DNA from: Aquirufa aurantiipilula
GTDB lineage: Bacteria; Bacteroidota; Bacteroidia; Cytophagales; Spirosomataceae
Length of the DNA: 64,000 nucleotides
Direction: 5' to 3'
Assembly: GCF_019923745.1 (NCBI RefSeq)
Contig: NZ_JAANOG010000008.1
Span: forward strand, 62,001 to 126,000
Position numbers and translations under genes: made by a program. Below the pieces are notes generated by a model, which did not search any database, had not been told where the DNA came from, and was given only the letters and a program-made list of their open reading frames with translations. Below, in pieces: positions 1 to 64,000 of this stretch. Numbering within the stretch: position 1 is the stretch's first letter; every line of letters begins with the position of its first letter.

Positions 1-642
1 GCTGTTATTCCGAAAGAAAACGTAGGATCTAAAGGAGTATTCGTAGTTCGTGCTACCTATTTGGATAAAGGGAATAATAAAATTGCTCCTGCTCAATCAG
101 AGAAATGGTTATTGTTGCGTCACCCATCCTTAGATCCAGAGAAAGCGGATTTACGATTTGGAATTCAACAGTTGATTACACCTGCACGAGCAACTAACAT
201 GGTGGGTCAAAATCCTTACATCGCTTACAAGCAATTGGATTTGACTGGAATTAAATCGATGGAAATCGCTGCTTCGGCTCAGGCAAGAACCAATGCAACT
301 GGTGGTGTTATCGAAATTCGTTTGGATTCACCTACAGGTACTTTAATTGGAAAAACTACACCAATTGCAGTATCACAAGCTACGGGATTTGGTCCTCCTC
401 CAGCAGCAGCTAATCCACAACAAAAAGGTGCACCTTTAGGAACACCAACTACTGCGCCGGCTCCAGCAGCAGGTGCTCCTGCCCAAGGTGGTGGACAAAG
501 AAGAATGGGTGGTCCAGCTCCAATAAAAGTTGATATCCAAGCCGTAAGCGGAACACACGATGTCTATTTTGTTGCGGTAAACCCACAAACAGCTCCACAG
601 CAAATTGTTGTGCAGATTTCAGGTATAGAAGTGAAGCAATAA
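1..642 (+). CDS. C-terminal end of a secreted protein with a CBM6-type carbohydrate-binding domain (5' end outside window)
   Basis: The frame is open from base 1, so the start lies upstream of the window; 213 residues are visible. The segment GGVIEIRLDSPTGTLIG and the closing VSGTHDVYFVAVNP resemble the two ends of a CBM6 beta-sandwich, which binds polysaccharide or heme-protein partners in large secreted Bacteroidota proteins (often ThuA or PQQ-dehydrogenase fusions). Between them sits a Pro/Ala/Gly/Gln-rich stretch of about 45 residues (bases about 385-525) where the CBM6 core would normally be compact. The parent enzyme cannot be named from this piece. A strong terminator follows, so it is the last gene of its transcript. 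Confidence 0.6.
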   Translation, partial: AVIPKENVGSKGVFVVRATYLDKGNNKIAPAQSEKWLLLRHPSLDPEKADLRFGIQQLITPARATNMVGQNPYIAYKQLDLTGIKSMEIAASAQARTNATGGVIEIRLDSPTGTLIGKTTPIAVSQATGFGPPPAAANPQQKGAPLGTPTTAPAPAAGAPAQGGGQRRMGGPAPIKVDIQAVSGTHDVYFVAVNPQTAPQQIVVQISGIEVKQ

Positions 643-661
643 GCTCACAATAAATCCATAT

Positions 662-709
662 AAAAGGAGTTTTCTAGACGTTCACAACGGAAGAAAACTC
701 CTTTTTTTT
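662..709 (+). terminator. Rho-independent terminator
   Basis: The arms AAAAGGAGTTTTCT (662-675) and AGAAAACTCCTTTT (692-705) pair across a short loop and run into an eight-T tract (702-709). It lies 20 bases after the stop of the CBM6-type gene. Confidence 0.9.
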
Positions 710-769
710 GTCTGTTATTGCGTAGTTTTGTTGGCCCTTGGTCTTTATTCCATGTGTAAAATATTGAAT

Positions 770-2116
770 ATGAAAAATGTAATCTTGATTTTGGGAGTAT
801 TTTTTGGCTCCATTGTTTCCGTTATAGCTCAAAAAAATATTACAGCAGCATCGGATGCCAATGCACCTTTGCATGCCCTTCAGCCTGATTATCCGACTCC
901 CTATGTGGTTCCTAATGAGACCCAAATCAAAGCTACAATAGACAAGGTTTATACTTATTTAGAAAAAGCGACTCCCGCCAATTTGATTCATAAAGCTTCT
1001 GGAGAGGCCTGGAATCCGTATCAAATCTATTCGGATCAGTTGGTGTTTGCCAAAGGAGATTTTCGACCTGTTTCTTATGAGTTTGGAGTAACCTACAGTG
1101 GCATGTTAGCATTAGAAAAAGTCAGTGGAGATGCCAAATACAAAGAGTATGTCTTTAAGCGATTGAAATTCATATTAGAGACTTTGCCTAAAGCCTATCA
1201 ATACACCCAGCAAAATCCTACTAAAACCCATGTGTTAAGTGGTTTAATCAACCCCAAAGCATTGGATGATATTGGAGCAATGTCCATGGCTTTTTTAAAA
1301 GCAAAACGCGCTGGATTTGATGGAGATGATTCCTTGATTACTCAAAAGGCATTGAACTTTATCATGAAGGAGGAACATCGTTTACCTGATAAGACTTTAG
1401 CCCGTATGCGTCCCTTACCTAATACCATTTGGTTGGATGATTTATATATGGCCATTCCTGCACTTCTTCAACTTGGAAAGGATTCTGTCAATGTCAATTG
1501 TTTTAATGAGGCGGCATTTCAATTTGAATCGTATCAAAAAAGAATGTTTAATCCTAGCCTAGGCATGTTTATGCATGGCTATTTAGAAGGTTCTGAAGAG
1601 CATCCAGAATTTCATTGGGCTAGAGCTAATGGTTGGGCATTGTTAACCAATGCGGAATTATTAGAGCATTTGCCAGCTAATCATCCTGCTCGTCCAGCAT
1701 TGTTAATTCAATTGAAAAAACATTTGAAGGGACTACTGGCACATCAAGATGGAACAGGTTTTTGGCATCAACTAATTGATCGAAATGATTCCTATTTGGA
1801 AACTTCAGCAACAGCTATTTATACCTATGTGATAGCGAAAGGTGTAAACCAAGGTTGGTTAGATCCAAGAACTTATGGTCCTGCGGCTATTTTGGGTTGG
1901 CAAGCTGTTGCATCTAAAGTTAATGCACAAGGTCAAGTCGACGGAACATGTGTAGGTACTGGCCTTGCTTGGGATCCTGCCTTTTATTTCAATAGACCTA
2001 TATCTCCTTTTGCTGCCCATGGCTACGGTCCCGTTTTATTAGCAGGAGCAGCCATGTGGGAAATGATGAAGAATCATCCTTTTGAGCTCAAAGATTCAGC
2101 TATTCATTTGCGGTAG
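770..2116 (+). CDS. Glycoside hydrolase family 88/105, probable unsaturated rhamnogalacturonyl hydrolase
   Basis: This 448-residue exported enzyme is expected to cleave the unsaturated uronic acid that a polysaccharide lyase leaves at the end of pectin-type oligosaccharides. The ATG at 770 is preferred over upstream TTG codons because it begins a clear signal peptide (MKNVILILGVFFGSIVSVIA, cut before Q). Family-like motifs are IWLDDLYM, FHWARANGWA, the stretch DGTGFWHQLID followed by ETSATAIYTY, and AHGYGPVLLAGA near the end. That the (alpha/alpha)6 barrel is complete is inferred from its length. The next plus-strand enzymes, KduD and a GH88, handle the same class of unsaturated uronate products. 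The exact substrate cannot be read from sequence. Confidence 0.82.
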   Translation: MKNVILILGVFFGSIVSVIAQKNITAASDANAPLHALQPDYPTPYVVPNETQIKATIDKVYTYLEKATPANLIHKASGEAWNPYQIYSDQLVFAKGDFRPVSYEFGVTYSGMLALEKVSGDAKYKEYVFKRLKFILETLPKAYQYTQQNPTKTHVLSGLINPKALDDIGAMSMAFLKAKRAGFDGDDSLITQKALNFIMKEEHRLPDKTLARMRPLPNTIWLDDLYMAIPALLQLGKDSVNVNCFNEAAFQFESYQKRMFNPSLGMFMHGYLEGSEEHPEFHWARANGWALLTNAELLEHLPANHPARPALLIQLKKHLKGLLAHQDGTGFWHQLIDRNDSYLETSATAIYTYVIAKGVNQGWLDPRTYGPAAILGWQAVASKVNAQGQVDGTCVGTGLAWDPAFYFNRPISPFAAHGYGPVLLAGAAMWEMMKNHPFELKDSAIHLR

Positions 2117-2118
2117 TA

Positions 2119-2163
2119 TATCCGATGCATGCATATCCGATGCATGTATATCCGATGCATGCA
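2119..2163. repeat. Three tandem copies of a 15-bp unit
   Basis: TATCCGATGCATGCA is repeated at 2119-2133, 2134-2148 (one base differs) and 2149-2163, starting two bases after the GH105 stop. Each unit contains the self-complementary GATGCATGCATC-like core, so alternative hairpins are possible. Confidence 0.9.
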
Positions 2164-2173
2164 TCGGATTTTA
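2150..2173 (+). terminator. Perfect 20-bp palindrome followed by TTTTA, likely terminator between convergent genes
   Basis: ATCCGATGCATGCATCGGAT (2150-2169) is an exact palindrome and is followed by a short T run. It sits in the gap between the GH105 stop and the PhyH stop, where a terminator is expected. The T run is weak on the plus strand and absent on the minus strand. Confidence 0.6.
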
Positions 2174-2174
2174 A

Positions 2175-3140
2175 CTAGACCAGACCTAGCAGTTTTTTCC
2201 CTAAGGCATTTAATTCAGCCACAGGCTGTGTCTTTTCTTTCTCTCGTGGATCGCCAGGAAAAGCATAACCCTCAGGAGCAATTTTATTTTTCCAGGAATT
2301 TATACGCCAATCTTTCAAGGCTTGGTTAGTAGGTTCTGCTGGCATCATGGAAATATATTGAGCTACTCGAACTTTATCTTGAGTTAAATTGGGTCTGATA
2401 CCATGAGCCAATAAACTATTGAAAATAAGTAAATCTCCCGCCTCCATTTTAATCTTGGACAGTTGAAATCCCGTGGTATCTGGTTTAAATCGATCACGAT
2501 CTGCAGGTTGACTTAATTTCCAAGTATCATAAGTACGGTATAATTCGGGAATACATTGAAAACCTCCCATATTTTCGTCAGTTTGATCTACTAATGCAAG
2601 CACTCCCTGAACATTCACAGGTTTGGTTTCTGGATCATAATCCCAGTGAATAAACCCTTTAAAAGGCTTGTCTGCTTGAACTGGAAAGTTAAGATTACAA
2701 CGATCAATGGTGACCCATAAGTCTTCCGTTCCCCATACATCCACAAACGCGTCGTACACCCGTTGACTTTGTCTATTTGCCCATAATAGAGGATGGTTGT
2801 ACATTTCTACCATACCTGAACCAATTAATTCCTTCATTTGCATATCTGCTCTGGGTGGCGTGTACCACGTACTTTTATCCTTGGGATCTTTTTCTTCAAA
2901 CTCCCAAATGGCTTGCGCCGTTTGTGCAGCCTGCTCTTTCGAGATGGTATTTTTAACGACGATATAACCTTCTCTTTTCCAGAATTTAAATTCTTCCTCA
3001 CTTAATGCTCGTAAAGGTTTAGCAGAAGTTCCATCATTCAGTTGACTGATACTGCTTTTGGCTATTGATGGATTACCTGGTATCTCTAAGTGGGCATTCA
3101 TGGTGCCCATCGTGGCCTGCTTTACTATATTTGTCTGCAT
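2175..3140 (-). CDS. Phytanoyl-CoA dioxygenase (PhyH) family protein
   Basis: This 321-residue Fe(II)/2-oxoglutarate-dependent oxygenase shows the family's metal ligands: the HWD of FIHWDYDPE and the distal histidine of LLAHGIRPN. A following Arg (KVRVAQYIS) is placed to bind 2-oxoglutarate. The ATG at 3140 was chosen because the longer frame begins at a TTG codon. Homologues hydroxylate small molecules or lipids and the substrate is unknown here. It is divergent from an AraC-family gene 131 bases away, an arrangement that often reflects local regulation. Confidence 0.85.
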   Translation of the reverse strand: MQTNIVKQATMGTMNAHLEIPGNPSIAKSSISQLNDGTSAKPLRALSEEEFKFWKREGYIVVKNTISKEQAAQTAQAIWEFEEKDPKDKSTWYTPPRADMQMKELIGSGMVEMYNHPLLWANRQSQRVYDAFVDVWGTEDLWVTIDRCNLNFPVQADKPFKGFIHWDYDPETKPVNVQGVLALVDQTDENMGGFQCIPELYRTYDTWKLSQPADRDRFKPDTTGFQLSKIKMEAGDLLIFNSLLAHGIRPNLTQDKVRVAQYISMMPAEPTNQALKDWRINSWKNKIAPEGYAFPGDPREKEKTQPVAELNALGKKLLGLV

Positions 3141-3271
3141 GTTTTGTTTGAAATTTGAATAATGCAAGTTAGAATGAGACTATCGCAAGTTTTACAAGAG
3201 AATTAACCAGTTTTATAACTGTATTGATATTTTGTTGGTATTATTGTGTATTAATTATCAATTTGATTAAA

Positions 3272-4111
3272 ATGAAGGTTCAATTTGAGGCCATACAAAT
3301 TCAAGAAGAAAGTTCATTTCGAATTTTGCAGACACCCCATTTACAGGACTTTTATTTGTGGCATTCTCATCCAGAGTATGAATTACTTTATATCGAAGCA
3401 GAAGCGGGTCCTCGCAGGGTTGGTAGCCATGTGAGTCAATACCAACAGAGTGATTTAGTGTTTATTGGTCCTCATATCCCTCATTTGAATTTTGATTATG
3501 GCTTAAAAGTGCCTTATCGTAAAATAGTTGTGCAGATGAAAGAGGATTTTTTGGGAAAAACTTGGACAGAAGTACCTGAATTACATGCCATTAAGGAATT
3601 ATTTGAAAGAGCCAAGACGGGAATTATTTTTGAAGGAGAAAGAAAAGAAGAAATAGGACATCGATTAATGGCTTTACCAGAAAAATCGCACTTTGATCAA
3701 TTCGTGGAGATACTATCGGTTTTTCAAATATTAGCCAAAGAATTGAAATGGGTTTATTTGAATGAAATGGCCACTTGGGATAATCCATCAAAGAAAGAAG
3801 AGCAGCGTTGGCAGATAGTGAAGGACTGGGTTGAAAATCATTTTATGGAGTCAATACCCTTGCATGAAATAGCGGAAAAATGTAATTTGTCGAAAGAAGC
3901 CTTTTGTCGGTACTTTAAATCAAAAACCCAATTAACCTTCAGTAATTATGTCAATCAATACCGCATTACCCAAGCTAAGAAAATGCTGATGCAGGATATC
4001 AGCATTGGAGAAATAGCATATGCCTGCGGTTTTGAATCGCTGTCTTATTTTACGAAAATTTTTACTAGGACGATTGGAAAGAGCCCAAATCGATACAGGA
4101 AAAGTCTCTAA
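3272..4111 (+). CDS. AraC-family transcriptional regulator
   Basis: The protein has 279 residues. The N-terminal half is cupin-like (FYLWHSHPEYELLYIE, a sugar-sensor beta-barrel pattern). The last about 95 residues form the double helix-turn-helix (IAEKCNLSKEAFCRYFK and ISIGEIAYACGFESLSYFTK) ending in the family signature KSPNRYRKSL. The ATG at 3272 directly starts the cupin, while the longer frame begins at TTG with no conserved-looking sequence. Regulation of the divergent PhyH gene or of the neighbouring uronate genes is an inference from position. Confidence 0.88.
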   Translation: MKVQFEAIQIQEESSFRILQTPHLQDFYLWHSHPEYELLYIEAEAGPRRVGSHVSQYQQSDLVFIGPHIPHLNFDYGLKVPYRKIVVQMKEDFLGKTWTEVPELHAIKELFERAKTGIIFEGERKEEIGHRLMALPEKSHFDQFVEILSVFQILAKELKWVYLNEMATWDNPSKKEEQRWQIVKDWVENHFMESIPLHEIAEKCNLSKEAFCRYFKSKTQLTFSNYVNQYRITQAKKMLMQDISIGEIAYACGFESLSYFTKIFTRTIGKSPNRYRKSL

Positions 4112-4147
4112 AAAATGTTTGAATCAATTTAATCCCTTACAATTGTT

Positions 4148-4768
4148 TTAAAATTGATTTTTTATTTCCTGTATATATTCGGGAATTGTGATGTTTTTAA
4201 TATAATCCAATGCGATTATTTCATTTTTATATTGAAATAACTTTTCATTAAATAACCATGAATTGAATTGCATAAAGTCATCAAATATTTTCTTGGGGGG
4301 ATCTTGTCTATCTATTTTTAAAGTTTCACTGAACTATGAATATAGACATTTGAAAAGTTCTTTTGTTTCGTTTTTATGGGCTTTGGTATCAAAACCACTT
4401 ATGTCCGATAAGGCATGCATATATTCATATTTTACAGCCTCAAGAATCAAAAAATGCTTAGTGTCAAAAGTCTCTAATCCTGAGTATCTAATTCCATAGT
4501 CAATGCCAAGTTCAAATGGCATATTCATTCGTGAAAATTCATGAGAAGCTTTAGATTTGACTTTTGAAATATCATGAATACTGTACCTACAATTTTTAAT
4601 GATATCTGTAATTTTTAAAAGTCTAGATTGGCCTGAATCTGAAATTTCAAGTGACACTCGAGGATTAAATCCGTTTTTAATTACAATGAATAAAATGGGT
4701 TTTAAAAGATTGTCAATAAATTCTTGGTCAATTGGGCAGTTGATAAAAATATTCTTCTCAAAATCCAT
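4148..4768 (-). pseudogene. Conserved NCP-motif family protein interrupted by one in-frame amber codon
   Basis: Starting at ATG 4768, 144 codons read MDFEKNIFINCPIDQEF onward and then hit TAG at 4336-4334. The same frame continues for 61 codons (FSETLKIDRQDPPKKIF and so on) to a TAA at 4150-4148, giving 206 codons. I recall a widespread bacterial family of about 200 residues with FVNCPFD near the N-terminus, YSIHDLS, FNMPFELG and a Trp just after a KxVRN-like segment. The amber codon falls exactly where that Trp (TGG) is expected, so a single G-to-A change would explain it. The function of the family is unknown to me, and the fold may be TIR- or deoxyribosyltransferase-like (uncertain). Two bases separate it from the DUF2188 gene upstream. 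Confidence 0.75.
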
Positions 4769-4770
4769 TG

Positions 4771-4983
4771 TTATTTATTGGTACTGAAAGAGAATTTGTT
4801 CTGTACTATACCATTCTTTTTATGGATATAAAAATCGGTCTTTTGATTTTGACTTATCTTTTGCCCGTATTCGATGGCTTTTTCTTGGCTATCGAAATTT
4901 CTTATTGCCTTAGAAGTACCTAATTTTTTAACTGACCAGCCTCCTGAAAGCGTTGGAACTACATGATTCGATTTTTTTGTCAT
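4771..4983 (-). CDS. DUF2188 domain protein
   Basis: This 70-residue protein shows the DUF2188 pattern: HVVPTLSGGWSVKK, then FDSQEKAIEYGQKISQNQ, then DFYIHKKNGIVQNK. The function of the domain is not known. The ATG at 4983 is chosen because the motif normally starts a few residues after the initiator; a longer frame reaches 5031. It is followed after two bases by the amber-interrupted gene, so the two read as one small operon. The pair is visibly more AT-rich than its neighbours and sits between unrelated catabolic genes, which suggests acquisition. Confidence 0.8.
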   Translation of the reverse strand: MTKKSNHVVPTLSGGWSVKKLGTSKAIRNFDSQEKAIEYGQKISQNQKTDFYIHKKNGIVQNKFSFSTNK

Positions 4984-5021
4984 ATTGTTGTCAATTTGAA
5001 TAGTTAAAATTGTAACATTTA

Positions 5022-5061
5022 ATTTATTCAAAACTTGCGCTGAATCAAGTTTTGAATAAAT
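5022..5061. repeat. Perfect 16-bp inverted repeat with 8-base loop
   Basis: ATTTATTCAAAACTTG (5022-5037) and CAAGTTTTGAATAAAT (5046-5061) are exact reverse complements. The hairpin lies between the start of the DUF2188 cassette (minus) and kduD (plus). There is no T tract beyond it, so an operator or an element boundary is as likely as a terminator. A weaker 7-bp inverted repeat (5088-5094 / 5113-5119) follows. Confidence 0.85.
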
Positions 5062-5168
5062 ATCAATTGATTGATGAAATGCGAAATAAAGTCCTTTTTA
5101 AGCCGTATTTTAGGACTTTGAGTAATTTTAATCAAGATTCAGCTTTTGAATGTAAAATTGAAACCAAG

Positions 5169-5924
5169 ATGTTTGATTTAAGTGGAAAAGTAGCTTTAGT
5201 AACCGGATGTAAAAGAGGAATAGGTAAAGCTATGGCTTTAGGCTTAGCTGAGGCAGGAGCAGATATCATCGGAGTATCGGCTAATTTGGAATTACAAGGT
5301 TCTGAAATTGAGAAGGAAGTTCAATCTTTAGGGCGAAATTTTAAAGCTTACCAAGCTGATTTTTCCAATCGGGAATCTTTGTATCAACTCATTAAAAATG
5401 TCAGTTTTGATTTTCCTAGAATCGATATTTTAGTTAATAATGCCGGAACTATTTTACGTGATCCTGCCGCAGAACATTCGGATGAATATTGGGATGAAGT
5501 GCTTGAAGTGAACCTAACTTCCCAGTTTATTTTGAGTAGAGAGGTGGGTCGGATTATGTTAAAACAAGGTTCAGGTAAAATCATTTTCACAGCTTCTCTT
5601 TTGAGTTTTCAAGGAGGAATCAATGTTCCTGGTTATGCAGCAAGTAAAGGTGGAATTGCCCGTTTGACCATGGCCTTGGCTAATGAGTGGGCATCCAAAG
5701 GAATCAATGTCAATGCCATTGCTCCAGGATATATTGCCACCGATAATACCGCTGCTCTTCGGGATGATCCCGATCGTAGCACGTCTATTTTGAGTCGAAT
5801 CCCAGCCGGAAGATGGGGGAGCCCAGACGATTTTAAAGGGCCATTGGTGTTTTTAGCCTCTGAAGCTTCGAACTACGTACATGGAACTATCCTAACCGTA
5901 GATGGAGGCTGGATGGGAAGGTAA
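5169..5924 (+). CDS. kduD: SDR-family oxidoreductase, probable 2-dehydro-3-deoxy-D-gluconate 5-dehydrogenase
   Basis: This 251-residue short-chain dehydrogenase has the family's usual length. It shows the nucleotide-binding GCKRGIG (residues 13-19), NNAG (90-93), catalytic Ser143, and Tyr156-x3-Lys160 (GYAASKGG). The N-terminus FDLSGKVALVTG and the wording of the GxxxGxG loop match KduD, which interconverts 2,5-diketo-3-deoxygluconate and KDG in unsaturated uronate catabolism. The ATG at 5169 is the first that starts directly at the Rossmann fold. The GH88 enzyme follows 79 bases later, and together they form a product-release and product-use pair. Confidence 0.85.
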   Translation: MFDLSGKVALVTGCKRGIGKAMALGLAEAGADIIGVSANLELQGSEIEKEVQSLGRNFKAYQADFSNRESLYQLIKNVSFDFPRIDILVNNAGTILRDPAAEHSDEYWDEVLEVNLTSQFILSREVGRIMLKQGSGKIIFTASLLSFQGGINVPGYAASKGGIARLTMALANEWASKGINVNAIAPGYIATDNTAALRDDPDRSTSILSRIPAGRWGSPDDFKGPLVFLASEASNYVHGTILTVDGGWMGR

Positions 5925-5932
5925 TTTATGGT

Positions 5933-5960
5933 AAATTATAAATTATAAATTATGAATTAT
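5933..5960. repeat. Four tandem 7-bp units (AAATTAT)
   Basis: AAATTAT occurs at 5933, 5940 and 5947 and GAATTAT at 5954, in the gap between kduD and the GH88 gene. This is a simple AT-rich array of the kind that varies by slippage. Confidence 0.85.
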
Positions 5961-6003
5961 AAATGGAGGATCCTTCATACCTATTGAAATACTACACACA
6001 ACT

Positions 6004-7176
6004 ATGAAACATGTCTATCTAATTTTGTGCTTCCTTAGCACAGGACTATTTGCTCAGAAAATTGATGTCAATAAGCAGTTTGCTTTGGCAGGTCAACAGT
6101 ACCAGCGTATGTTGGCGGATCATCCAGATACGAGCACAACGGTACATTCTGCTAGGCCAGATGGCACTTATCGAAATATGCCATCTAGTTGGTGGTGTTC
6201 TGGTTTTTTTCCAGGAAGTCTTTGGTTTCTCTATGAAAAAACAAAGGATCCACAATGGGAAAAGGCTGCCAGATTATGGTCTGCGGCAGTTAAGAAAGAA
6301 CAATTCAATACGGGTACCCATGATTTAGGATTTATGATGTTTGATTCCTTCGGAAATCAATTACGCCTAACCAAAGACCCACAAGCCAAACAAGTGCTGA
6401 TTCAGTCGGCAAAATCCTTATCTACCCGTTTTGACCCTAAAGTAGGTCTCATTAAATCTTGGAATAGCTTTAAAGGTGGATTTAAATATCCTGTTATCAT
6501 CGACAACATGATGAATTTGGAGCTATTGTTTTGGGCATCTCGTGAGACCGGGGATAAGCGTTTCCATGATATAGCCATTACTCATGCAGAAAATACCATC
6601 AAACACCATTTTCGCCCAGATTATTCAAGTTATCATGTGATTTTATACGATGAAGAAGGCAAGGTGTTAGCGAAGAAGCAGCATCAAGGCTACCAGGATG
6701 AGTCGACTTGGACACGTGGACATGCATGGGCTATTTATGGATTTACGACCATGTACCGTGAAACAAAGAATAAGAAGTATTTAGATTTTGCTCAAAAGAT
6801 TGCTGATTTTTATTTGAACCATCCGAATTTACCTGCTGATAAAATACCGTATTGGGATTTTTATGCCCCCAATATCCCGAATGAAGAGCGAGATGCATCT
6901 GCTGGTGCTATTACCGCCTCAGCTTTGTTTGAGTTGAGTACTTATTCAGGAGCTAAAGGTAAGCGCTATTACCAGGATGCTGTGGCTATGTTAAGTTCAT
7001 TGTCAAGTCCTGCTTATCGGGCAGCATTGGGGGAGAATAATAATTTTTTAATCAAGCATTGTGTAGGAGCAAAGTCGCTGAATTCTGAAATCGACGTGCC
7101 TTTGGTGTATGCGGATTACTATTATTTGGAGAGCTTATTGCGATATGAAGCTTTGAATAAGAAAGGTAAAAAGTAA
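6004..7176 (+). CDS. Glycoside hydrolase family 88, unsaturated glucuronyl hydrolase
   Basis: The protein has 390 residues with a signal peptide (MKHVYLILCFLSTGLFA, then Q). The two acidic sites of the GH88 (alpha/alpha)6 barrel are visible in HDLGFMMFDSFG and IIDNMMNLELLFWAS. WTRGHAWAIYGFT and DASAGAITASALFEL are further family segments. GH88 enzymes hydrate and cleave the terminal 4,5-unsaturated uronate of lyase products, and KduD just upstream would act on the released sugar after isomerisation. Export to the periplasm is inferred from the signal peptide. A strong terminator follows. Confidence 0.88.
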   Translation: MKHVYLILCFLSTGLFAQKIDVNKQFALAGQQYQRMLADHPDTSTTVHSARPDGTYRNMPSSWWCSGFFPGSLWFLYEKTKDPQWEKAARLWSAAVKKEQFNTGTHDLGFMMFDSFGNQLRLTKDPQAKQVLIQSAKSLSTRFDPKVGLIKSWNSFKGGFKYPVIIDNMMNLELLFWASRETGDKRFHDIAITHAENTIKHHFRPDYSSYHVILYDEEGKVLAKKQHQGYQDESTWTRGHAWAIYGFTTMYRETKNKKYLDFAQKIADFYLNHPNLPADKIPYWDFYAPNIPNEERDASAGAITASALFELSTYSGAKGKRYYQDAVAMLSSLSSPAYRAALGENNNFLIKHCVGAKSLNSEIDVPLVYADYYYLESLLRYEALNKKGKK

Positions 7177-7196
7177 ATGTTTCAGAATTGAATAGT

Positions 7197-7230
7197 AGGA
7201 ATCCATGAATTTCATGGATTCCTTTTTTTT
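7197..7230 (+). terminator. Rho-independent terminator
   Basis: AGGAATCCATGAA (7197-7209) pairs with TTCATGGATTCCT (7211-7223) and runs into eight T (7223-7230), 20 bases after the GH88 stop. Confidence 0.93.
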
Positions 7231-7319
7231 GGAATATCCCTATGGTTTTATTCCCCCAAGGGGTCCTCAATTTCCAATAATCCCTTACATTTTCATTAGT
7301 CGGTTTTTGTTTTAATTCG

Positions 7320-7327
7320 TACCTTTG
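7320..7327 (+). promoter_or_regulatory. Bacteroidota -7 promoter box of purH
   Basis: TACCTTTG fits the TAnnTTTG consensus and ends 24 bases before the purH ATG. No convincing -33 element is seen at the usual distance. Confidence 0.55.
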
Positions 7328-7351
7328 TGGCTTCATTTATTTCCAAGCCCC

Positions 7352-8872
7352 ATGTCGATTAAAAAAATTCAATCAGCCTTAATTTCTGTTTATTACAAAG
7401 ATGGTTTAGCGCCTATCATTCAAAAACTTCATGAAGAAGGAGTAACCTTGTATTCTACAGGTGGAACTCAATCGTTTATTGAAGATTTGGGTATTCCTGT
7501 GATTGCTGTTGAGGATTTAACTGGCTATCCATCCATTTTTGGAGGTCGAGTAAAAACCTTACATCCTAAAGTTTTTGGAGGTATTTTGTACCGTCGTGAT
7601 AACACTTCTGATGTGGAAGTGGCTAAACAATATGAAATTCCAGCTTTGGATTTAGTAATGGTGGACTTGTATCCTTTTGAGGAGACAGTAGCTTCAGGAG
7701 CATCAGATGAAGATATTATTGAAAAAATCGATATTGGAGGTATTTCATTGATTCGAGGGGCGGCGAAAAACTTTGCAGATGTGTTGATTGTATCTTCAAG
7801 AGAGCAATATGCAGAAGTTTCTTCCATTTTTGATGTGAATGGTGCAGGTACAAGTTTAGAGCAAAGAAGAAGTTTTGCTCAGAAAGCTTTTGCTGTTTCA
7901 TCGCATTATGATGGAGCTATTCAGCGTTATTTCGCTGGTGAATCAGCTGATTTAGCAAATTACACCACTTTACCATCTCATTCCTTGCGTTATGGAGAGA
8001 ACCCTCATCAGCAAGGTAAGTTTTATGGTGATTTAGCAGCTTTGTTTGATAAATTACATGGTAAAGAGTTGTCTTACAATAACTTAGTGGACGTAGATGC
8101 TTGTTTGTCTTTGTTGGATGAATTTGAAGAAACAGCCTTTGTGATCATCAAACACATGAATGCATGTGGTGTGGCTACAGGTAATTCGGTGAAGGAAGCA
8201 TATGATAAAGCTTTGGCATGCGATCCCGTTTCGGCATTTGGAGGAGTTCTGGCAACCAATCAAGAAGTAGATAAAGCTGCAGCAGAATCCATTAATCCTT
8301 TATTCTGTGAAATTTTAATTGCCCCTTCATTTACAGAGGAGGCTTTGGAAATATTAAAAACAAAGAAGAATCGCATTCTATTGAAGAGAAATCAAGTGGA
8401 ATTCCCTAAGGTAATGTTCAAGACATTATTGAATGGAGTTTTGGAGCAAGATAAAGATTTAGTGATGGAAGGGGTTGCTGATTTTAAAACAGTTACGACA
8501 TTGGCACCTACAGAAGAACAAAAAAGAGCTTTGGCATTTGCTTTGAAGATTTGTAAGCATACCAAATCCAATACCATCGTCTTGGCCAAAGAAGGACAAT
8601 TGCTGGCTTCAGGCGTAGGTCAAACCTCTCGTGTGGATGCTTTAAAACAAGCCATCGAAAAAGCAAGAGAATTTGGTTTTGATTTGCAAGGTTCTGTGAT
8701 GGCATCGGATGCCTTTTTCCCATTCCCAGATTGCGTTGAAATTGCCAGTAAAGCAGGCGTGGTGGCTGTGACTCAGCCAGGAGGATCCATCAAGGATCAA
8801 GATTCCATTAATTTTTGTGATGCCAACCAAATGGCTATGGTCATGACAGGAATTCGCCATTTCAAACATTAA
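7352..8872 (+). CDS. purH: Bifunctional AICAR formyltransferase / IMP cyclohydrolase
   Basis: PurH carries out the last two steps of de novo IMP synthesis. Its 506 residues match the family. The N-terminal MGS-like IMP cyclohydrolase domain includes YSTGGTQSFIEDLGI, GGRVKTLHPKVFGG and DIGGISLIRGAAKNF. The formyltransferase domain includes SLRYGENPHQ, the catalytic Lys-His pair in IIKHMNACGVATG, DPVSAFGG and QPGGSIKD near the end. The ATG at 7352 follows a recognisable -7 box. The gene is monocistronic by context, with terminators on both sides. Confidence 0.96.
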   Translation: MSIKKIQSALISVYYKDGLAPIIQKLHEEGVTLYSTGGTQSFIEDLGIPVIAVEDLTGYPSIFGGRVKTLHPKVFGGILYRRDNTSDVEVAKQYEIPALDLVMVDLYPFEETVASGASDEDIIEKIDIGGISLIRGAAKNFADVLIVSSREQYAEVSSIFDVNGAGTSLEQRRSFAQKAFAVSSHYDGAIQRYFAGESADLANYTTLPSHSLRYGENPHQQGKFYGDLAALFDKLHGKELSYNNLVDVDACLSLLDEFEETAFVIIKHMNACGVATGNSVKEAYDKALACDPVSAFGGVLATNQEVDKAAAESINPLFCEILIAPSFTEEALEILKTKKNRILLKRNQVEFPKVMFKTLLNGVLEQDKDLVMEGVADFKTVTTLAPTEEQKRALAFALKICKHTKSNTIVLAKEGQLLASGVGQTSRVDALKQAIEKAREFGFDLQGSVMASDAFFPFPDCVEIASKAGVVAVTQPGGSIKDQDSINFCDANQMAMVMTGIRHFKH

Positions 8873-8883
8873 TAATTCGTGTA

Positions 8884-8922
8884 TTTTTTCCCTGAGGAAT
8901 TACTAGTTTTTCAGGGAAAAAA
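8884..8922 (+). terminator. Hairpin terminator candidate after purH
   Basis: TTTTTTCCCTGA (8884-8895) pairs with TCAGGGAAAAAA (8911-8922), 11 bases after the purH stop. The U-tract lies in the arm rather than after it, so termination strength is uncertain. Confidence 0.6.
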
Positions 8923-8979
8923 TCCTTATTTTTAAAAAATTAATTCAAGAATTTTTCGAGGACTGCCCTGTGGAAATAG

Positions 8980-10980
<2,001 letters not shown>

Positions 10981-10984
10981 AAGC

Positions 10985-11197
10985 ATGCAGTTTGACTTTA
11001 AATCGTACCATGTCAGAGCCATTAATGCGGCCGACGAAGCGGAGAAAAAAGCCATCAATCAAGAATTGAAGGACTTTTACGCCAGCTTAGATGAAGAGGA
11101 AAAGAAAGTTTTTAATGTGGAGCTTCAGCGATACTTACTTCAGGAAGTAGGTCGATTGGGTTCAGATTATGAAGCAATTAAGCATTCAAATGCCTAA
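10985..11197 (+). CDS. Small conserved-looking protein between gyrB and ppk1, function unknown
   Basis: The protein has 70 residues, is charged, and is predicted to be mostly helical (AADEAEKKAINQELKDFYASLDEEEKKVF). It has no signal peptide, membrane segment or cysteine. It starts four bases after the gyrB stop and ends eight bases before ppk1, so it is almost certainly co-translated with them. I do not recognise a family. The composition, normal codon use and packing argue that it is a real gene. Confidence 0.75.
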   Translation: MQFDFKSYHVRAINAADEAEKKAINQELKDFYASLDEEEKKVFNVELQRYLLQEVGRLGSDYEAIKHSNA

Positions 11198-11205
11198 ATA
11201 AAACA

Positions 11206-13494
11206 ATGGATCATTCGAATAAAGCATCTCAACATAGCTATACAAAAGATTCCTCCACAGGGAATCTTTTGTCATTACTAAAGCCCAAGAATTGGAAGAT
11301 CAATTTGGTCGCACCAAGGGACTCTTCACGTAAAGTGGAGAAGGCCATGCAGAAGTCGAAAGACATCATTGCTAAATCAAAATTTATCTCTAGAGATTTG
11401 TCTTGGCTCAAATTCGATGAGCGTGTTTTAGATCAAGCGAGAGATAATCAAAGAACCTTATTTGATCGTTTAAAATTCTTGGCCATTACAGCCTCCAATT
11501 TAGACGAGTTTTTTACGATTCGTATAGGTTCATTGTATAATTACATCGATTTCGGTAAAGAAAGAACAGATTATTCCGGATTGCGGGAAATTCCTTTCAA
11601 ACAAACCTTGATAGCCTCTGCCCAAGAATTTAGTCAAGAGAAACACCGTTTATTTGTGGAAGAGATTTTGCCTCTATTTCCTGATAATGGGCTTTTGTTG
11701 GCTAATTTGGAAGATTTGACTTCAGAAGAAATGCAGGAAGTGGAAACCTATTTCCACCGAACCATTTATCCGATGTTGACTCCTATGGTTTTTGACCATA
11801 CCCATACATTCCCTAGTTTATTGGCAAAAACATTGATTTTTGGTGTGGTGACTGTTGGGACTTCAGATAAAAAGGCTCATGGAAAGCATAAGTCGGAAAA
11901 AGATAAGAAGATTTCTTTTGTTCAAATTCCTTTGAATTTGGCACGTTTTTACGTGATTGAGCGGGATGACAAAGTACTTTTTCTACCCATAGAACAATTG
12001 ATCCGTCATCATTTACAAGTGTTGTACCGTAATGTAGAAATAGAATCAACTACTTTATTCCGTATTACTAGAAATGGTGACTTTGATGTGGTGGAGCACG
12101 AAGATGCTGAAATCGATTTTGTAGATGAGATAAAAAAGAAAATCAAGGACCGTCGTTTGGGGCGCGTGACTCGCGTAGAAGTGGAAAAGGAACATTCCGA
12201 ATTTCTATTGGAGGAAATGTTGAAACGCTGGTCATTAGAGAAGTCAGATATTTTCATTAAATCCTCGATTCTAGATTTTACAGCCTTTTGGCAAATCGTC
12301 AAACATCCGGAGTTTAAAGGGAAAATGGCATCGAATCCTCCCGTAGTTCCTGCATTAGGATTGAAGTCTGTGAAAATTGATGATATTTTCGAAACAATGA
12401 AACGAGGTGATATATTATTGCATCACCCTTATAATAATTTTGATCCTGTGGTTCAATTGTTGGACCAAGCCGCCGACGACCCCAATGTGTTGGCCATCAA
12501 AATTACCTTATACCGTATTTCAAAGAATTCTCGAATTTCCCATGCTTTGTTACGAGCAGCTGAACAAGGAAAACACGTTTCGGTATTGTTTGAGGTAAAA
12601 GCTCGTTTTGATGAGGAAAACAATATCCGTGAAGCTACAAAATTACAGAAAGCTGGATGCTTTGTGATTTATGGTATACCAGGTTTAAAAACGCATACCA
12701 AATTATTACAAGTCATTCGTAATGAGGGAAATTATGTAATGAGCTATGCCCACCTTTCCTCTGGAAATTACAATGAAGATACAGCTAAGCTGTATACAGA
12801 TATTGGTTTGTTGACGACTGATAGTCGAATTACTCAAGATATTTCTGAGTTTTTCAATGTTATCACAGGACATTCTATGCCGACGCATTATGAGCATTTA
12901 ATCACTGCTCCACGTGACATGCGAAATCGATTGTTGGAAATGATTCGAACAGAAATGGAAAATCATCAGAATGGTTTGCCATCCGGTATTTGTTTGAAAA
13001 TCAATTCCTTGCAAGATACTCAAACCATGGAGTTGCTGTATGAGGCTTCTCAAGTTGGAGTGCCTGTTCTACTAATTGTACGTGGAATTTGTTGTTTACG
13101 ACCTCAAAGAAAGGGTTTGTCAGAAAATATTTACATCAAATCCATTGTAGGTAATTATTTAGAACATACACGCGTGTTTTATTTCCATAATGCCGGAGAA
13201 CCTAAGGTTTATGGCGGTTCTGCTGATGTCATGGTACGAAGTTTTGACCGACGAATCGAATCATTGTTTGAGCTGGTAAATCCAAGAGCCAAAAACATGG
13301 CAATCACCATTTTATTATGGAATTTGAGAGATACTGTAAATTCCTATGAAATGCAGGAAGACGGTTCTTATTGGAAAGTGGAGAGCAATGATCCATTTAA
13401 TATACATCAAGCATTTTATGAGATTAAAGAAGATGATTTGGTAAGTCAATTGCCATTTGATCAATTTACTGTTACTTTGGAAGGAAAAGTTTAA
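11206..13494 (+). CDS. ppk1: Polyphosphate kinase 1
   Basis: PPK1 reversibly makes long-chain polyphosphate from ATP. The protein has 762 residues. The N and head domains are seen in FISRDLSWLKFDERVLDQA and ITASNLDEFFTIRIGSLY, and the core in HHPYNNFDPVVQLLDQAA. The phospholipase-D-like active site holds the histidine of GLKTHTKLLQVIR and the downstream SYAHLSSGNYNEDTAKLYTD. The first about 55 residues form a basic, Ser-rich extension not usual for the family. The gene follows the 70-residue protein by eight bases. Confidence 0.96.
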   Translation: MDHSNKASQHSYTKDSSTGNLLSLLKPKNWKINLVAPRDSSRKVEKAMQKSKDIIAKSKFISRDLSWLKFDERVLDQARDNQRTLFDRLKFLAITASNLDEFFTIRIGSLYNYIDFGKERTDYSGLREIPFKQTLIASAQEFSQEKHRLFVEEILPLFPDNGLLLANLEDLTSEEMQEVETYFHRTIYPMLTPMVFDHTHTFPSLLAKTLIFGVVTVGTSDKKAHGKHKSEKDKKISFVQIPLNLARFYVIERDDKVLFLPIEQLIRHHLQVLYRNVEIESTTLFRITRNGDFDVVEHEDAEIDFVDEIKKKIKDRRLGRVTRVEVEKEHSEFLLEEMLKRWSLEKSDIFIKSSILDFTAFWQIVKHPEFKGKMASNPPVVPALGLKSVKIDDIFETMKRGDILLHHPYNNFDPVVQLLDQAADDPNVLAIKITLYRISKNSRISHALLRAAEQGKHVSVLFEVKARFDEENNIREATKLQKAGCFVIYGIPGLKTHTKLLQVIRNEGNYVMSYAHLSSGNYNEDTAKLYTDIGLLTTDSRITQDISEFFNVITGHSMPTHYEHLITAPRDMRNRLLEMIRTEMENHQNGLPSGICLKINSLQDTQTMELLYEASQVGVPVLLIVRGICCLRPQRKGLSENIYIKSIVGNYLEHTRVFYFHNAGEPKVYGGSADVMVRSFDRRIESLFELVNPRAKNMAITILLWNLRDTVNSYEMQEDGSYWKVESNDPFNIHQAFYEIKEDDLVSQLPFDQFTVTLEGKV

Positions 13495-13520
13495 GCATAC
13501 ACGAACATCAATATATCATT

Positions 13521-14759
13521 ATGGAAAGATTTACGGGGCTATTGGGGATTATTTTAATTCTGGGAGTTTCATTTTTAATGTCAAACAATCGGAAGGCAAT
13601 TAATTACCGAACAGTAGGTGTTGGTTTGCTTTTACAAATATTTTTAGCCGTATTTATTCTTAAAACGGATACTGGTCAAGCTATTTTCCAATGGTTAGGG
13701 GATTCCATTAATACCCTATTGGGACAAGCAGATAAAGGAGCACAATTTGTGTTTGGTTCATTAGTGAATCGTGACCTTATGTCGCGTGCATTTGGCTCTG
13801 GCAATGATTATATTTTCTTTTTTAAGGTAGTTCCAACCATCATTTTTGTGGCGGTTTTGGTCAATATGTTTTATCATTTGGGAATTTTGCAACGTGTAGT
13901 TGCGGCCATTGGTAAAGTGGTTCACTGGTTGATGGGTGTAAGTGGGGCGGAGGCTCTATCCAACGTGGCATCTACATTTGTTGGACAAGTAGAGGCTCAA
14001 ATTATGATTAAGCCCTATTTGAAAAACATGACAAACAGTGAGTTAATGGCTTCCATGACGGGTAGTTTTGCTTGTATTGCAGGTGGAGTTATGGCAGTGT
14101 ATATCTCATTAGGAGTTCCTGCTGCCTATTTATTAGCAGCGAGTTTGATGGCGGCACCGGGGGCCTTGGTTATTTCAAAAATTATATTTCCAGAAACAGA
14201 GAAGTCTGAAACGGAAGGCGCTGTTAAATTAGAAAAACAAAAGTCCCATGCCAATTTGGTGGATGCCATTGCCGCTGGGGCAAGCGAAGGCTTGAAAGTA
14301 GGCTTGAACGTAATTGCTATGTTGATTGGTTTTATAGCCTTGATTGCCTTGGTTGATTTAGGATTAGGTCATATTGGTAATTCGATTGGCATGCCGACAT
14401 TATCTATGAATTTACTGTTGGGGAAAGTATTTTCTGTTTTTGCCTTTGCTATGGGTGTTCCTTCAGCAGATATCGAAGTAGCTGGCGCCTTGATGGGTAA
14501 AAAGATGGTCGTGAATGAGTTTGTGGCCTACCTGGATATGATGAAAGTGAAAGATACACTTGACCCTAAAACCATAGCAATTACGAGCTTTGCCTTGTGT
14601 GGTTTTGCCAATTTTAGCTCAGTAGCTATTCAAATTGGTGGTATTGGAGAGTTAGCCCCATCCCGTAGAAGTGATTTAGCCAAATTAGGCTTCAAGGCTT
14701 TAATTGCAGGTACATTAGCAAGTTATTTATCCGCAACATTAGCAGGTTTATTATTGTAA
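13521..14759 (+). CDS. Concentrative nucleoside transporter (NupC/CNT family)
   Basis: This 412-residue multi-spanning inner-membrane protein is expected to import nucleosides with Na+ or H+. CNT features are the N-terminal three-helix block, GSGNDYIFFFKVVPTIIF, SNVASTFVGQVEAQIMIKPY, TGSFACIAGGVMAVYISLGV and the C-terminal ALCGFANFSSVAIQIGGIGE. It is 26 bases after ppk1 and four bases before dnaG. No signal in the sequence explains why a transporter sits between DNA metabolism genes. Confidence 0.9.
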   Translation: MERFTGLLGIILILGVSFLMSNNRKAINYRTVGVGLLLQIFLAVFILKTDTGQAIFQWLGDSINTLLGQADKGAQFVFGSLVNRDLMSRAFGSGNDYIFFFKVVPTIIFVAVLVNMFYHLGILQRVVAAIGKVVHWLMGVSGAEALSNVASTFVGQVEAQIMIKPYLKNMTNSELMASMTGSFACIAGGVMAVYISLGVPAAYLLAASLMAAPGALVISKIIFPETEKSETEGAVKLEKQKSHANLVDAIAAGASEGLKVGLNVIAMLIGFIALIALVDLGLGHIGNSIGMPTLSMNLLLGKVFSVFAFAMGVPSADIEVAGALMGKKMVVNEFVAYLDMMKVKDTLDPKTIAITSFALCGFANFSSVAIQIGGIGELAPSRRSDLAKLGFKALIAGTLASYLSATLAGLLL

Positions 14760-14763
14760 TTTC

Positions 14764-16728
14764 ATGCGCATTGATCCTGAAACCGTCGAACGAATCAAAC
14801 AAGCGGCCGCTGTAGCGGACGTTGTGGGAGATTATGTGACGGTGAAGAAAAAAGGTGCGAACTATTGGGCATGTTGTCCATTTCATGGGGAAAAGACTCC
14901 TTCTTTTTCTATTTCACCAAGTAAAGGAATATACAAGTGTTTTGGTTGTGGTAAAGCTGGGGATTCAGTCCGATTCATCATGGATATTGAGGGCTTGGGA
15001 TATGGTGAGGCTTTGCGGCATTTGGCCAAAAAATACGGTATAGACATTCAAGAAGAAGAATTAACAGATGATCAAATCGTTCGTCAAAATGAGCGAGAGA
15101 GTTTGTTGATTATTTTGGAATATGCCAAAGAGTTTTTTAAAAAACAGTTAACAGAATCTCCTGAGGGCAAATCCATTGCTATTCCCTATTTCAAAGAGCG
15201 GGGATTTTCAGATTCGACCTTACAAACTTTTGATTTAGGCTATAGTCCTGAATCGTGGGATATCTTTTATAAAACGGCTATTAAACATGGTTTCAGTCAA
15301 GAAATTATAGAAAAGGCAGGTTTAGTCACCCAGAAAAATGAGGAGGGTAAAGTTTATGACCGTTTTCGCAATCGTGTTATTTTTCCTATTCACAGCGTAG
15401 CGGGGAAAGTAATTGCCTTTGGTGCAAGAATATTAAAATCGGATACCAAAAATCAGGCTAAATACCTGAATTCTCCTGAGACGGAGGTTTACCATAAATC
15501 AGCCACTTTGTATGGTATTTCTCAGGCTAAAAATGAAATTCGTGCTAAGGATATATGTTATTTAGTAGAGGGTTATACGGATGTGATATCTCTGCATCAA
15601 GCAGGGATTAAGAATGTTGTGGCCTCTTCCGGAACATCTTTGACGGTCGAACAAATTCGACTGATTGGTCGATTTACTCAGCATGTTACCGTATTGTATG
15701 ATGGGGATTCCGCGGGTATAAAAGCAGCTTTGCGTGGGATGGACTTGATCTTGGAAGAAGGATTACAAGTTAATTTAGTGGTGTTTCCAGAGGGACAAGA
15801 TCCAGATAGTTTTGTTAGGAAGGTAGGTTATGAGGCATTTTTGGAATACATCAAATCAGAATCGAAGGATATTATTTCATTTCAAGCCAACTTATTTTTG
15901 AAAGAAGCGGGAGATGATCCATTTAAACGTGCTGAATTGATCAAGGAAATGGTTCAGAGTATCTCTAAGATTCCAGATGCCATTCAACGCAGTTTATTTG
16001 TTCAAAAAACAGCTTCATTGATGCGTTTGGATGAGGATGTGTTGCTGGCTGAATTGAATAAAATTCACTTAAGAAATCTGAAACAGCGGAGTGGGTCTGG
16101 AGCAAATCCTTCTGAAACGATTTCGAATCAGCAATGGCAGGAGATTCAGGAAATCATTGAACCGACTGTCCAAGTAGCCACCGAAACACAAACTAATTTA
16201 GCGTATTATCAAGAGTCGGAATGCATACGCTTATTGGTTAGTTTTGGGCATTTGGAAATTAGCCCATCCAAGGCTCCAGGAGTTACATTAATGCAATATT
16301 TGATTGAAGAGTTAGAAGGAACGCATTTTCAAACACCACTATTCGAGGAGATTTTGGAGATTTGTAAAGCGGAGTTTAACCAGCATCGTTTTCCCGCTCC
16401 TGAGTTTTATTTGCATCATCAAAATGAAGATATTCAAAAGTTTGCCATTGATATCAGTGCGGGCAAACATAGTTTATCAGATGTTTGGAAGGACAAACAT
16501 GATATTCGAGTAAAGTCGGAAGATGAGATGCTCGAGGATTTGGCTTTTAAAAATGTCCTGCGTTTACGTAAAGTGTATAATGACCAGCATTTACATGAAA
16601 CCCTTGAGAAAATGGAATCATTTCAGGGAGATGCGGAAGCTATGAATGCTTTATTATTGGATTTCATTCATTACAAAGAAATCCAAAAAAACATATCCCA
16701 AGAACTGGGAACAGTGATCGAAAAATAA
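14764..16728 (+). CDS. dnaG: DNA primase
   Basis: DnaG synthesises RNA primers at the replication fork. The 654-residue protein has the CHC2 zinc-binding domain (Cys38, His41, Cys59, Cys62 in CPFHGEKTPSF and YKCFGCGKAGD). The catalytic core has RFRNRVIFPIHS and AKYLNSPET, the Toprim metal sites are in YLVEGYTDVISLHQAG and VLYDGDSAGIKAAL, and the C-terminal region of about 200 residues should bind DnaB. It is the last gene of the gyrB run and is followed by two hairpin repeats that may end the transcript. Confidence 0.96.
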   Translation: MRIDPETVERIKQAAAVADVVGDYVTVKKKGANYWACCPFHGEKTPSFSISPSKGIYKCFGCGKAGDSVRFIMDIEGLGYGEALRHLAKKYGIDIQEEELTDDQIVRQNERESLLIILEYAKEFFKKQLTESPEGKSIAIPYFKERGFSDSTLQTFDLGYSPESWDIFYKTAIKHGFSQEIIEKAGLVTQKNEEGKVYDRFRNRVIFPIHSVAGKVIAFGARILKSDTKNQAKYLNSPETEVYHKSATLYGISQAKNEIRAKDICYLVEGYTDVISLHQAGIKNVVASSGTSLTVEQIRLIGRFTQHVTVLYDGDSAGIKAALRGMDLILEEGLQVNLVVFPEGQDPDSFVRKVGYEAFLEYIKSESKDIISFQANLFLKEAGDDPFKRAELIKEMVQSISKIPDAIQRSLFVQKTASLMRLDEDVLLAELNKIHLRNLKQRSGSGANPSETISNQQWQEIQEIIEPTVQVATETQTNLAYYQESECIRLLVSFGHLEISPSKAPGVTLMQYLIEELEGTHFQTPLFEEILEICKAEFNQHRFPAPEFYLHHQNEDIQKFAIDISAGKHSLSDVWKDKHDIRVKSEDEMLEDLAFKNVLRLRKVYNDQHLHETLEKMESFQGDAEAMNALLLDFIHYKEIQKNISQELGTVIEK

Positions 16729-16741
16729 CTGATTTTCCCCT

Positions 16742-16774
16742 AAGGCTGGCAGCGTTTGGAACGCTGACAGCCTT
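16742..16774. repeat. REP-like intergenic hairpin A (TGTCA family)
   Basis: The arms AAGGCTGGCAGCGTT (16742-16756) and AACGCTGACAGCCTT (16760-16774) pair with one mismatch around the loop TGG. An outer, imperfect TTCCCCTA / TAGGGAA extends the structure. It is 13 bases after the dnaG stop and shares its core and loop with hairpin B 160 bases on. Confidence 0.85.
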
Positions 16775-16890
16775 GCCGAAAGCTAGGGAAATTTAATCAA
16801 AAAAGACTTGTTGAATTTGATAATTAACTAAAGAAATCAGTTAATTGGTAATTCTAGGAATATGACAATTTTATTCCTTTCGAAAACGTT

Positions 16891-16959
16891 CATGCTTTTA
16901 CAACGCTGTCAAGGTTTGGAACCTTGACAGCGTTTAAGCAAAAAGCTGGTAAAAGCATG
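16891..16959. repeat. REP-like intergenic hairpin B nested in an outer inverted repeat
   Basis: The inner arms AACGCTGTCAAGGTT (16902-16916) and AACCTTGACAGCGTT (16920-16934) are perfect around the loop TGG. The outer arms CATGCTTTTAC (16891-16901) and GTAAAAGCATG (16949-16959) are also perfect, separated from the inner arms by 0 and 14 bases. It lies 15 bases from the stop of the convergent isomerase gene and may act as a terminator for it. Confidence 0.9.
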
Positions 16960-16973
16960 AATCGCTTTTATTC

Positions 16974-18026
16974 TTATAATCCTAATACACGCTTGTTGAA
17001 TTCTTCATCCGCGCCGCCGCCAGCAAAATCATCAAATACTTTCTCAGTAGCTTTGATAATGTGCTTAGCAATGAATGGAGCACCTTCTGTAGCGCCTTGT
17101 ACTGGATCTTTAATGCAGCATTCCCATTCTAAAACAGCCCAACCTTTATATCCGTATTGAGTTAATTTAGAGAAGATACTTTTGAAATCCACTTGGCCAT
17201 CTCCCAAGGAACGGAATCTACCAGCTCGATTTACCCACGATTGATATCCTCCATAAACACCTTGTTTACCTGTTGGGTTAAACTCCGCATCCTTCACATG
17301 GAACATTTTGATGCGCTCGTGGTAAAAATCAATGTATTGTTTATAATCCAATGCTTGCAATACGAAGTGAGATGGATCATATAATAGATTGGCACGTTTG
17401 TGACCTTTTACCGCATCTAGGAACATTTCGTAAGAAACACCATCATGCAAATCTTCTCCTGGGTGAATTTCATAGCAAAGATCCACGCCACACTCATCAA
17501 ATCGATTCAAAATGGGTGTCCAACGTTTCGCTAATTCGGCAAAACCTTGTTCCACTAATCCTGCAGGACGTTGAGGCCAAGGGTAAACCGTATGCCACAT
17601 TAAGGCACCAGAGAAAGTAGCATGCGCATTCAAACCTAAGTTTTCAGATGCTTTGGCAGCATACATCAATTGTTGAATGGCCCATTCTGTTCTGGCTTTT
17701 GGATTACCTTTCACAGCATCTGGAGCAAATCCATCAAACATGATGTCATAGGCCGGGTTTACAGCCACTAATTGTCCTTGTAAGTGAGTAGAAAGTTCTG
17801 TGATTTGCAAGCCTTTGGCAGCCAGCATACCTTTCAATTCATCACAATAGGTTTTTGATTCAGCTGCTTTTTGTAAATCAATACAGCGAGGATCCCAAGA
17901 AGGAATTTGAACTCCTTTATAGCCTAATCCTGCAGCCCAGGTAGTGATTCCGTCTAAAGTATTGAATGGAGCCTCATCACCCATAAATTGGGCTAAAAAA
18001 ATAGCAGGTCCTTTAATGGTTTGCAT
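16974..18026 (-). CDS. Sugar phosphate isomerase/epimerase (xylose isomerase-like TIM barrel)
   Basis: This 350-residue cytoplasmic TIM barrel has the four metal-binding positions of the superfamily visible in order: Glu in LCYEIHPGED, Asp in NLLYDPSHFVLQ, His in KMFHVKDAEF and Glu in AVLEWECCIKD. It starts five bases after a Gfo/Idh dehydrogenase gene in a three-gene operon. In such clusters the isomerase acts on the keto-sugar made by the dehydrogenases; the actual sugar is not deducible here. Confidence 0.88.
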   Translation of the reverse strand: MQTIKGPAIFLAQFMGDEAPFNTLDGITTWAAGLGYKGVQIPSWDPRCIDLQKAAESKTYCDELKGMLAAKGLQITELSTHLQGQLVAVNPAYDIMFDGFAPDAVKGNPKARTEWAIQQLMYAAKASENLGLNAHATFSGALMWHTVYPWPQRPAGLVEQGFAELAKRWTPILNRFDECGVDLCYEIHPGEDLHDGVSYEMFLDAVKGHKRANLLYDPSHFVLQALDYKQYIDFYHERIKMFHVKDAEFNPTGKQGVYGGYQSWVNRAGRFRSLGDGQVDFKSIFSKLTQYGYKGWAVLEWECCIKDPVQGATEGAPFIAKHIIKATEKVFDDFAGGGADEEFNKRVLGL

Positions 18027-18031
18027 AGTTA

Positions 18032-19177
18032 TTAAATTTTAACCCACGCTTGCTTGCGGGTACTTTCAAGAATTTTTTCACAAATTAACAATTCACGGTA
18101 TCCGTCAGCAAAGGTTGGATAGCTTGGCTTTTCCGGTTGTTTTCCTTGCTCAATAGCCGCATATACTTCCTTAAATAATTGCTTTGAAGTATCAGGGAAT
18201 CCTTCATTATGTCCTCCAGGGAAAGTCATGATGGCTGATGCTTCTGGGTATGCCAAAGATGGATCACGCATCAAAACTTGGTTCGCTTGATCTCTATTAC
18301 CTAACCAAACTTCATTAGGAGATTCAGAATTCCAAGCAAAGGTTTTCTTAGACCCTGAAATCTCTAATTTCAATTGGTTTTTACGTCCAGCCGAAACTTG
18401 AGAAACAGTAATTGACCCACGGTTACCATTATCAAAGCGCAATAACACGTTGGCATGATCTTCCGTTGTTATATTCACATCTGCATAATCCTCTGGTTGA
18501 AGCATTTTACCCGAATAAGTTTCAATTGCTTTTAATGGTTTCTTACGTGTAGGGTGTACCGTATTGAAATCGGCCATAACTTCCACTGTTTTCAATCCAG
18601 TGATGTATTCAATGATATCCATTAAGTGTGATCCAATATCTGCGATAGCACGAGAATCACCTGATTTATCTGGTTCTAAACGCCAGTTATAATCTGTTTC
18701 GTAAAACAACCAATCTTGTAAATAGGAACCAATGATAGAATAAACTTCTCCTAAATCACCTTTTTCACGCATGGTTTTCATTTGACGTACCAATGGATAG
18801 TAACGTAAATTGAAGTGTACCGCATTCACCTTACCTGATTTGGCGGCTAAATCTACTAATTCTTCTGCTTCATGCAAATCTTTGGCCAATGGTTTTTCAC
18901 AAACCACATGTTTTCCAGCTAGTAATGCAGCTTTCGATTGAGAATAATGTAAGAAGTTTGGAGTACAAATATGTACGCATTCGATGTCATCTTGTTTCAT
19001 TAATTCATCAAATGTATACCAACGAGGAATCCCTAATTGTTTGGCCTTAGCTTCTGCTAATTCAATGGTAACTTCACAAAGTGCAGCTACCTCCACATTC
19101 GGTAATCGTCTTAATGCCTCAATATGAGCAGGTCCAATGAAGCCTGTTCCTACGATTCCAACTTTAATTTTTGTCAT
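18032..19177 (-). CDS. Gfo/Idh/MocA-family oxidoreductase (second of pair)
   Basis: The protein has 381 residues. The N-terminal Rossmann fold begins KVGIVGTGFIGPAHIEAL, and the family EKP motif is in HVVCEKPLAKDLHEAEEL, whose lysine takes part in hydride transfer. The C-terminal alpha/beta domain contains DIGSHLMDIIEYITG, with the catalytic Asp and His. It oxidises or reduces a sugar or inositol-like substrate with NAD(P). It is 11 bases downstream of a paralogue and five bases upstream of the isomerase. Confidence 0.9.
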   Translation of the reverse strand: MTKIKVGIVGTGFIGPAHIEALRRLPNVEVAALCEVTIELAEAKAKQLGIPRWYTFDELMKQDDIECVHICTPNFLHYSQSKAALLAGKHVVCEKPLAKDLHEAEELVDLAAKSGKVNAVHFNLRYYPLVRQMKTMREKGDLGEVYSIIGSYLQDWLFYETDYNWRLEPDKSGDSRAIADIGSHLMDIIEYITGLKTVEVMADFNTVHPTRKKPLKAIETYSGKMLQPEDYADVNITTEDHANVLLRFDNGNRGSITVSQVSAGRKNQLKLEISGSKKTFAWNSESPNEVWLGNRDQANQVLMRDPSLAYPEASAIMTFPGGHNEGFPDTSKQLFKEVYAAIEQGKQPEKPSYPTFADGYRELLICEKILESTRKQAWVKI

Positions 19178-19188
19178 GTTATTCTATA

Positions 19189-20385
19189 TTAAATTTCAAA
19201 TTTGGTCCACTTGTTTGTATTGTCTCTGGATGACCTAACCACATTTTCAATAAATGCCATCCCTTTAATTCCTTCATCGATTCCTGGGAAATCAAACATA
19301 GGATCTTGCTCTTTACCTTCCCAGCGTGCACGAAGCGCAAAAGCGAAATTGCGGTAAATATTCGCAAAAGTTTCTACGTAACCTTCTGGATGTCCTGCCG
19401 GTTGGCGTGTATGAGCTTGTGCTTGAGCAGATAAACTGCCTACATTGGTACGTATGGTTCTACTTCCTCCATCTCTCGACTTAATAATCAAGGTATTGGG
19501 ATCCATTTGATGCCATACGATTCCAGCCTTTGAACCGTAAACTCGTATGTTCAAGTCGTTTTCTTCTCCATTACAAATTTGACTGCAATGTAAAACGCCC
19601 CTCGCTCCATTATTGTAATGGATTAAAATATTCCCATCATCATCCAATTGACGACCATCCACAAAAATGGTTAAATCGGCGCATAATTCTTCTATATGCA
19701 ATCCCGTGATATATTCAGCTAAGTTTTCAGCATGGGTTCCAATGTCTCCAATAGCACCTGCCGCTCCACAACGTGCTGGATCGGTTCTCCAAGCAGCTTG
19801 TTTTTGACCAGTGGCTTCTACCAAGTCGATTAACCAACCTTGAGGATATTCCACAATCACCTTACGGATTTCTCCTAATTCTCCCGAGTCAACTAAATGC
19901 TTGGCTTCCTTAATCATGGGATATCCCGTATAATTATGGGTTAAGGCAAAAATGAGTCCGGAAGCATCGATGACTTTCTTAAGTTCCTTTGCCTCAGCTA
20001 GGTTTAAAGTAGCAGGCTTATCACAAACTACATGGAATCCATTTTCTAAAGCCATTTTGGCAGCAGGAAAATGTAGGTGATTCGGTGTAACGATGGAAAC
20101 AAAATCCATGCGATCACCTTCTGGTAATGCTTTTTCTTTTAAGATCATTTCTTCATATGATCCATAAACTCGACTTGGATCCAAGTATAAGGCAGCGCCC
20201 GTAGCCTTGGATTTTTCTGCACTAGAACTGAATGCTCCGCATACTAATTCTATCTCTCCGTCTAATTGTGAACCACGACGGTGCACAGCCCCGATAAATG
20301 CTTCTAAGCTACCACCAATCATCCCCATTCGGATTTTTCTGCCTTGACGGTTTTTAGCCTGTGTGGAAGATCCTCCCTGAATCAT
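19189..20385 (-). CDS. Gfo/Idh/MocA-family oxidoreductase (first of pair)
   Basis: The 398-residue protein has the Rossmann start RKIRMGMIGGSLEAFIGAVH, the DKP variant of the EKP motif (FHVVCDKPATLNLAEAKEL) and the second-domain signature GAIGDIGTHAENLAEYITG. Unlike its neighbour, the glycine loop reads GMIGGS followed by an insertion around residues 27-55 typical of the larger Gfo/Idh subclass. It heads the operon and is divergent from the MFS carrier, so uptake and oxidation of one sugar by this locus is a reasonable inference. Confidence 0.9.
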   Translation of the reverse strand: MIQGGSSTQAKNRQGRKIRMGMIGGSLEAFIGAVHRRGSQLDGEIELVCGAFSSSAEKSKATGAALYLDPSRVYGSYEEMILKEKALPEGDRMDFVSIVTPNHLHFPAAKMALENGFHVVCDKPATLNLAEAKELKKVIDASGLIFALTHNYTGYPMIKEAKHLVDSGELGEIRKVIVEYPQGWLIDLVEATGQKQAAWRTDPARCGAAGAIGDIGTHAENLAEYITGLHIEELCADLTIFVDGRQLDDDGNILIHYNNGARGVLHCSQICNGEENDLNIRVYGSKAGIVWHQMDPNTLIIKSRDGGSRTIRTNVGSLSAQAQAHTRQPAGHPEGYVETFANIYRNFAFALRARWEGKEQDPMFDFPGIDEGIKGMAFIENVVRSSRDNTNKWTKFEI

Positions 20386-20598
20386 ATCTATATTGATTTA
20401 GATTTTTTTAAAAAATTGACTCTAAATATACTAATTTGAGCCAAAAGCGCTGTAGAATTAATGAAATATTAAAAATATTTTCAATTTAATAGGAAACTTT
20501 GAAAATCTTTTCGTTTTTTTGACATGATTTTTCTAATGTTAATTTTTAATTTTTCAAGAAAAAACGTTGTTTCACCCTTTAACTAAATCTAAACAACT

Positions 20599-21810
20599 AT
20601 GAGTCAAACCATTAATGCAAATCGTCTGTTTTATGCTAGCTGTTTTGCGCTTATCACGACGGCCTTCTCTTTTAGCATTAGAGCAGGTATTCTAACACAG
20701 TTAGGAGCAGAATTAAGCTTAGATACGGTCCAATTAGGCCATATCAACCAAATGTGGTTCTTAGGTTTCCCGATATCCATGATTCTTGGTGGGGTTTTCT
20801 ATTCAGCCATTGGACCAAAATTGATCATGCAAATTGCTTTGATCGCACACGCAATTGGTATATTATTAACCATTTATGCGGTTGACTACAATACTTTGTT
20901 AATCTCCACTCTTTTGATTGGTTTAGGTAATGGTTGTACTGAAGCAGCTTGTAATCCTATGATCGCCGATTCTTATTCAGGATTGGATTTCAACAGCAAA
21001 TTGAATCGTTTTCACATGTGGTTCCCAGGTGGTATCGTGATTGGTTCATTGATCTCTAAATTTATGACTGATGCGTCTATGCCTTGGCAAGCGCAAATCT
21101 GGGTTATTTTGATCCCTACGGCTATTTATGCGGTATTGTTCTACGGTCAAGCTTTCCCTAAACCTCGTGCAGGCGCTGAAAACGCATTGGATAGCTTCAA
21201 AGCTATGTTAAATCCATTGTATTTATTCATGGCAGCATGTATGGCTTTAACGGCTATTTCTGAATTTGGTCCTCAGCAATGGGTTGGTCCAATTTTAGCA
21301 AAAGCAGGTGCTAGCCCAATGTTGATCCTTGCTCTTGTAACAGGCTTAATGGCGGTTGGTCGTTATTTCGCTGGACCAATCATCCATAAATTAAACACAG
21401 TTGGTGTACTTTTAGGTTCTGCTATCTTTGGAGTAATTGGTTTATACATGATGTCTACAATGGACGGTTCTATGTTATACGTAGCAGCTGTTTTCTTCGC
21501 ATTAGGTATTTGCTACTTCTGGCCAAACATGTTAGGTTACGTTAGTGAGACTATGCCTCAAACTGGTGCTTTAGGATTATCTATTCTTGGTGGTATCGGT
21601 ATGTTCTCTTCTTCTATGTTCCAACCAATCATTGGAGCTTGGATTCAAGAAAATAAAGTGGCTGCAGAAGCTACAGGTTTAGCAGGTGACGCAGCTGATT
21701 TAGCTGCTGGTCAAGCTACCCTTTCTAATATGTTGATTTTCCCAGCTATCTTAATCGTAGCATTTATCGGATTATACTTCTTTGGAAAGAAAGTAAACCA
21801 TTCTGCTTAA
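20599..21810 (+). CDS. MFS transporter, probable sugar or nucleoside permease
   Basis: The protein has 403 residues with about twelve hydrophobic segments. There is a characteristic acidic-glycine stretch in TM4 (IGLGNGCTEAACNPMIADSY) and a C-terminal GIGMFSSSMFQPIIGAWIQE. The family is clear but the substrate is not. It lies opposite the Gfo/Idh-isomerase operon across a 213-base AT-rich intergenic region, which fits a carrier feeding that pathway. Codon choice is unusually uniform (GGT, CCA, TTA, GCT), suggesting high expression. It ends in a strong terminator. Confidence 0.85.
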   Translation: MSQTINANRLFYASCFALITTAFSFSIRAGILTQLGAELSLDTVQLGHINQMWFLGFPISMILGGVFYSAIGPKLIMQIALIAHAIGILLTIYAVDYNTLLISTLLIGLGNGCTEAACNPMIADSYSGLDFNSKLNRFHMWFPGGIVIGSLISKFMTDASMPWQAQIWVILIPTAIYAVLFYGQAFPKPRAGAENALDSFKAMLNPLYLFMAACMALTAISEFGPQQWVGPILAKAGASPMLILALVTGLMAVGRYFAGPIIHKLNTVGVLLGSAIFGVIGLYMMSTMDGSMLYVAAVFFALGICYFWPNMLGYVSETMPQTGALGLSILGGIGMFSSSMFQPIIGAWIQENKVAAEATGLAGDAADLAAGQATLSNMLIFPAILIVAFIGLYFFGKKVNHSA

Positions 21811-21831
21811 ACCAGATATTTGAATTAAATT

Positions 21832-21857
21832 AGGGGGCTTTTAGGCCCCCTTTTTTT
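21832..21857 (+). terminator. Rho-independent terminator directly abutting the next start codon
   Basis: AGGGGGC (21832-21838) pairs with GCCCCCT (21845-21851), followed by a seven-T run (21851-21857). The next base begins the ATG of the cyclophilin-like lipoprotein gene. Confidence 0.9.
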
Positions 21858-22433
21858 ATGCGTATACTTATTTTATTTTTTGTCTTTTGCCTGTTTTCTT
21901 GTCAATCCAACTGGAATTTAGATCCCGTACATGTGAAAGAATCCTTACAAAAAGGATCCGATCAATGGACTGAAAACAAAGTGCAAGTAAGTACTCGTTT
22001 AGGGGATTTTGAAATGGAATTGGATCCTCGTACCCCTTTGCATCGCTTGAATTTTATCCGTTTAGTGAAAATGGGTTATTTTGAAGACCGATATTTCTAT
22101 CGAATTGTATATGAAACAGGAATTCAAGGAGGAGGGGAATACCTAGATCGTTTGAATTATTTGGTTCCTGCCGAATATATCGACGAATTAAAGCCTGTTA
22201 GAGGTAGTCTTGCCATGGCCCGTTATGATGAAGGAAATCCCGAACAAGCCTCTTCTCCCAGCGAATTTTTTATTGTCACCGATACCGAACAAGCAGCTCG
22301 ATTTTACAAGAAATACGTGGTGTTTGGAAAAGTGACCCAAGGTATGGCAGTCGTAGATTCTATCTTTAAAGCCAAATCTTATGACGAAAAACCTGTCATT
22401 CCAGTAAAATTTGATATTAAGGTTTTGCCTTAG
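21858..22433 (+). CDS. Lipoprotein cyclophilin-type peptidyl-prolyl cis-trans isomerase
   Basis: The 191-residue protein has a lipoprotein signal (MRILILFFVFCLFSC, acylated Cys15). The cyclophilin features are VSTRLGDFEMELDPRTPLH, RYFYRIVYETGIQGGG with the catalytic Arg, GSLAMARYDEGNPEQASS, and FGKVTQGMAVVDSI near the end. It probably folds proteins in the periplasm. The ATG coincides with the end of the preceding terminator's T tract, so there is no room for a leader from an upstream promoter. Its 3' end overlaps the convergent symporter gene by 17 bases. Confidence 0.85.
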   Translation: MRILILFFVFCLFSCQSNWNLDPVHVKESLQKGSDQWTENKVQVSTRLGDFEMELDPRTPLHRLNFIRLVKMGYFEDRYFYRIVYETGIQGGGEYLDRLNYLVPAEYIDELKPVRGSLAMARYDEGNPEQASSPSEFFIVTDTEQAARFYKKYVVFGKVTQGMAVVDSIFKAKSYDEKPVIPVKFDIKVLP

Positions 22434-24108
22434 TTAATTGACCGATGCTTTGGAATATAAAAGCCAGAACTACGACCATGACACATCCGAGTACATTCAG
22501 CCACAAGAAAGCCATTAGGTCTATTTTCCAAGCATAAATCACAAATACTTCTGCGATAATTGCCGCCCAAAATACATGAGAGCCTTGAGTCTTTGGTAAG
22601 TAAAAAGCACATAGAAATACTCCCAAAATAGTGCCATAAAACCAGGATCCTAAGATATTGACTACTTCAATCAAGCTGCCCATATTGACAGAAAACTGAG
22701 CGACAACCAAACAGAAAATTCCCCAAGCTAAGGTTACTAATTTGGACGACCACCAATAATGCTCATTACTTGCATGCTGGTTGATGAATCTTTGATATAT
22801 ATCTACCATAACGGTGGACGTCAAAGATCCAAATGCGGATGCCATAGAGCCCATGGAAGCTAATAATATCATGGCAATTAGAAATCCTACTAAACCAATG
22901 GGTAAATGATCCACGATAAAGCGGAGGAAGATGTAATTGGTATCTTGACTTTCAGCTTTGCTACCTTGTGATTTCAATAATTCAACAGCTTTTTCTTTGA
23001 CTTTAGCTTGTTGATCATGCAAATCCATAATCTGTGATTTCAAAACTGGAATCTTCGTTGTTTCTTCTTTCGAAATAGCTTGAATTAATGCAGTTTCGGT
23101 CTGTTTTTTCTGAATGAAAATTTGTTTGTTTTCTTGATCAATCGCCTCATGCCCTTTGGCTGCACTCCAACTAAGCTCTGTCGTTTTGTTGAAAAATAAG
23201 GGAGCCTGATTGAATTGGTAAAAGACAAAAACTAATATACCGACCAATAAGATGAAAAATTGCATGGGAATTTTCAAGAAACCATTCAATAGCAAACCTT
23301 TCTTACTTTCATTGGCTGTATGTCCTGTTAAATAACGACCCACTTGGCTTTGATCCGTACCAAAATAGGAAAGCTGTAAAAAGAATCCACCAATGATACC
23401 TGACCAAATCGTATAGCGGTTATTGATGTCAAATTTCCAATCTATTAAATTGATTTTCCCCATTTTCCCAGCTAGTTGCAAGGACTCTTTCATGCCTATT
23501 TCTTGAGGTAAGGCTTGAATGATGTAAATGGCAGCAATGACCATGCCGGCTAAAACTACACCCATTTGCAATAATTGAGTGTATGAAATGGTTTTGGAAC
23601 CTCCGAATATACAATAGAAAGTTACAACAGCTGCAGTGATGCAATTGGTCCAAGTTAAATCCCACCCTAATAAAGTAGATAAGATAATGGATGGAGCGGC
23701 AATGGTGACTCCGGTTGATAAGGCCCGAGGGATTAAGAATAAAAAACTAGTTAATATTCGTGTTTTTGAATCAAATCGTTCTTCGAGGAACTGATAAGCG
23801 GTAAAAATTTTTAATTGATAATACTGGGGAATGAAGGTGACTGAAAGCACAATCATGGCAATAGGTAAACCCAAATAAAATTGAACAAAACGCATGCCAT
23901 CGGTATAGGCCTGTCCTGGTACAGATAAAAAGGTTATAGCAGATGCCTGAGTGGCCATCACCGATAATAAAATGTGATACCAAGGGAGCTCACGATCGGC
24001 CAATAAAAAGCCTTTCAGCGAGTGTTTAGCTTCACGGCCTTTCCAACTTCCATAAAGCACAATTCCGCCAATGGTTAATAGTAAAACTATCCAGTCTAAT
24101 TGATGCAT
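22417..24108 (-). CDS. Sodium:solute symporter (SSS/SLC5 family) with a long hydrophilic insert
   Basis: The protein has 563 residues. SSS features are DWIVLLLTIGGIVLYGSW, FLLADRELPWYHILLSVMATQASAITFLSVPGQAY (split by the Na+ site), LQLSYFGTDQSQVGRYLTG and FYGTILGVFLCAFYLPKT. Between two membrane segments, residues about 301-391 form a charged Gln/Lys/Glu-rich helical insert not found in standard members. A 38-residue membrane peptide gene ends two bases upstream, suggesting translational coupling. The substrate (sugar, sialic acid or similar) cannot be read. Confidence 0.9.
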   Translation of the reverse strand: MHQLDWIVLLLTIGGIVLYGSWKGREAKHSLKGFLLADRELPWYHILLSVMATQASAITFLSVPGQAYTDGMRFVQFYLGLPIAMIVLSVTFIPQYYQLKIFTAYQFLEERFDSKTRILTSFLFLIPRALSTGVTIAAPSIILSTLLGWDLTWTNCITAAVVTFYCIFGGSKTISYTQLLQMGVVLAGMVIAAIYIIQALPQEIGMKESLQLAGKMGKINLIDWKFDINNRYTIWSGIIGGFFLQLSYFGTDQSQVGRYLTGHTANESKKGLLLNGFLKIPMQFFILLVGILVFVFYQFNQAPLFFNKTTELSWSAAKGHEAIDQENKQIFIQKKQTETALIQAISKEETTKIPVLKSQIMDLHDQQAKVKEKAVELLKSQGSKAESQDTNYIFLRFIVDHLPIGLVGFLIAMILLASMGSMASAFGSLTSTVMVDIYQRFINQHASNEHYWWSSKLVTLAWGIFCLVVAQFSVNMGSLIEVVNILGSWFYGTILGVFLCAFYLPKTQGSHVFWAAIIAEVFVIYAWKIDLMAFLWLNVLGCVMVVVLAFIFQSIGQLTKAKP

Positions 24109-24110
24109 GA

Positions 24111-24227
24111 TTATTGGAATATGGCGCTAAAAATCACAAAAAATAGAATAATGAATACCACGAATAGGCCAAGGGATAAATACCAAACTTTCCAATTGGT
24201 ATGGTGTTGCGGTGTTTCTTGTTTCAT
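24111..24227 (-). CDS. 38-residue single-span membrane peptide, first gene of the symporter operon
   Basis: Reading from ATG 24227 gives MKQETPQHHTNWKVWYLSLG followed by a hydrophobic stretch (residues 17-37) and TAA at 24113-24111. The stop is two bases before the symporter ATG. The layout (short polar N-terminus, aromatic belt WKVWY, one transmembrane helix) fits an accessory subunit of a transporter. It is too short for routine gene calling. I know no named family for it; the evidence is position, composition and clean spacing. Confidence 0.7.
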   Translation of the reverse strand: MKQETPQHHTNWKVWYLSLGLFVVFIILFFVIFSAIFQ

Positions 24228-24364
24228 GGTTGATTTGAATTTCTAAAAATAGCTTAGAAAAGCTTACAATTATCGCATTTAATCTTAAAAGCTGTTAAAA
24301 TTTGCGATTTCTTTTTTAAAAATTGAGACGAAAATCAAGTGCCAAATATAAATTTTCCAAGTGT

Positions 24365-24396
24365 TTTGGAATACTTAATTTTGCTAATTACCTTTG
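24365..24396 (+). promoter_or_regulatory. Complete Bacteroidota promoter of tRNA-Leu
   Basis: A -33 TTTG (24365-24368), 20 bases, and a -7 TACCTTTG (24389-24396) lie 15 bases before the mature tRNA. This is the clearest housekeeping-type promoter in the window. Confidence 0.85.
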
Positions 24397-24411
24397 CACC
24401 TCCAAATGCAA

Positions 24412-24496
24412 GCGGGCGTGGTGGAATTGGTAGACATACCAGACTTAGGATCTGGCGCCGCGAGGCATGGGGGTTCGAGTCCCTCCGCCCGTACCA
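24412..24496 (+). tRNA. tRNA-Leu, anticodon TAG
   Basis: A class II tRNA of 85 bases including encoded CCA. The acceptor stem GCGGGCG pairs with CGCCCGT, the anticodon stem CCAGA/TCTGG holds the loop CTTAGGA with anticodon TAG at 24446-24448, a long variable arm follows (GCGCCGCGAGGC region), and the T arm contains GGTTCGAGTCC. It would decode CTA and, by wobble, other CTN leucine codons. It has its own promoter and terminator. Confidence 0.96.
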
Positions 24497-24502
24497 TCGG
24501 CA

Positions 24503-24538
24503 AGCCCTCAAGACCAAAAGGTATTGGGGGCTTTTTTT
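24503..24538 (+). terminator. Terminator after tRNA-Leu
   Basis: AGCCCTCAA (24503-24511) pairs with TTGGGGGCT (24524-24532) with one G-T wobble, followed by seven T. It starts six bases after the CCA end. Confidence 0.85.
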
Positions 24539-24563
24539 AATTAAAAAATTTAAATACTTCCAT

Positions 24564-25904
24564 ATGAATATTTCGCTCAACCATTCAAATGATTTAGAAG
24601 GTCGTTTGTCTGTTGTCGTTTCAGCTGCTGATTACCAAGAAAAGGTAGAAACTAAATTAAAAGATTACCGTAAAAAGGCGAGCATTAAAGGTTTTCGCCC
24701 AGGTATGGTACCTATGCCTTTGATCAAGAAATTGGCAGGACAATCCATTTTAGTGGAAGAAATCAATCATTTATTGGGTCATGCAGTAAGTGATTATATC
24801 AAAGAAAATAAATTAAACCTTGTTGGTGAGCCAATGCCTGCAGTAGAAGAGGCAGATGCTATCGACTGGGAAAAAGATACGGAGTTTACTTTTCATTATG
24901 ACTTAGGTTTCCACGGTGAATTTTCAGTTGATTTAGATAAAATCAAGTCGGTGAATTCTTACGAAATCAAAGCGGATAAGAAGGAAATTGAAGAAACGAT
25001 TGAGAACTTAAAAAAGCAATTTGGTGAGCAAACTCATCCTGAGTCAGTTGAAGATCGTGATTTGGTTTTCGGAACTTTCACTCAAGGTGACTGGGTAGAG
25101 AAATCAGCAATTCCATTGCATTCTATCAATGATAAGTCAAAAAAGATTTTCATTGGAGCTAAAGTAGGAGATACCTTGAAGTTTGCTATTGATAAAGTAT
25201 TCAACGATGCTAAATCATTGGCATTAGCTACAGGAAAGAAGGAAGAGGAAGTTGCTGATTTGACAGGAGAGGTTTCTTATGTAGTGGAAGATATCACGCG
25301 TTCCGTTCCAGCAAGTTTGGATCAAGCCTTTTTTGATAAAGTGTTAGGAGCTGGAAAAGCTTCAGATGAAGCATCTTTCCGTGAGCAATTGATTGAGATT
25401 GTTCAAGATAACTACAAACGTGAAGCCAATTACTTGTTGCGTATCGATGCTGAGAAGGCATTGTTAGATCAAGTAAAAATTGATTTACCTGAAGCATTCT
25501 TACGCAATTGGTTAGTACGTATCAATGAAGGTAAATTTACACCTGAGCAAATTGATCAAGATTTCGATAATGTGAAAAAGGATATCCGTTGGAACCTAAT
25601 CAAAAACGAAATCGCTGAAAAATTTGAAGTGAAAGTAGAATATGCTGAGGTGGTAGAAAAAGCCAAAGACATGGTGCGTCAACAGTTTGGCGGTTATTTG
25701 TCAGCTGACCAACCAGGTATTGAAGAAATGATTGAGAAAATAGCCATGGGTTATTTGAGCGATAAATCGAAGTCAGACAATTTTATGAATTTATACAATC
25801 AAGCTTTTGCAGATAAAGTATCTTCTGTCATCGTTGAGAAAATACCACACAAGGTTTCTAAAATCGATGTGGATAAATTCAAAGAAATCGTTGCAGCTTT
25901 ATAG
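24564..25904 (+). CDS. tig: Trigger factor
   Basis: The 446-residue ribosome-associated chaperone has the N-terminal ribosome-binding domain (VVSAADYQEKVETKLKDYRK, then IKGFRPGMVPMPLIKKLAG, in which the GFRxGxVP-like loop docks on protein L23), a weakly conserved PPIase-like middle and a helical C-terminal chaperone domain. The ATG at 24564 starts the conserved MNISLNHSND. The longer open frame upstream merely reads through the tRNA. It is followed by a terminator and then clpP and clpX, the classical tig-clpP-clpX order. Confidence 0.93.
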   Translation: MNISLNHSNDLEGRLSVVVSAADYQEKVETKLKDYRKKASIKGFRPGMVPMPLIKKLAGQSILVEEINHLLGHAVSDYIKENKLNLVGEPMPAVEEADAIDWEKDTEFTFHYDLGFHGEFSVDLDKIKSVNSYEIKADKKEIEETIENLKKQFGEQTHPESVEDRDLVFGTFTQGDWVEKSAIPLHSINDKSKKIFIGAKVGDTLKFAIDKVFNDAKSLALATGKKEEEVADLTGEVSYVVEDITRSVPASLDQAFFDKVLGAGKASDEASFREQLIEIVQDNYKREANYLLRIDAEKALLDQVKIDLPEAFLRNWLVRINEGKFTPEQIDQDFDNVKKDIRWNLIKNEIAEKFEVKVEYAEVVEKAKDMVRQQFGGYLSADQPGIEEMIEKIAMGYLSDKSKSDNFMNLYNQAFADKVSSVIVEKIPHKVSKIDVDKFKEIVAAL

Positions 25905-25927
25905 TACAGGATATTTGTTGGAATTTT

Positions 25928-25953
25928 CAAAACCCCGTTTTTACGGGGTTTTG
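25928..25953 (+). terminator. Terminator after tig
   Basis: CAAAACCCCGT pairs with ACGGGGTTTTG around a four-T loop. The hairpin sits 24 bases after the stop. Confidence 0.85.
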
Positions 25954-26019
25954 TGTGAACTAAGCATTTCAAAATTTGGTTTACCAGCTAATTGCTCGCA
26001 ATTAATCCGACATTTATTT

Positions 26020-26027
26020 TAAATTTG
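26020..26027 (+). promoter_or_regulatory. -7 promoter box of clpP
   Basis: TAAATTTG matches TAnnTTTG and lies 18 bases before the clpP ATG. The nearest -33-like TTG (25992-25994) is 25 bases upstream, slightly far. Confidence 0.5.
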
Positions 26028-26045
26028 AATCTTAAACTAAAAATT

Positions 26046-26753
26046 ATGTATCCCAAGGAATTATCAGGAGACGAGTTTCGCAAATATGCGGTACACCATA
26101 AAGGCTTAAACGGTTTAGCAGTAGATCAATACATGAATCAAATGGGCAGCCAAGTCAATCATCGTATTGACGACATGACCCAATACATCATTGAAGAGCG
26201 TCCAATGCGTTTCGCACAGATAGATGTGTTTTCTCGTTTGATTATGGATCGTATTATTTTCATGGGTGTGCCTGTGGATGATTATATGGCCAACATCATT
26301 GTGGCTCAGTTATTATTTATGGAATCTACCGATGCTAAAAAGGACATTGTGATGTACATCAATAGTCCGGGAGGTTCTGTATATGCTGGTTTGGGTATTT
26401 ATGATACGATGAATTACATCCGTCCTGAAGTAGCTACCGTTTGTACTTCTTTAGCAGCCTCTATGGGAGCTGTATTATTAGCTGGTGGAGCGGCGGGAAA
26501 ACGTTCTGCATTAGAGCATGCTCGCGTGATGATTCACCAACCTTCTGGTGGAGCACAAGGTCAAAGTCGTGATATTGAAATCACTGCTCGTGAAATCGTT
26601 AAAATTCGCCAAGAATTATACGATATTTTGGCCAAGCATTCAGGTAAAACTTTTGAAGAAATTGAGCGTGATTCCGATCGTGATTATTGGATGAAAGCAG
26701 CTGAAGCAAAAGAGTATGGTTTGATTGATGAAATTTTAACGCGCAACGTGTAA
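26046..26753 (+). CDS. clpP: ATP-dependent Clp protease proteolytic subunit
   Basis: The 235-residue serine peptidase forms the chamber of ClpXP. The catalytic serine is in [16 protein letters not shown], the histidine in [15 protein letters not shown] and the aspartate in [33 protein letters not shown] is also diagnostic. The N-terminus is about 40 residues longer than in E. coli before RIIFMGVPV. clpX starts two bases after the stop, so both are one operon. Confidence 0.96.
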
Positions 26754-26755
26754 GG

Positions 26756-28009
26756 ATGGCTAATCCCAAAAAGAATAATATTAATTGTTCATTCTGTGGA
26801 CGCAATAAATCGGAGGTAGGAATATTATTGTCCGGTATTGATGGCCACATTTGTGATCAATGTTTACAGCAAGGCTACGAAGTCATCAAAGAAGAATTGG
26901 GGGCTCCTATTGTTAATATAAAGAATTCGAAACAACAATTTGAATTAGTTAAACCTAAAGACTTAAAGGAACATTTGGACCTCTATGTCATAGGTCAGGA
27001 AGAAGCTAAAAAGCATCTTTCAGTGGCGGTATATAACCATTACAAACGACTAATGCAGCCAAGTAATGATCAGGATGTTAAAATTGAAAAATCAAATATC
27101 TTGATGGTGGGTGAAACAGGTACTGGTAAAACTTATTTGGCACGTACTTTAGCTCAAAAACTCCAAGTTCCATTTTGCATTGCCGATGCTACAGTCATTA
27201 CAGAGGCTGGATATGTAGGTGAAGATGTAGAAACCATTTTGACACGTTTGTTGCAAGCCGCTAATTACGATGTAGCCAAGGCAGAGTGTGGTATTGTTTT
27301 TATTGATGAGATTGACAAGATAGCGCGTAAATCCGATAACCCATCCATCACGCGTGATGTATCAGGTGAAGGGGTTCAGCAAGCTTTGTTGAAATTGTTA
27401 GAAGGCTCCATCGTGAATGTGCCACCTCAAGGAGGAAGAAAACATCCCGATCAAAAAATGATTGCAGTGAATACAGAGAATATCTTATTCATTTGTGGAG
27501 GTGCTTTTGACGGAATCGGTCGACATATCTCTAAACGTTTAAATGCACGTCCAATTGGATTTTCGGGTGATGATACCTTCCATGATTCATTTGAGAAGGA
27601 TCAAATCATGAAATATGTTACGGCTCAAGATTTAAAATCATTTGGGTTAATTCCTGAATTATTAGGTCGTCTGCCAGTGATTACCTACCTTAATCCATTG
27701 GATCAAGTGGCCTTATTAGCCATTTTGACCAAGCCTAAAAATGCGATTGTCAAGCAGTATGAAAAATTGTTTGACATGGAAGGAGTGAAGTTAACTTTTA
27801 CCGATGAAGCATTGACCTACATGGTGGAACAAGCCATGCAATATAAATTAGGTGCGCGTGGTTTGAGATCCATCATGGAAGCCATCATGACTGATGCCAT
27901 GTTTGATATTCCCTCTCAAACAGACATTTCAAAATTTGAAGTGGACTTAGCATATGCTAAATTGAAATTCGAAAAAACAGTGTTCCATCAAATGAAAGTT
28001 GTAGCCTAA
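26756..28009 (+). CDS. clpX: Clp protease ATP-binding unfoldase subunit ClpX
   Basis: The 417-residue AAA+ unfoldase delivers substrates to ClpP. The N-terminal zinc domain has Cys11, Cys14, Cys33 and Cys36 (CSFC and CDQC). Walker A is [11 protein letters not shown], Walker B is [12 protein letters not shown], and the pore loop follows in EAGYVGEDV. Sensor 2 is [13 protein letters not shown]. It starts two bases after clpP and is followed six bases later by a small lipoprotein gene. Confidence 0.96.
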
Positions 28010-28015
28010 ATACTT

Positions 28016-28540
28016 ATGAAAAACAATTTAATCGTTCTCGCCTTAACTTTATTCATTGCTTCTTGTTCACACAAAGGAGCTTATTTTGCTGTTTACAAAC
28101 AAGTGCAGCCTTCTACAAAAGCTATTGTTAGCCCAGTAAAAGAAGAAGAACCAAGCTTATTGGTTAGCCAATCAAATGAACTGTCTGAAGAAATTGCTCC
28201 TATTGTGCCAAGTACATCTGAAGAAGTAAAGCTAGTTTCAGAATGGAATTCCTTACATCAGGAAGTTAAATCCATGAAGCACATGGAGAAAAAAGAGTTG
28301 ATTCAGCACAAAAAAGCATTCAAAGCTCAGCTTAAAGCTCAAATAAAAGAATACAAAACTCAAGCAAAAAAACAAAAACAAGCATCCAGTCCTTCATCTT
28401 GGGATTCCAAAGTGAAAATCGGGGTAATTTTGTTGATTATAGGTATCATTCTTTCGATTTTTGGATTGGGAGCCATTGGAGCAGTTTCTGCTTTCATAGG
28501 TTTGATATTTGTGCTCTTAGGTCTTTTGCATACGTTTTAA
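28016..28540 (+). CDS. Putative lipoprotein with coiled coil and C-terminal membrane hairpin
   Basis: This 174-residue protein of unknown function has a lipoprotein signal (lipobox IASC, Cys17). A Ser/Glu-rich linker leads to a Lys/Gln-rich helix (residues about 85-120, KKAFKAQLKAQIKEYKTQAK) and then two tightly packed hydrophobic helices ending the protein (ILLIIGIILSIFGLGAIGAV). Similar small acylated membrane proteins are common in Bacteroidota envelopes. It is packed between clpX and a hydrolase gene, without evidence that it shares their function. Confidence 0.7.
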   Translation: MKNNLIVLALTLFIASCSHKGAYFAVYKQVQPSTKAIVSPVKEEEPSLLVSQSNELSEEIAPIVPSTSEEVKLVSEWNSLHQEVKSMKHMEKKELIQHKKAFKAQLKAQIKEYKTQAKKQKQASSPSSWDSKVKIGVILLIIGIILSIFGLGAIGAVSAFIGLIFVLLGLLHTF

Positions 28541-28541
28541 T

Positions 28542-29264
28542 ATGAAGGGAATCATCGTCTGTTTACACGGATTTGGTGAAGATCACCGTGTTTGGGATGA
28601 TTTCATACCCACATATACTTGGCCATTTTCTGTTGTTAGCCCTGATTATGCAGGCTGGGATGATTGTCAAAATATGTCAGAATATGCTCAGAAAATTGCC
28701 TTAGCATTGCCCAAAAATAAAGCTTGGCATCTTATAGGGCACTCGATGGGGGGCTATATTGCCTTAGCAATAGCTAAAGAGTTTCCGGAACAAGTGAAAT
28801 CAGTGGTCATGTTGAATTCAACCGTCATGGCTGACTCAGAGGAGAAAAAATTGAACCGGAATAAAACGATGGAGTTTTTACAAAAATTGGGAACAAAAGC
28901 CTTCATTGGTCCTTTTGTTCCCAATTTGTTTTCAGTTGATTTTGTCCAACAAAATCCAGAAGTGATCAAAAGCTTAATCAATCGATACCAAGAATTGCCA
29001 GCCTCAGGTTTGGTAGCAGCTTCCAAAGCTATGCGAGACCGTTCTGCAAGTTTGGACTTTTTGGCATCAACACCCATCCCATTTTTATTTATTCATGGCG
29101 ATATGGATGCCTTAGTTCCTTTGGAAGATGCAGAAAAAGCGACGAATCTTTCTTCCATTCATCAATTAATTCGAATTCCAAATGCTGGGCATCAAGCAGC
29201 TTATGAAGTTCCAGAATTAGTACATTTGGCTATTATTAAGTTTATTAACTCTGTTCATGTCTAA
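28542..29264 (+). CDS. Alpha/beta hydrolase
   Basis: The protein has 240 residues. The nucleophile elbow is HLIGHSMGGYIALA, with the oxyanion loop at CLHGFGEDHRVW. The acid is probably Asp in FIHGDMDALVPLED and the histidine is in IPNAGHQAAYE. It resembles esterases and hydrolases of the MenH/RsbQ type, but the substrate is unknown. It begins one base after the lipoprotein stop and overlaps cmk by eight bases. Confidence 0.85.
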   Translation: MKGIIVCLHGFGEDHRVWDDFIPTYTWPFSVVSPDYAGWDDCQNMSEYAQKIALALPKNKAWHLIGHSMGGYIALAIAKEFPEQVKSVVMLNSTVMADSEEKKLNRNKTMEFLQKLGTKAFIGPFVPNLFSVDFVQQNPEVIKSLINRYQELPASGLVAASKAMRDRSASLDFLASTPIPFLFIHGDMDALVPLEDAEKATNLSSIHQLIRIPNAGHQAAYEVPELVHLAIIKFINSVHV

Positions 29265-29943
29265 AATTATTGTTGCCCTTGACGGCTTTTCTTCTTGTGG
29301 AAAAAGTACTACTGCCAAACGAGTTGCGGCTCAACTGCACTATGCTTTTGTCGATACTGGAGCTATGTACCGCGCTGTAGCACTCTTTTTTCATCGTAAT
29401 CAAGTAGACTGTGCTGATTTAGAGGCTGTTGAGAAAGCCTTGGATGAGGTGCATATTACCTTTGAGTTTAATCCCGAAAGGCAAGCGTCTGATACCTTCT
29501 TGAATGGTGAAAATGTGGAGAATGAAATTCGCAAAATGTACATTTCGGATATTGTGAGTCAAGTTAGTGCCATTCCAACGGTACGTCATGCCATGGTTGC
29601 ACAGCAACAAAAAATGGGCAAAAAGAAAGGCGTGGTGATGGATGGCAGGGATGTGGGAACGGTGGTGTTTCCTGATGCGGAAGTTAAAATTTTCATGACA
29701 GCAGACCCTAAAATTCGGGCGCAAAGAAGAAAATTGGAGTTAATGCAAAAAGGTGAAGATTTACCGATTGAACAAATTGTCGAGAATTTAAAAATACGGG
29801 ATGAGATTGATTCCAATCGAAGTGAAGGCCCTCTTAAACGTGCCGATGATGCCATTGATTTAGATACATCGTATAAGTCCATGGATGAACAAGTGGCTTT
29901 TGTCTTAGAACAAGTTCGACGGGTTCAACATGATAAAAAATAA
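29257..29943 (+). CDS. cmk: Cytidylate kinase
   Basis: The 228-residue nucleoside monophosphate kinase phosphorylates CMP and dCMP. The P-loop is in ALDGFSSCGKSTTAKRVA, followed by YAFVDTGAMYRAVALFF. VVMDGRDVGTVVFPDAEVKIF and KIRDEIDSNRSEGPLKRADDA are the substrate and lid segments. It overlaps the genes on both sides by 8 and 14 bases, so expression is tied to them. Confidence 0.95.
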   Translation: MSKIIVALDGFSSCGKSTTAKRVAAQLHYAFVDTGAMYRAVALFFHRNQVDCADLEAVEKALDEVHITFEFNPERQASDTFLNGENVENEIRKMYISDIVSQVSAIPTVRHAMVAQQQKMGKKKGVVMDGRDVGTVVFPDAEVKIFMTADPKIRAQRRKLELMQKGEDLPIEQIVENLKIRDEIDSNRSEGPLKRADDAIDLDTSYKSMDEQVAFVLEQVRRVQHDKK

Positions 29944-30970
29944 GCATTCCCTTCCTGTTTTAATTGTAGGACAGGGGCTTGCTGGGACCATATTGGCTCA
30001 TACCTTGGACCAAGCTGATGTACCTTTTCATATCCTCGATGCTCCCAAGAATTATTTCACGTCTTCCTTCGCTGCAGGAGGGATATTTAATCCTGTTACC
30101 GGTAGAAAATTGGAGAAATCTTGGCTAGTAGATGAGTTATTTAGCTACCTTTTTCCATTTTATACTCAATTAGAAAAATCCTTATCTGGCTCATTCTTTC
30201 ATCCAATGCCCTTATTTAGACCTTTTGCTAATGAGGAAATGAAAAGTTGGCTATTGGAAAGAAAAGAAAGTATCGATAATGAATACCTTCGTTGGACTGA
30301 TGAAGGAGTTTGGATTGAAAAGGCGGGGTGGTTGGATGTGGAAAATGTATTAAACTGTTCCAAGCAATATTTTCAATCAAAAAATATACGGCAAGAAATT
30401 GCTTTAAATCCGTCTAGTGATTTAGAAATATTAAGAGAAAAGATACTTTTTCAAGGGCAAGCTTATGCTTGTGTTATATTTTGTGAGGGCTTTCATGCTC
30501 AGCAACACAATCCATATTTTGGTCATTTAAATTTCTTACCTGCGAAGGGAGAATTGATGAAAATTAAGTCCAATGATGCTTCCCAGGAATATATTTTAAA
30601 TAAAAATGGCTTCCTTCTCCCTCTAGGAAATCATGAATTTAAAGTTGGAGCTACTTACCGTTGGGATGATTTTTCAAATCAGCCAAGTACTTTGGCACAA
30701 TTGGATTTAAAGAATAAACTAAAATCATTTGGGGTAGATTCCTACGAGGAAATAGAAATGTCTACTGGGGTAAGGCCAGCCACTCAAGACCGAAGGCCTT
30801 TGGTGGGATTTCATCCACATTTACCATTGGCTATTTTTAATGGATTCGGTTCCAAGGGGGTTTCTTTGAGTCCTTATTTTGCACAACAATGGCTAGCCGA
30901 ATGGAAAGGAGAAGGGCAGATAAATTCTGAAGCATCAATTCGTCGATTTTACCATTTATTTTCCACATAA
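29930..30970 (+). CDS. FAD-dependent oxidoreductase (DAO superfamily)
   Basis: The 346-residue protein has an N-terminal dinucleotide fold (LPVLIVGQGLAGTILAHTL). A conserved AAGGIFNPVTGRKLEKSW follows, where D-amino-acid-oxidase-like enzymes contact FAD. The C-terminal FAD site is in STGVRPATQDRRPLVGF and IFNGFGSKGVSLSPYFAQ. The substrate is unknown. Its start lies inside cmk, so it is translationally coupled. Confidence 0.82.
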   Translation: MIKNKHSLPVLIVGQGLAGTILAHTLDQADVPFHILDAPKNYFTSSFAAGGIFNPVTGRKLEKSWLVDELFSYLFPFYTQLEKSLSGSFFHPMPLFRPFANEEMKSWLLERKESIDNEYLRWTDEGVWIEKAGWLDVENVLNCSKQYFQSKNIRQEIALNPSSDLEILREKILFQGQAYACVIFCEGFHAQQHNPYFGHLNFLPAKGELMKIKSNDASQEYILNKNGFLLPLGNHEFKVGATYRWDDFSNQPSTLAQLDLKNKLKSFGVDSYEEIEMSTGVRPATQDRRPLVGFHPHLPLAIFNGFGSKGVSLSPYFAQQWLAEWKGEGQINSEASIRRFYHLFST

Positions 30971-31018
30971 ATCATTAAATTTGGTTTTATTGAAATTGCC
31001 TATTAATCTGAAACCTGG

Positions 31019-34000
31019 ATGAAAAGATTTTTGCTTTTGATTTTGCTGCTTTTTTCCTTTATGCTATCCGGGCAAGACTTCTATCCGAGTCAAAAGAAAT
31101 TCGATAAAACCCGAATTCAGTATCAAAAATTCGTTTGGAAGTTTTTCACCAGCCAAAACTTTGAGGTTTATTATTTTGGTAAAAATGAGGCTTTGGCCAG
31201 AAATACCATTCAAATATTGGAATCTGAATTTCCTAGAATTACCGATATTTTAGGGTATAGTCCATTTAATAAAATCAAACTTTTTGTTTATCCTTCTCAT
31301 CAAGATTGGATACAATCCAATACAGGTATCAGTTTGGATAATGCCGCAGAAGCTAAAGCAGAAAATTTTGCCAAGTTTAAAGTTGAAATAGCTTTTCAAA
31401 ATAATACATCAGAATACAAAAAGGAGTTAGTCAGGGAAGTCACCAAAGTGTATGTAAACGACATGCTTTTTGGTGGAAGTATTAAAGATGCCCTCCAAAA
31501 CTCTCTTTTGTTGTCTGTTCCTGAATGGTTTTCGGAAGGAATTGCCGCCTACATTGCAGAGGGAGATTCTCCAGAAATGAATCAATTTATGTATCAAGTG
31601 GTGGTTAATAACCGGGTGCGTAAACCTAATTTGGCACAAGGGAAAGAGTCCATTTGGTTGGGGCATTCTATTTGGGCTTATTTGGTTAAAACCTATGGAA
31701 AACAGCCCGTTAGCAATATTTTGAATTTGACTCGCATCATTCGTAATGAGCAATCCAGTATATCCAGTACGATCAAAAAACCTTTTAGTAAGTTTTTGCG
31801 GGAATGGTTTGAGTACTACATGAATCAGTCCAAACAGGAAGAAGTTAATACTGTGGCTTTAAATGGATTGAAAAATTTGACATCGGTGGATATGCTGAAT
31901 GATCAAATACTCGGAGATTTTAAAGTTAGTCCAGACGGTAAATGGTTAGCCTATGTTCTAGGGGAATCAGGAAAGTTTCAAGTGAACTTGATGAATTTAG
32001 GCAATCAAAAATCACAAAGTATTTTTCAAACAGGTCTAAAGGATTCAGAACGTATTTCTACCGATCGTGGCCCATTATTATCCTGGGGTAAATCAAATGT
32101 TTTATCCATTCTTTATAGTTCAGAAGGCAATTCCTATTTGCAAACTTATTCTGCTTTGACTGCCAATAAGTTCAATCTTCGAGTGGATAGTAAAAAGAAG
32201 TTGGTGGATTTAAATTGCTTGGATTTTGAGATGGCATCCAATGGACAACGAATGCTGGTTCGTGCATTAAAAAATGGACAGGTAGATGTGGGTATATATG
32301 ATTTGAGACGTAATCGATATACTGCTGTGACCCAAGATGCCAATGATGAAATAGAAGCACATTGGTGGAACAATGGGAATGATGTAGCCTATATTACTGA
32401 GAAATACGTGGATTCAACTTGGAAAGCGAACGTTTCCAAGGATGGTATTTATTCTTTGTACCATTGGAAAGCCGATGAACCATCGACTCCTCAACGCATT
32501 TTTGCTCACCGTGGCTATATTCATAATTTAAGACAAGTGTCTGATACAGCTTGGGCCTTTTTAAGTGAAGAAACATCAGGGACTAATTTGATAAGTTTGC
32601 GTTGGTCTGACACTACTTTTTTTCAAAATAGCGCACGATCAGGTCCATGGAGATCTGCTGAATGGACCAAAGATCTCTTGGTCGTACGTCAAAACGATAT
32701 GCTAACTCAAATGATTAGCACCTATCCAATTGTCTCATTAATCAGTGCTGGCCAAAGTAGATGGTATCCACAAGTGAATGAGTTAACTTCAGTGGACCCT
32801 ACGCTTACTTCAAAGGATAGCCTAGAAAAGCCTTTGATTCGTCGAGCAGATCAGCGTAGAGCAAGGATAGAATTGAGGCAGCAAAGTCAACGATTACGAA
32901 AAGATCCGGGTAAATTATTGGGTCCCGTGGATTATCAGAATTCATTTGTTGTCAACAAATCAGAAGGAAATTTCATGGTGGATCCAATTCGTGGATTGGG
33001 CTATTCTTTTGAGGTGAAGATGAATGATTTATTAGAAAATCATTTGGTTCGGACAGGCATATTTGTGACTTCCAATTTGCGAAATGCAGATTTATGGGCT
33101 GAATATGGTTATTTAGCTAATAAAATAGATTGGTTTGTGCGTTTTGACAGAAAGGTGCTAGATCAAGAGAATGAAAGTTTTTCTCAAAAAGTACGGTATA
33201 ATCGGATTGAAGTTAAAGGAGTATATCCATTTAATTTATTGAGCAAAGTGAGTTTTACGGGGTCATTCAGTTCTAATAGAGCAATCGATCAGTATAGTCT
33301 GGCTACTCCAGAAAACTTGGCTACTTATGCTGGCGCGAAATTGGAATATACCTTTGATAATACGGTACATTTGGGCGAAAATTTACGTACGGGTTTTCGA
33401 ATGAATCTTTCTGCGGAATATCAAACAGGTTTAGCATTGCCCCAAAATTTTAGTCGTATACGACTGGATATGCGTCGCTACATGAAGCTAAGCAATAGTT
33501 TCATATTGGCTGCTCGCTTATCTGCTTCCAATGCTTTGGACGCTGCTGCACCACAAACCATGCTGGGAGGCGTAGATAATTGGTTGTTTATTCAACGAGA
33601 GGGGAGAAATAAGGAGAATCCTATGGGGACAGGTGGTATTGCCCAGCGAGATGTATTTATGAGTGATGTAGCTAGTCCTTTACGTGGTTTTAATGTCAAT
33701 AAATTGTCAGGACAAAGTCATATCCTGTTGAACTTAGAATTGCGTGTCCCTTTGAAATCCCTAATGGGTCCAGATTTTTCCAAATCTAGATTCATGAATT
33801 CATTTCAATTTGCTGGTTTCACGGACATAGGTAGTGCCTGGACAGGCTCCAATCCATTTGCCAGAACCAATGGATTCAATACCAATACCTATGGAGGTAA
33901 TACCAACCCATTTTTAGCTACAGTAACCGATTTTAGAAATCCATTTTTAGTTGGATATGGATTGGGTGCCAGAGCTTATTTATTGGGTTATTTCATCAAA

Positions 34001-34078
34001 TTGGATTATGCCTTTGGTATGGATAATAAAGAAATTAAAGCACCAGTAACCTATTTGTCATTTGGTTACGATTTTTAG
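31019..34078 (+). CDS. Large secreted protein: inactive gluzincin-like domain, beta-propeller and C-terminal outer-membrane barrel
   Basis: The protein has 1019 residues with a signal peptide (MKRFLLLILLLFSFMLSGQ). Residues about 45-280 resemble the MA-clan peptidase domain found before TolB-like propellers, including VPEWFSEGIAAYIAEG. However, the HExxH zinc motif reads REVTK (139-143), so both zinc histidines are missing. Residues about 290-600 contain propeller-type repeats (DFKVSPDGKWLAYV). The last about 370 residues alternate like a beta-barrel and end in LSFGYDF with a terminal Phe, as outer-membrane barrels do. A -7-like TAAATTTG lies at 30976-30983. Function unknown. Confidence 0.7.
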   Translation: MKRFLLLILLLFSFMLSGQDFYPSQKKFDKTRIQYQKFVWKFFTSQNFEVYYFGKNEALARNTIQILESEFPRITDILGYSPFNKIKLFVYPSHQDWIQSNTGISLDNAAEAKAENFAKFKVEIAFQNNTSEYKKELVREVTKVYVNDMLFGGSIKDALQNSLLLSVPEWFSEGIAAYIAEGDSPEMNQFMYQVVVNNRVRKPNLAQGKESIWLGHSIWAYLVKTYGKQPVSNILNLTRIIRNEQSSISSTIKKPFSKFLREWFEYYMNQSKQEEVNTVALNGLKNLTSVDMLNDQILGDFKVSPDGKWLAYVLGESGKFQVNLMNLGNQKSQSIFQTGLKDSERISTDRGPLLSWGKSNVLSILYSSEGNSYLQTYSALTANKFNLRVDSKKKLVDLNCLDFEMASNGQRMLVRALKNGQVDVGIYDLRRNRYTAVTQDANDEIEAHWWNNGNDVAYITEKYVDSTWKANVSKDGIYSLYHWKADEPSTPQRIFAHRGYIHNLRQVSDTAWAFLSEETSGTNLISLRWSDTTFFQNSARSGPWRSAEWTKDLLVVRQNDMLTQMISTYPIVSLISAGQSRWYPQVNELTSVDPTLTSKDSLEKPLIRRADQRRARIELRQQSQRLRKDPGKLLGPVDYQNSFVVNKSEGNFMVDPIRGLGYSFEVKMNDLLENHLVRTGIFVTSNLRNADLWAEYGYLANKIDWFVRFDRKVLDQENESFSQKVRYNRIEVKGVYPFNLLSKVSFTGSFSSNRAIDQYSLATPENLATYAGAKLEYTFDNTVHLGENLRTGFRMNLSAEYQTGLALPQNFSRIRLDMRRYMKLSNSFILAARLSASNALDAAAPQTMLGGVDNWLFIQREGRNKENPMGTGGIAQRDVFMSDVASPLRGFNVNKLSGQSHILLNLELRVPLKSLMGPDFSKSRFMNSFQFAGFTDIGSAWTGSNPFARTNGFNTNTYGGNTNPFLATVTDFRNPFLVGYGLGARAYLLGYFIKLDYAFGMDNKEIKAPVTYLSFGYDF

Positions 34079-34091
34079 CCTACATTAATTC

Positions 34092-35348
34092 ATGGAAAAT
34101 ACGAGTGAACTATTAGCTTCTTTAGCTGCTACCCGACATGCCGCCATCTCCTTGGCTATGGCAAGCAGTGATCAGAAAAATGCCATTTTATCTGAATTAG
34201 CTTCCTTATTGGAAGAAAACAAATTGGGAGTCATTCAAGCGAATGCCCAAGATTTGGCTAATTATGAGGCGAATAATCCCATGCGCGATCGGTTATTGTT
34301 GACCGAAGAACGCATTCAATCCTTGGCAGATAGTTTACGTGATATCATGTTATTGCCTGATCCATCTGGGCAGGTGATTTTAGAGAAACAGCTAAAGAAT
34401 GGTTTACACTTACGGAAACTAGCTGTTCCTTTGGGTGTGGTGGGTGTTATTTATGAATCTAGACCCAATGTGACGATTGATGTAGCTGCTTTGTGTATTC
34501 GTTCAGGAAATGCTGCTGTCCTTCGCGGAGGAACTGATGCTTGGTATAGTAACTCTTTTTTGGTTTCCTTGATTCATCAAGCCTTAGAAAAAAATGGGTT
34601 TTCGAAAGATTTAGTACGTTTATTGCCAACAGATCGAGCTCATGTGAGCACTTTATTAACAGCGACTAAATATATTGATGTCATTATCCCACGAGGATCA
34701 GATGCCTTGATTCAACGAGTACGTAGAGAATCTTTGGTTCCGACTATTGAGACAGGTGCTGGAGTTTGTCATACCTATGTGGCTGAAACAGCTGATTTGG
34801 CTAAAGCAGTTCCAGTAGTGGTCAATGCCAAAGTTACTCGACCATCTGTGTGTAATTCTTTGGATACCATAGTCATTCATGCAAGTAAATTATCTCGTTT
34901 TTTGAGTTTGATTCAGGATGATTTTATTCAATATCACGTTAAAATCCATGCCGACCCACGTTCTTATGCTTTGTTAAAGGCTCAGGCTTATCCTTACTTA
35001 TTTGAGGCAACCGAAGAAGATTTTGGTCGCGAGTTTTTGGATTTTGCTTGTTCCATTAAAGTGGTGGATAGTACTGAAGAAGCTATTTTACATATATCGA
35101 ATTATTCTTCTCGTCATTCCGAGGCGATTATTTCGGAAGATGAGGCAGAGGCTAATTATTTTTTGCAGGCCATTGATACGGCAGCCGTTTACTGGAACGC
35201 CTCTACTCGATTTACCGATGGAGGAGTTTTTGAATTGGGCGCAGAGATTGGTATTTCAACCCAGAAATTACATGCTCGGGGTCCATTTGCGTTAGAGAAA
35301 TTAGTGACAGAGAAATGGGTGCTAGTTGGGAATGGTCAAGTGAGATAA
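34092..35348 (+). CDS. proA: Glutamate-5-semialdehyde dehydrogenase (gamma-glutamyl phosphate reductase)
   Basis: This 418-residue NADPH enzyme catalyses the second step of proline synthesis. Diagnostic segments are VPLGVVGVIYESRPNVTID, RSGNAAVLRGGTDAW, IETGAGVCHTYVAE and KVTRPSVCNSLDTIVIH with the catalytic cysteine, and ASTRFTDGGVFELGAEIGIS near the end. proB is not adjacent in the window. Thirteen bases separate it from the preceding large gene. Confidence 0.94.
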   Translation: MENTSELLASLAATRHAAISLAMASSDQKNAILSELASLLEENKLGVIQANAQDLANYEANNPMRDRLLLTEERIQSLADSLRDIMLLPDPSGQVILEKQLKNGLHLRKLAVPLGVVGVIYESRPNVTIDVAALCIRSGNAAVLRGGTDAWYSNSFLVSLIHQALEKNGFSKDLVRLLPTDRAHVSTLLTATKYIDVIIPRGSDALIQRVRRESLVPTIETGAGVCHTYVAETADLAKAVPVVVNAKVTRPSVCNSLDTIVIHASKLSRFLSLIQDDFIQYHVKIHADPRSYALLKAQAYPYLFEATEEDFGREFLDFACSIKVVDSTEEAILHISNYSSRHSEAIISEDEAEANYFLQAIDTAAVYWNASTRFTDGGVFELGAEIGISTQKLHARGPFALEKLVTEKWVLVGNGQVR

Positions 35349-35398
35349 AACTTTGAAAGAGTTCTGAAGTAGTTTTTACTTTGTCTAATTTCTATACG

Positions 35399-35833
35399 AT
35401 GAAAGCAATAGGTATACTTCTGGCATTTGGTCTGTTTTTTACAGCATGCCAAAGCTCATCCAGCAGTATGGAGGAAAAGAATAAGGCACTGATTGAACGT
35501 TATTTTATTTTGTTTAATCAGCATGATTGGAAGGCCTTGTCGGAAATGTATGCTGACTCAGCCGAATTTAAAGATCCTACTTCTGGGAGGAAGGTCATTA
35601 AAAAGACCAAAGCTCAGTTTGTGGAGGAGTATACTGGTTTGCAACAGCAGTTCCCAGATGTACATGACCAAGTGCTGAACGTTTATCCATCTGGTGACAA
35701 GCAGGTGACTGTGGAGTTTGTTTCTACGGGTACTGGAGCTGATCAAAAGAAATTCGAACTTCCCATAGCTGTTATTTTCCGTATTGAAAATGGTAAGATT
35801 GTACAAGACTTCACCTATTACGATAATTTTTAA
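35399..35833 (+). CDS. Lipoprotein with SnoaL/NTF2-like fold
   Basis: The protein has 144 residues with a lipoprotein signal (lipobox FTAC, Cys17). After a Ser-rich linker, ALIERYFILFNQHDWKALSEMYADSAEFKDP is the typical opening of the NTF2-like cone. The end IAVIFRIENGKIVQDFTYYDNF is the usual last strand. The fold binds small molecules or acts as an isomerase; the role is unknown. The ATG at 35399 starts the signal peptide directly. Its stop overlaps the next start as TAATG. Confidence 0.8.
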   Translation: MKAIGILLAFGLFFTACQSSSSSMEEKNKALIERYFILFNQHDWKALSEMYADSAEFKDPTSGRKVIKKTKAQFVEEYTGLQQQFPDVHDQVLNVYPSGDKQVTVEFVSTGTGADQKKFELPIAVIFRIENGKIVQDFTYYDNF

Positions 35834-36369
35834 TGGCTACTTACATTGCTTTGCTGAGAGGAATTAATGTATCTGGTCAGAAGATGATCAAGATGGTGGA
35901 GTTAAAAGCCATGTTTGAATCAATAGGATTGGAGGCTGTACAGACCTATATCCAAAGTGGGAATGTGTTGTTTCAAAGTGTGGATTTAATGGAAAATGAA
36001 ATGGTTGAAAAGATTCATTCAGCTATTCTAGAAAGATTTGGGTTTGAGGTAGATGTTCAGGTCTTTACTGTGTCCAATTGGAATCAAATTATTGCCAATA
36101 ATCCCTTTGTAAGGCGGGATAATCTGGATGAAGCTAAATTGTATGTGACTTTATTAGCGAAGGAGCCATTGGCAGAAGACGTGGAAAAACTAGCAAGTTT
36201 TGCCTTTCAGGAAGAGACCTATCAACTCATTGAAAGGGCAGTTTATTTATATGTTCCCAAAGGTTATGGAAACGCCAAATTGAGCAATAATTTCTTAGAG
36301 AATAAACTGAAAGTCTCTGCTACTACACGAAATTGGAAGACGATGTTGACTTTGCGAGATATGCTTTAA
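35833..36369 (+). CDS. DUF1697 family protein
   Basis: This 178-residue protein matches the DUF1697 opening MATYIALLRGINVSGQKMIKM followed by LKAMFESIGLEAVQTYIQSGNVLF, and the closing KLSNNFLENKLKVSATTRNWKT. The family is widespread and small, with no established activity. Translation is coupled to the preceding lipoprotein by a one-base stop/start overlap. Confidence 0.88.
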   Translation: MATYIALLRGINVSGQKMIKMVELKAMFESIGLEAVQTYIQSGNVLFQSVDLMENEMVEKIHSAILERFGFEVDVQVFTVSNWNQIIANNPFVRRDNLDEAKLYVTLLAKEPLAEDVEKLASFAFQEETYQLIERAVYLYVPKGYGNAKLSNNFLENKLKVSATTRNWKTMLTLRDML

Positions 36370-36515
36370 GTGATTACCATATATTTTTCGATGTTTAAAT
36401 TATCAGTTTCTTGATAATTATTATTCGTTTTAAATCCATGAGATGAATTGATATACTATTTTCTTTCATTTGCTGAAAGCTCACTTTGAAGAGAGCAATA
36501 TTGAATGAATAATAT

Positions 36516-36821
36516 ATGAAAACGAAAAACAGTGAATTTGTTAGTTTAGATCAATTTATTGAATCTAATTATGGTAATTCTGATAACAATTCGAGGGATC
36601 AATTTGAGTCAGGATATCAACATTTCAAATTAGGCTTCTTGCTTCATGAAGCTCGAAAAAATCAGGGATTAACCCAAGAAGAATTAGCCTTGAAAGTAGG
36701 GACTACGAAATCATATATTTCTAAAATTGAAAATGATGTGAAAGAAGTTCGATTGTCGACCTTGAAGAAAATAGTAAAAGTAGGTCTAGGAGGTCAACTT
36801 CATATATCCATTGATTTTTAA
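36516..36821 (+). CDS. XRE-family HTH protein, antitoxin-like, without its usual toxin
   Basis: The protein has 101 residues. The C-terminal 60 form a Cro/CI-type helix-turn-helix (LGFLLHEARKNQGLTQEELALKVGTTKSYISKIENDVKEV), closely like antitoxins of HigB/RelE-type pairs in Bacteroidota, which follow a toxin of about 110 residues. The 146 bases upstream are AT-rich and hold no complete toxin gene. A short frame ending LLKAHFEESNIE and TGA at 36506-36508 may be the toxin's C-terminal relic. The stop overlaps the convergent dnaX stop within TTAA. Confidence 0.8.
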   Translation: MKTKNSEFVSLDQFIESNYGNSDNNSRDQFESGYQHFKLGFLLHEARKNQGLTQEELALKVGTTKSYISKIENDVKEVRLSTLKKIVKVGLGGQLHISIDF

Positions 36822-38620
36822 AATTCATAGTCCAATCCCATCCTTTGTTTCATTTCTACTAAAATAGGATGCTTCTCGGAAAGGTATTCGTACTTATCAG
36901 ATTGGGTATATAATACTTTTTTATCGCTTTTTTCCTGAACTAGGATATCCAGTTCAATGTCAATATCAAAATTATGAAGTGATGAGCGTAGTTGGTTTAA
37001 AACCTCCATTCGTATGGCTTCGTTAAACTGCTGGATTTGCAATTCGTTTTCTACTTTTAAATGCAATACCGTACCCACAAGTTCAATCGGCCGATTCATC
37101 ATGACATATTTATTGATGTCCTGATTAGCCTCATATGCCTTTGCGATTCGTATCCATTCTTGACTAATGTCCTCTAAAGTAAAGGTTTTATTCTCCGCCC
37201 CCGTGGCACTTCCTGTCAATAAGGTAGCTTCTTTTTGTTCTGCTTGTTTGGTTTCAACCAGTTTTTTTGCACTTCGCAAACCTGACGATTGGATGCTTGG
37301 TCGACTAGGGATAGGACTAGGGTTTGACAGGCTATTTTCAGGCAGCTCTGTTTTAACATCTTTTATTTCTTCTGAGGGAGTAGGGGCATTTTCTACTGGT
37401 AATTCCTGTTTTACTGAGGCATTTTGTTCAGGAACAAGCTTGTTTTCCAGGGTGGGATTGGCCGAAGCCTCAAGCTTTTTTCCAGCGCCGTCCTCCACCA
37501 CAGGTGTTTGGTTAGGCTTGAATGCCGAATTTAAGTAGTTGATTTTCAGTAAACTTAAATCCAAATGCAATCTTGGATTTTTGGCACTCTTATAATTTAC
37601 TTCTCCTTGAGCGCAGATATTCATGGCGGAAAGTATAAAAGAAGTGGAAGTTAATTCCGCCTGTTTTTTAAACTTGGCTTTACTCTCATCACTCATTTCC
37701 ATTAATGCCAAGGTTTTGGGGTCTTTGGCATATAATAATAAACGCAAATGCTCCATTAGCCCCGAAATAAACTGCATGCCATCAAAACCTTTTCGCATGA
37801 TTTCTTCAATAAGAAGTAGAACAGCCGTATGGTTTTGCTCTAACAAATGATCTGTTAGACTGAAGTAATAGTCGCTATCTAGGATATGTAAATTTTCTAA
37901 AACAGCCTTGTGGCGCAGGGTATTGTCGGTTGAAAAGGTGACATTTAAATCAAACATCGACAAAGCATCGCGCAAACCACCATCGGCTTTGATGGAAATT
38001 AATTCTAAGGCTGCAGGTTCTGCTGTGATATTTTCCTTTTCTGCAATGGATGCTAAATGCAAGGCCATGTCTTGCCATTTGATGCGGTTGAAATCGAAGA
38101 TTTGGCAACGTGATAAAATGGTAGGCAAGATTTTATGTTTCTCCGTAGTAGCCAAAATAAAAATGGCATAGGAGGGAGGTTCCTCCAATGTTTTCAAAAA
38201 GGCATTAAAAGCCTGGGCAGAAAGCATGTGAACCTCATCGATGATGTAGACCTTATAACGTCCGTTTTGAGGCGGATATCGAACTTGATCGATCAAACTA
38301 CGGATGTCATCCACCGAGTTATTCGAAGCAGCATCAAGCTCATGTATGGTCAATGAGGTATTTTCTTGGAAGGATTGACAAGAGGAACAAGCACCACAAG
38401 CTTCACCTTCTGCACTTTGATTTTCACAGTTGATTGTTTTGGCTAAAATACGCGCACAAGTGGTTTTACCCACGCCTCTTGGACCACAGAATAAAAATGC
38501 TTGAGCCAAATGATTCGACTTGATCGCATTCTTTAAGGTAGTGGTAATGTGGCTTTGACCAACCACAGAATCAAACTGGGTAGGACGGTATTTTCGCGCC
38601 GAAACAATAAAATTTTCCAT
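36818..38620 (-). CDS. dnaX: DNA polymerase III subunit gamma/tau, with predicted -1 frameshift product
   Basis: The 600-residue clamp-loader ATPase has Walker A GPRGVGKT (46-53), zinc cysteines Cys65, Cys75, Cys78 and Cys81, Walker B VYIIDEVHML, sensor ATTEKHKILPTILSRCQIF, and domain III to about residue 370. A Pro/Ser/Glu-rich linker and a tau-specific tail bind other replisome parts. Codons 380-382 read GGA AAA AAG. A -1 slip there gives one alanine and then TGA, ending the protein at 383 residues, just after domain III, as in E. coli gamma. The coaE fusion gene ends 40 bases upstream. Confidence 0.95.
   Translation of the reverse strand: MENFIVSARKYRPTQFDSVVGQSHITTTLKNAIKSNHLAQAFLFCGPRGVGKTTCARILAKTINCENQSAEGEACGACSSCQSFQENTSLTIHELDAASNNSVDDIRSLIDQVRYPPQNGRYKVYIIDEVHMLSAQAFNAFLKTLEEPPSYAIFILATTEKHKILPTILSRCQIFDFNRIKWQDMALHLASIAEKENITAEPAALELISIKADGGLRDALSMFDLNVTFSTDNTLRHKAVLENLHILDSDYYFSLTDHLLEQNHTAVLLLIEEIMRKGFDGMQFISGLMEHLRLLLYAKDPKTLALMEMSDESKAKFKKQAELTSTSFILSAMNICAQGEVNYKSAKNPRLHLDLSLLKINYLNSAFKPNQTPVVEDGAGKKLEASANPTLENKLVPEQNASVKQELPVENAPTPSEEIKDVKTELPENSLSNPSPIPSRPSIQSSGLRSAKKLVETKQAEQKEATLLTGSATGAENKTFTLEDISQEWIRIAKAYEANQDINKYVMMNRPIELVGTVLHLKVENELQIQQFNEAIRMEVLNQLRSSLHNFDIDIELDILVQEKSDKKVLYTQSDKYEYLSEKHPILVEMKQRMGLDYEF
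37460..37496 (-). promoter_or_regulatory. Predicted programmed -1 frameshift cassette in dnaX
   Basis: On the minus strand, GGAGG (37496-37492) is followed by exactly 10 bases, the heptamer A AAA AAG (37481-37475) in the correct phase, a five-base spacer CTTGA, and GGC-UUCG-GCC (37469-37460), a stable tetraloop hairpin. The -1 frame reads GCT TGA immediately after the heptamer. The same element order stimulates gamma synthesis in E. coli dnaX (established there); activity here is inferred. Confidence 0.7.
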
Positions 38621-38660
38621 ACTGCAAGTTACAATTTGAGGTCATAAAACCCAAATCGAT

Positions 38661-40082
38661 TTAAGGGATTCGGAGGGTGGCGCTTACTGGAAAATGGTCA
38701 GTTGGATATCGGTTAGACCAGGTCTCAGAATGTGTGGCATGTTGCTCACAGCTAACTCCATTTTTCACGAAAATATAATCGATTTGACTGTTTTCTCTTT
38801 CCTCTTTGAAGGCATTGAATGAGTTTTTGGGGCCATAATGTCCATTTTTACTAATGCTTTCAGCATTTGTTAATCGGTCTGGATTCTTAGGGTCTACTAA
38901 GATTTGAATCGGTTCATCTTCTGGCTTGGCATTAAAATCTCCCAATAAAATGACAGGACTATTTTTAGCGATTTCTTTGATTTTAGTCAATACTAATTTG
39001 GCACTTTCTCTACGGGCTACTTTTCCCAAATGGTCAAAGTGGGTGTTGAATACATAAAACTTCTTTTTTGTTTTCAAGTCTTGAAAATGTCCCCAGGTAA
39101 CAACACGTCGACAAGCCGCATCCCAACCAAAACCTACTTTATCACATGAATCTGATAACCAGAAAGTTTTTTGTTCCAAGACTTTAAATTTCTTGGTATT
39201 GTAAAACAAAGGAGAAAATTCACCCTCCTCTTTTCCATCGTCGCGGCCCCGTCCAAACCAAGTATAGCCAGGTAATCTTTCCGCAAAATCTTTGATTTGG
39301 TGAATAAATGCTTCCTGCATACCAATAATATCAGCTTGGTGATATTTGACTAATTCAGCGCAGTGATCCTTGCGATTTGACCATTGATTAATGCCATCTG
39401 ACTTGGTATCCATTCGGATATTGAAAGTCATGGCTTTGATTTGTCCTATACTTGTCTGACTGAAAATTAAGAGTGTTATCAAAATGAGGGAAAGTCTTTT
39501 GAAAATGGCTTCTACTTGTGGCCAAACACGGTCATTTTTTCCATTTTTTACAATCAAATCAACACCTTCGGTGTATTGTTCGTAGCTGGGTTGGTTTTGT
39601 AACATTTTCATGTTGTCTTCAAAGGTTAAATGGTTTCGTTTTTCTAGCCGTTCAATGCGTTCTTCTAAAGGACAAACTACGGCAATTAATTGGTGTATAT
39701 AGTCTGGTTTATTTTTATTCGTCAAAAGGGCTGCCTCATATAATTTAAAGGGTGCCGAACTGGGAACTTGTGCCCATTGCTGCAATGCTTCACGAACAGC
39801 TGGATGAATAATGTGGTTTAGAGCAGATAATAAATCCGGGTTGTTTTTAACTCGACTACGAATATAATCTCGGTTATAAGTGCCTTGATCATCAAAACTT
39901 TCTGGGCCAAAGGCACCCTTGATTTTTTGTTGAATAACAGGGTTAGTTGTCACTAATTGGTGGGCAACTTTATCTGCTTCAAAAACAGGAACGCCTAGAC
40001 AAGCAAAAATCCGGCAAATGATTGATTTGCCGGATCCCATACCGCCTGTGATACCTATAAGAGGTCGAAGGCTTTTTTCCAT
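38661..40082 (-). CDS. coaE: Fusion of dephospho-CoA kinase and exported endonuclease/exonuclease/phosphatase-like domain
   Basis: One 473-residue frame holds two proteins. Residues 1-about 193 are a full dephospho-CoA kinase (P-loop GITGGMGSGKS, substrate Asp in VFEADKVAHQ, IIHPAVR), the last step of CoA synthesis. Residues 195-214 (KRLSLILITLLIFSQTSIGQ) read as a complete signal peptide. Residues 215-473 form a DNase I-like EEP domain (AMTFNIRM, IGMQEA, VFNTHFDH, ILLGDFNA, PTDHFPV). Elsewhere these are separate genes. No ATG lies at the junction. A lost stop and start, a genuine fusion, or a sequencing error are all possible. yajC lies four bases upstream. Confidence 0.85.
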   Translation of the reverse strand: MEKSLRPLIGITGGMGSGKSIICRIFACLGVPVFEADKVAHQLVTTNPVIQQKIKGAFGPESFDDQGTYNRDYIRSRVKNNPDLLSALNHIIHPAVREALQQWAQVPSSAPFKLYEAALLTNKNKPDYIHQLIAVVCPLEERIERLEKRNHLTFEDNMKMLQNQPSYEQYTEGVDLIVKNGKNDRVWPQVEAIFKRLSLILITLLIFSQTSIGQIKAMTFNIRMDTKSDGINQWSNRKDHCAELVKYHQADIIGMQEAFIHQIKDFAERLPGYTWFGRGRDDGKEEGEFSPLFYNTKKFKVLEQKTFWLSDSCDKVGFGWDAACRRVVTWGHFQDLKTKKKFYVFNTHFDHLGKVARRESAKLVLTKIKEIAKNSPVILLGDFNAKPEDEPIQILVDPKNPDRLTNAESISKNGHYGPKNSFNAFKEERENSQIDYIFVKNGVSCEQHATHSETWSNRYPTDHFPVSATLRIP

Positions 40083-40086
40083 GGAT

Positions 40087-40377
40087 TTACTCTTCAGTTA
40101 AGCGAGAAGAAGCATCTTTTGAAATAGCTGATTTTTCAAAAACGACACGAACCCCTTTGCTAGAGTCAATCTCTACTACCAATGTTTTTTCACGAATAGA
40201 AACTACGGTTCCATGTACTCCTCCAATAGTTACTACTTTATCACCTGTTTTTAATTCATCAATGAATTTTTTCGCTTCTTTCGCCTTTTTTTGTTGTGGA
40301 CGAATCATGAAAAAATAAAACACTACAAAGATTCCACCAAAAAGGAAGATTTGCATGATTTGAGGATTGTTAGCCAT
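40087..40377 (-). CDS. yajC: Preprotein translocase subunit YajC
   Basis: This 96-residue accessory subunit of SecDF-YajC has one transmembrane helix (residues about 8-25, IFLFGGIFVVFYFFMIRPQ). It is followed by the signature RPQQKKAKEAKKFIDELKTGDKVVTIGGVHGTV. It lies between DUF1573 and coaE in a minus-strand operon common in Bacteroidota. Confidence 0.95.
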   Translation of the reverse strand: MANNPQIMQIFLFGGIFVVFYFFMIRPQQKKAKEAKKFIDELKTGDKVVTIGGVHGTVVSIREKTLVVEIDSSKGVRVVFEKSAISKDASSRLTEE

Positions 40378-40394
40378 AATTGTTCGATTGTTAA

Positions 40395-40832
40395 TTATTT
40401 TTTTCTATTAATTTCTACTTTGAATGCCACCATATTATCGGATGGCATGGTATTAGCGTAAGCAGTAACGGTTTTTTGAACTTTCCCTTCCTTGCCTTTG
40501 GAATCAAAACTAACTTTAATGAAGCCTTTTTTGCCAGGTTGAACTAATTCTTTGCTCCATTTGGGGGTTGTACAGCCGCAAGAAGCATTCACAGTTAAAA
40601 TCTTTAAAGGCATATTTCCTTCATTTTTGAAATGAAAGGTATAGGATATGCTATCGCCTTCAGTGATTTTCCCTAGGTAAACTACGGGTTGATCAAATTT
40701 CATCACAGGATGCTTTTCAACCGAAGGTCTCAATTCCATAGGAATGGATTCTTCTGTTGAGTTTCTAGCCTCTTTCTGTTTGTTGGTACAGGATAAAAGA
40801 CCTAAAAAGCACAAGGCAATGACGTATTTCAT
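40395..40832 (-). CDS. DUF1573 lipoprotein
   Basis: The protein has 145 residues with a lipoprotein signal (lipobox LLSC, Cys15). The DUF1573 beta-sandwich shows YTFHFKNEGNMPLKILTVNASCGCTTPKW and PGKKGFIKVSFDSKGKEGKV, an immunoglobulin-like envelope domain with the typical CGCT motif. The role is unknown. It starts one base after the ytxH-type gene stop. Confidence 0.9.
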   Translation of the reverse strand: MKYVIALCFLGLLSCTNKQKEARNSTEESIPMELRPSVEKHPVMKFDQPVVYLGKITEGDSISYTFHFKNEGNMPLKILTVNASCGCTTPKWSKELVQPGKKGFIKVSFDSKGKEGKVQKTVTAYANTMPSDNMVAFKVEINRKK

Positions 40833-40833
40833 C

Positions 40834-41133
40834 TTAAGGCTTTGCTTTAATCTGACTCATCATTTTCTCTACATCCTCCAACAATTTTTCAGCTTTTACT
40901 TTGGTATCATTGACCACTTTTTTGCCTTCTGATTTCGCCAACGTTTCAGGTACTTCTTTACCTTCTACAATATCATTGATCAATTGTTTCAATTGCTCTC
41001 TGTATTTGTTTAGCTGAAAATACAATTTATTACGGGTGTTCTCACCTTTATCAGGGGCATATAAAATTCCAATAATTGCACCTGTGGCAGCTCCTACGAC
41101 AAATGCCCAAAAGGATTTTGATGATCTACTCAT
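40834..41133 (-). CDS. YtxH-domain protein
   Basis: The 99-residue protein has one glycine-rich membrane segment near the N-terminus (FVVGAATGAIIGILYAPDKG, the YtxH signature). A long amphipathic charged helix follows, with no other domain. YtxH proteins are associated with stress in Bacillus, but their mechanism is unknown. It is packed one base from nusB and from DUF1573. Confidence 0.88.
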   Translation of the reverse strand: MSRSSKSFWAFVVGAATGAIIGILYAPDKGENTRNKLYFQLNKYREQLKQLINDIVEGKEVPETLAKSEGKKVVNDTKVKAEKLLEDVEKMMSQIKAKP

Positions 41134-41134
41134 A

Positions 41135-42298
41135 TTATTTGCTAGCTATGTCGATTAATCCTCGACCTGATTTAGTAATTATTTTTTCGTGTATCAATCT
41201 CAAAGAAATTACATCAAGAATACCATTGATGAATTGCCCTGATTTGGGTGTAGAGTAATTTTTCGCTAATTCAATGTACTCGTTAATACTTACTTTAACG
41301 GGTATGCTGGAAAATTTAATCATTTCTGTCAAAGCCATTTTTAACAAAATAAAATCAGCCATGGCCAAACGATCAGATTCCCAATTTTTCGTTTGATCAC
41401 CAATCCAAAGCACTAAATCTTTGTCGTTCTGAATGGTACTTTCAAACAACTCTTCAAAGAATAATTTATCATCTTCCCATTGAAGAGCTAAAGGTTGTAA
41501 GCTCAAATCTTCTAATGCATCTACCTTAAATGTTTTGGTCGACAAACTTTTTACTACATCTTTATTAAGATGCCAATTTAAATCTTTTTCTTCAAAATAC
41601 TCGGTCATACTCGAGTGTTTTAGAATAAATGTTTTTAAAATATAGCGAATCATTTCGATGTCGTCTTCGAAACTTTTTCCAGCATTCGGAAGGTAGTCTA
41701 CGAAAGTTTGATCCAAAAGAATAACTTCTAAAAACAATTTTTTGATGCGGTTCTCCTCGTCTTCAGACCATCCAATGTGCTGATCTTCAAAAGCTTGTTG
41801 CAAGGCTTTCCACTTAGGCATGATGGCCAAGATCTTGTTTTTGCTCAGTTGTGCTGTCTTGATGGGATTCTCTAATAAACGGCGGTTTTCATCCCAAACG
41901 GCAATATCCGATAGATGTTGTAAGTAAAAAAGGATTTTCAGGTATTGCTTGTAGATAGACTCTACTTCCTTAACCATGTCTTTTTTTAACTTCTCAGCAA
42001 TTTTTTTGGTATTGTTTTGATAGGTTCGGTAAACCGACTTGGCCGCAGCTAAAGATTCAGGAGGTATACTTTCTTCCGTAGGTATTTCTTGAAAAAACTC
42101 GTTTAATTGTATCTCCGCTAATTTTTTTAGGCCTTCTAATCGAGGAGCTTGTTCCTCCTTTGCGACCATGAGTGATAAATCTGGCTGAAAAATGACAGCT
42201 AATTCGTCAAATGCCAATTGATATTGGGCACGTTCTTGCGTGTTGTAAGCATACAATTGCTGAAATGCTTTCACCCGAAGTAATCTTCTGTTTACCAT
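41135..42298 (-). CDS. nusB: Transcription antitermination factor NusB, long form
   Basis: The protein has 387 residues, against about 140 for E. coli NusB. The C-terminal part carries the NusB helical domain (LVLWIGDQTKNWESDRLAMADFILLKMALTEMI and PVKVSINEYIELAKNYSTPKSGQFINGILDVI). The opening MVNRRLLRVKAFQQLYAY is the conserved N-terminal helix, so the extra about 230 residues are inserted between it and the rest. NusB with NusE binds boxA RNA in rRNA operons. The long form recurs in Bacteroidota. It heads the ytxH-DUF1573-yajC-coaE operon. Confidence 0.92.
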   Translation of the reverse strand: MVNRRLLRVKAFQQLYAYNTQERAQYQLAFDELAVIFQPDLSLMVAKEEQAPRLEGLKKLAEIQLNEFFQEIPTEESIPPESLAAAKSVYRTYQNNTKKIAEKLKKDMVKEVESIYKQYLKILFYLQHLSDIAVWDENRRLLENPIKTAQLSKNKILAIMPKWKALQQAFEDQHIGWSEDEENRIKKLFLEVILLDQTFVDYLPNAGKSFEDDIEMIRYILKTFILKHSSMTEYFEEKDLNWHLNKDVVKSLSTKTFKVDALEDLSLQPLALQWEDDKLFFEELFESTIQNDKDLVLWIGDQTKNWESDRLAMADFILLKMALTEMIKFSSIPVKVSINEYIELAKNYSTPKSGQFINGILDVISLRLIHEKIITKSGRGLIDIASK

Positions 42299-42363
42299 CC
42301 GAAAATAAAGAGCGTTCTTGTTGTTTGAAACACAAAATTAAGGATTTTAATTGATAAAGATTC

Positions 42364-42371
42364 TATCTTTG
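42364..42371 (+). promoter_or_regulatory. -7 promoter box of the ABC exporter gene
   Basis: TATCTTTG matches TAnnTTTG and lies 17 bases before the ATG at 42389. There is no clear -33 box at the standard distance. Confidence 0.5.
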
Positions 42372-42388
42372 TTAGAAGTAAATTAAGC

Positions 42389-44200
42389 ATGGGCGCACTA
42401 AGTCACCTCAATAAATATTTTTGGAAGTATAAATGGCTGCTATTCTTAGGCATTGTCTTTACTTTTTGTTCCAATTTTTTTGGTGTCGTTCCTGCTCAAT
42501 TAGTGCGATATGCCTTGGACTTGGTGACAGAGACCATTGATGTTTATTTTCTTTTCAAGCAATTCTCTCTTCAGGGTGCTTTTTACGAGGTTTTTGCTGC
42601 TACTTTATTTTTCTATGGTGGATTGATTATTTTGATGGCACTCATCAAAGGGGTCTTTTTATTCATGGTTCGCCAAACGCTCATTGTGATGTCAAGACAT
42701 ATCGAATACGATATGAAAAATGAAATTTATGAGCATTACCAAGCCCTGCCTTTATCATTTTATAGAAAGCAAAATACGGGTGATTTAATGGCTCGTATTT
42801 CAGAAGACGTTAGTAAGGTGCGCATGTATGTAGGGCCCAGCATGATGTACGGTCTTAACCTGATTTGCGTATTCGTATTGGTGATTTATTACATGTGGCA
42901 TGTCAATCAAACTTTGATGTGGTACGTTTTATTACCTCTGCCCATACTTTCTGTGAGTATTTATTATGTCAATTCCCTTGTTTTGAGGAAATCGGAAGAA
43001 ATTCAAGCAGGACTCTCGACCATTTCTACTTTTGCTCAAGAAGCTTTTTCTGGTATTCGTGTTTTGAAATCATTTGTACGTGAAAAGGAATCGGTTCAGG
43101 CTTTTGCAGAAGCCTCGGCTAACTACCGCAAGAAATCCCTGGACTTGGTCAAAGTGGATTCCTTGTTTACTCCTTTGATTTCCCTATTGGTAGGTTTTTC
43201 TACCCTGTTGGTGGTTTATGTGGGTTCGCAGGAAGTGATGGCTGGAAGAATCTCCATTGGTAATATCACCGAGTTTATCATGTATGTATTCATGTTGACT
43301 TGGCCAGTGACCGCCTTGGGGTGGACAAGTTCTCAAATTCAACGAGCCGCAGCTTCTCAGGGTAGAATCAATGAATTTTTACAAGTAAAATCAGAGCTAT
43401 TGACAGGCAAACAAATCCGACAAAAAATTCAAGGTCGTTGGACATTTGAACATGTTGATTTTACTTATCCAGAAACCGAACGCCCCGTTTTGCGTGATAT
43501 TCATTTGGAAATTGAGCCTGGTGAGTCAGTGGCTTTACTAGGAACTACGGGTTCAGGAAAGAGTACCATAGCGGCCTTGATGGCTCGTTTTTATGATCCT
43601 ACCGCAGGTAAAATATTATTGGATGGGATAGAGCTGAAAGATTGGGACATGGAATTGGTTCGCTCTAACCTAGGATTTGTTCCTCAAGATGTATTTTTGT
43701 TTTCAACGAGTATAGCAGAGAACATTCGTTTTGGTCAAGCCGATTTAAGCCAAACAGATTTGGAACAAGCGGCTAAATATGCGGATGTCTATGAAAACAT
43801 CATGGAATTTCCAGATCGCTTTGATACCGTTTTGGGTGAAAGGGGTGTGACCTTGTCGGGTGGACAAAAACAACGAGTTTCTTTAGCTAGAGCCTTGGCT
43901 AAAAATCTGGGTATGTTGGTATTGGATGATTGTTTATCAGCTGTTGACACCCACACAGAACATAAGATTTTAAATCATTTGAAACACATCATGGAGGGTA
44001 AAACTTGCGTGATTATATCACACCGTGTTTCATCCGCCAAATTGGCTAAACGAATATTTGTCTTGCATGAAGGGCGTATCGTAGAACAAGGAACTCACAC
44101 TTCTTTAATGAAAAAGAAGGGTAGTTATTATGATTTGTACCAACAACAATTAAATCAAGAAAAGCAGAATTTAGAGCAGGTTACCACTCAATCGAATTAA
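42389..44200 (+). CDS. ABC exporter half-transporter (MsbA/MdlA-like) with degenerate Walker B
   Basis: The protein has 603 residues: a six-helix exporter domain (1-about 325) followed by the nucleotide-binding domain. Walker A is LLGTTGSGKSTIA, the Q-loop is GFVPQDVFLFS, the signature is TLSGGQKQR, Walker B is MLVLDDCLSAVD and the H-loop is ISHRVSSA. Position 514 is Asp where catalytic Glu is normal, as in the degenerate subunit of heterodimeric exporters such as MdlA. No partner half-transporter is adjacent. The last 30 bases overlap the convergent TolC-family gene. Confidence 0.92.
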   Translation: MGALSHLNKYFWKYKWLLFLGIVFTFCSNFFGVVPAQLVRYALDLVTETIDVYFLFKQFSLQGAFYEVFAATLFFYGGLIILMALIKGVFLFMVRQTLIVMSRHIEYDMKNEIYEHYQALPLSFYRKQNTGDLMARISEDVSKVRMYVGPSMMYGLNLICVFVLVIYYMWHVNQTLMWYVLLPLPILSVSIYYVNSLVLRKSEEIQAGLSTISTFAQEAFSGIRVLKSFVREKESVQAFAEASANYRKKSLDLVKVDSLFTPLISLLVGFSTLLVVYVGSQEVMAGRISIGNITEFIMYVFMLTWPVTALGWTSSQIQRAAASQGRINEFLQVKSELLTGKQIRQKIQGRWTFEHVDFTYPETERPVLRDIHLEIEPGESVALLGTTGSGKSTIAALMARFYDPTAGKILLDGIELKDWDMELVRSNLGFVPQDVFLFSTSIAENIRFGQADLSQTDLEQAAKYADVYENIMEFPDRFDTVLGERGVTLSGGQKQRVSLARALAKNLGMLVLDDCLSAVDTHTEHKILNHLKHIMEGKTCVIISHRVSSAKLAKRIFVLHEGRIVEQGTHTSLMKKKGSYYDLYQQQLNQEKQNLEQVTTQSN

Positions 44201-45490
44201 TTCAATCTCCGCTGTTTTGGCAGCAAATTTTGCTTCAATCAATCGAGTCTCGGCTGCTACCGCGTTTCTTTGTACCTCTCTTAGTTCATACGATGTTGCA
44301 ATTCCAACTTTGAATCGATCAAATGCAATGTCTATATTTTGTTTTGCAATACCGTAATTCTCTGTTTCCAGGTTGATTAGGTTTAACGCATTTTCGTAAT
44401 TGACATAGGCTTTTTCAATGTTGGAAACCAAGGTGTTTTTCAAGTCTGCAACTTGTAAGTCTGCGATTTCAGCATTGATTTTAGCATTTTGAATCCGACG
44501 TTTTTGGTTACTACCGTCAAATATATTGATGGAAGCACGAATACCGTAGTTCATCACATCACTACTACCTTTAGAAACACCAAAACCAGCTCCATTGTTA
44601 ACTGTATTATAGTTATATCCTGCTAAAAGATCTATCACTGGTTGTTGTTGACTTTGTAGATTTTTAATATCCAAATCAGCTACTTTTTTATTTAATAAAG
44701 CAGTAATTAAATTAGGATTCTGCTGTAATGCTTGGGCTTTTAATTCTTCCAATTTCAGTTTTGGCAATAATTCAATGGTTGAAACCACATCAAAATCAAC
44801 CATGTGATCTCTAACCAAAAGCGTATTGAAATTGATTTTAGTGCTTAAAAAAGATTGTTCTTGAGCTAATAAAAGAGCTTTGTCTTCATTGTAATCCACC
44901 TGCGCTGAATAAAAATCTACTTTGGAACCTTGTCCTACTTCAAAGCGATCTTTGGCCAATTTCAAACGGTCATTGGAAATCTCTAATCCTTTTCTGAAGT
45001 TATTGACACGTAAATCCTGACGGATGATGTCATAATAAGAAGAGCTGATTAAGGCTATTAAGTTCTCAATAGTCGCCTCAGTTTGTTTAGCTCCTAAGTT
45101 TTGTAATTCTTTAAAACGATCTCTCAGGATAAACATACCTTTTCCATCGTAAAGAGTCCAAACCATAGCAAGACCGGTATTGGATGAATTGGAATTAACC
45201 CCTGACTGAACTAAAGGAGCACGTATTCCTCCAAAAAACTCTTGATTTAAGCCAGATACGGTATAGTTTTTATTGAAATTACCTGTAATGGTTGGTAGAA
45301 ATCCAGCATTACCTAAGGTGTTGTCATTTAATGCTTGTTTTTCTCTTTTCTTCGCTACTTGAATCGAATAGTGGTTTTGTAAACCTTGTTGAATCGCATC
45401 TTCTAAACTCAAGTTTTTTTGCGCTTGAGAAGGAAATATACTTACTGAAAATGCAACAAGTAGGCTAATGCTTAGGCCTGATATCTTCAT
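44171..45490 (-). CDS. TolC-family outer-membrane efflux protein
   Basis: The 439-residue outer-membrane channel component has a signal peptide MKISGLSISLLVAFSVSIFP, then SQAQ. The two TolC repeats show the usual coiled-coil helices (LSLEDAIQQGLQNHYSIQVAKKREKQA, DRFEVGQGSKVDFYSAQVDYNEDKALLLAQEQ, FDRFKVGIATSYELREVQRN). The ATG at 45490 begins the signal peptide. No membrane-fusion or RND gene is adjacent; the only exporter nearby is the convergent ABC gene, so a partnership is only possible. Confidence 0.9.
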   Translation of the reverse strand: MKISGLSISLLVAFSVSIFPSQAQKNLSLEDAIQQGLQNHYSIQVAKKREKQALNDNTLGNAGFLPTITGNFNKNYTVSGLNQEFFGGIRAPLVQSGVNSNSSNTGLAMVWTLYDGKGMFILRDRFKELQNLGAKQTEATIENLIALISSSYYDIIRQDLRVNNFRKGLEISNDRLKLAKDRFEVGQGSKVDFYSAQVDYNEDKALLLAQEQSFLSTKINFNTLLVRDHMVDFDVVSTIELLPKLKLEELKAQALQQNPNLITALLNKKVADLDIKNLQSQQQPVIDLLAGYNYNTVNNGAGFGVSKGSSDVMNYGIRASINIFDGSNQKRRIQNAKINAEIADLQVADLKNTLVSNIEKAYVNYENALNLINLETENYGIAKQNIDIAFDRFKVGIATSYELREVQRNAVAAETRLIEAKFAAKTAEIELIRLSGNLL

Positions 45491-45596
45491 ATGGTAATCT
45501 ATTTGGCATATATAATTAGCAAACATAATGATTTTGGAGCATTTTCCGATACACTTAGCATACAAGTACTCATAGCTATTTTGAGTTGTTTTTAGC

Positions 45597-45604
45597 TATT
45601 TTTG
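45597..45604 (+). promoter_or_regulatory. -7 promoter box immediately before the MOSC start codon
   Basis: TATTTTTG fits the consensus and ends four bases before the ATG at 45609, which would put the transcription start at or next to the initiation codon. Confidence 0.45.
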
Positions 45605-45608
45605 CTTT

Positions 45609-46433
45609 ATGCCTACTTTAGAAATCTCACAAATCTACATTTATCCCATAAAATCTTTGGGTGCATTGTCACTTCAAGATGCCCAAGTTGAAATTCAAGG
45701 CTTGGCAGGTGACCGCCGATATATGTTAGTTGATGAGCAGGGAAAATTTATCACCCAACGCACTCGGCCAGATTTAACTCGATTTCAATTGAGCCTACAA
45801 GCTGATGGTTTTTTAGTCGAGGATAAGCATTCAGGTCAGAAAAAAACATTGAGCTCATCCATTGAATTGGGAGAAACTAAAATGGTAGAAATTTGGGAAG
45901 ATCATGTAGAGGCCAGATTGGTCTTAGATGATTGGTCTGAATGGTTTAGTCAATTGTTACAAGAAAGGGTGTTTTTAGTGCGTTTGACGGATTCTTCACC
46001 TCGGTTCATTAAAGAAAAATATCAAACTCCTTTGTCCAAAGAAAGTTCTTTCGCAGATGCTTTACCTATTTTGCTTTGTTCAGAGGCCTCTTATGAAGCT
46101 TTAGAAGACGAATTGGGAGATAAGGTTGATCGTTTACGTTTTCGACCTAACATCATTGTGAGCGGATCAAATGCGTTTGAAGAAGATACATGGAAGCAAA
46201 TTCAAGCGGGGAATGTTGAATTATTTGGGGCCAAACCTTGTGCTCGTTGTCAATTAGTGACAGTTCACCCTCAACAAGGCACGATTCAAAAGGAAGTGTT
46301 AACAGCACTAAGCCACATTAGGAAGATTGGTAATAAGGTATATTTTGGTCAGCAATTTGTACCTAACCTTCTTGGTAAAATAGCTGTAGGAGATCAAATC
46401 ATGGTTCAAATTCAACAAGATGCGGTTTATTAA
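45609..46433 (+). CDS. MOSC-domain protein (molybdenum cofactor-binding type)
   Basis: The protein has 274 residues. The N-terminal MOSC_N beta-barrel is seen in LEISQIYIYPIKSLGALSLQDAQVEIQGLAGDRRYMLVDEQGKFI. The MOSC domain carries the conserved cysteine in GAKPCARCQLVTVHPQQG and RFRPNIIVSG. Relatives (mARC, YcbX) bind molybdopterin and reduce N-hydroxylated compounds. moeA and moaC at the other end of the window fit a cofactor-making cell. It overlaps the following membrane gene by 14 bases. Confidence 0.88.
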   Translation: MPTLEISQIYIYPIKSLGALSLQDAQVEIQGLAGDRRYMLVDEQGKFITQRTRPDLTRFQLSLQADGFLVEDKHSGQKKTLSSSIELGETKMVEIWEDHVEARLVLDDWSEWFSQLLQERVFLVRLTDSSPRFIKEKYQTPLSKESSFADALPILLCSEASYEALEDELGDKVDRLRFRPNIIVSGSNAFEEDTWKQIQAGNVELFGAKPCARCQLVTVHPQQGTIQKEVLTALSHIRKIGNKVYFGQQFVPNLLGKIAVGDQIMVQIQQDAVY

Positions 46434-47214
46434 AATTGCCCATTTAGTCAGTTTAGATGTTGTTTTGGGAACAATGGCTTTTCAGGCATTTCTACATGAG
46501 ATTTTTTTGAATGATATGCCTAGTTTTTCTGAGCAGCTATCTTTGGCTTGTGCTGTTTGGGGTATTTATTTAGTTGACCGAATAATAGATCGAAAGAAAG
46601 GAATGGTACAAGATGAGAGGCATATATTTCAATCTCAGCATGCTATCGCTATGAAGATAATCTTGGTTTTGTTGGGGCTAATGGGTGGAGTAAGTACGCT
46701 CTTTTTGGATCAACATTTGATTTACTTTGGTTTCGGCTTGGGTGCTATGATGTTGATATATTGGATATTATGGTTTTATGGATTCTTTAATCATCTGTCA
46801 TCCAGTAAAGAAATCTTGACGGCTTTGATTTATACCATGGGAGTTGGGGCTAGTTCTTGGTATCGAATTTCTTGGTCGGTATGGACAGTCCTACTAGCGG
46901 TGATGTTGTTTCTTTTGGTATTCCAAAATTTGGGAATGTATAGTTTATGGGAATGGGAAGAAGTAGGACAGCTGAAATCTATACAGAGCTGGAAACGGAT
47001 TTTATTAGGAGTCGAAGGGATTTTTTTGGTACTATTTGTAGGTATGTTGTTTTACTTCGACGAAAAAATCGCTTTTATGCCATTTGCCATTACATTTGCC
47101 ATACAATGTTGGATTCATTATTTTTCAAAAAACAAGCTAGCCTCACGTACTTGGGGAGAACTAGCTTATTGTAGCCCTTTTCTGTATTTCGCCTATGAGT
47201 TTTTTTCAAAATAA
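46420..47214 (+). CDS. Multi-spanning membrane protein, possibly UbiA-like
   Basis: The 264-residue protein has about eight hydrophobic segments. The motif WGIYLVDRIIDRKKG between TM2 and TM3 recalls the first Asp-rich motif of UbiA prenyltransferases, but the second Asp-rich motif is not evident, so activity is doubtful. It overlaps the MOSC gene (14 bases) and the next MFS gene (20 bases), so the three are translated together. I do not recognise a named family. Confidence 0.6.
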   Translation: MRFIKIAHLVSLDVVLGTMAFQAFLHEIFLNDMPSFSEQLSLACAVWGIYLVDRIIDRKKGMVQDERHIFQSQHAIAMKIILVLLGLMGGVSTLFLDQHLIYFGFGLGAMMLIYWILWFYGFFNHLSSSKEILTALIYTMGVGASSWYRISWSVWTVLLAVMLFLLVFQNLGMYSLWEWEEVGQLKSIQSWKRILLGVEGIFLVLFVGMLFYFDEKIAFMPFAITFAIQCWIHYFSKNKLASRTWGELAYCSPFLYFAYEFFSK

Positions 47215-48460
47215 GGACGCTTACAGCGCTTTAAAATTTCCGGAGTTTAGAGCCTTTATTGTGGGTAATACCTTATTCACCATGGCACTTTTGATGCAAG
47301 AGGTGATTGTGTCTTATGAAATCTATAAGATTACCCACAATCCCTTAGCCTTGGGTTTAATCGGACTAGCAGAAGTGATTCCTTATATTTCTTTGGCTCT
47401 TTTTGGGGGGCATTATGCCGATAATCGAGATAAGCGAAAGATCATGCAAATTTCCTTATCGATTATCATTTTAGGTTCATTTTTATTGCTTTATTCAAGC
47501 CTACAATTAGACGCACAAAGCCCTGATTTTCATATATATACCATTTATTTTGTCATATTTTTGATTGGTTTGGCTAAAGGTTTTTTCAGCCCTGCTGCCT
47601 CTTCATTAAATCCATTTTTGGTGCCCAAAGAGGTATTTGCTAATGCAGCGACTTGGAATAGTTCATTTTGGCAATTGGGAGCGATTTTGGGCCCTGGAAT
47701 GGCTGGTTTTTTGTATGCCTATTTGGGTTTGGCAGGTTCATTAGAAACGGTTATTGTGTTTTTGTTGGGAGTGATGACTTGTTTGTTTTTTATTAAGAAA
47801 AGACCTGTTCCTCCCAAAGCTGTTACTCATGAGTCCATTTGGCATAGCTTAAAGGAGGGTATTGTGTATGTTTTTAAAACCAAGATTATCCTGTATGCCA
47901 TTTCCTTGGATTTGTTTTCAGTCTTGTTTGGAGGGGTAATTGCTATTTTACCCATTTTTGCTGAAGATATCTTGAAAGTAGGAGCAGAGGGATTAGGTAT
48001 TTTACGGGCAGCGCCTTCCATTGGAGCCCTATTATCCATGGGATGTATGATTTATTTTCCACCATTAGAGAAGGCATGGAGAAATTTATTGTTAGCTATT
48101 GCTGGATTTGGAATAGCCACCTTGGTGTTTGGTATATCAACCAATTTTTGGATATCCGTTGTGGCGCTATTTTTTACAGGTGCGTTTGATTCGGTGAGTG
48201 TGGTTATCCGACAAACCGTTTTACGATTTTATACACCGGATGAGATGCGAGGAAGGGTTTCTTCTGTGAATGGAATATTCGTAAGTTCTTCCAATGAACT
48301 AGGCGCCTTTGAATCAGGAGTCATGGCAAAATTGATGGGAACGGTACCATCTGTATTGCTTGGGGCAACAGCTACTTTGGTGATTGTAAGCTTAGTGGCT
48401 TTGAACTCGAAGGATTTACTGAAATTACAAGTGGCAAAAAAGGTTGACTCCGTTGATTAA
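47195..48460 (+). CDS. MFS exporter (EntS/MFS_3 type)
   Basis: The 421-residue carrier has twelve predicted helices. FPEFRAFIVGNTLFTMALLMQEVIVSYEIYKITHNPLALGLIGL and the loop GGHYADNRDKRKIMQ are typical of the MFS_3 group that exports siderophores or drugs. VIRQTVLRFYTPDEMRGRVSSVNG near the end is also characteristic. The substrate is unknown. Its stop codon overlaps the convergent next gene within TTAA (48457-48460). Confidence 0.85.
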   Translation: MSFFQNKDAYSALKFPEFRAFIVGNTLFTMALLMQEVIVSYEIYKITHNPLALGLIGLAEVIPYISLALFGGHYADNRDKRKIMQISLSIIILGSFLLLYSSLQLDAQSPDFHIYTIYFVIFLIGLAKGFFSPAASSLNPFLVPKEVFANAATWNSSFWQLGAILGPGMAGFLYAYLGLAGSLETVIVFLLGVMTCLFFIKKRPVPPKAVTHESIWHSLKEGIVYVFKTKIILYAISLDLFSVLFGGVIAILPIFAEDILKVGAEGLGILRAAPSIGALLSMGCMIYFPPLEKAWRNLLLAIAGFGIATLVFGISTNFWISVVALFFTGAFDSVSVVIRQTVLRFYTPDEMRGRVSSVNGIFVSSSNELGAFESGVMAKLMGTVPSVLLGATATLVIVSLVALNSKDLLKLQVAKKVDSVD

Positions 48461-49014
48461 CTGATATGAGCTTCTTGAGCTAATCGTTCTTTTTCCTCGG
48501 CTTCTTCTTTGTCTTTTCTTGCTTTGATGTGTTCTGGCCAATGTTTTAGAACTTCAGCCATGTGTTTCTTACTTTCTTGGGCCCATTGAATATCTTCAAT
48601 TTTACGGATAGGCTCTGCATTTTCTCCCAATAAAGCAGGCATGATTTTGAGGAAATAATCTTTTAGTTTCAAATCCCCTTTTTTGTTTTTTGAAATAACG
48701 ACGCTTGCTTCACAATTGAAGAGGGAAACTAATCCATCCGAAGTATTACCTTCAGAGAAATAAAAATGGTCCAAATTGTGAATGTCAATGAATTCGCTGC
48801 CAATCAAACTAGAACCTTGGTAATGAAGGGTTTTCAGGGATTCTTCATTCACAACTACAAAAGAAATTCGCTGCTTTCCTGATTTTTCTGCAAAATAATC
48901 ACCGATGGATTGGAAAAAATTACGCTTAGGTAACTGAATGACTCCAAGTCCAACCCAATGGGAGGGAAGTTCTGAACGAAGAAAAGATAATGATGCTGGA
49001 AGTGAATGATTCAT
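48457..49014 (-). CDS. Uncharacterised cytoplasmic protein
   Basis: The 185-residue protein has no signal peptide or membrane helix. It is mixed alpha/beta for about 150 residues (WVGLGVIQLPKRNFFQSIGDYF, SLFNCEASVVISKNKKGDLKL) and ends in a strongly charged helix (KARKDKEEAEEKERLAQE). I do not recognise a family. It lies 56 bases downstream of an ArsR-type repressor on the same strand and may share its transcript. Confidence 0.7.
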   Translation of the reverse strand: MNHSLPASLSFLRSELPSHWVGLGVIQLPKRNFFQSIGDYFAEKSGKQRISFVVVNEESLKTLHYQGSSLIGSEFIDIHNLDHFYFSEGNTSDGLVSLFNCEASVVISKNKKGDLKLKDYFLKIMPALLGENAEPIRKIEDIQWAQESKKHMAEVLKHWPEHIKARKDKEEAEEKERLAQEAHIS

Positions 49015-49070
49015 AGGAATGGCAATTTGGAAACGAAATTAAGGAAAGATTGGATTATGTCAAACCTAAA

Positions 49071-49358
49071 TTAAAGTCGGATTTTCGGCTTTGGCAATTC
49101 GAAAAATAAAGTAAAGGGCTGAAACCAAGCATGTATGGATTCAAAGCCCGACTTGTTGAGGGTATAGACTAAAAATTGCCCCTTTTTGCTGAAATCGATC
49201 AACTGAGCCTGTTTCAATAAATCCAAATGATGAGAAATACTAGGCTTTGTCATGTTAAATTGCTGAGCAATAGTTCCCGCATTTTGTGGGCCATGAGTCA
49301 AAAAGCGAAGTATTTCTCTTCTTGTCGGATCATTGATTGCTTTGAATACAATATCCAT
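49071..49358 (-). CDS. ArsR/SdpR-family winged-helix repressor
   Basis: The protein has 95 residues. MDIVFKAINDPTRREILRFL and AGTIAQQFNMTKPSISHHLDLLKQAQLIDFSKKGQFLVYTLN form the ArsR winged helix in the SdpR style. There are no metal-site cysteines, so it probably senses something other than metal. The 63 bases upstream contain AT-rich dyads (ATATTTAAATAT at 49381-49392), a plausible self-operator. The usual SdpI-type membrane partner is not next to it. Confidence 0.88.
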   Translation of the reverse strand: MDIVFKAINDPTRREILRFLTHGPQNAGTIAQQFNMTKPSISHHLDLLKQAQLIDFSKKGQFLVYTLNKSGFESIHAWFQPFTLFFELPKPKIRL

Positions 49359-49421
49359 AATATCTTAAATAATTAAACAAATATTTAAATATAAAGGTAG
49401 TATTCCAAATTATCCGTGGAA

Positions 49422-50351
49422 TTATCCTTTGTCTTCCTTACGATAAGCTTCAATTAATTTCACCTCACCATCTTTTCCAGGATAGAAATTTCCATGTTCC
49501 ATACCTAAGACTCCGGTATATCCTTTCTTTCTTAAGTGCTTGAAAATATTGGCATGATTCACCTCACCAGTCGTAGGTTCTTTTCTTCCTGGATTATCTC
49601 CAATCTGTAAATAGGCAATCTCCTCCCAACATAAATCCATGTTAGCAATCATGTTACCTTCATTGCGCTGCATGTGATACATATCAAATAGGATTTTACA
49701 AGCAGGACTACCTACGGCTCTACAAATCATGTAGGATTGATCAGAATAGCGAAGGAATAAATCAGGATTATCACTTAATGGTTCTAATACCATGGTTAAG
49801 TTATGCGGTTCAAAAATCTCTGCTCCACGCTTAAGGTTGTCAATTACATGGCCTGTCTGAACTCCTAAAGGCAGTTTACGATTGAAGTTTCCAGGTACTA
49901 CAGTCATCCATTTGGCATTGCAACGTTTGGCTGTTTCTACAGCTGTTTTGCAGGCTTTTACAAACATTTCGGTGGCCTCTTTTTTGCCTGTAGTCATGTG
50001 TTGAGTGTCAAAGAAGCCATCAAACTTCACTACAAAGACTCCCATGGTCATTCCTAATTTGGTGAGTGTCTCGCCAATTTTGGCTTGAAGCTCTGGACTT
50101 TTGCCCATCATGTCATTGTCTTCCAAAGCACGGAATCCCATTTCATGCATGAATTTTAATTGGTCTATCTCATCTGGACCAGCATGATTTTTGAACATAC
50201 CGAAATGGGGTGCATATTTTAAGCTAAATGCAGGCTCGGCAGCCAAGCTGTGTAATTGACTTGATGAAGCAGCTAAAGTAGCTTGGCTACTAGTAACACC
50301 TGCTCCCAATAAGCTTCCGCCCATCATTTGGGCAAAGGAACGACGATCCAT
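49422..50351 (-). CDS. Secreted TIM-barrel isomerase (hydroxypyruvate isomerase-like)
   Basis: The protein has 309 residues. The start MDRRSFAQMMGGSLLGAG is a Tat-like signal (RRSF followed by a hydrophobic run), indicating export after folding. The barrel carries Glu in LTMVLEPLSDNPDLF, Asp/His in CKILFDMYHMQRNEG and Glu/His in GVLGMEHGNFYPG, as in Hyi-type sugar isomerases. It follows the PVC-type cytochrome gene by two bases, so both are probably periplasmic partners. Confidence 0.85.
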   Translation of the reverse strand: MDRRSFAQMMGGSLLGAGVTSSQATLAASSSQLHSLAAEPAFSLKYAPHFGMFKNHAGPDEIDQLKFMHEMGFRALEDNDMMGKSPELQAKIGETLTKLGMTMGVFVVKFDGFFDTQHMTTGKKEATEMFVKACKTAVETAKRCNAKWMTVVPGNFNRKLPLGVQTGHVIDNLKRGAEIFEPHNLTMVLEPLSDNPDLFLRYSDQSYMICRAVGSPACKILFDMYHMQRNEGNMIANMDLCWEEIAYLQIGDNPGRKEPTTGEVNHANIFKHLRKKGYTGVLGMEHGNFYPGKDGEVKLIEAYRKEDKG

Positions 50352-50353
50352 GT

Positions 50354-53300
50354 TTATTTCTTTTTTAAGGTAGTTAAATATTCGACTAGGTTGACTAAAT
50401 CCGTGGTGCTCATAGCATCGGCTAATCCTTCTGGCATCATGGAATTAGGTAATTGTTTCACTGATTTTAAGGCGGAAGTTTTGAAGTTTTGTACCATTCC
50501 ACCGGGCAATTTCATGATAATATCCGTTTCGTTTTTAGAACTGATGATACCTTGGTAAGTCTCCCCAGACTTGGTTAATATTTCATAGGTTTCATAACCA
50601 AAATTTATTCCAGCATTAGGGTGCATGATGGATACATACATGCCATCTTTGGATAATTTAGAGCCAATTTCCGTTAATTTTGGACCGAAGTCGATTCCTT
50701 CTTGATATACCTGATGGCACATAGAACATTGATCGACAAATACCTTTATTCCGGCTTGCGCATTTCCTTTTTGTCCTAAAAGGGTGTTCAAATCCAGATG
50801 TTTTGTTTTGGCATTTTGAGTGGTTCCACCTAAATAGGAATTAGCTTCCATACGAACAGCCTTTCTCCATGTTCTACTGACACCTTCAACCACGGAAGGA
50901 ATAAATTCGGTGCTTACTTTTTTATTTTTTAAAATATCCAATACATAGTTTTCACCATTGGCAGAATTACCTAAACTTCGGGCAGCTTCTTTTCTAATGC
51001 TCATAGACAGGTTTTTCTGGTTCATGGCATCAAATAACAGAGATAAGGTACTTGGCTGACCAATCCAGCGAATGGATTCGATAATAGCTTTTTGTTGGTC
51101 TTCATTCCCTTTTTGAAAAGTTTGAGCCACCAAAGCAGCACCTCCATTTAATTTATAGAGGATTGACCTTGCTTTTCTACTTTGCTTGCCAGTCAAAACC
51201 ATTTGCAATACTTTTTCTTTTTCCTCCGCTAACTCGTATTTCTCGACCAATTCTAAATATTCTACTTCGGAAGTTTTAGGTAATAAATCTCTCAATACTT
51301 TTTTGGCGTCGGCATTGGAAGCGATGAATGTTGGATTGATATGCCGTAATCCAATTAACTGAGACTCGGTTTGTCCTTGGAAATTTTTGGATATCAGATC
51401 AATTAACATACCTGATTTTTTATCACTTGGAATAAAATCTAGCGCTCTGAAATAACGAAGTTTTTGTGATAGAGTTTGATTGCTTTTTAATTCAGCAAAA
51501 ATGTATGGAAGCGCATTTTCTGTTCTAGCTCTCCAAATAACATCTTGAAATGCTGCTGAAGACGAATTAACAGAAAGAGCTAAATAAGCATTTAATCGAC
51601 TGTTCCAAAGTCCATCCGCACCGATACCTAGCGCTTCTAAGTACCAACGGTCTTGGCCATTGTGTTGCTGGGCTAATTGTGCCCACATAACATCTGCCTG
51701 TGGATCTTGAAAATGACGTAAAGCAATGGCTAATTCCCGACGAACCTGTGGGTTTTCATCCTTCACCCAAGATGTTGCAAGTTCTTTCCACTGAGCGAAT
51801 GGAGTTCTTTTCGCCTGACGAATAGCCATCATGCGAATATCCGCTAATCCGTCATTTGCAGCTAATTGCAGGTATTTCTGTGCTTGTGTCGTTTTCATTA
51901 AAGCCCAGAAAGCACGTGCTTTCATGCGCGGATTTGCATTATTTTGATAAGATTTTTCCAAGGCAGATTCAGCAGATTTACCCCAATTCATTAATTTTTT
52001 AAATGCCAAATACCTTTGAGCCAAATTGGGGTTTTCTAATGCAAGAATAGCATTCTCCGGAGTATTCAAAGGCATTGACTTTACCTGGTATGCATGGCCT
52101 TTAGGAGCAACACGATAAATTCTACCTTTGGTTTGGTCGCCAGCTTGATGTCCACCAACGCCTGGGTCGTACCAGTCGGCAATGAATAAGGACCCATCGG
52201 GAGCAGCGGTTACATCTGCAGGTCTAAACCATTGGTCATTGATTCCTTCTACCAAAGGTAGGATACTAGCTTCATAGCCTGCACCTTGGGCTTTAACGGG
52301 ATAGCTTCTTACTACATTAGGACCTGCATCGCAGTGAATCATTTGATTTTGAAAGGCCTTGGGCAATAAATTACCTTCATATAAAATCAATCCCGTAGGT
52401 GAGCCTGAGCCTGTTTGCAATAAATTAGGTACAACGCCTGGGTCATTCAAGTGCCAATGTCTTCTAGGGATTTCTGGTTCAATATTGGTACGATTGGCTG
52501 ACCAACCCGCATCACTCATTTCGTCACGGTATCCATAGTTTCCATGTTCCATCACGAAATTGATTCTCACACCTTTATTTCCGTCATCATCATTGTCAGA
52601 TTGCCATAAACCACCATAGGAATCAACGGCTACTTCATAATTGTTTCTGAAATTATGTCCAAGAACCTCTACCTGTGAACCATCTACATTACAACGGAAG
52701 GCCATGCCTTGCTTGTATTTTTTAGGCCCAATGGGGTCTCCATCTTGATCCAAGACAGCTTTTCCTTGCGCGTCTAATAATTGTCCTCCTTCATTTCCAA
52801 AGTTGAAATAGAGTTTTCCATCAGGACCAAATGTAAAGGCATGGGCGCCATGATCATGTTGCTCACCACCAATTCCTTGAAACATGACTTCCTTGCGATC
52901 CGCTTTCCCATCTCGATTATCGTCAAACATTCTCCAGATATACGGACTTTGAGAAACTATGACCATGGAATCCAGCACAGCTATACCAAGTGGAGCATTT
53001 AATTCTGGTGATTGATAAAATATTTTTCTTGAATCCGCTTTCCCATCACCATTCGTGTCTTCGAGAATTAACACTTTGTCGCCCTGAGGGTTTGTCGGGT
53101 TTCCGTTGATATTAGGACGGTAATTGTAAGCTTCTACGACCCAAACACGACCTTGTGCATCGACATCGATGTTAGTCGGGTTTTGAAGCATTGGTTCGGA
53201 AGCAAATAGGGTGATTTCTAGTTCAGGATGTATTTTTAACCCTTTTAAAGCATTTTCTGTTTGTCTTTTTTGCGATTCAGTTAATGAATCCAATAAAACT

Positions 53301-53407
53301 TGGCCCCAACGGGCAGATTGATTTTTGTAAAAAGAAGAGACAAATAAGAGGGCAAAAAGAGATAATGCCGTCAGAAAAATAGGTTTTTTAGAAGGAGTCC
53401 AATTCAT
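50354..53407 (-). CDS. PVC-type heme-binding CxxCH protein with propeller and HEAT repeats
   Basis: The 1017-residue secreted protein has an N-terminal hydrophobic signal (IFLTALSLFALLFVSSFY). Residues about 50-440 form the membrane-bound-dehydrogenase beta-propeller (PTNIDVDAQGRVWVVEAYNYR, DTNGDGKADSRKIFY, HGAHAFTFGPDGKLYFNFGNEGG). Residues about 440-830 are HEAT-like helical repeats. A C-terminal cytochrome c has CSMCH at 894-898 and a likely Met ligand in SMMPEGL. Such proteins are thought to oxidise sugars or alcohols in the periplasm. The exported isomerase is two bases downstream. Confidence 0.9.
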   Translation of the reverse strand: MNWTPSKKPIFLTALSLFALLFVSSFYKNQSARWGQVLLDSLTESQKRQTENALKGLKIHPELEITLFASEPMLQNPTNIDVDAQGRVWVVEAYNYRPNINGNPTNPQGDKVLILEDTNGDGKADSRKIFYQSPELNAPLGIAVLDSMVIVSQSPYIWRMFDDNRDGKADRKEVMFQGIGGEQHDHGAHAFTFGPDGKLYFNFGNEGGQLLDAQGKAVLDQDGDPIGPKKYKQGMAFRCNVDGSQVEVLGHNFRNNYEVAVDSYGGLWQSDNDDDGNKGVRINFVMEHGNYGYRDEMSDAGWSANRTNIEPEIPRRHWHLNDPGVVPNLLQTGSGSPTGLILYEGNLLPKAFQNQMIHCDAGPNVVRSYPVKAQGAGYEASILPLVEGINDQWFRPADVTAAPDGSLFIADWYDPGVGGHQAGDQTKGRIYRVAPKGHAYQVKSMPLNTPENAILALENPNLAQRYLAFKKLMNWGKSAESALEKSYQNNANPRMKARAFWALMKTTQAQKYLQLAANDGLADIRMMAIRQAKRTPFAQWKELATSWVKDENPQVRRELAIALRHFQDPQADVMWAQLAQQHNGQDRWYLEALGIGADGLWNSRLNAYLALSVNSSSAAFQDVIWRARTENALPYIFAELKSNQTLSQKLRYFRALDFIPSDKKSGMLIDLISKNFQGQTESQLIGLRHINPTFIASNADAKKVLRDLLPKTSEVEYLELVEKYELAEEKEKVLQMVLTGKQSRKARSILYKLNGGAALVAQTFQKGNEDQQKAIIESIRWIGQPSTLSLLFDAMNQKNLSMSIRKEAARSLGNSANGENYVLDILKNKKVSTEFIPSVVEGVSRTWRKAVRMEANSYLGGTTQNAKTKHLDLNTLLGQKGNAQAGIKVFVDQCSMCHQVYQEGIDFGPKLTEIGSKLSKDGMYVSIMHPNAGINFGYETYEILTKSGETYQGIISSKNETDIIMKLPGGMVQNFKTSALKSVKQLPNSMMPEGLADAMSTTDLVNLVEYLTTLKKK

Positions 53408-53482
53408 AAGTATGTGTTTTTCCGTAGAATACCTATAAATTTCAATTAAAACCCTGTAAAATCCTAATGGACTTATCCTGAT

Positions 53483-54520
53483 TTATGACTGTATTCCTAA
53501 AAAACGATTCATTTTTTTTCGGAATGCTAGATAGGCCAAAAAGGAATCCGCTGTAAATACGTGTTCCTTAAATAGTCTTTTCCAATCTGCTATGCCTAGT
53601 TTTTTGGGGGAATGTGCCGATGCTTTCCATAAATAATAAGATCTTTTCAGGAATGATTTTTCATTCTCTGTAATCCTGGTTAATAATAAATGGTATTCAA
53701 AAAGGATGGGTTGGATTAAATCTTGATATTTACCCTGAGTATATTCATTGATTTTGGAATACATGAATATACGGTTGTATATAAACGCAGCGGATTTATT
53801 GCTGTCCGTATAACTCATCCCGCCTTCGTTTTTCCGATAAATAGACATGATTTCGGGTAAATAAGCGATAGGACCTTCTTCTGCTAAAATGACATATAAT
53901 GGGATATCGCCACTTTTTGAATGAAAAAACCATTCTGGAAGTGTTTTGACAAGTTTTTTTCTCATCATGACGCTGGCTGTGGCCATGAACCAAGCTTCTC
54001 GTTCTTTTAACAAATCCGTAGATTTAATCCAAGGTGCCTGATCTGCGGAATTGATTAGTGAAGGTTCTCTTCCTGTGCCATCTTCATAAATGATTTGGGC
54101 ATTATGGAAACAAGCAGAGGCTTGTGGATGGCTATCCAAAAAATCTACTTGTTTTTGGAGTTTATCGGGAGAAGTCCAATAATCATCTCCTTCTATGTGA
54201 ACGATGTATTCTCCTTGGCAATCAAAAAAACAATGTAAAAAATTCACTTTAGCGCCGACATTTTCAGGTCGGACATAGGCTTTTATTTTTTCAGGATAAC
54301 GGTCTGCATAGGACTGAATAATGGAAGCCGTATTATCTGGGGAATGATCTTCTCCGATGATGATTTCAAAGTCAAAATCCGTTTTTTGTTGGAGGATGTT
54401 GTCTAAACAAGTCTGTATATAAGGTTCATGTTTATAAGTAATCAGACAAACGGAAACCTTGGGTTGTTTGGCCGTTTGAGGATTACCATAAAGATGATGA
54501 TTCAAGTAGCTAAAATCCAT
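53483..54520 (-). CDS. Family 2 glycosyltransferase
   Basis: The 345-residue protein has the GT-A opening KVSVCLITYKHEPYIQTCLDNIL, followed by FEIIIGEDHSPDNT, metal and sugar-nucleotide residues in YIVHIEGDDYWTSPDKL and an acceptor-side AEEGPIAYLPEIMSIYRKNEGG. There is no membrane helix, so it is cytoplasmic and probably adds a sugar to a surface glycan. Its ATG overlaps the stop of the upstream glycosidase-like gene by one base (TAATG), which couples their translation. Confidence 0.9.
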   Translation of the reverse strand: MDFSYLNHHLYGNPQTAKQPKVSVCLITYKHEPYIQTCLDNILQQKTDFDFEIIIGEDHSPDNTASIIQSYADRYPEKIKAYVRPENVGAKVNFLHCFFDCQGEYIVHIEGDDYWTSPDKLQKQVDFLDSHPQASACFHNAQIIYEDGTGREPSLINSADQAPWIKSTDLLKEREAWFMATASVMMRKKLVKTLPEWFFHSKSGDIPLYVILAEEGPIAYLPEIMSIYRKNEGGMSYTDSNKSAAFIYNRIFMYSKINEYTQGKYQDLIQPILFEYHLLLTRITENEKSFLKRSYYLWKASAHSPKKLGIADWKRLFKEHVFTADSFLAYLAFRKKMNRFLGIQS

Positions 54521-55464
54521 TATTTTTCTTCTAAAATGGCATATCCTACACCGCTTTGACCAAAATGATTACCATTATAAAATAAAATGGTCTTTTCTTG
54601 ATGACGAATTACTAAAGGATATTCAATCATTTCGTAATCCCAATCTTGCTCATTATCACTAACATCTATACCGGCTAAGTCATCTTGTCTTTTCCAATGA
54701 ATTCCATCCGTTGATTCTGCATAATAGATTCGGTATGAGCGAGAACGATTAGTGCGATAGTCTGTACAAGCGCGTGCAGAAAACCACATTTTGTAAATGC
54801 CATTTTCAATTAGGACCGTAGGGCGAGAAATACCACCTTCTACTTCATCCCGGTAATCGATAGCCACTTGCCCTTTTCTGTCCCAGTTAATCCCATCGGT
54901 AGATTCTGCGTATTTAATGTGGTAACAAGGCTCCATTAAATTACCATCTGGAAGCCAATGAGTACAGTTTAAATACCAAACTTTGTATTTGCCTTGGTCA
55001 TATAGAAAACAGGCAGAGCCATTGAAAAATGGTTCGGTGGCCGTTGTACTTATAATGGGGCCTTGAAATTTTTTGGTATAATGAATGCCATCCGTAGAGC
55101 TTGCCAAACCTAGTGCATTATGGTATGGAATGGTATTTCTAACGGTCCAACCAATGTAATAAAGCCATTTTTCTTCTCCGTTTTGAAGGAACCATGTGGG
55201 CATAATGCCACAATCATCAAAGGTTCCAGGAGCACCTAAAGTTAAAATGGGCTCAGGGTGAACATACAAGATGTTGGATAAATTATTGGAATCTAAGTCA
55301 ATGAAGGAAGCTTGACAGCGTCCTTTGGAATCACGTGCCGAGTAATATAAACGGATTCGATCAGGGTAATTGGTGTCAGCACATACAACGTGTGCGTATT
55401 TTTTTTGATTCCATTCGGAAAGTCCGTCTGGACAAAAGAGTAAACCTTGTTTATTCCACCGCAT
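54520..55464 (-). CDS. Glycosidase-like five-bladed beta-propeller protein
   Basis: The protein has 314 residues. Repeated blades with the motif YYAESTDGIHW or YAESTDGINWDRKGQ and ASSTDGIHYTK are characteristic of GH43/GH130-like propellers. Acidic residues in TFDDCGIMPTWF and RDEVEGGISRP may be catalytic. There is no signal peptide from the ATG at 55464; the longer frame upstream is encoded by a palindrome and is rejected. It may process or phosphorolyse an intracellular glycoside. It is coupled to the glycosyltransferase downstream. Confidence 0.75.
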   Translation of the reverse strand: MRWNKQGLLFCPDGLSEWNQKKYAHVVCADTNYPDRIRLYYSARDSKGRCQASFIDLDSNNLSNILYVHPEPILTLGAPGTFDDCGIMPTWFLQNGEEKWLYYIGWTVRNTIPYHNALGLASSTDGIHYTKKFQGPIISTTATEPFFNGSACFLYDQGKYKVWYLNCTHWLPDGNLMEPCYHIKYAESTDGINWDRKGQVAIDYRDEVEGGISRPTVLIENGIYKMWFSARACTDYRTNRSRSYRIYYAESTDGIHWKRQDDLAGIDVSDNEQDWDYEMIEYPLVIRHQEKTILFYNGNHFGQSGVGYAILEEK

Positions 55465-55471
55465 AATTTTT

Positions 55472-55503
55472 CTTTGTTGTCCCGAATTTTCGGGACAACA
55501 AAG
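55472..55503. repeat. Perfect 15-bp inverted repeat before the propeller gene
   Basis: CTTTGTTGTCCCGAA (55472-55486) and TTCGGGACAACAAAG (55489-55503) are exact complements around two bases. It lies 8 bases before the glycosidase-like ATG and 11 bases after the NIPSNAP stop (both genes on the minus strand). It could be an operator, or a hairpin separating the two genes, with no T tract on either strand. Confidence 0.88.
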
Positions 55504-55506
55504 ATA
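55499..55506 (-). promoter_or_regulatory. -7 promoter box overlapping the palindrome
   Basis: On the minus strand the sequence reads TATCTTTG, matching TAnnTTTG. It overlaps one arm of the inverted repeat, so anything bound to the repeat would block transcription of the glycosidase-glycosyltransferase pair. Confidence 0.5.
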
Positions 55507-55513
55507 CAAAGCT

Positions 55514-56260
55514 TTATCGGATAGTTGAAAAAGTCGTAGGGTGCATGTAGATAGATTCTACTTTGTCCACAATTTTTCCATTCTTTTCTGATTCATCACG
55601 TACTTTAATCCAATTAGGATCTTTTCTAAATTCGTCAAAAGAAGCTTTACCTGCTGCTTCACTATCATGAGCTAATAGATAGACCAAACGAGGCTGAACA
55701 GTAGGGTCTTTTTCGATGGTCTTAAAATAGGCAATGTTTGTCATACCATGTTTCTTGAACAATTTGGTGGTATGATTTCTAAAGCGAGCTAAAATATTGT
55801 CGATATTATTCGGCGTAGCAGTATAAGTTCTCAATTCAATGGCACGATCGACACTCTTGTGAGAAGGCTTAATTTTCGGGCTAAAATCAGTGGCCATCAT
55901 GAAAGTACTTTCCACTTTAGCTACAATTTTACCAGATTCTTCGGATTTTCTAGCTACTTCTTTCCACTCGGGATCACGATTAAAACGTTTCCAAGAGCTG
56001 TCACGTTCTACTTGGTTAGGGTAGGACAAAATGTAGTAAAGTGCATTTTTCTCGTTGTTGTTGGGAATCCAATAACCTACGTTTGTCATACCATGTTTTT
56101 CGAAAATTTTAGTGGTATGGTTTGTAAAGCGTTGGATTAATGCATCTAATCTACCTGGATGGCAATAGTAAACGCGCATTTCATAATAACGGCTGTCTGG
56201 TTTTTTAGCAATCATCTGAAGAGAGATGAATAAGAATAGGAGAGTAAATAATTTTTTCAT
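55514..56260 (-). CDS. Exported NIPSNAP-family protein with two tandem domains
   Basis: The protein has 248 residues with a signal peptide (MKKLFTLLFLFISLQMIA). Two copies of the NIPSNAP ferredoxin-like domain follow each other: YEMRVYYCHPGRLDALIQRFTNHTTKIFEKHGMTNVGYW and ELRTYTATPNNIDNILARFRNHTTKLFKKHGMTNIAYF. Each ends with a KVES-type strand. This is a clear internal duplication. NIPSNAP proteins are stress-responsive dimeric-fold proteins without a firm activity. Its leader may be about 280 bases long if the -7 box at 56543-56550 is used. Confidence 0.88.
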   Translation of the reverse strand: MKKLFTLLFLFISLQMIAKKPDSRYYEMRVYYCHPGRLDALIQRFTNHTTKIFEKHGMTNVGYWIPNNNEKNALYYILSYPNQVERDSSWKRFNRDPEWKEVARKSEESGKIVAKVESTFMMATDFSPKIKPSHKSVDRAIELRTYTATPNNIDNILARFRNHTTKLFKKHGMTNIAYFKTIEKDPTVQPRLVYLLAHDSEAAGKASFDEFRKDPNWIKVRDESEKNGKIVDKVESIYMHPTTFSTIR

Positions 56261-56433
56261 AGGTAATTATGGGGTAAAATGGTTGTAATGCGTTGGTAAT
56301 TTTGTTAGAGGTCTTGTTTTTACTCATTAGCACTAACGAATAATTATTAATATTCGTTATCACTCAGTTGCATGTATGAGTATTCCATGGCACTCAGGAA
56401 CTCAGGCACTCTGGCATTCTTGTTTGTCACTTA

Positions 56434-56485
56434 GATTTGTAATTCTGATTTGTAACTCTGATTTGTTACTCAGATTTGTCAACTC
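56434..56485. repeat. Four tandem 13-bp units
   Basis: The units GATTTGTAATTCT, GATTTGTAACTCT, GATTTGTTACTCA and GATTTGTCAACTC start at 56434, 56447, 56460 and 56473. The last unit is also the left arm of the adjoining palindrome. Confidence 0.9.
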
Positions 56486-56504
56486 TTCAAGAGTTGACAA
56501 ATCT
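56472..56504. repeat. REP-like intergenic hairpin C (TGTCA family)
   Basis: The 16-base arms AGATTTGTCAACTCTT (56472-56487) and AAGAGTTGACAAATCT (56489-56504) are perfect around a single C. The arm has TGTCA at the same offset as hairpins A and B after dnaG. Confidence 0.9.
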
Positions 56505-56542
56505 AAATTCTGCAAATCCTACAAAACTTGTAAATCCTTTGG

Positions 56543-56550
56543 CAAAGGTA
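56543..56550 (-). promoter_or_regulatory. -7 promoter box on the minus strand upstream of the NIPSNAP gene
   Basis: The minus-strand sequence reads TACCTTTG. It lies within the small palindrome CCTTTGGCAAAGG and about 280 bases before the NIPSNAP ATG. No -33 box is visible at the standard distance. Confidence 0.4.
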
Positions 56551-56608
56551 TGATTTGAATCAAGTTTTTTATCCTGCTTTCTGATTATTTTAATCAAGTC
56601 CTTGATTT

Positions 56609-57181
56609 TTAGTTTCCTAGTCGGTTCGAAAGTATCTTGTGAATGACCATAAAAAGCATGTCAGGTTTAGCCGTTCGCCAATTAGGGATTTGTAAAGTAC
56701 CTCCAAAATTGATGTAATAATCAATTTTATATTTATTCCATTCTTTCTCTATGAATTCAGGGAAACAAAGGCCGGCAATCCATCCATCCTCCACTTCCTC
56801 AAACCATTCTGCATAGTAATCATCCTCCCAAGAACCATGAAAATTAAATACATTCTCGCCGACAAGTATAAAATATTTAATACCTGCAGCTAGTAAATGG
56901 TCTATGACTCCACGTTTTAACAACATGATATCGTTGTGTAGGGTATCGTTCCATTCTCCCATCAATTCAATAATGGTAAATTGTGATTTGTAATCGGTGA
57001 ATAGTATTTTGCAATACAGCGTTTCTGAATCGATTTCATCCCAAAGTGGATGAATATAATAGCTGTAAATCGTATGGGTGTATTCCGTGTTGGAATATGT
57101 TCTCCCATAAAATGGAGACTTCGGGTCATGGGAAGCATTGTATAAAGATTCCCATTGATAGGAAGGTTCAATTTCTTGCAT
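56609..57181 (-). CDS. Uncharacterised acidic cytoplasmic protein
   Basis: The protein has 190 residues counted from ATG 57181. A longer frame to 57232 is rejected because those codons are the terminator of the upstream gene. It is rich in Trp, Tyr and acidic residues (FHGSWEDDYYAEWFEEVEDGW) with an alternating beta pattern (ETLYCKILFTDYKSQFTIIELMGEW). There is no signal peptide or membrane helix. I do not recognise a family, though the composition suggests a conserved soluble domain. Confidence 0.75.
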   Translation of the reverse strand: MQEIEPSYQWESLYNASHDPKSPFYGRTYSNTEYTHTIYSYYIHPLWDEIDSETLYCKILFTDYKSQFTIIELMGEWNDTLHNDIMLLKRGVIDHLLAAGIKYFILVGENVFNFHGSWEDDYYAEWFEEVEDGWIAGLCFPEFIEKEWNKYKIDYYINFGGTLQIPNWRTAKPDMLFMVIHKILSNRLGN

Positions 57182-57196
57182 ATCACTCGAAATAAC

Positions 57197-57226
57197 AAAA
57201 AAAGGCTTGCGAGAGCAAGCCTTTTT
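57197..57226 (-). terminator. Terminator of the PepSY-like gene
   Basis: On the minus strand AAAAAGGCTTGC-type arms (57199-57210/57215-57226) close on a four-base loop and are followed by seven U (57203-57197). It starts 18 bases after the stop. Confidence 0.88.
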
Positions 57227-57244
57227 AAACAATCAACCTAATAA

Positions 57245-58417
57245 TTAAAGTTTTCGTGCACTCTTGAAATTTCCAGAGAGGTCAAATTCAACTTTATACT
57301 TTTTATCTGCCAACGTAATGATAACTTCAATTTCATATGCAGCACCATCTTTGCTAACGGAAACAGCTTTAGTTAATGCCCAGCCAGCATAAGTTTTATC
57401 TAAATAAGAAATAGCTGTGGCAGGGATTTGATCTTTTGTAATTTCAGTAATGACAAAGTTGGCAGGGTTTGGATTGTCCTTAGGCCCTTTACCCGCATTG
57501 GCTATATAATTATAATCCTTATCAAACATGTAAGTCTGAGTAGTTCCTCCAACGCTTACAACTACATGATAGTGAATAGTTACATTATCTTTTTGTACTG
57601 AAACTGCATTTTTTAATGTCCAGCCAGCCGCATTTTTATTTAAATAATCAGTGATAGCTTGGGGCAAGGTAGTAATTTCTGTTTTGGTGATTTTGATATC
57701 ATCTTTGCTTTCTTCCTCACTAGAAAGAATTTTTCCAGTGGTATCAATTTTTAAATCCCAAACTTTACCATCTTTTTCAGCATGTACATGGTAGGTAGCT
57801 ACACCATTGGCATCCAAACGAAGGACAGCATTTTTGAATGTATACCCTGTAATGGCTGCCTGCACTGCAACTGGAAGTTCTGTTAAAGCCAATTTGCTAA
57901 CAGCTGCCCCCATTCCTTTTCCGCCTTTTTCTCCTTTCTTACCTTCAATGGTTGAGATCATAGCTCCCGTTTCATCAAATAAAATGGAATAAACTTTGTC
58001 TGCAACCTTAATCTCTACGCGATATGTGACAGGAGTGCCAGTCGTCTTTTTGCCAGCATGGATAAATGTATAACCCGCATATTTATCTTTCAAATAAGTG
58101 GTTATAGCCGCAGGTAATTCAGTTTCAGTAATGCGTGTGAATGATTCTTTAATTTCTCCCGTTTTATCTAATACTACTTGTGATTCCGTATTACTTACCA
58201 CAATGTTGGCACCATACAATGAATTACTTTGTAATACATAATAATCTACTTGGGCAGATGGATACGTGTTTGTAACGGTTGTTTTAACTGCAGCTGGAAT
58301 TAAATTCTGACTAACAAAGCCAGTGGCATCCGATGTAGGATTCAAGGCATCTTCTTTTGAACAACTCGCTAGACCAACGCTAGCTACTAGGGCGAATGTA
58401 AGCAATGGATTTTTCAT
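57245..58417 (-). CDS. Lipoprotein with five PepSY-like (BLIP-like) repeats
   Basis: The protein has 390 residues with a lipoprotein signal (lipobox LASC, Cys19). Five repeats of about 65-75 residues each begin with a helix such as ELPAAITTYLKDKYAGYTF, IPATAISYLDKTYAGWALTKA or LPQAITDYLNKNAAGWTLKNA. Each ends with a beta-meander closing in VEFDLSGN or LFDETGAM. Such repeats may inhibit or bind envelope peptidases (known for some PepSY proteins; unproven here). It is divergent from a small secreted peptide gene and has a minus-strand -7 box. Confidence 0.85.
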   Translation of the reverse strand: MKNPLLTFALVASVGLASCSKEDALNPTSDATGFVSQNLIPAAVKTTVTNTYPSAQVDYYVLQSNSLYGANIVVSNTESQVVLDKTGEIKESFTRITETELPAAITTYLKDKYAGYTFIHAGKKTTGTPVTYRVEIKVADKVYSILFDETGAMISTIEGKKGEKGGKGMGAAVSKLALTELPVAVQAAITGYTFKNAVLRLDANGVATYHVHAEKDGKVWDLKIDTTGKILSSEEESKDDIKITKTEITTLPQAITDYLNKNAAGWTLKNAVSVQKDNVTIHYHVVVSVGGTTQTYMFDKDYNYIANAGKGPKDNPNPANFVITEITKDQIPATAISYLDKTYAGWALTKAVSVSKDGAAYEIEVIITLADKKYKVEFDLSGNFKSARKL

Positions 58418-58469
58418 ACGATTAAATTTTATTTTGAGAGTTAAACGGATTCTGATTTCGTTTTCGTAT

Positions 58470-58477
58470 CAAAAATA
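58470..58477 (-). promoter_or_regulatory. -7 promoter box of the PepSY-like gene
   Basis: The minus strand reads TATTTTTG, 52 bases before the ATG. A TTG (plus-strand CAA 58501-58503) lies 23 bases upstream as a possible -33 box. Confidence 0.5.
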
Positions 58478-58559
58478 TAAGATGATTCGGTACGCTCATG
58501 CAACCAATCGACCAATGGGCGCATCTTGACTACCAATCATCACATTTAAATTAAATAAT

Positions 58560-58603
58560 TATAGTACCTTGTATTGCAAAGTACTATATGTTTACTACAT
58601 TTG
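58560..58603 (+). promoter_or_regulatory. Promoter with overlapping dyad operator for the 47-residue peptide gene
   Basis: TTG (58574-58576), 19 bases, then TACATTTG (58596-58603) is a good -33/-7 pair ending 19 bases before the ATG. TATAGTAC (58560-58567) and GTACTATA (58581-58588) form a dyad over the -33 region. The halves extend inward as AGTACCTTGTA and TGCAAAGTACT, matching at 9 of 11 positions. Confidence 0.7.
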
Positions 58604-58622
58604 TCCATCAATCAATAAACAT

Positions 58623-58766
58623 ATGAAAAAGAAGGTTGTTGTTCTATTAATACTTGCTGTACTTTTTGCCTCAGATTCCTTTGCTTTGGGATTTCCCCAC
58701 CGTTTATTTCCTGCCAAAGTTTTAAAGAAGGCAGTAAGTTTAGTGATTCCTAAGGTTCAAAAATAA
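58623..58766 (+). CDS. 47-residue secreted cationic peptide
   Basis: Residues 1-21 (MKKKVVVLLILAVLFASDSF then A) form a strong signal peptide. The predicted mature part is 26 residues, LGFPHRLFPAKVLKKAVSLV followed by IPKVQK, with seven basic and no acidic residues, an amphipathic pattern. No family is known to me. A good promoter with a palindromic operator precedes it, so it is probably a real, regulated gene. An antimicrobial, signalling or envelope role is conjecture. Confidence 0.72.
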   Translation: MKKKVVVLLILAVLFASDSFALGFPHRLFPAKVLKKAVSLVIPKVQK

Positions 58767-58784
58767 TTTGTTGCATCTTTGACG

Positions 58785-58818
58785 TTTGGCAATTATCCTA
58801 AATTTTATCTTAAATTTG
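58785..58818 (+). promoter_or_regulatory. Promoter of lgt
   Basis: TTTG (58785-58788), 22 bases, then TAAATTTG (58811-58818). It ends 26 bases before the chosen lgt ATG and supports that start over the upstream TTG. Confidence 0.55.
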
Positions 58819-58844
58819 GATTGCTATATTTAACGTCAATCCCC

Positions 58845-59678
58845 ATGATTTTATCGTTTATTGATTGGAATCCAGATCCAACGATTTTTGAACTATTTGG
58901 ATTTCCAGTTCGTTGGTACGGACTATGTTTTGCCATGGCTTTTTTAGCCGGATTCCAAGTTCTAAGTTATATTTTCAAGAAAGAGGGTAGACCCACGGAG
59001 CAAGCCGATCAATTATTGATTTATGCCATGGTGGCTACTGTGATTGGAGCCAGAGTAGGGCATTATTTCTTTTATGAATTCCCTTTGTTACAAGCTGATC
59101 CGATTCGATTTTTCACTCAAATGATAATTCCTCCCTATTCTGGTTTGGCTTCTCACGGTGCAGGGATTGGTCTTTTTACCGCATTTTATTTGTATACCAA
59201 AAAATATCCAGGTCAATCTTATTTGTACGTGACTGACCGTGTTGTACCTACTGTAGCTTTGGGTGGATTTTTTATTCGAATGGGTAATTTGATGAATTCA
59301 GAGATTGTTGGAAAACCCACTGAATTACCCTGGGGATTCAAGTTTTACCGAGACACCGAGTTTAATTCCATGGGTAATGCGGAAGTTTTAGCGAGGCATC
59401 CATCCCAATTATACGAGGCACTTTCGTGTTTGATATTGTTTTTCATCATCATTTGGTTTTGGTCCAAGAAAAAGGAGAAAACTCAAGAAGGCCTCATCAC
59501 CGGTTGGTTCATGATTACCTTGTTTGCCCTTCGTTTTTTATATGAATTTTTGAAAGAAAATCAGAGTGAATTTGAAAATTACATGACCCTAAACATGGGT
59601 CAAATCCTTTCGATTCCAGCCATGCTTTTTGGTGTAGCCGTTTTACTATATGCCAAAAAAAATCAGCATCAAAAGTAA
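58845..59678 (+). CDS. lgt: Prolipoprotein diacylglyceryl transferase
   Basis: The 277-residue inner-membrane enzyme transfers diacylglycerol to the lipobox cysteine. Typical segments are IFELFGFPVRWYGLCFAMAFLAGF, ARVGHYFFYEF, PYSGLASHGAGIGLFTAFYLY with the catalytic His, FFIRMGNLMNSEIVGKPTELPWGF and ARHPSQLYEALSCLILF. It serves the several lipoproteins of this window. Its terminator lies inside the convergent downstream gene. Confidence 0.95.
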   Translation: MILSFIDWNPDPTIFELFGFPVRWYGLCFAMAFLAGFQVLSYIFKKEGRPTEQADQLLIYAMVATVIGARVGHYFFYEFPLLQADPIRFFTQMIIPPYSGLASHGAGIGLFTAFYLYTKKYPGQSYLYVTDRVVPTVALGGFFIRMGNLMNSEIVGKPTELPWGFKFYRDTEFNSMGNAEVLARHPSQLYEALSCLILFFIIIWFWSKKKEKTQEGLITGWFMITLFALRFLYEFLKENQSEFENYMTLNMGQILSIPAMLFGVAVLLYAKKNQHQK

Positions 59679-59687
59679 AATAGTTCT

Positions 59688-60695
59688 TTATTCCTGTAGA
59701 AGCTGACTTAATTCCACTAAGTCAGCTTTTTTTAATGTAGCATGTATCGAGGCTCTGCCAATGGCCGGATCATTCCATTTTGGATATGAAAATTGATTCA
59801 TTTTAAATCCATGATCAACTAAGATTTGAATGGTTTTCTCATTATCTGTACAAAAGGAAGGGTGACCTTTGGCCCAGTTGATCGAAGTCTCAGCTAATTG
59901 AGATTGAAAAAAGTTCACATTTTCATCTAGCTTTTCTTTTTGCTCTTTATATGCTTCATGGGCATGTAAACAAGCATAACAAAATGCTAAATTGGGAGGA
60001 GAGCTACCAATCCACAAAGGGTCTTTTTTTATTTCTTCAATCTGTTCTTTAGGCCCCAATATGATTCCTGCTGGAATTCCATAGGCTTTGGACAAGGAGG
60101 CTGTTTGTATAATCGTGGCCGAACTATTTATTTGAATATCCTGAACCCCGATTCGATGTGATTCATCGACTAATAAATATTGATAAGGAAGTAGGTTTTT
60201 CGTCCATTCAAAATCGAACAATTCAACGATGGGAGTTCTGATGCCGTCCGTTCCTAAGATCTTAACTTGTTCCGATAATGCCGCTTGAATCCAAGCTTCT
60301 CTGCTTCCATCAAATGGAGCATGTAAAAAAGTTGTGATAGCAGGATGGCTATGTGGTGCAAGGGTGTAACCAGCTTGAGGGAATTGTTTAAGTAAAAATT
60401 GCAAGGCAATTTGTCCTGCAGCAAATCCCGATGAGCAAAGTGCCGCTGCTTCATGCTTGAATTTTTTCGCCAAAGCATTTTCTAATTCATCCCAAACCGT
60501 AAATTGGATATTGTTTTTTCGGGAACTTCCCCAGTTTTGAGGGAATAATTCAATTCCTTTTTTTAGTTTTTCATTAAATAAAGGATGTTCTCCAATTCCC
60601 AAATAATTGGTTCCCCCTAACCATCGAAATGGCTTTCCATCCATATATATGATTCTGCCAGGAATGGAATCGGCAAAATGAGTAAAATTAGCCAT
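59688..60695 (-). CDS. PLP-dependent aminotransferase class I/II (BioF-like)
   Basis: The 335-residue fold-type I enzyme has PLP lysine 203 in TASLSKAYGIPAG, Asp177 and His180 in LLVDESHRIG, and an N-terminal NYLGIGEHP as in 8-amino-7-oxononanoate synthases. It is about 50 residues shorter than BioF and lacks part of its N-terminal arm, so the reaction is uncertain. It overlaps the epimerase gene upstream by eight bases and is the last gene of the moeA operon. Confidence 0.8.
   Translation of the reverse strand: MANFTHFADSIPGRIIYMDGKPFRWLGGTNYLGIGEHPLFNEKLKKGIELFPQNWGSSRKNNIQFTVWDELENALAKKFKHEAAALCSSGFAAGQIALQFLLKQFPQAGYTLAPHSHPAITTFLHAPFDGSREAWIQAALSEQVKILGTDGIRTPIVELFDFEWTKNLLPYQYLLVDESHRIGVQDIQINSSATIIQTASLSKAYGIPAGIILGPKEQIEEIKKDPLWIGSSPPNLAFCYACLHAHEAYKEQKEKLDENVNFFQSQLAETSINWAKGHPSFCTDNEKTIQILVDHGFKMNQFSYPKWNDPAIGRASIHATLKKADLVELSQLLQE
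59700..59733 (+). terminator. Terminator of lgt embedded in the convergent gene
   Basis: AAGCTGACTTA (59700-59710) pairs with TAAGTCAGCTT (59718-59728) and continues into seven T (59727-59733). It lies inside the last codons of the BioF-like gene on the other strand. Confidence 0.82.
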
Positions 60696-61710
60696 GCTGA
60701 ATTAATTTTGCTCCTGTTCCTCCTTCTTTGGCATAGATGACATGCCCAAAATCAATGCGAATTCCTTGTGAAATTTTATCCTCAACCAATAAACAACCAT
60801 CCATATCGACATAGTCCAACAGTGGAAGTAATTGTGCAATGGCTGAGCAACCTATGGTAGATTCTGTCATGCAACCCACCATGATTTTTAAACCCATATT
60901 CCGACCTTGTTGTATCATGCGCAAAGCAGGAGTAATACCTCCGCATTTCATCAGTTTGATATTAATACCATGAAAATATTCAGCACATTGGGCCACATCA
61001 GATTCAGTTATGCAGCTTTCATCGGCAATAATCGGTAAAGCAGACTCTTTTTTTAAGCGTTTCATCCCTTCCCATTGATCTGCTTTTAGGGGCTGCTCAA
61101 TGAATTCCACCCCCAATGCTTGTAGCTTTGGGGCAAATTCCAAGGTCTGTTCCACCGTCCAAGCCGTATTAGCATCCACTCGAAATACAGCATCTGTTTC
61201 CTTTCTTAAGGCTTTTATTATTTCAATATCCTGATTAGTACCGAGTTTGATTTTATACAAAGGAAAAGGCATTTCCTTCATTTTGGACACCATAACTTCA
61301 ATGGTATCCATTCCTATTGTATAATCGGTAATGGGATTGTGAGAAATGTCCAAACCCCATAATTGGTATAAAGCTTTATCATGAGTTTTTCCCCATAAAT
61401 CCCAATAGGCCACATCCAAAGCGCATAAAGCAAAAGGGTGATCGTCCAGCAAAGTTTTGGACATCATTTTCCAGAAATCATTGGGATGAGGAAGTATATC
61501 ACTCGGTAATAAATTTCGAATGCTTTCCAATTGGGAAATCATTTTCTCCATGGTGACGCCATAATAGGGCGTTTCTGTAGCTTCTCCATACCCACTTTTT
61601 CCATGCCATGTTAGCTCAACAATGAGCGTAGGTTGCACATCCCTAGATTCATGCGTGATGGTGAAGGTGTGCTTCAAGGGCAGGTCAAAGGTATGTATGT
61701 GCAATTCCAT
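60688..61710 (-). CDS. Dipeptide epimerase (enolase superfamily, L-Ala-D/L-Glu epimerase type)
   Basis: The 340-residue protein has the catalytic KxK at 153 and 155 (LYKIKLG), metal ligands Asp179 (FRVDANTAW), Glu205 (FIEQPLK) and Asp230 (IIADES), and the opposing lysine in NIKLMKCGGIT. This is the complete set for muconate-cycloisomerase-like dipeptide epimerases, which recycle murein peptides by turning L-Ala-D-Glu into L-Ala-L-Glu. It lies two bases after moeA and overlaps the BioF-like gene by eight bases. Confidence 0.88.
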   Translation of the reverse strand: MELHIHTFDLPLKHTFTITHESRDVQPTLIVELTWHGKSGYGEATETPYYGVTMEKMISQLESIRNLLPSDILPHPNDFWKMMSKTLLDDHPFALCALDVAYWDLWGKTHDKALYQLWGLDISHNPITDYTIGMDTIEVMVSKMKEMPFPLYKIKLGTNQDIEIIKALRKETDAVFRVDANTAWTVEQTLEFAPKLQALGVEFIEQPLKADQWEGMKRLKKESALPIIADESCITESDVAQCAEYFHGINIKLMKCGGITPALRMIQQGRNMGLKIMVGCMTESTIGCSAIAQLLPLLDYVDMDGCLLVEDKISQGIRIDFGHVIYAKEGGTGAKLIQHG

Positions 61711-61712
61711 GG

Positions 61713-62870
61713 CTACAAAGGAAAATAGATTAATTCTTCACTCGTATCATTCGCTTTTTGCCAAGCTAGAGCATCAGCATGCTGCCAATGGACTAAGTCG
61801 CCAGAACCATTATGTTTCAAGACCTGAGCTTGTTGCTTATTTGTCCATTGTATAGGAATCCAATGATCCAAATTGGCTAATGGGGCTGGAAGACCAGTAA
61901 TTTTAACTTGAGGAAAAGGAGTTGTTTGATCTTGTAACCAAGATAAAAAATAAATGGAAAAACACACCAAGGTTGAGATGGGATTTCCTGGAAAGGCAAA
62001 AATTACTTTTCCATCTTCTCGACTACCTACCCAGAGTGGTTTGCCTGGCTTTTGGGCTATTTTATGGAATTTGGCTTCAAATCCTAAATCCTTTAAGATA
62101 CCAGGAATATAATCTTTCTTACCTGCGGAAACGCCGCCAGATAGCAATAGGATATCGCTTGTTAACAAGCTGTTCTTTAATGCTTGATGAATTAAAGTAG
62201 GATCATCCGGTAAATGATGGTGTTTAGATGATATACCCAACTGCTGCAATGCCGATTGCATCATGATGGAATTAGAACTTCTAATTTGATGGTCTAAAGG
62301 TGTTTCTTCAATGGAAACCAATTCATCTCCTGTTGAAAATACATGTATTTCGCCCAGAGTTTCAACCCATAATTTGGAATAACCAACGCTGGCTGCTATG
62401 GCTATATGGTTGGCTTTTAATCGTGTACCTTTTTTTAAAATGACTTGTCCCTGAAGAATGTCGCTCCCTCTATGATGAATGAAATTCCCAATTTCTATAT
62501 TTTGGTTTTTAGTAGAAACCCATTTTTCTCCTTCTTTTTCAAAAAAATCGAGGTCTTCTACTTTAATGACTGCTACCGCATTGATGGGAAGTGGTGAACC
62601 CGTCATGATTTCCCAAGCACCATTTGGGTTTTCTAGTTTTTTTTGAACTTCACCTGCAAAGGCAATTCCTTCCCATTTCCATTCTTGAATGTTCACATTT
62701 CCAATAGCTATGCCATCCATCATGACACGATCAAAAGGAGGGAAGTCGCGATCGGCCAATAAATCTTCCATTAAAATACCTCCTAAACAATCAATCAGAG
62801 GTACATAGGCTTTTTGCTTTGGAACAGGGATTTCTTGTAATATTTGAAAAGCTTCTAGGGGTGTCAACAT
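61713..62870 (-). CDS. moeA: Molybdopterin molybdotransferase
   Basis: The 385-residue protein inserts molybdate into adenylated molybdopterin. MoeA features are PFDRVMMDGIAI, GEVQKKLENPNGAWEIMTGSPLP, LLSGGVSAGKKDYIPGIL and FAFPGNPIST. Its divergent neighbour is moaC, and a MOSC protein lies 16 kb away. It starts a three-gene minus-strand operon with the epimerase and the BioF-like gene. Confidence 0.93.
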   Translation of the reverse strand: MLTPLEAFQILQEIPVPKQKAYVPLIDCLGGILMEDLLADRDFPPFDRVMMDGIAIGNVNIQEWKWEGIAFAGEVQKKLENPNGAWEIMTGSPLPINAVAVIKVEDLDFFEKEGEKWVSTKNQNIEIGNFIHHRGSDILQGQVILKKGTRLKANHIAIAASVGYSKLWVETLGEIHVFSTGDELVSIEETPLDHQIRSSNSIMMQSALQQLGISSKHHHLPDDPTLIHQALKNSLLTSDILLLSGGVSAGKKDYIPGILKDLGFEAKFHKIAQKPGKPLWVGSREDGKVIFAFPGNPISTLVCFSIYFLSWLQDQTTPFPQVKITGLPAPLANLDHWIPIQWTNKQQAQVLKHNGSGDLVHWQHADALAWQKANDTSEELIYFPL

Positions 62871-62932
62871 ATCTTTTTTGTGGGCTCAATCTATAAATTT
62901 CTAAAAAAATCGATGAAATGACTCAATAGATG

Positions 62933-62940
62933 TATTTTTG
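62933..62940 (+). promoter_or_regulatory. -7 promoter box of moaC
   Basis: TATTTTTG matches TAnnTTTG, 18 bases before the moaC ATG. No clear -33 box is seen. Confidence 0.5.
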
Positions 62941-62958
62941 TTTTCAATAAGCATCATT

Positions 62959-63432
62959 ATGGCCATCGAATTTTCACATTTAGACGCTCAAAATCAACCT
63001 GGAATGGTGGATGTAGGGGCTAAAAATAGTACGACTAGAGAAGCAAAAGCCCAATCTGTCGTTTATTTAGGAGCAGAGATCATCCAACATTTTGAAGCGG
63101 CTGGTTGGCAAAATAAAAAAGGAAGCATCTTGCAAACAGCCATCATCGCTGGAACCATGGCTGCCAAAAGAACGGGTGATTTAATTCCACTTTGTCATCC
63201 ATTGGGCTTGGATGCTTGTTCTTTTGAGATGGATGTTCAATCAGAAGAAATTATTATAACCTGTACTTGTCGACTGCATGCCAAAACTGGCGTAGAAATG
63301 GAGGCAATGGTTGGAGCCAGTGTCGCCGCTTTAACCATTTACGATATGTGTAAATCAGTATCCAAAGGTTTGGTCATTCGAGAAACAAAATTATTGTCGA
63401 AGTCAGGCGGTAAATCAGACTTTCAAGCCTAG
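62959..63432 (+). CDS. moaC: Cyclic pyranopterin monophosphate synthase
   Basis: The 157-residue protein acts with MoaA in the first step of molybdenum cofactor synthesis. FSHLDAQNQPGMVDVGAKNSTTREAKAQ, AKRTGDLIPLCHPLGLDAC with the active-site histidine, TGVEMEAMVGASVAALTIYDMCK and the closing KSGGKSDFQA are all conserved features. The ATG at 62959 is preferred to an upstream TTG. One base separates it from the next gene. Confidence 0.95.
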   Translation: MAIEFSHLDAQNQPGMVDVGAKNSTTREAKAQSVVYLGAEIIQHFEAAGWQNKKGSILQTAIIAGTMAAKRTGDLIPLCHPLGLDACSFEMDVQSEEIIITCTCRLHAKTGVEMEAMVGASVAALTIYDMCKSVSKGLVIRETKLLSKSGGKSDFQA

Positions 63433-63433
63433 T

Positions 63434-64000
63434 ATGTCTTCGCACCACATCATTCGAGATAAACAGGAACCCGCATTAATCATTGCGAATGGTGAGGCAT
63501 GTTCTTTAGAATTGTTGGAGCAGCTACTTGAATGGTCTCCTACGGTCATTGTCTTAGATGGTGCTTTGGAGCGGGTGGTTGAATTAGGTATCAAAGTGGA
63601 TGTTTGGCTTGGAGATTTTGACCGGTCTTTTATTTCAGGAAATAATTACGATGACTATCCTTTGAAGAAAATCCACACGCCGGATCAAAATAAGACGGAT
63701 TTAGAAAAGGCCTTTGATTATTTATTGGAGGAAGGCTACCCCAGTGTTAATGTAGTTTGGGCTACTGGTAAACGTATGGATCATACGCTCAATAATTTTC
63801 ATTCCATGGCTAAATATGGTCGAGAATTAAAAATCGTGATGATTGACGATTATTCGGTGAGTTATTTATTGCCCCCTGTTTTCGAAAAATGGTATCCCGA
63901 AGGAACTTCTATTTCTTTGATGCCGTTGGCGGAGGCTAAACAAATTTCCAGTTCAGGATTATTATATGAATTAGACCGTTTGGACCTATGTATAGGACAA
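63434..64000 (+). CDS. thiN: Thiamine pyrophosphokinase, 5' part (cut by window end)
   Basis: 189 codons are open from ATG 63434 to the end of the window. They show the family motifs TVIVLDGALERV, WLGDFDRS (metal site), TPDQNKTDLEKAFDYLLEEG and TGKRMDHTLNN. The enzyme transfers pyrophosphate from ATP to thiamine. It starts one base after the moaC stop and is probably co-translated. The end lies outside the window. Confidence 0.88.
   Translation, partial: MSSHHIIRDKQEPALIIANGEACSLELLEQLLEWSPTVIVLDGALERVVELGIKVDVWLGDFDRSFISGNNYDDYPLKKIHTPDQNKTDLEKAFDYLLEEGYPSVNVVWATGKRMDHTLNNFHSMAKYGRELKIVMIDDYSVSYLLPPVFEKWYPEGTSISLMPLAEAKQISSSGLLYELDRLDLCIGQ

Follow-up and report, generated by a model that had tools for sequence, protein, structure and literature searches.

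In the dnaX gene of Escherichia coli, a Shine-Dalgarno (SD)-like motif, AGGGAG, ends 10 bases before the heptamer A AAA AAG, at which a -1 frameshift takes place; the new frame meets a stop almost at once (AG TGA), a stable stem-loop lies on the 3' side, and the product ends after domain III. Thermus thermophilus dnaX likewise provides two DnaX products from one gene, and there RNA polymerase slips on nine A's, as described in PMC1088944 and PMC5009743. In the two-ORF dnaX genes of Antonov et al. (2013) it is tau that needs the shift; their account assigns 12 of 17 such cases to poly-A (PMC3711429), and some of the five non-poly-A cases may, as far as that account describes them, be of the kind reported here. 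A further related case is prfB of Bacteroidia, in which an internal SD is kept though initiation rarely uses SD sequences (PMC8710568). Most bacteria besides enterobacteria and Thermus are, in the account of PMC3290774, without such signatures. An unpublished candidate for a reversed dnaX with E. coli-like signals is mentioned for Chlorobium phaeobacteroides (PMC5009743) and is, as presented there, a precedent in a neighbouring group. In the open-licence literature, no ribosomal dnaX cassette was seen described for the group considered here.

The site considered here lies in dnaX of Aquirufa aurantiipilula (Bacteroidota, Cytophagales, Spirosomataceae), within a stretch of 64,000 nucleotides (positions 62,001 to 126,000 of contig NZ_JAANOG010000008.1) that was analysed as a whole and is called the window; positions are counted from its first letter. 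With E. coli dnaX it shares an SD-like motif placed 10 bases upstream of A AAA AAG, the near-immediate -1 stop and a predicted product ending after domain III, so that the E. coli-like order claimed in an earlier note on this DNA agrees with E. coli dnaX in both order and spacing. It differs from E. coli (i) in the SD itself, which is GGAGG, (ii) in belonging to a phylum in which the anti-SD is occluded and most relatives use poly-A runs, and (iii) in a 3' stem that is marginal and varies across the genus. When compared with Thermus, two products would again arise from one gene (gamma being predicted here), but the window has only six A's together with ribosomal signals. Compared with the two-ORF genes, the polarity is the opposite one: tau is encoded by the zero frame, which continues for 218 codons beyond the shift site, and the two-ORF feature is absent. 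Finally, prfB likewise retains its internal SD, but its shift is +1, occurs at an in-frame stop, is autoregulatory, and has the SD 3 bases from the slippery codon.

The dnaX site and its proposed function

The features of the site, all on the minus strand, are as follows.

36818..38620, minus strand: dnaX, DNA polymerase III tau subunit, 600 aa, zero frame (TIGR02397, 429 bits)
37470..38620, minus strand: region predicted to encode gamma, read in the zero frame through codon 382 and from there in the -1 frame as GCT TGA
37492..37496, minus strand: internal SD-like GGAGG, read from the sequence
37482..37491, minus strand: 10-base spacer from GGAGG to the heptamer, read from the sequence
37475..37481, minus strand: slippery heptamer A AAA AAG, in frame, context GGA AAA AAG CTT GAG
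37470..37472, minus strand: -1 frame stop TGA, one codon past the heptamer, read from the sequence
37460..37469, minus strand: GGC-UUCG-GCC, weak candidate 3' hairpin of 3 bp, read from the sequence, with five bases (CTTGA) between heptamer and hairpin

The dnaX product also scores above the cut-off of NF011531, the NCBIfam gamma/tau equivalog. GGAGG, the 10 intervening bases, the in-frame A AAA AAG and the TGA, which the earlier note had located here, were read again in the minus-strand gene and are correct. Its further claim of a 383-residue -1 product ending right after domain III is borne out by translation: with a -1 slip (AAA AAA GCT TGA) the predicted gamma has 383 residues and ends GAGKKA, and the Pfam match to domain III ends at residue 371.

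We propose, with a probability of roughly 0.85, that ribosomes undergo a programmed -1 frameshift at this site, by which a single dnaX message yields both tau (600 residues) and the short clamp-loader subunit gamma (383 residues, domains I-III). An elongating ribosome would arrive at A AAA AAG while its 16S rRNA tail pairs with the GGAGG ten bases upstream, straining the register between ribosome and mRNA; the pair of tRNA-Lys would then re-pair one base back on AAA AAA, GCT would be read as one more codon, and TGA would end gamma. Ribosomes that do not slip would make tau.

Two neighbours of dnaX may be mentioned in passing. A small helix-turn-helix gene (HTH_3; plus strand, 36516-36821) is convergent with dnaX and overlaps its last 4 bases. 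Directly upstream (minus strand, 38661-40082) lies a single 473-aa frame in which residues 8-181 form a dephospho-CoA kinase (CoaE) and residues 218-463 an Exo_endo_phos domain, the two parts being separated by a hydrophobic, signal-peptide-like stretch. All or nearly all of this frame is matched by a single frame in 25 loci of the genus, the own one included, and in locus L085 of a sister genus; the CoaE part alone is matched in L020, L027, L031 and L035.

Conservation in the genus and polarity in sister genera

The heptamer by itself carries little information. Seven in-frame copies of A AAA AAG are seen in 47 genes of the window (the longest ATG frames of at least 150 aa, with uncurated starts), compared with 5.6 expected from codon shuffling, and it is hence the arrangement and its conservation that carry the weight of the case. 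Of 395 genomes searched in the phylum, 15 contain the full pattern GGAGG-N10-AAAAAAG-NNTGA and 2 a reversed-pattern control; according to BLAST, the window's own is the sole one of those 15 places located in dnaX.

A dnaX match was obtained for 33 of 36 other genomes of the genus (the three without a match are 81-84% complete), giving 34 loci together with the own gene. GGAGG-N10-A AAA AAG is in frame, with a -1 stop after one codon, in all 34, and it is embedded in a linker that is hypervariable in both sequence and length, with GGAGG beginning 32, 44 or 47 bases past domain III. Throughout these loci the cassette codons GAG, GGA, AAA and AAG are fixed. At the codon preceding GAG the residue is T, V, A or K, with G as the third base throughout; at the codon following AAG it is S, L, P, A or Y, and the third base is T throughout, which the -1 TGA needs. 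The sequence of the 10-base spacer varies among loci, whereas GGAGG does not. As a yardstick, domains I-III of the 32 full-length loci have 9 codon-invariant positions among 244 residue-invariant codons (Met and Trp excluded), and not one of 109 residue-variable codons there has an invariant third base. A separate observation concerns codon -9 before the heptamer (37507-37505, minus strand), whose third base is A in 34 of 34 loci, the residue being Q, L, T, P or A.

Conservation of heptamer, GGAGG and stop in close relatives, named beforehand in the earlier note as a check on its claim, is thus seen at every locus of the genus, and the synonymous-site conservation that it had asked for takes the form of four codon-invariant codons and two frozen third bases at residue-variable codons. 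The note had left GGAGG to be either a stimulator or a coincidence; the latter is ruled against, GGAGG being fixed at the nucleotide level. On this pattern of conservation we infer that dnaX contains a real, selected -1 frameshift signal. Rfam includes a dnaX element; a scan of window positions 36500-38700 at E-values up to 10 returned no dnaX element, and a single snoRNA match far below its gathering score.

Within the family, 106 of 111 genomes yielded a dnaX match, 97 of them outside the genus, and 81 of these 97 loci were read. Sixteen sister-genus loci have GGAGG-N10 in frame: 14 of them before G GGA AAG, where Gly-Lys replaces Lys-Lys and a slippery heptamer is still formed, and 2 before A AAA AAG. 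When spacings of 5-16 were allowed in 244 mapped loci, all 52 in-frame matches turned out to have a spacing of 10 (50 cassette loci, the own gene once more as L241, and L192, in which the match lies far downstream). According to PMC4066793, C_CC.A_AA.G, G_GG.A_AA.G and A_AA.A_AA.G are the most efficient heptamers in E. coli when stimulators are present, and the two heptamers found here are among these three. With four elements kept in a hypervariable linker in 34 of 34 loci of the genus, and with GGAGG-N10 kept in sister genera, the cassette is, judging from these alignments, not due to chance.

The sister loci also differ in polarity. Seven of them (L085, L101-L106) have a zero-frame stop immediately behind the heptamer, the arrangement that they have in common with the two-ORF genes of Antonov et al. 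In six of the seven, the -1 frame stays open for 204-248 codons, with a match to the C-terminal part of the window's tau at E-values from 2e-51 to 9e-31, and in L103 it runs off the contig. Since the zero frame ends at the heptamer, full-length tau needs a shift in all seven. A separate C-terminal piece made by re-initiation is possible in five of them on account of start codons in the -1 frame, that is, an ATG one codon into this frame in L085 and possible starts later in L102, L103, L105 and L106; L101 and L104 have no ATG, GTG or TTG within its first 60 codons. Nine sister loci have tau in the zero frame, and their -1 frame stops after 1 codon (six loci) or after 3-5 codons (L084, L086 and L107). 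It is quite possible, if short of probable, that one lineage of Spirosomataceae has exchanged A AAA AAG and G GGA AAG as its heptamer, and gamma and tau as the product of the zero frame, with GGAGG-N10 held fixed.

Candidate stimulatory elements: the 3' stem and GGAGG

The 3' hairpin of the window, with its three base pairs, is no better than shuffled sequence (z +0.84, or +1.01 on a slightly different stretch). The earlier note had thus overstated GGC-UUCG-GCC as a hairpin, and of the 'complete' cassette that it described, GGAGG, spacing, heptamer and stop stand, while the stem is marginal in this species. Six loci of the window's clade (L008-L013) show no stem either (z -0.34 to +1.25). Elsewhere in the genus the picture is different: a z of -2 or lower is reached in 17 of the 34 loci, for instance -2.8 in L014 and -3.9 in L036 (-2.0 and -3.3 on a slightly longer stretch), and a single 7-bp helix accounts for 15 loci (11 distinct sequences) of two clades with 94.8% of cells paired, compared with 26-61% for slid controls. 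For this helix, none of 500 shuffles came up to the observed cells paired, double-change cells or covariation score, but 398 of them reached its two doubly changed pairs and 497 its count of further pair types. The double changes may represent one event between the two clades, and covariation in the 3' stems is limited. Among the 16 sister loci, eight give no stem signal (L083, L084, L086, L087, L101, L104, L105 and L106), and a z of -2 or lower is found in L080-L082, L085, L103, L107 and L132. Hence, with a stem present in some loci and marginal in the window's species, GGAGG is to be counted the constant stimulator of the predicted signal and the stem its variable one, and the latter probably helps shifting in several species of the genus.

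It is then of importance how GGAGG might act in ribosomes of this phylum, for which pairing with the anti-SD is doubtful. As PMC9976891 describes, the 16S tail of Bacteroidia ribosomes is held sequestered by bS21, bS18 and bS6. We found bS21 in 61 of 61 family genomes and, by eye, Tyr54 in all 29 bS21 sequences parsed from 30 loci, the own genome included. An SD 4-mer core 4-18 bases before the start is present in 0 of the 47 window genes, and since 1.1 would be expected, this is weak evidence and speaks for no use of SD rather than avoidance; GGAGG is not depleted in coding sequence of the window (57 seen, 49.6 expected). These observations would fit a frameshift that is real but in which GGAGG acts without 16S pairing, be it through mRNA structure, a protein, or sequence effects in the P and E sites, and so would the finding, taken from PMC12421855, that prfB of F. 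johnsoniae shifts at a low level and nevertheless retains its motif. However, the fixed 10-base spacing is that of E. coli dnaX, as rRNA pairing predicts, GGAGG stays constant next to a spacer that varies, and prfB of the genus itself carries an internal AGGAGG beside its +1 site (kept in 3 of 3 loci, the +1 site being present in 26 of 30 family loci). We therefore consider action without pairing to be unlikely, and SD:anti-SD pairing at the dnaX GGAGG to be likely. The search for the 16S 3' end found none in the own genome or in any of five same-genus genomes searched.

Pairing during elongation has been discussed for prfB. According to McNutt et al., prfB of F. johnsoniae has a perfect SD and 523 of 726 Bacteroidia have the prfB frameshift; these authors suggest that the anti-SD is released during a pause (PMC8710568). 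By analogy, the dnaX cassette appears as the -1 counterpart of the prfB case. As an aside, a strong SD (AAGGAGGTG or AGGAGGTG) precedes the bS21 start in rpsU loci L275, L276 and L278 (genera g214 and g212), and no strong SD does so in four own-genus loci (L079, L293, L294 and L295).

A-runs in the phylum and the origin of the cassette

The 196 loci without a cassette comprise 65 from the family, 22 from other families of the order, 80 named Bacteroidota (the best 80 of 593 relatives, three of them unmappable) and 29 from a class sample (87 of 90 genomes with a match; 30 loci read, of which one was the own gene). A few genes count twice in this total, L243 being the same gene as L053. Across domains I-III, the DnaX proteins of Dyadobacter sp. 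CY343 (L161) and of a genome of the family in the tree (L099) do not differ, which marks the family as Spirosomataceae. In 164 of the 196 loci, 8-13 consecutive A's follow domain III at a distance of up to 300 bases (64 from the family, 18 from other families of the order, 56 named Bacteroidota and 26 from the class sample), and the run is exactly ten long in 135 of the 164. For the loci L161-L240 and L242-L270, we note runs of exactly ten in 42 of 56 (named, best 80 of 593 relatives) and 23 of 26 (class sample). For 160 of the 164 runs a stop is met no more than 12 codons away, be it in the zero frame or in one or both of the others, but a stop so close in one of two other frames is common by chance and hence weak evidence.

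The uniform A10 suggests a slippage-type dnaX, in both polarities, across much of the phylum. Most other Bacteroidota dnaX genes examined thus look Thermus-like, and their A-runs resemble both the Thermus slippage site and the two-ORF genes as presented by Antonov et al. (PMC3711429). Among the best 80 of 593 relatives, a run of 8 or more A's is absent from 21 named loci, with titles that are largely Bacteroidales. Outside the family, a single in-frame GGAGG-N10-heptamer was encountered, in L192; it lies 164 bases on, has no near -1 stop, and was taken as chance. L218 has a GGAGG upstream of an A10 run. As a general trait of Bacteroidota dnaX, the cassette of the earlier note does not hold up, runs of 9-11 A's being what prevails; this lineage is rather one with a predicted E. 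coli-like ribosomal cassette where most of its relatives have a slippage-type A-run.

RNA polymerase might also slip at the site itself, as in Thermus dnaX, with gamma made from altered mRNA. The A-runs that 164 of 196 other loci have in about this position favour this, as does the statement in PMC3711429 that two shorter homopolymers combined can slip and that a dnaX with seven A's is arguable; the site, however, has only six A's, and the usual length for slippage given in the same source is eight or longer. Moreover, none of the 34 same-genus or 16 sister cassette loci has eight or more consecutive A's up to 300 bases from domain III, and 14 of the latter use G GGA AAG; mainly on these two grounds slippage at the site was rejected, and we regard it as very improbable. 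Consistently, we know of no role in slippage for a GGAGG at a fixed distance upstream. Least probable of all is that no recoding takes place and that a peptide conserved for protein reasons drags the DNA pattern along, for Glu, Gly-Lys-Lys and a later Glu are indeed invariant in the 34 loci of the genus, but third bases (G and T) are fixed where residues vary, against a background of 0 in 109, which led us to reject it, and in 14 sister loci Gly-Lys stands for Lys-Lys with the heptamer still slippery.

Shifting on A AAA AAG has been linked to a sole tRNA-Lys (PMC5009743, in its treatment of such sites). UUU is the only Lys type among 30 of the 32 tRNA matches of the genome; since other tRNAs that one would expect are absent from the own assembly (none for Ile is among these 30), a second Lys tRNA could be missing. 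In a survey of 111 genomes, 107 of them with a match, tRNA-Lys does not separate cassette from poly-A types among the matches listed: an apparent tRNA-Lys(CUU) occurs, among these matches, in only two poly-A genera (g214 and g203; genomes G474, G506, G527, G542, G502 and G524), the other poly-A genera listed show UUU only, and the matches listed for cassette-bearing genera include none. Taken together, the sequence, its conservation at the nucleotide level, the sister lineages that need the shift for full-length tau, and the single type of Lys tRNA make production of gamma from the window's dnaX very likely.

In a tree of DnaX domains I-III (138 rows, many branches weak), the cassette loci form two groups among the family's poly-A rows. 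The rows of the genus have L085 in their midst, although it is a long branch and belongs to another genus. The tree needs two changes, and a single cassette clade was not rejected (AU p = 0.466, 67-row tree). As the outgroups are in the poly-A state, the simplest reading is a change from slippage to ribosomal shifting in dnaX. It is tempting to go further, although we do so tentatively and at somewhat less than even odds, and to suggest that slippage on A10 gave way to a ribosomal -1 shift whose signal works through true SD:anti-SD pairing in ribosomes that hide their anti-SD at initiation.

If this is true, the gamma:tau ratio would read out the freedom of the 16S tail, or bS21. The dnaX site provides a natural test of whether ribosomes that ignore SD sequences at initiation can use them in elongation. 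Where a sister locus has its zero-frame stop, it is on the shift that the replisome would rely for tau of full length. The relatives form a series in which one gene appears to keep both products while the recoding device differs, slippage of RNA polymerase on A10 in most of them and ribosomal shifting here, and among which the zero frame and the shifted frame exchange their roles.
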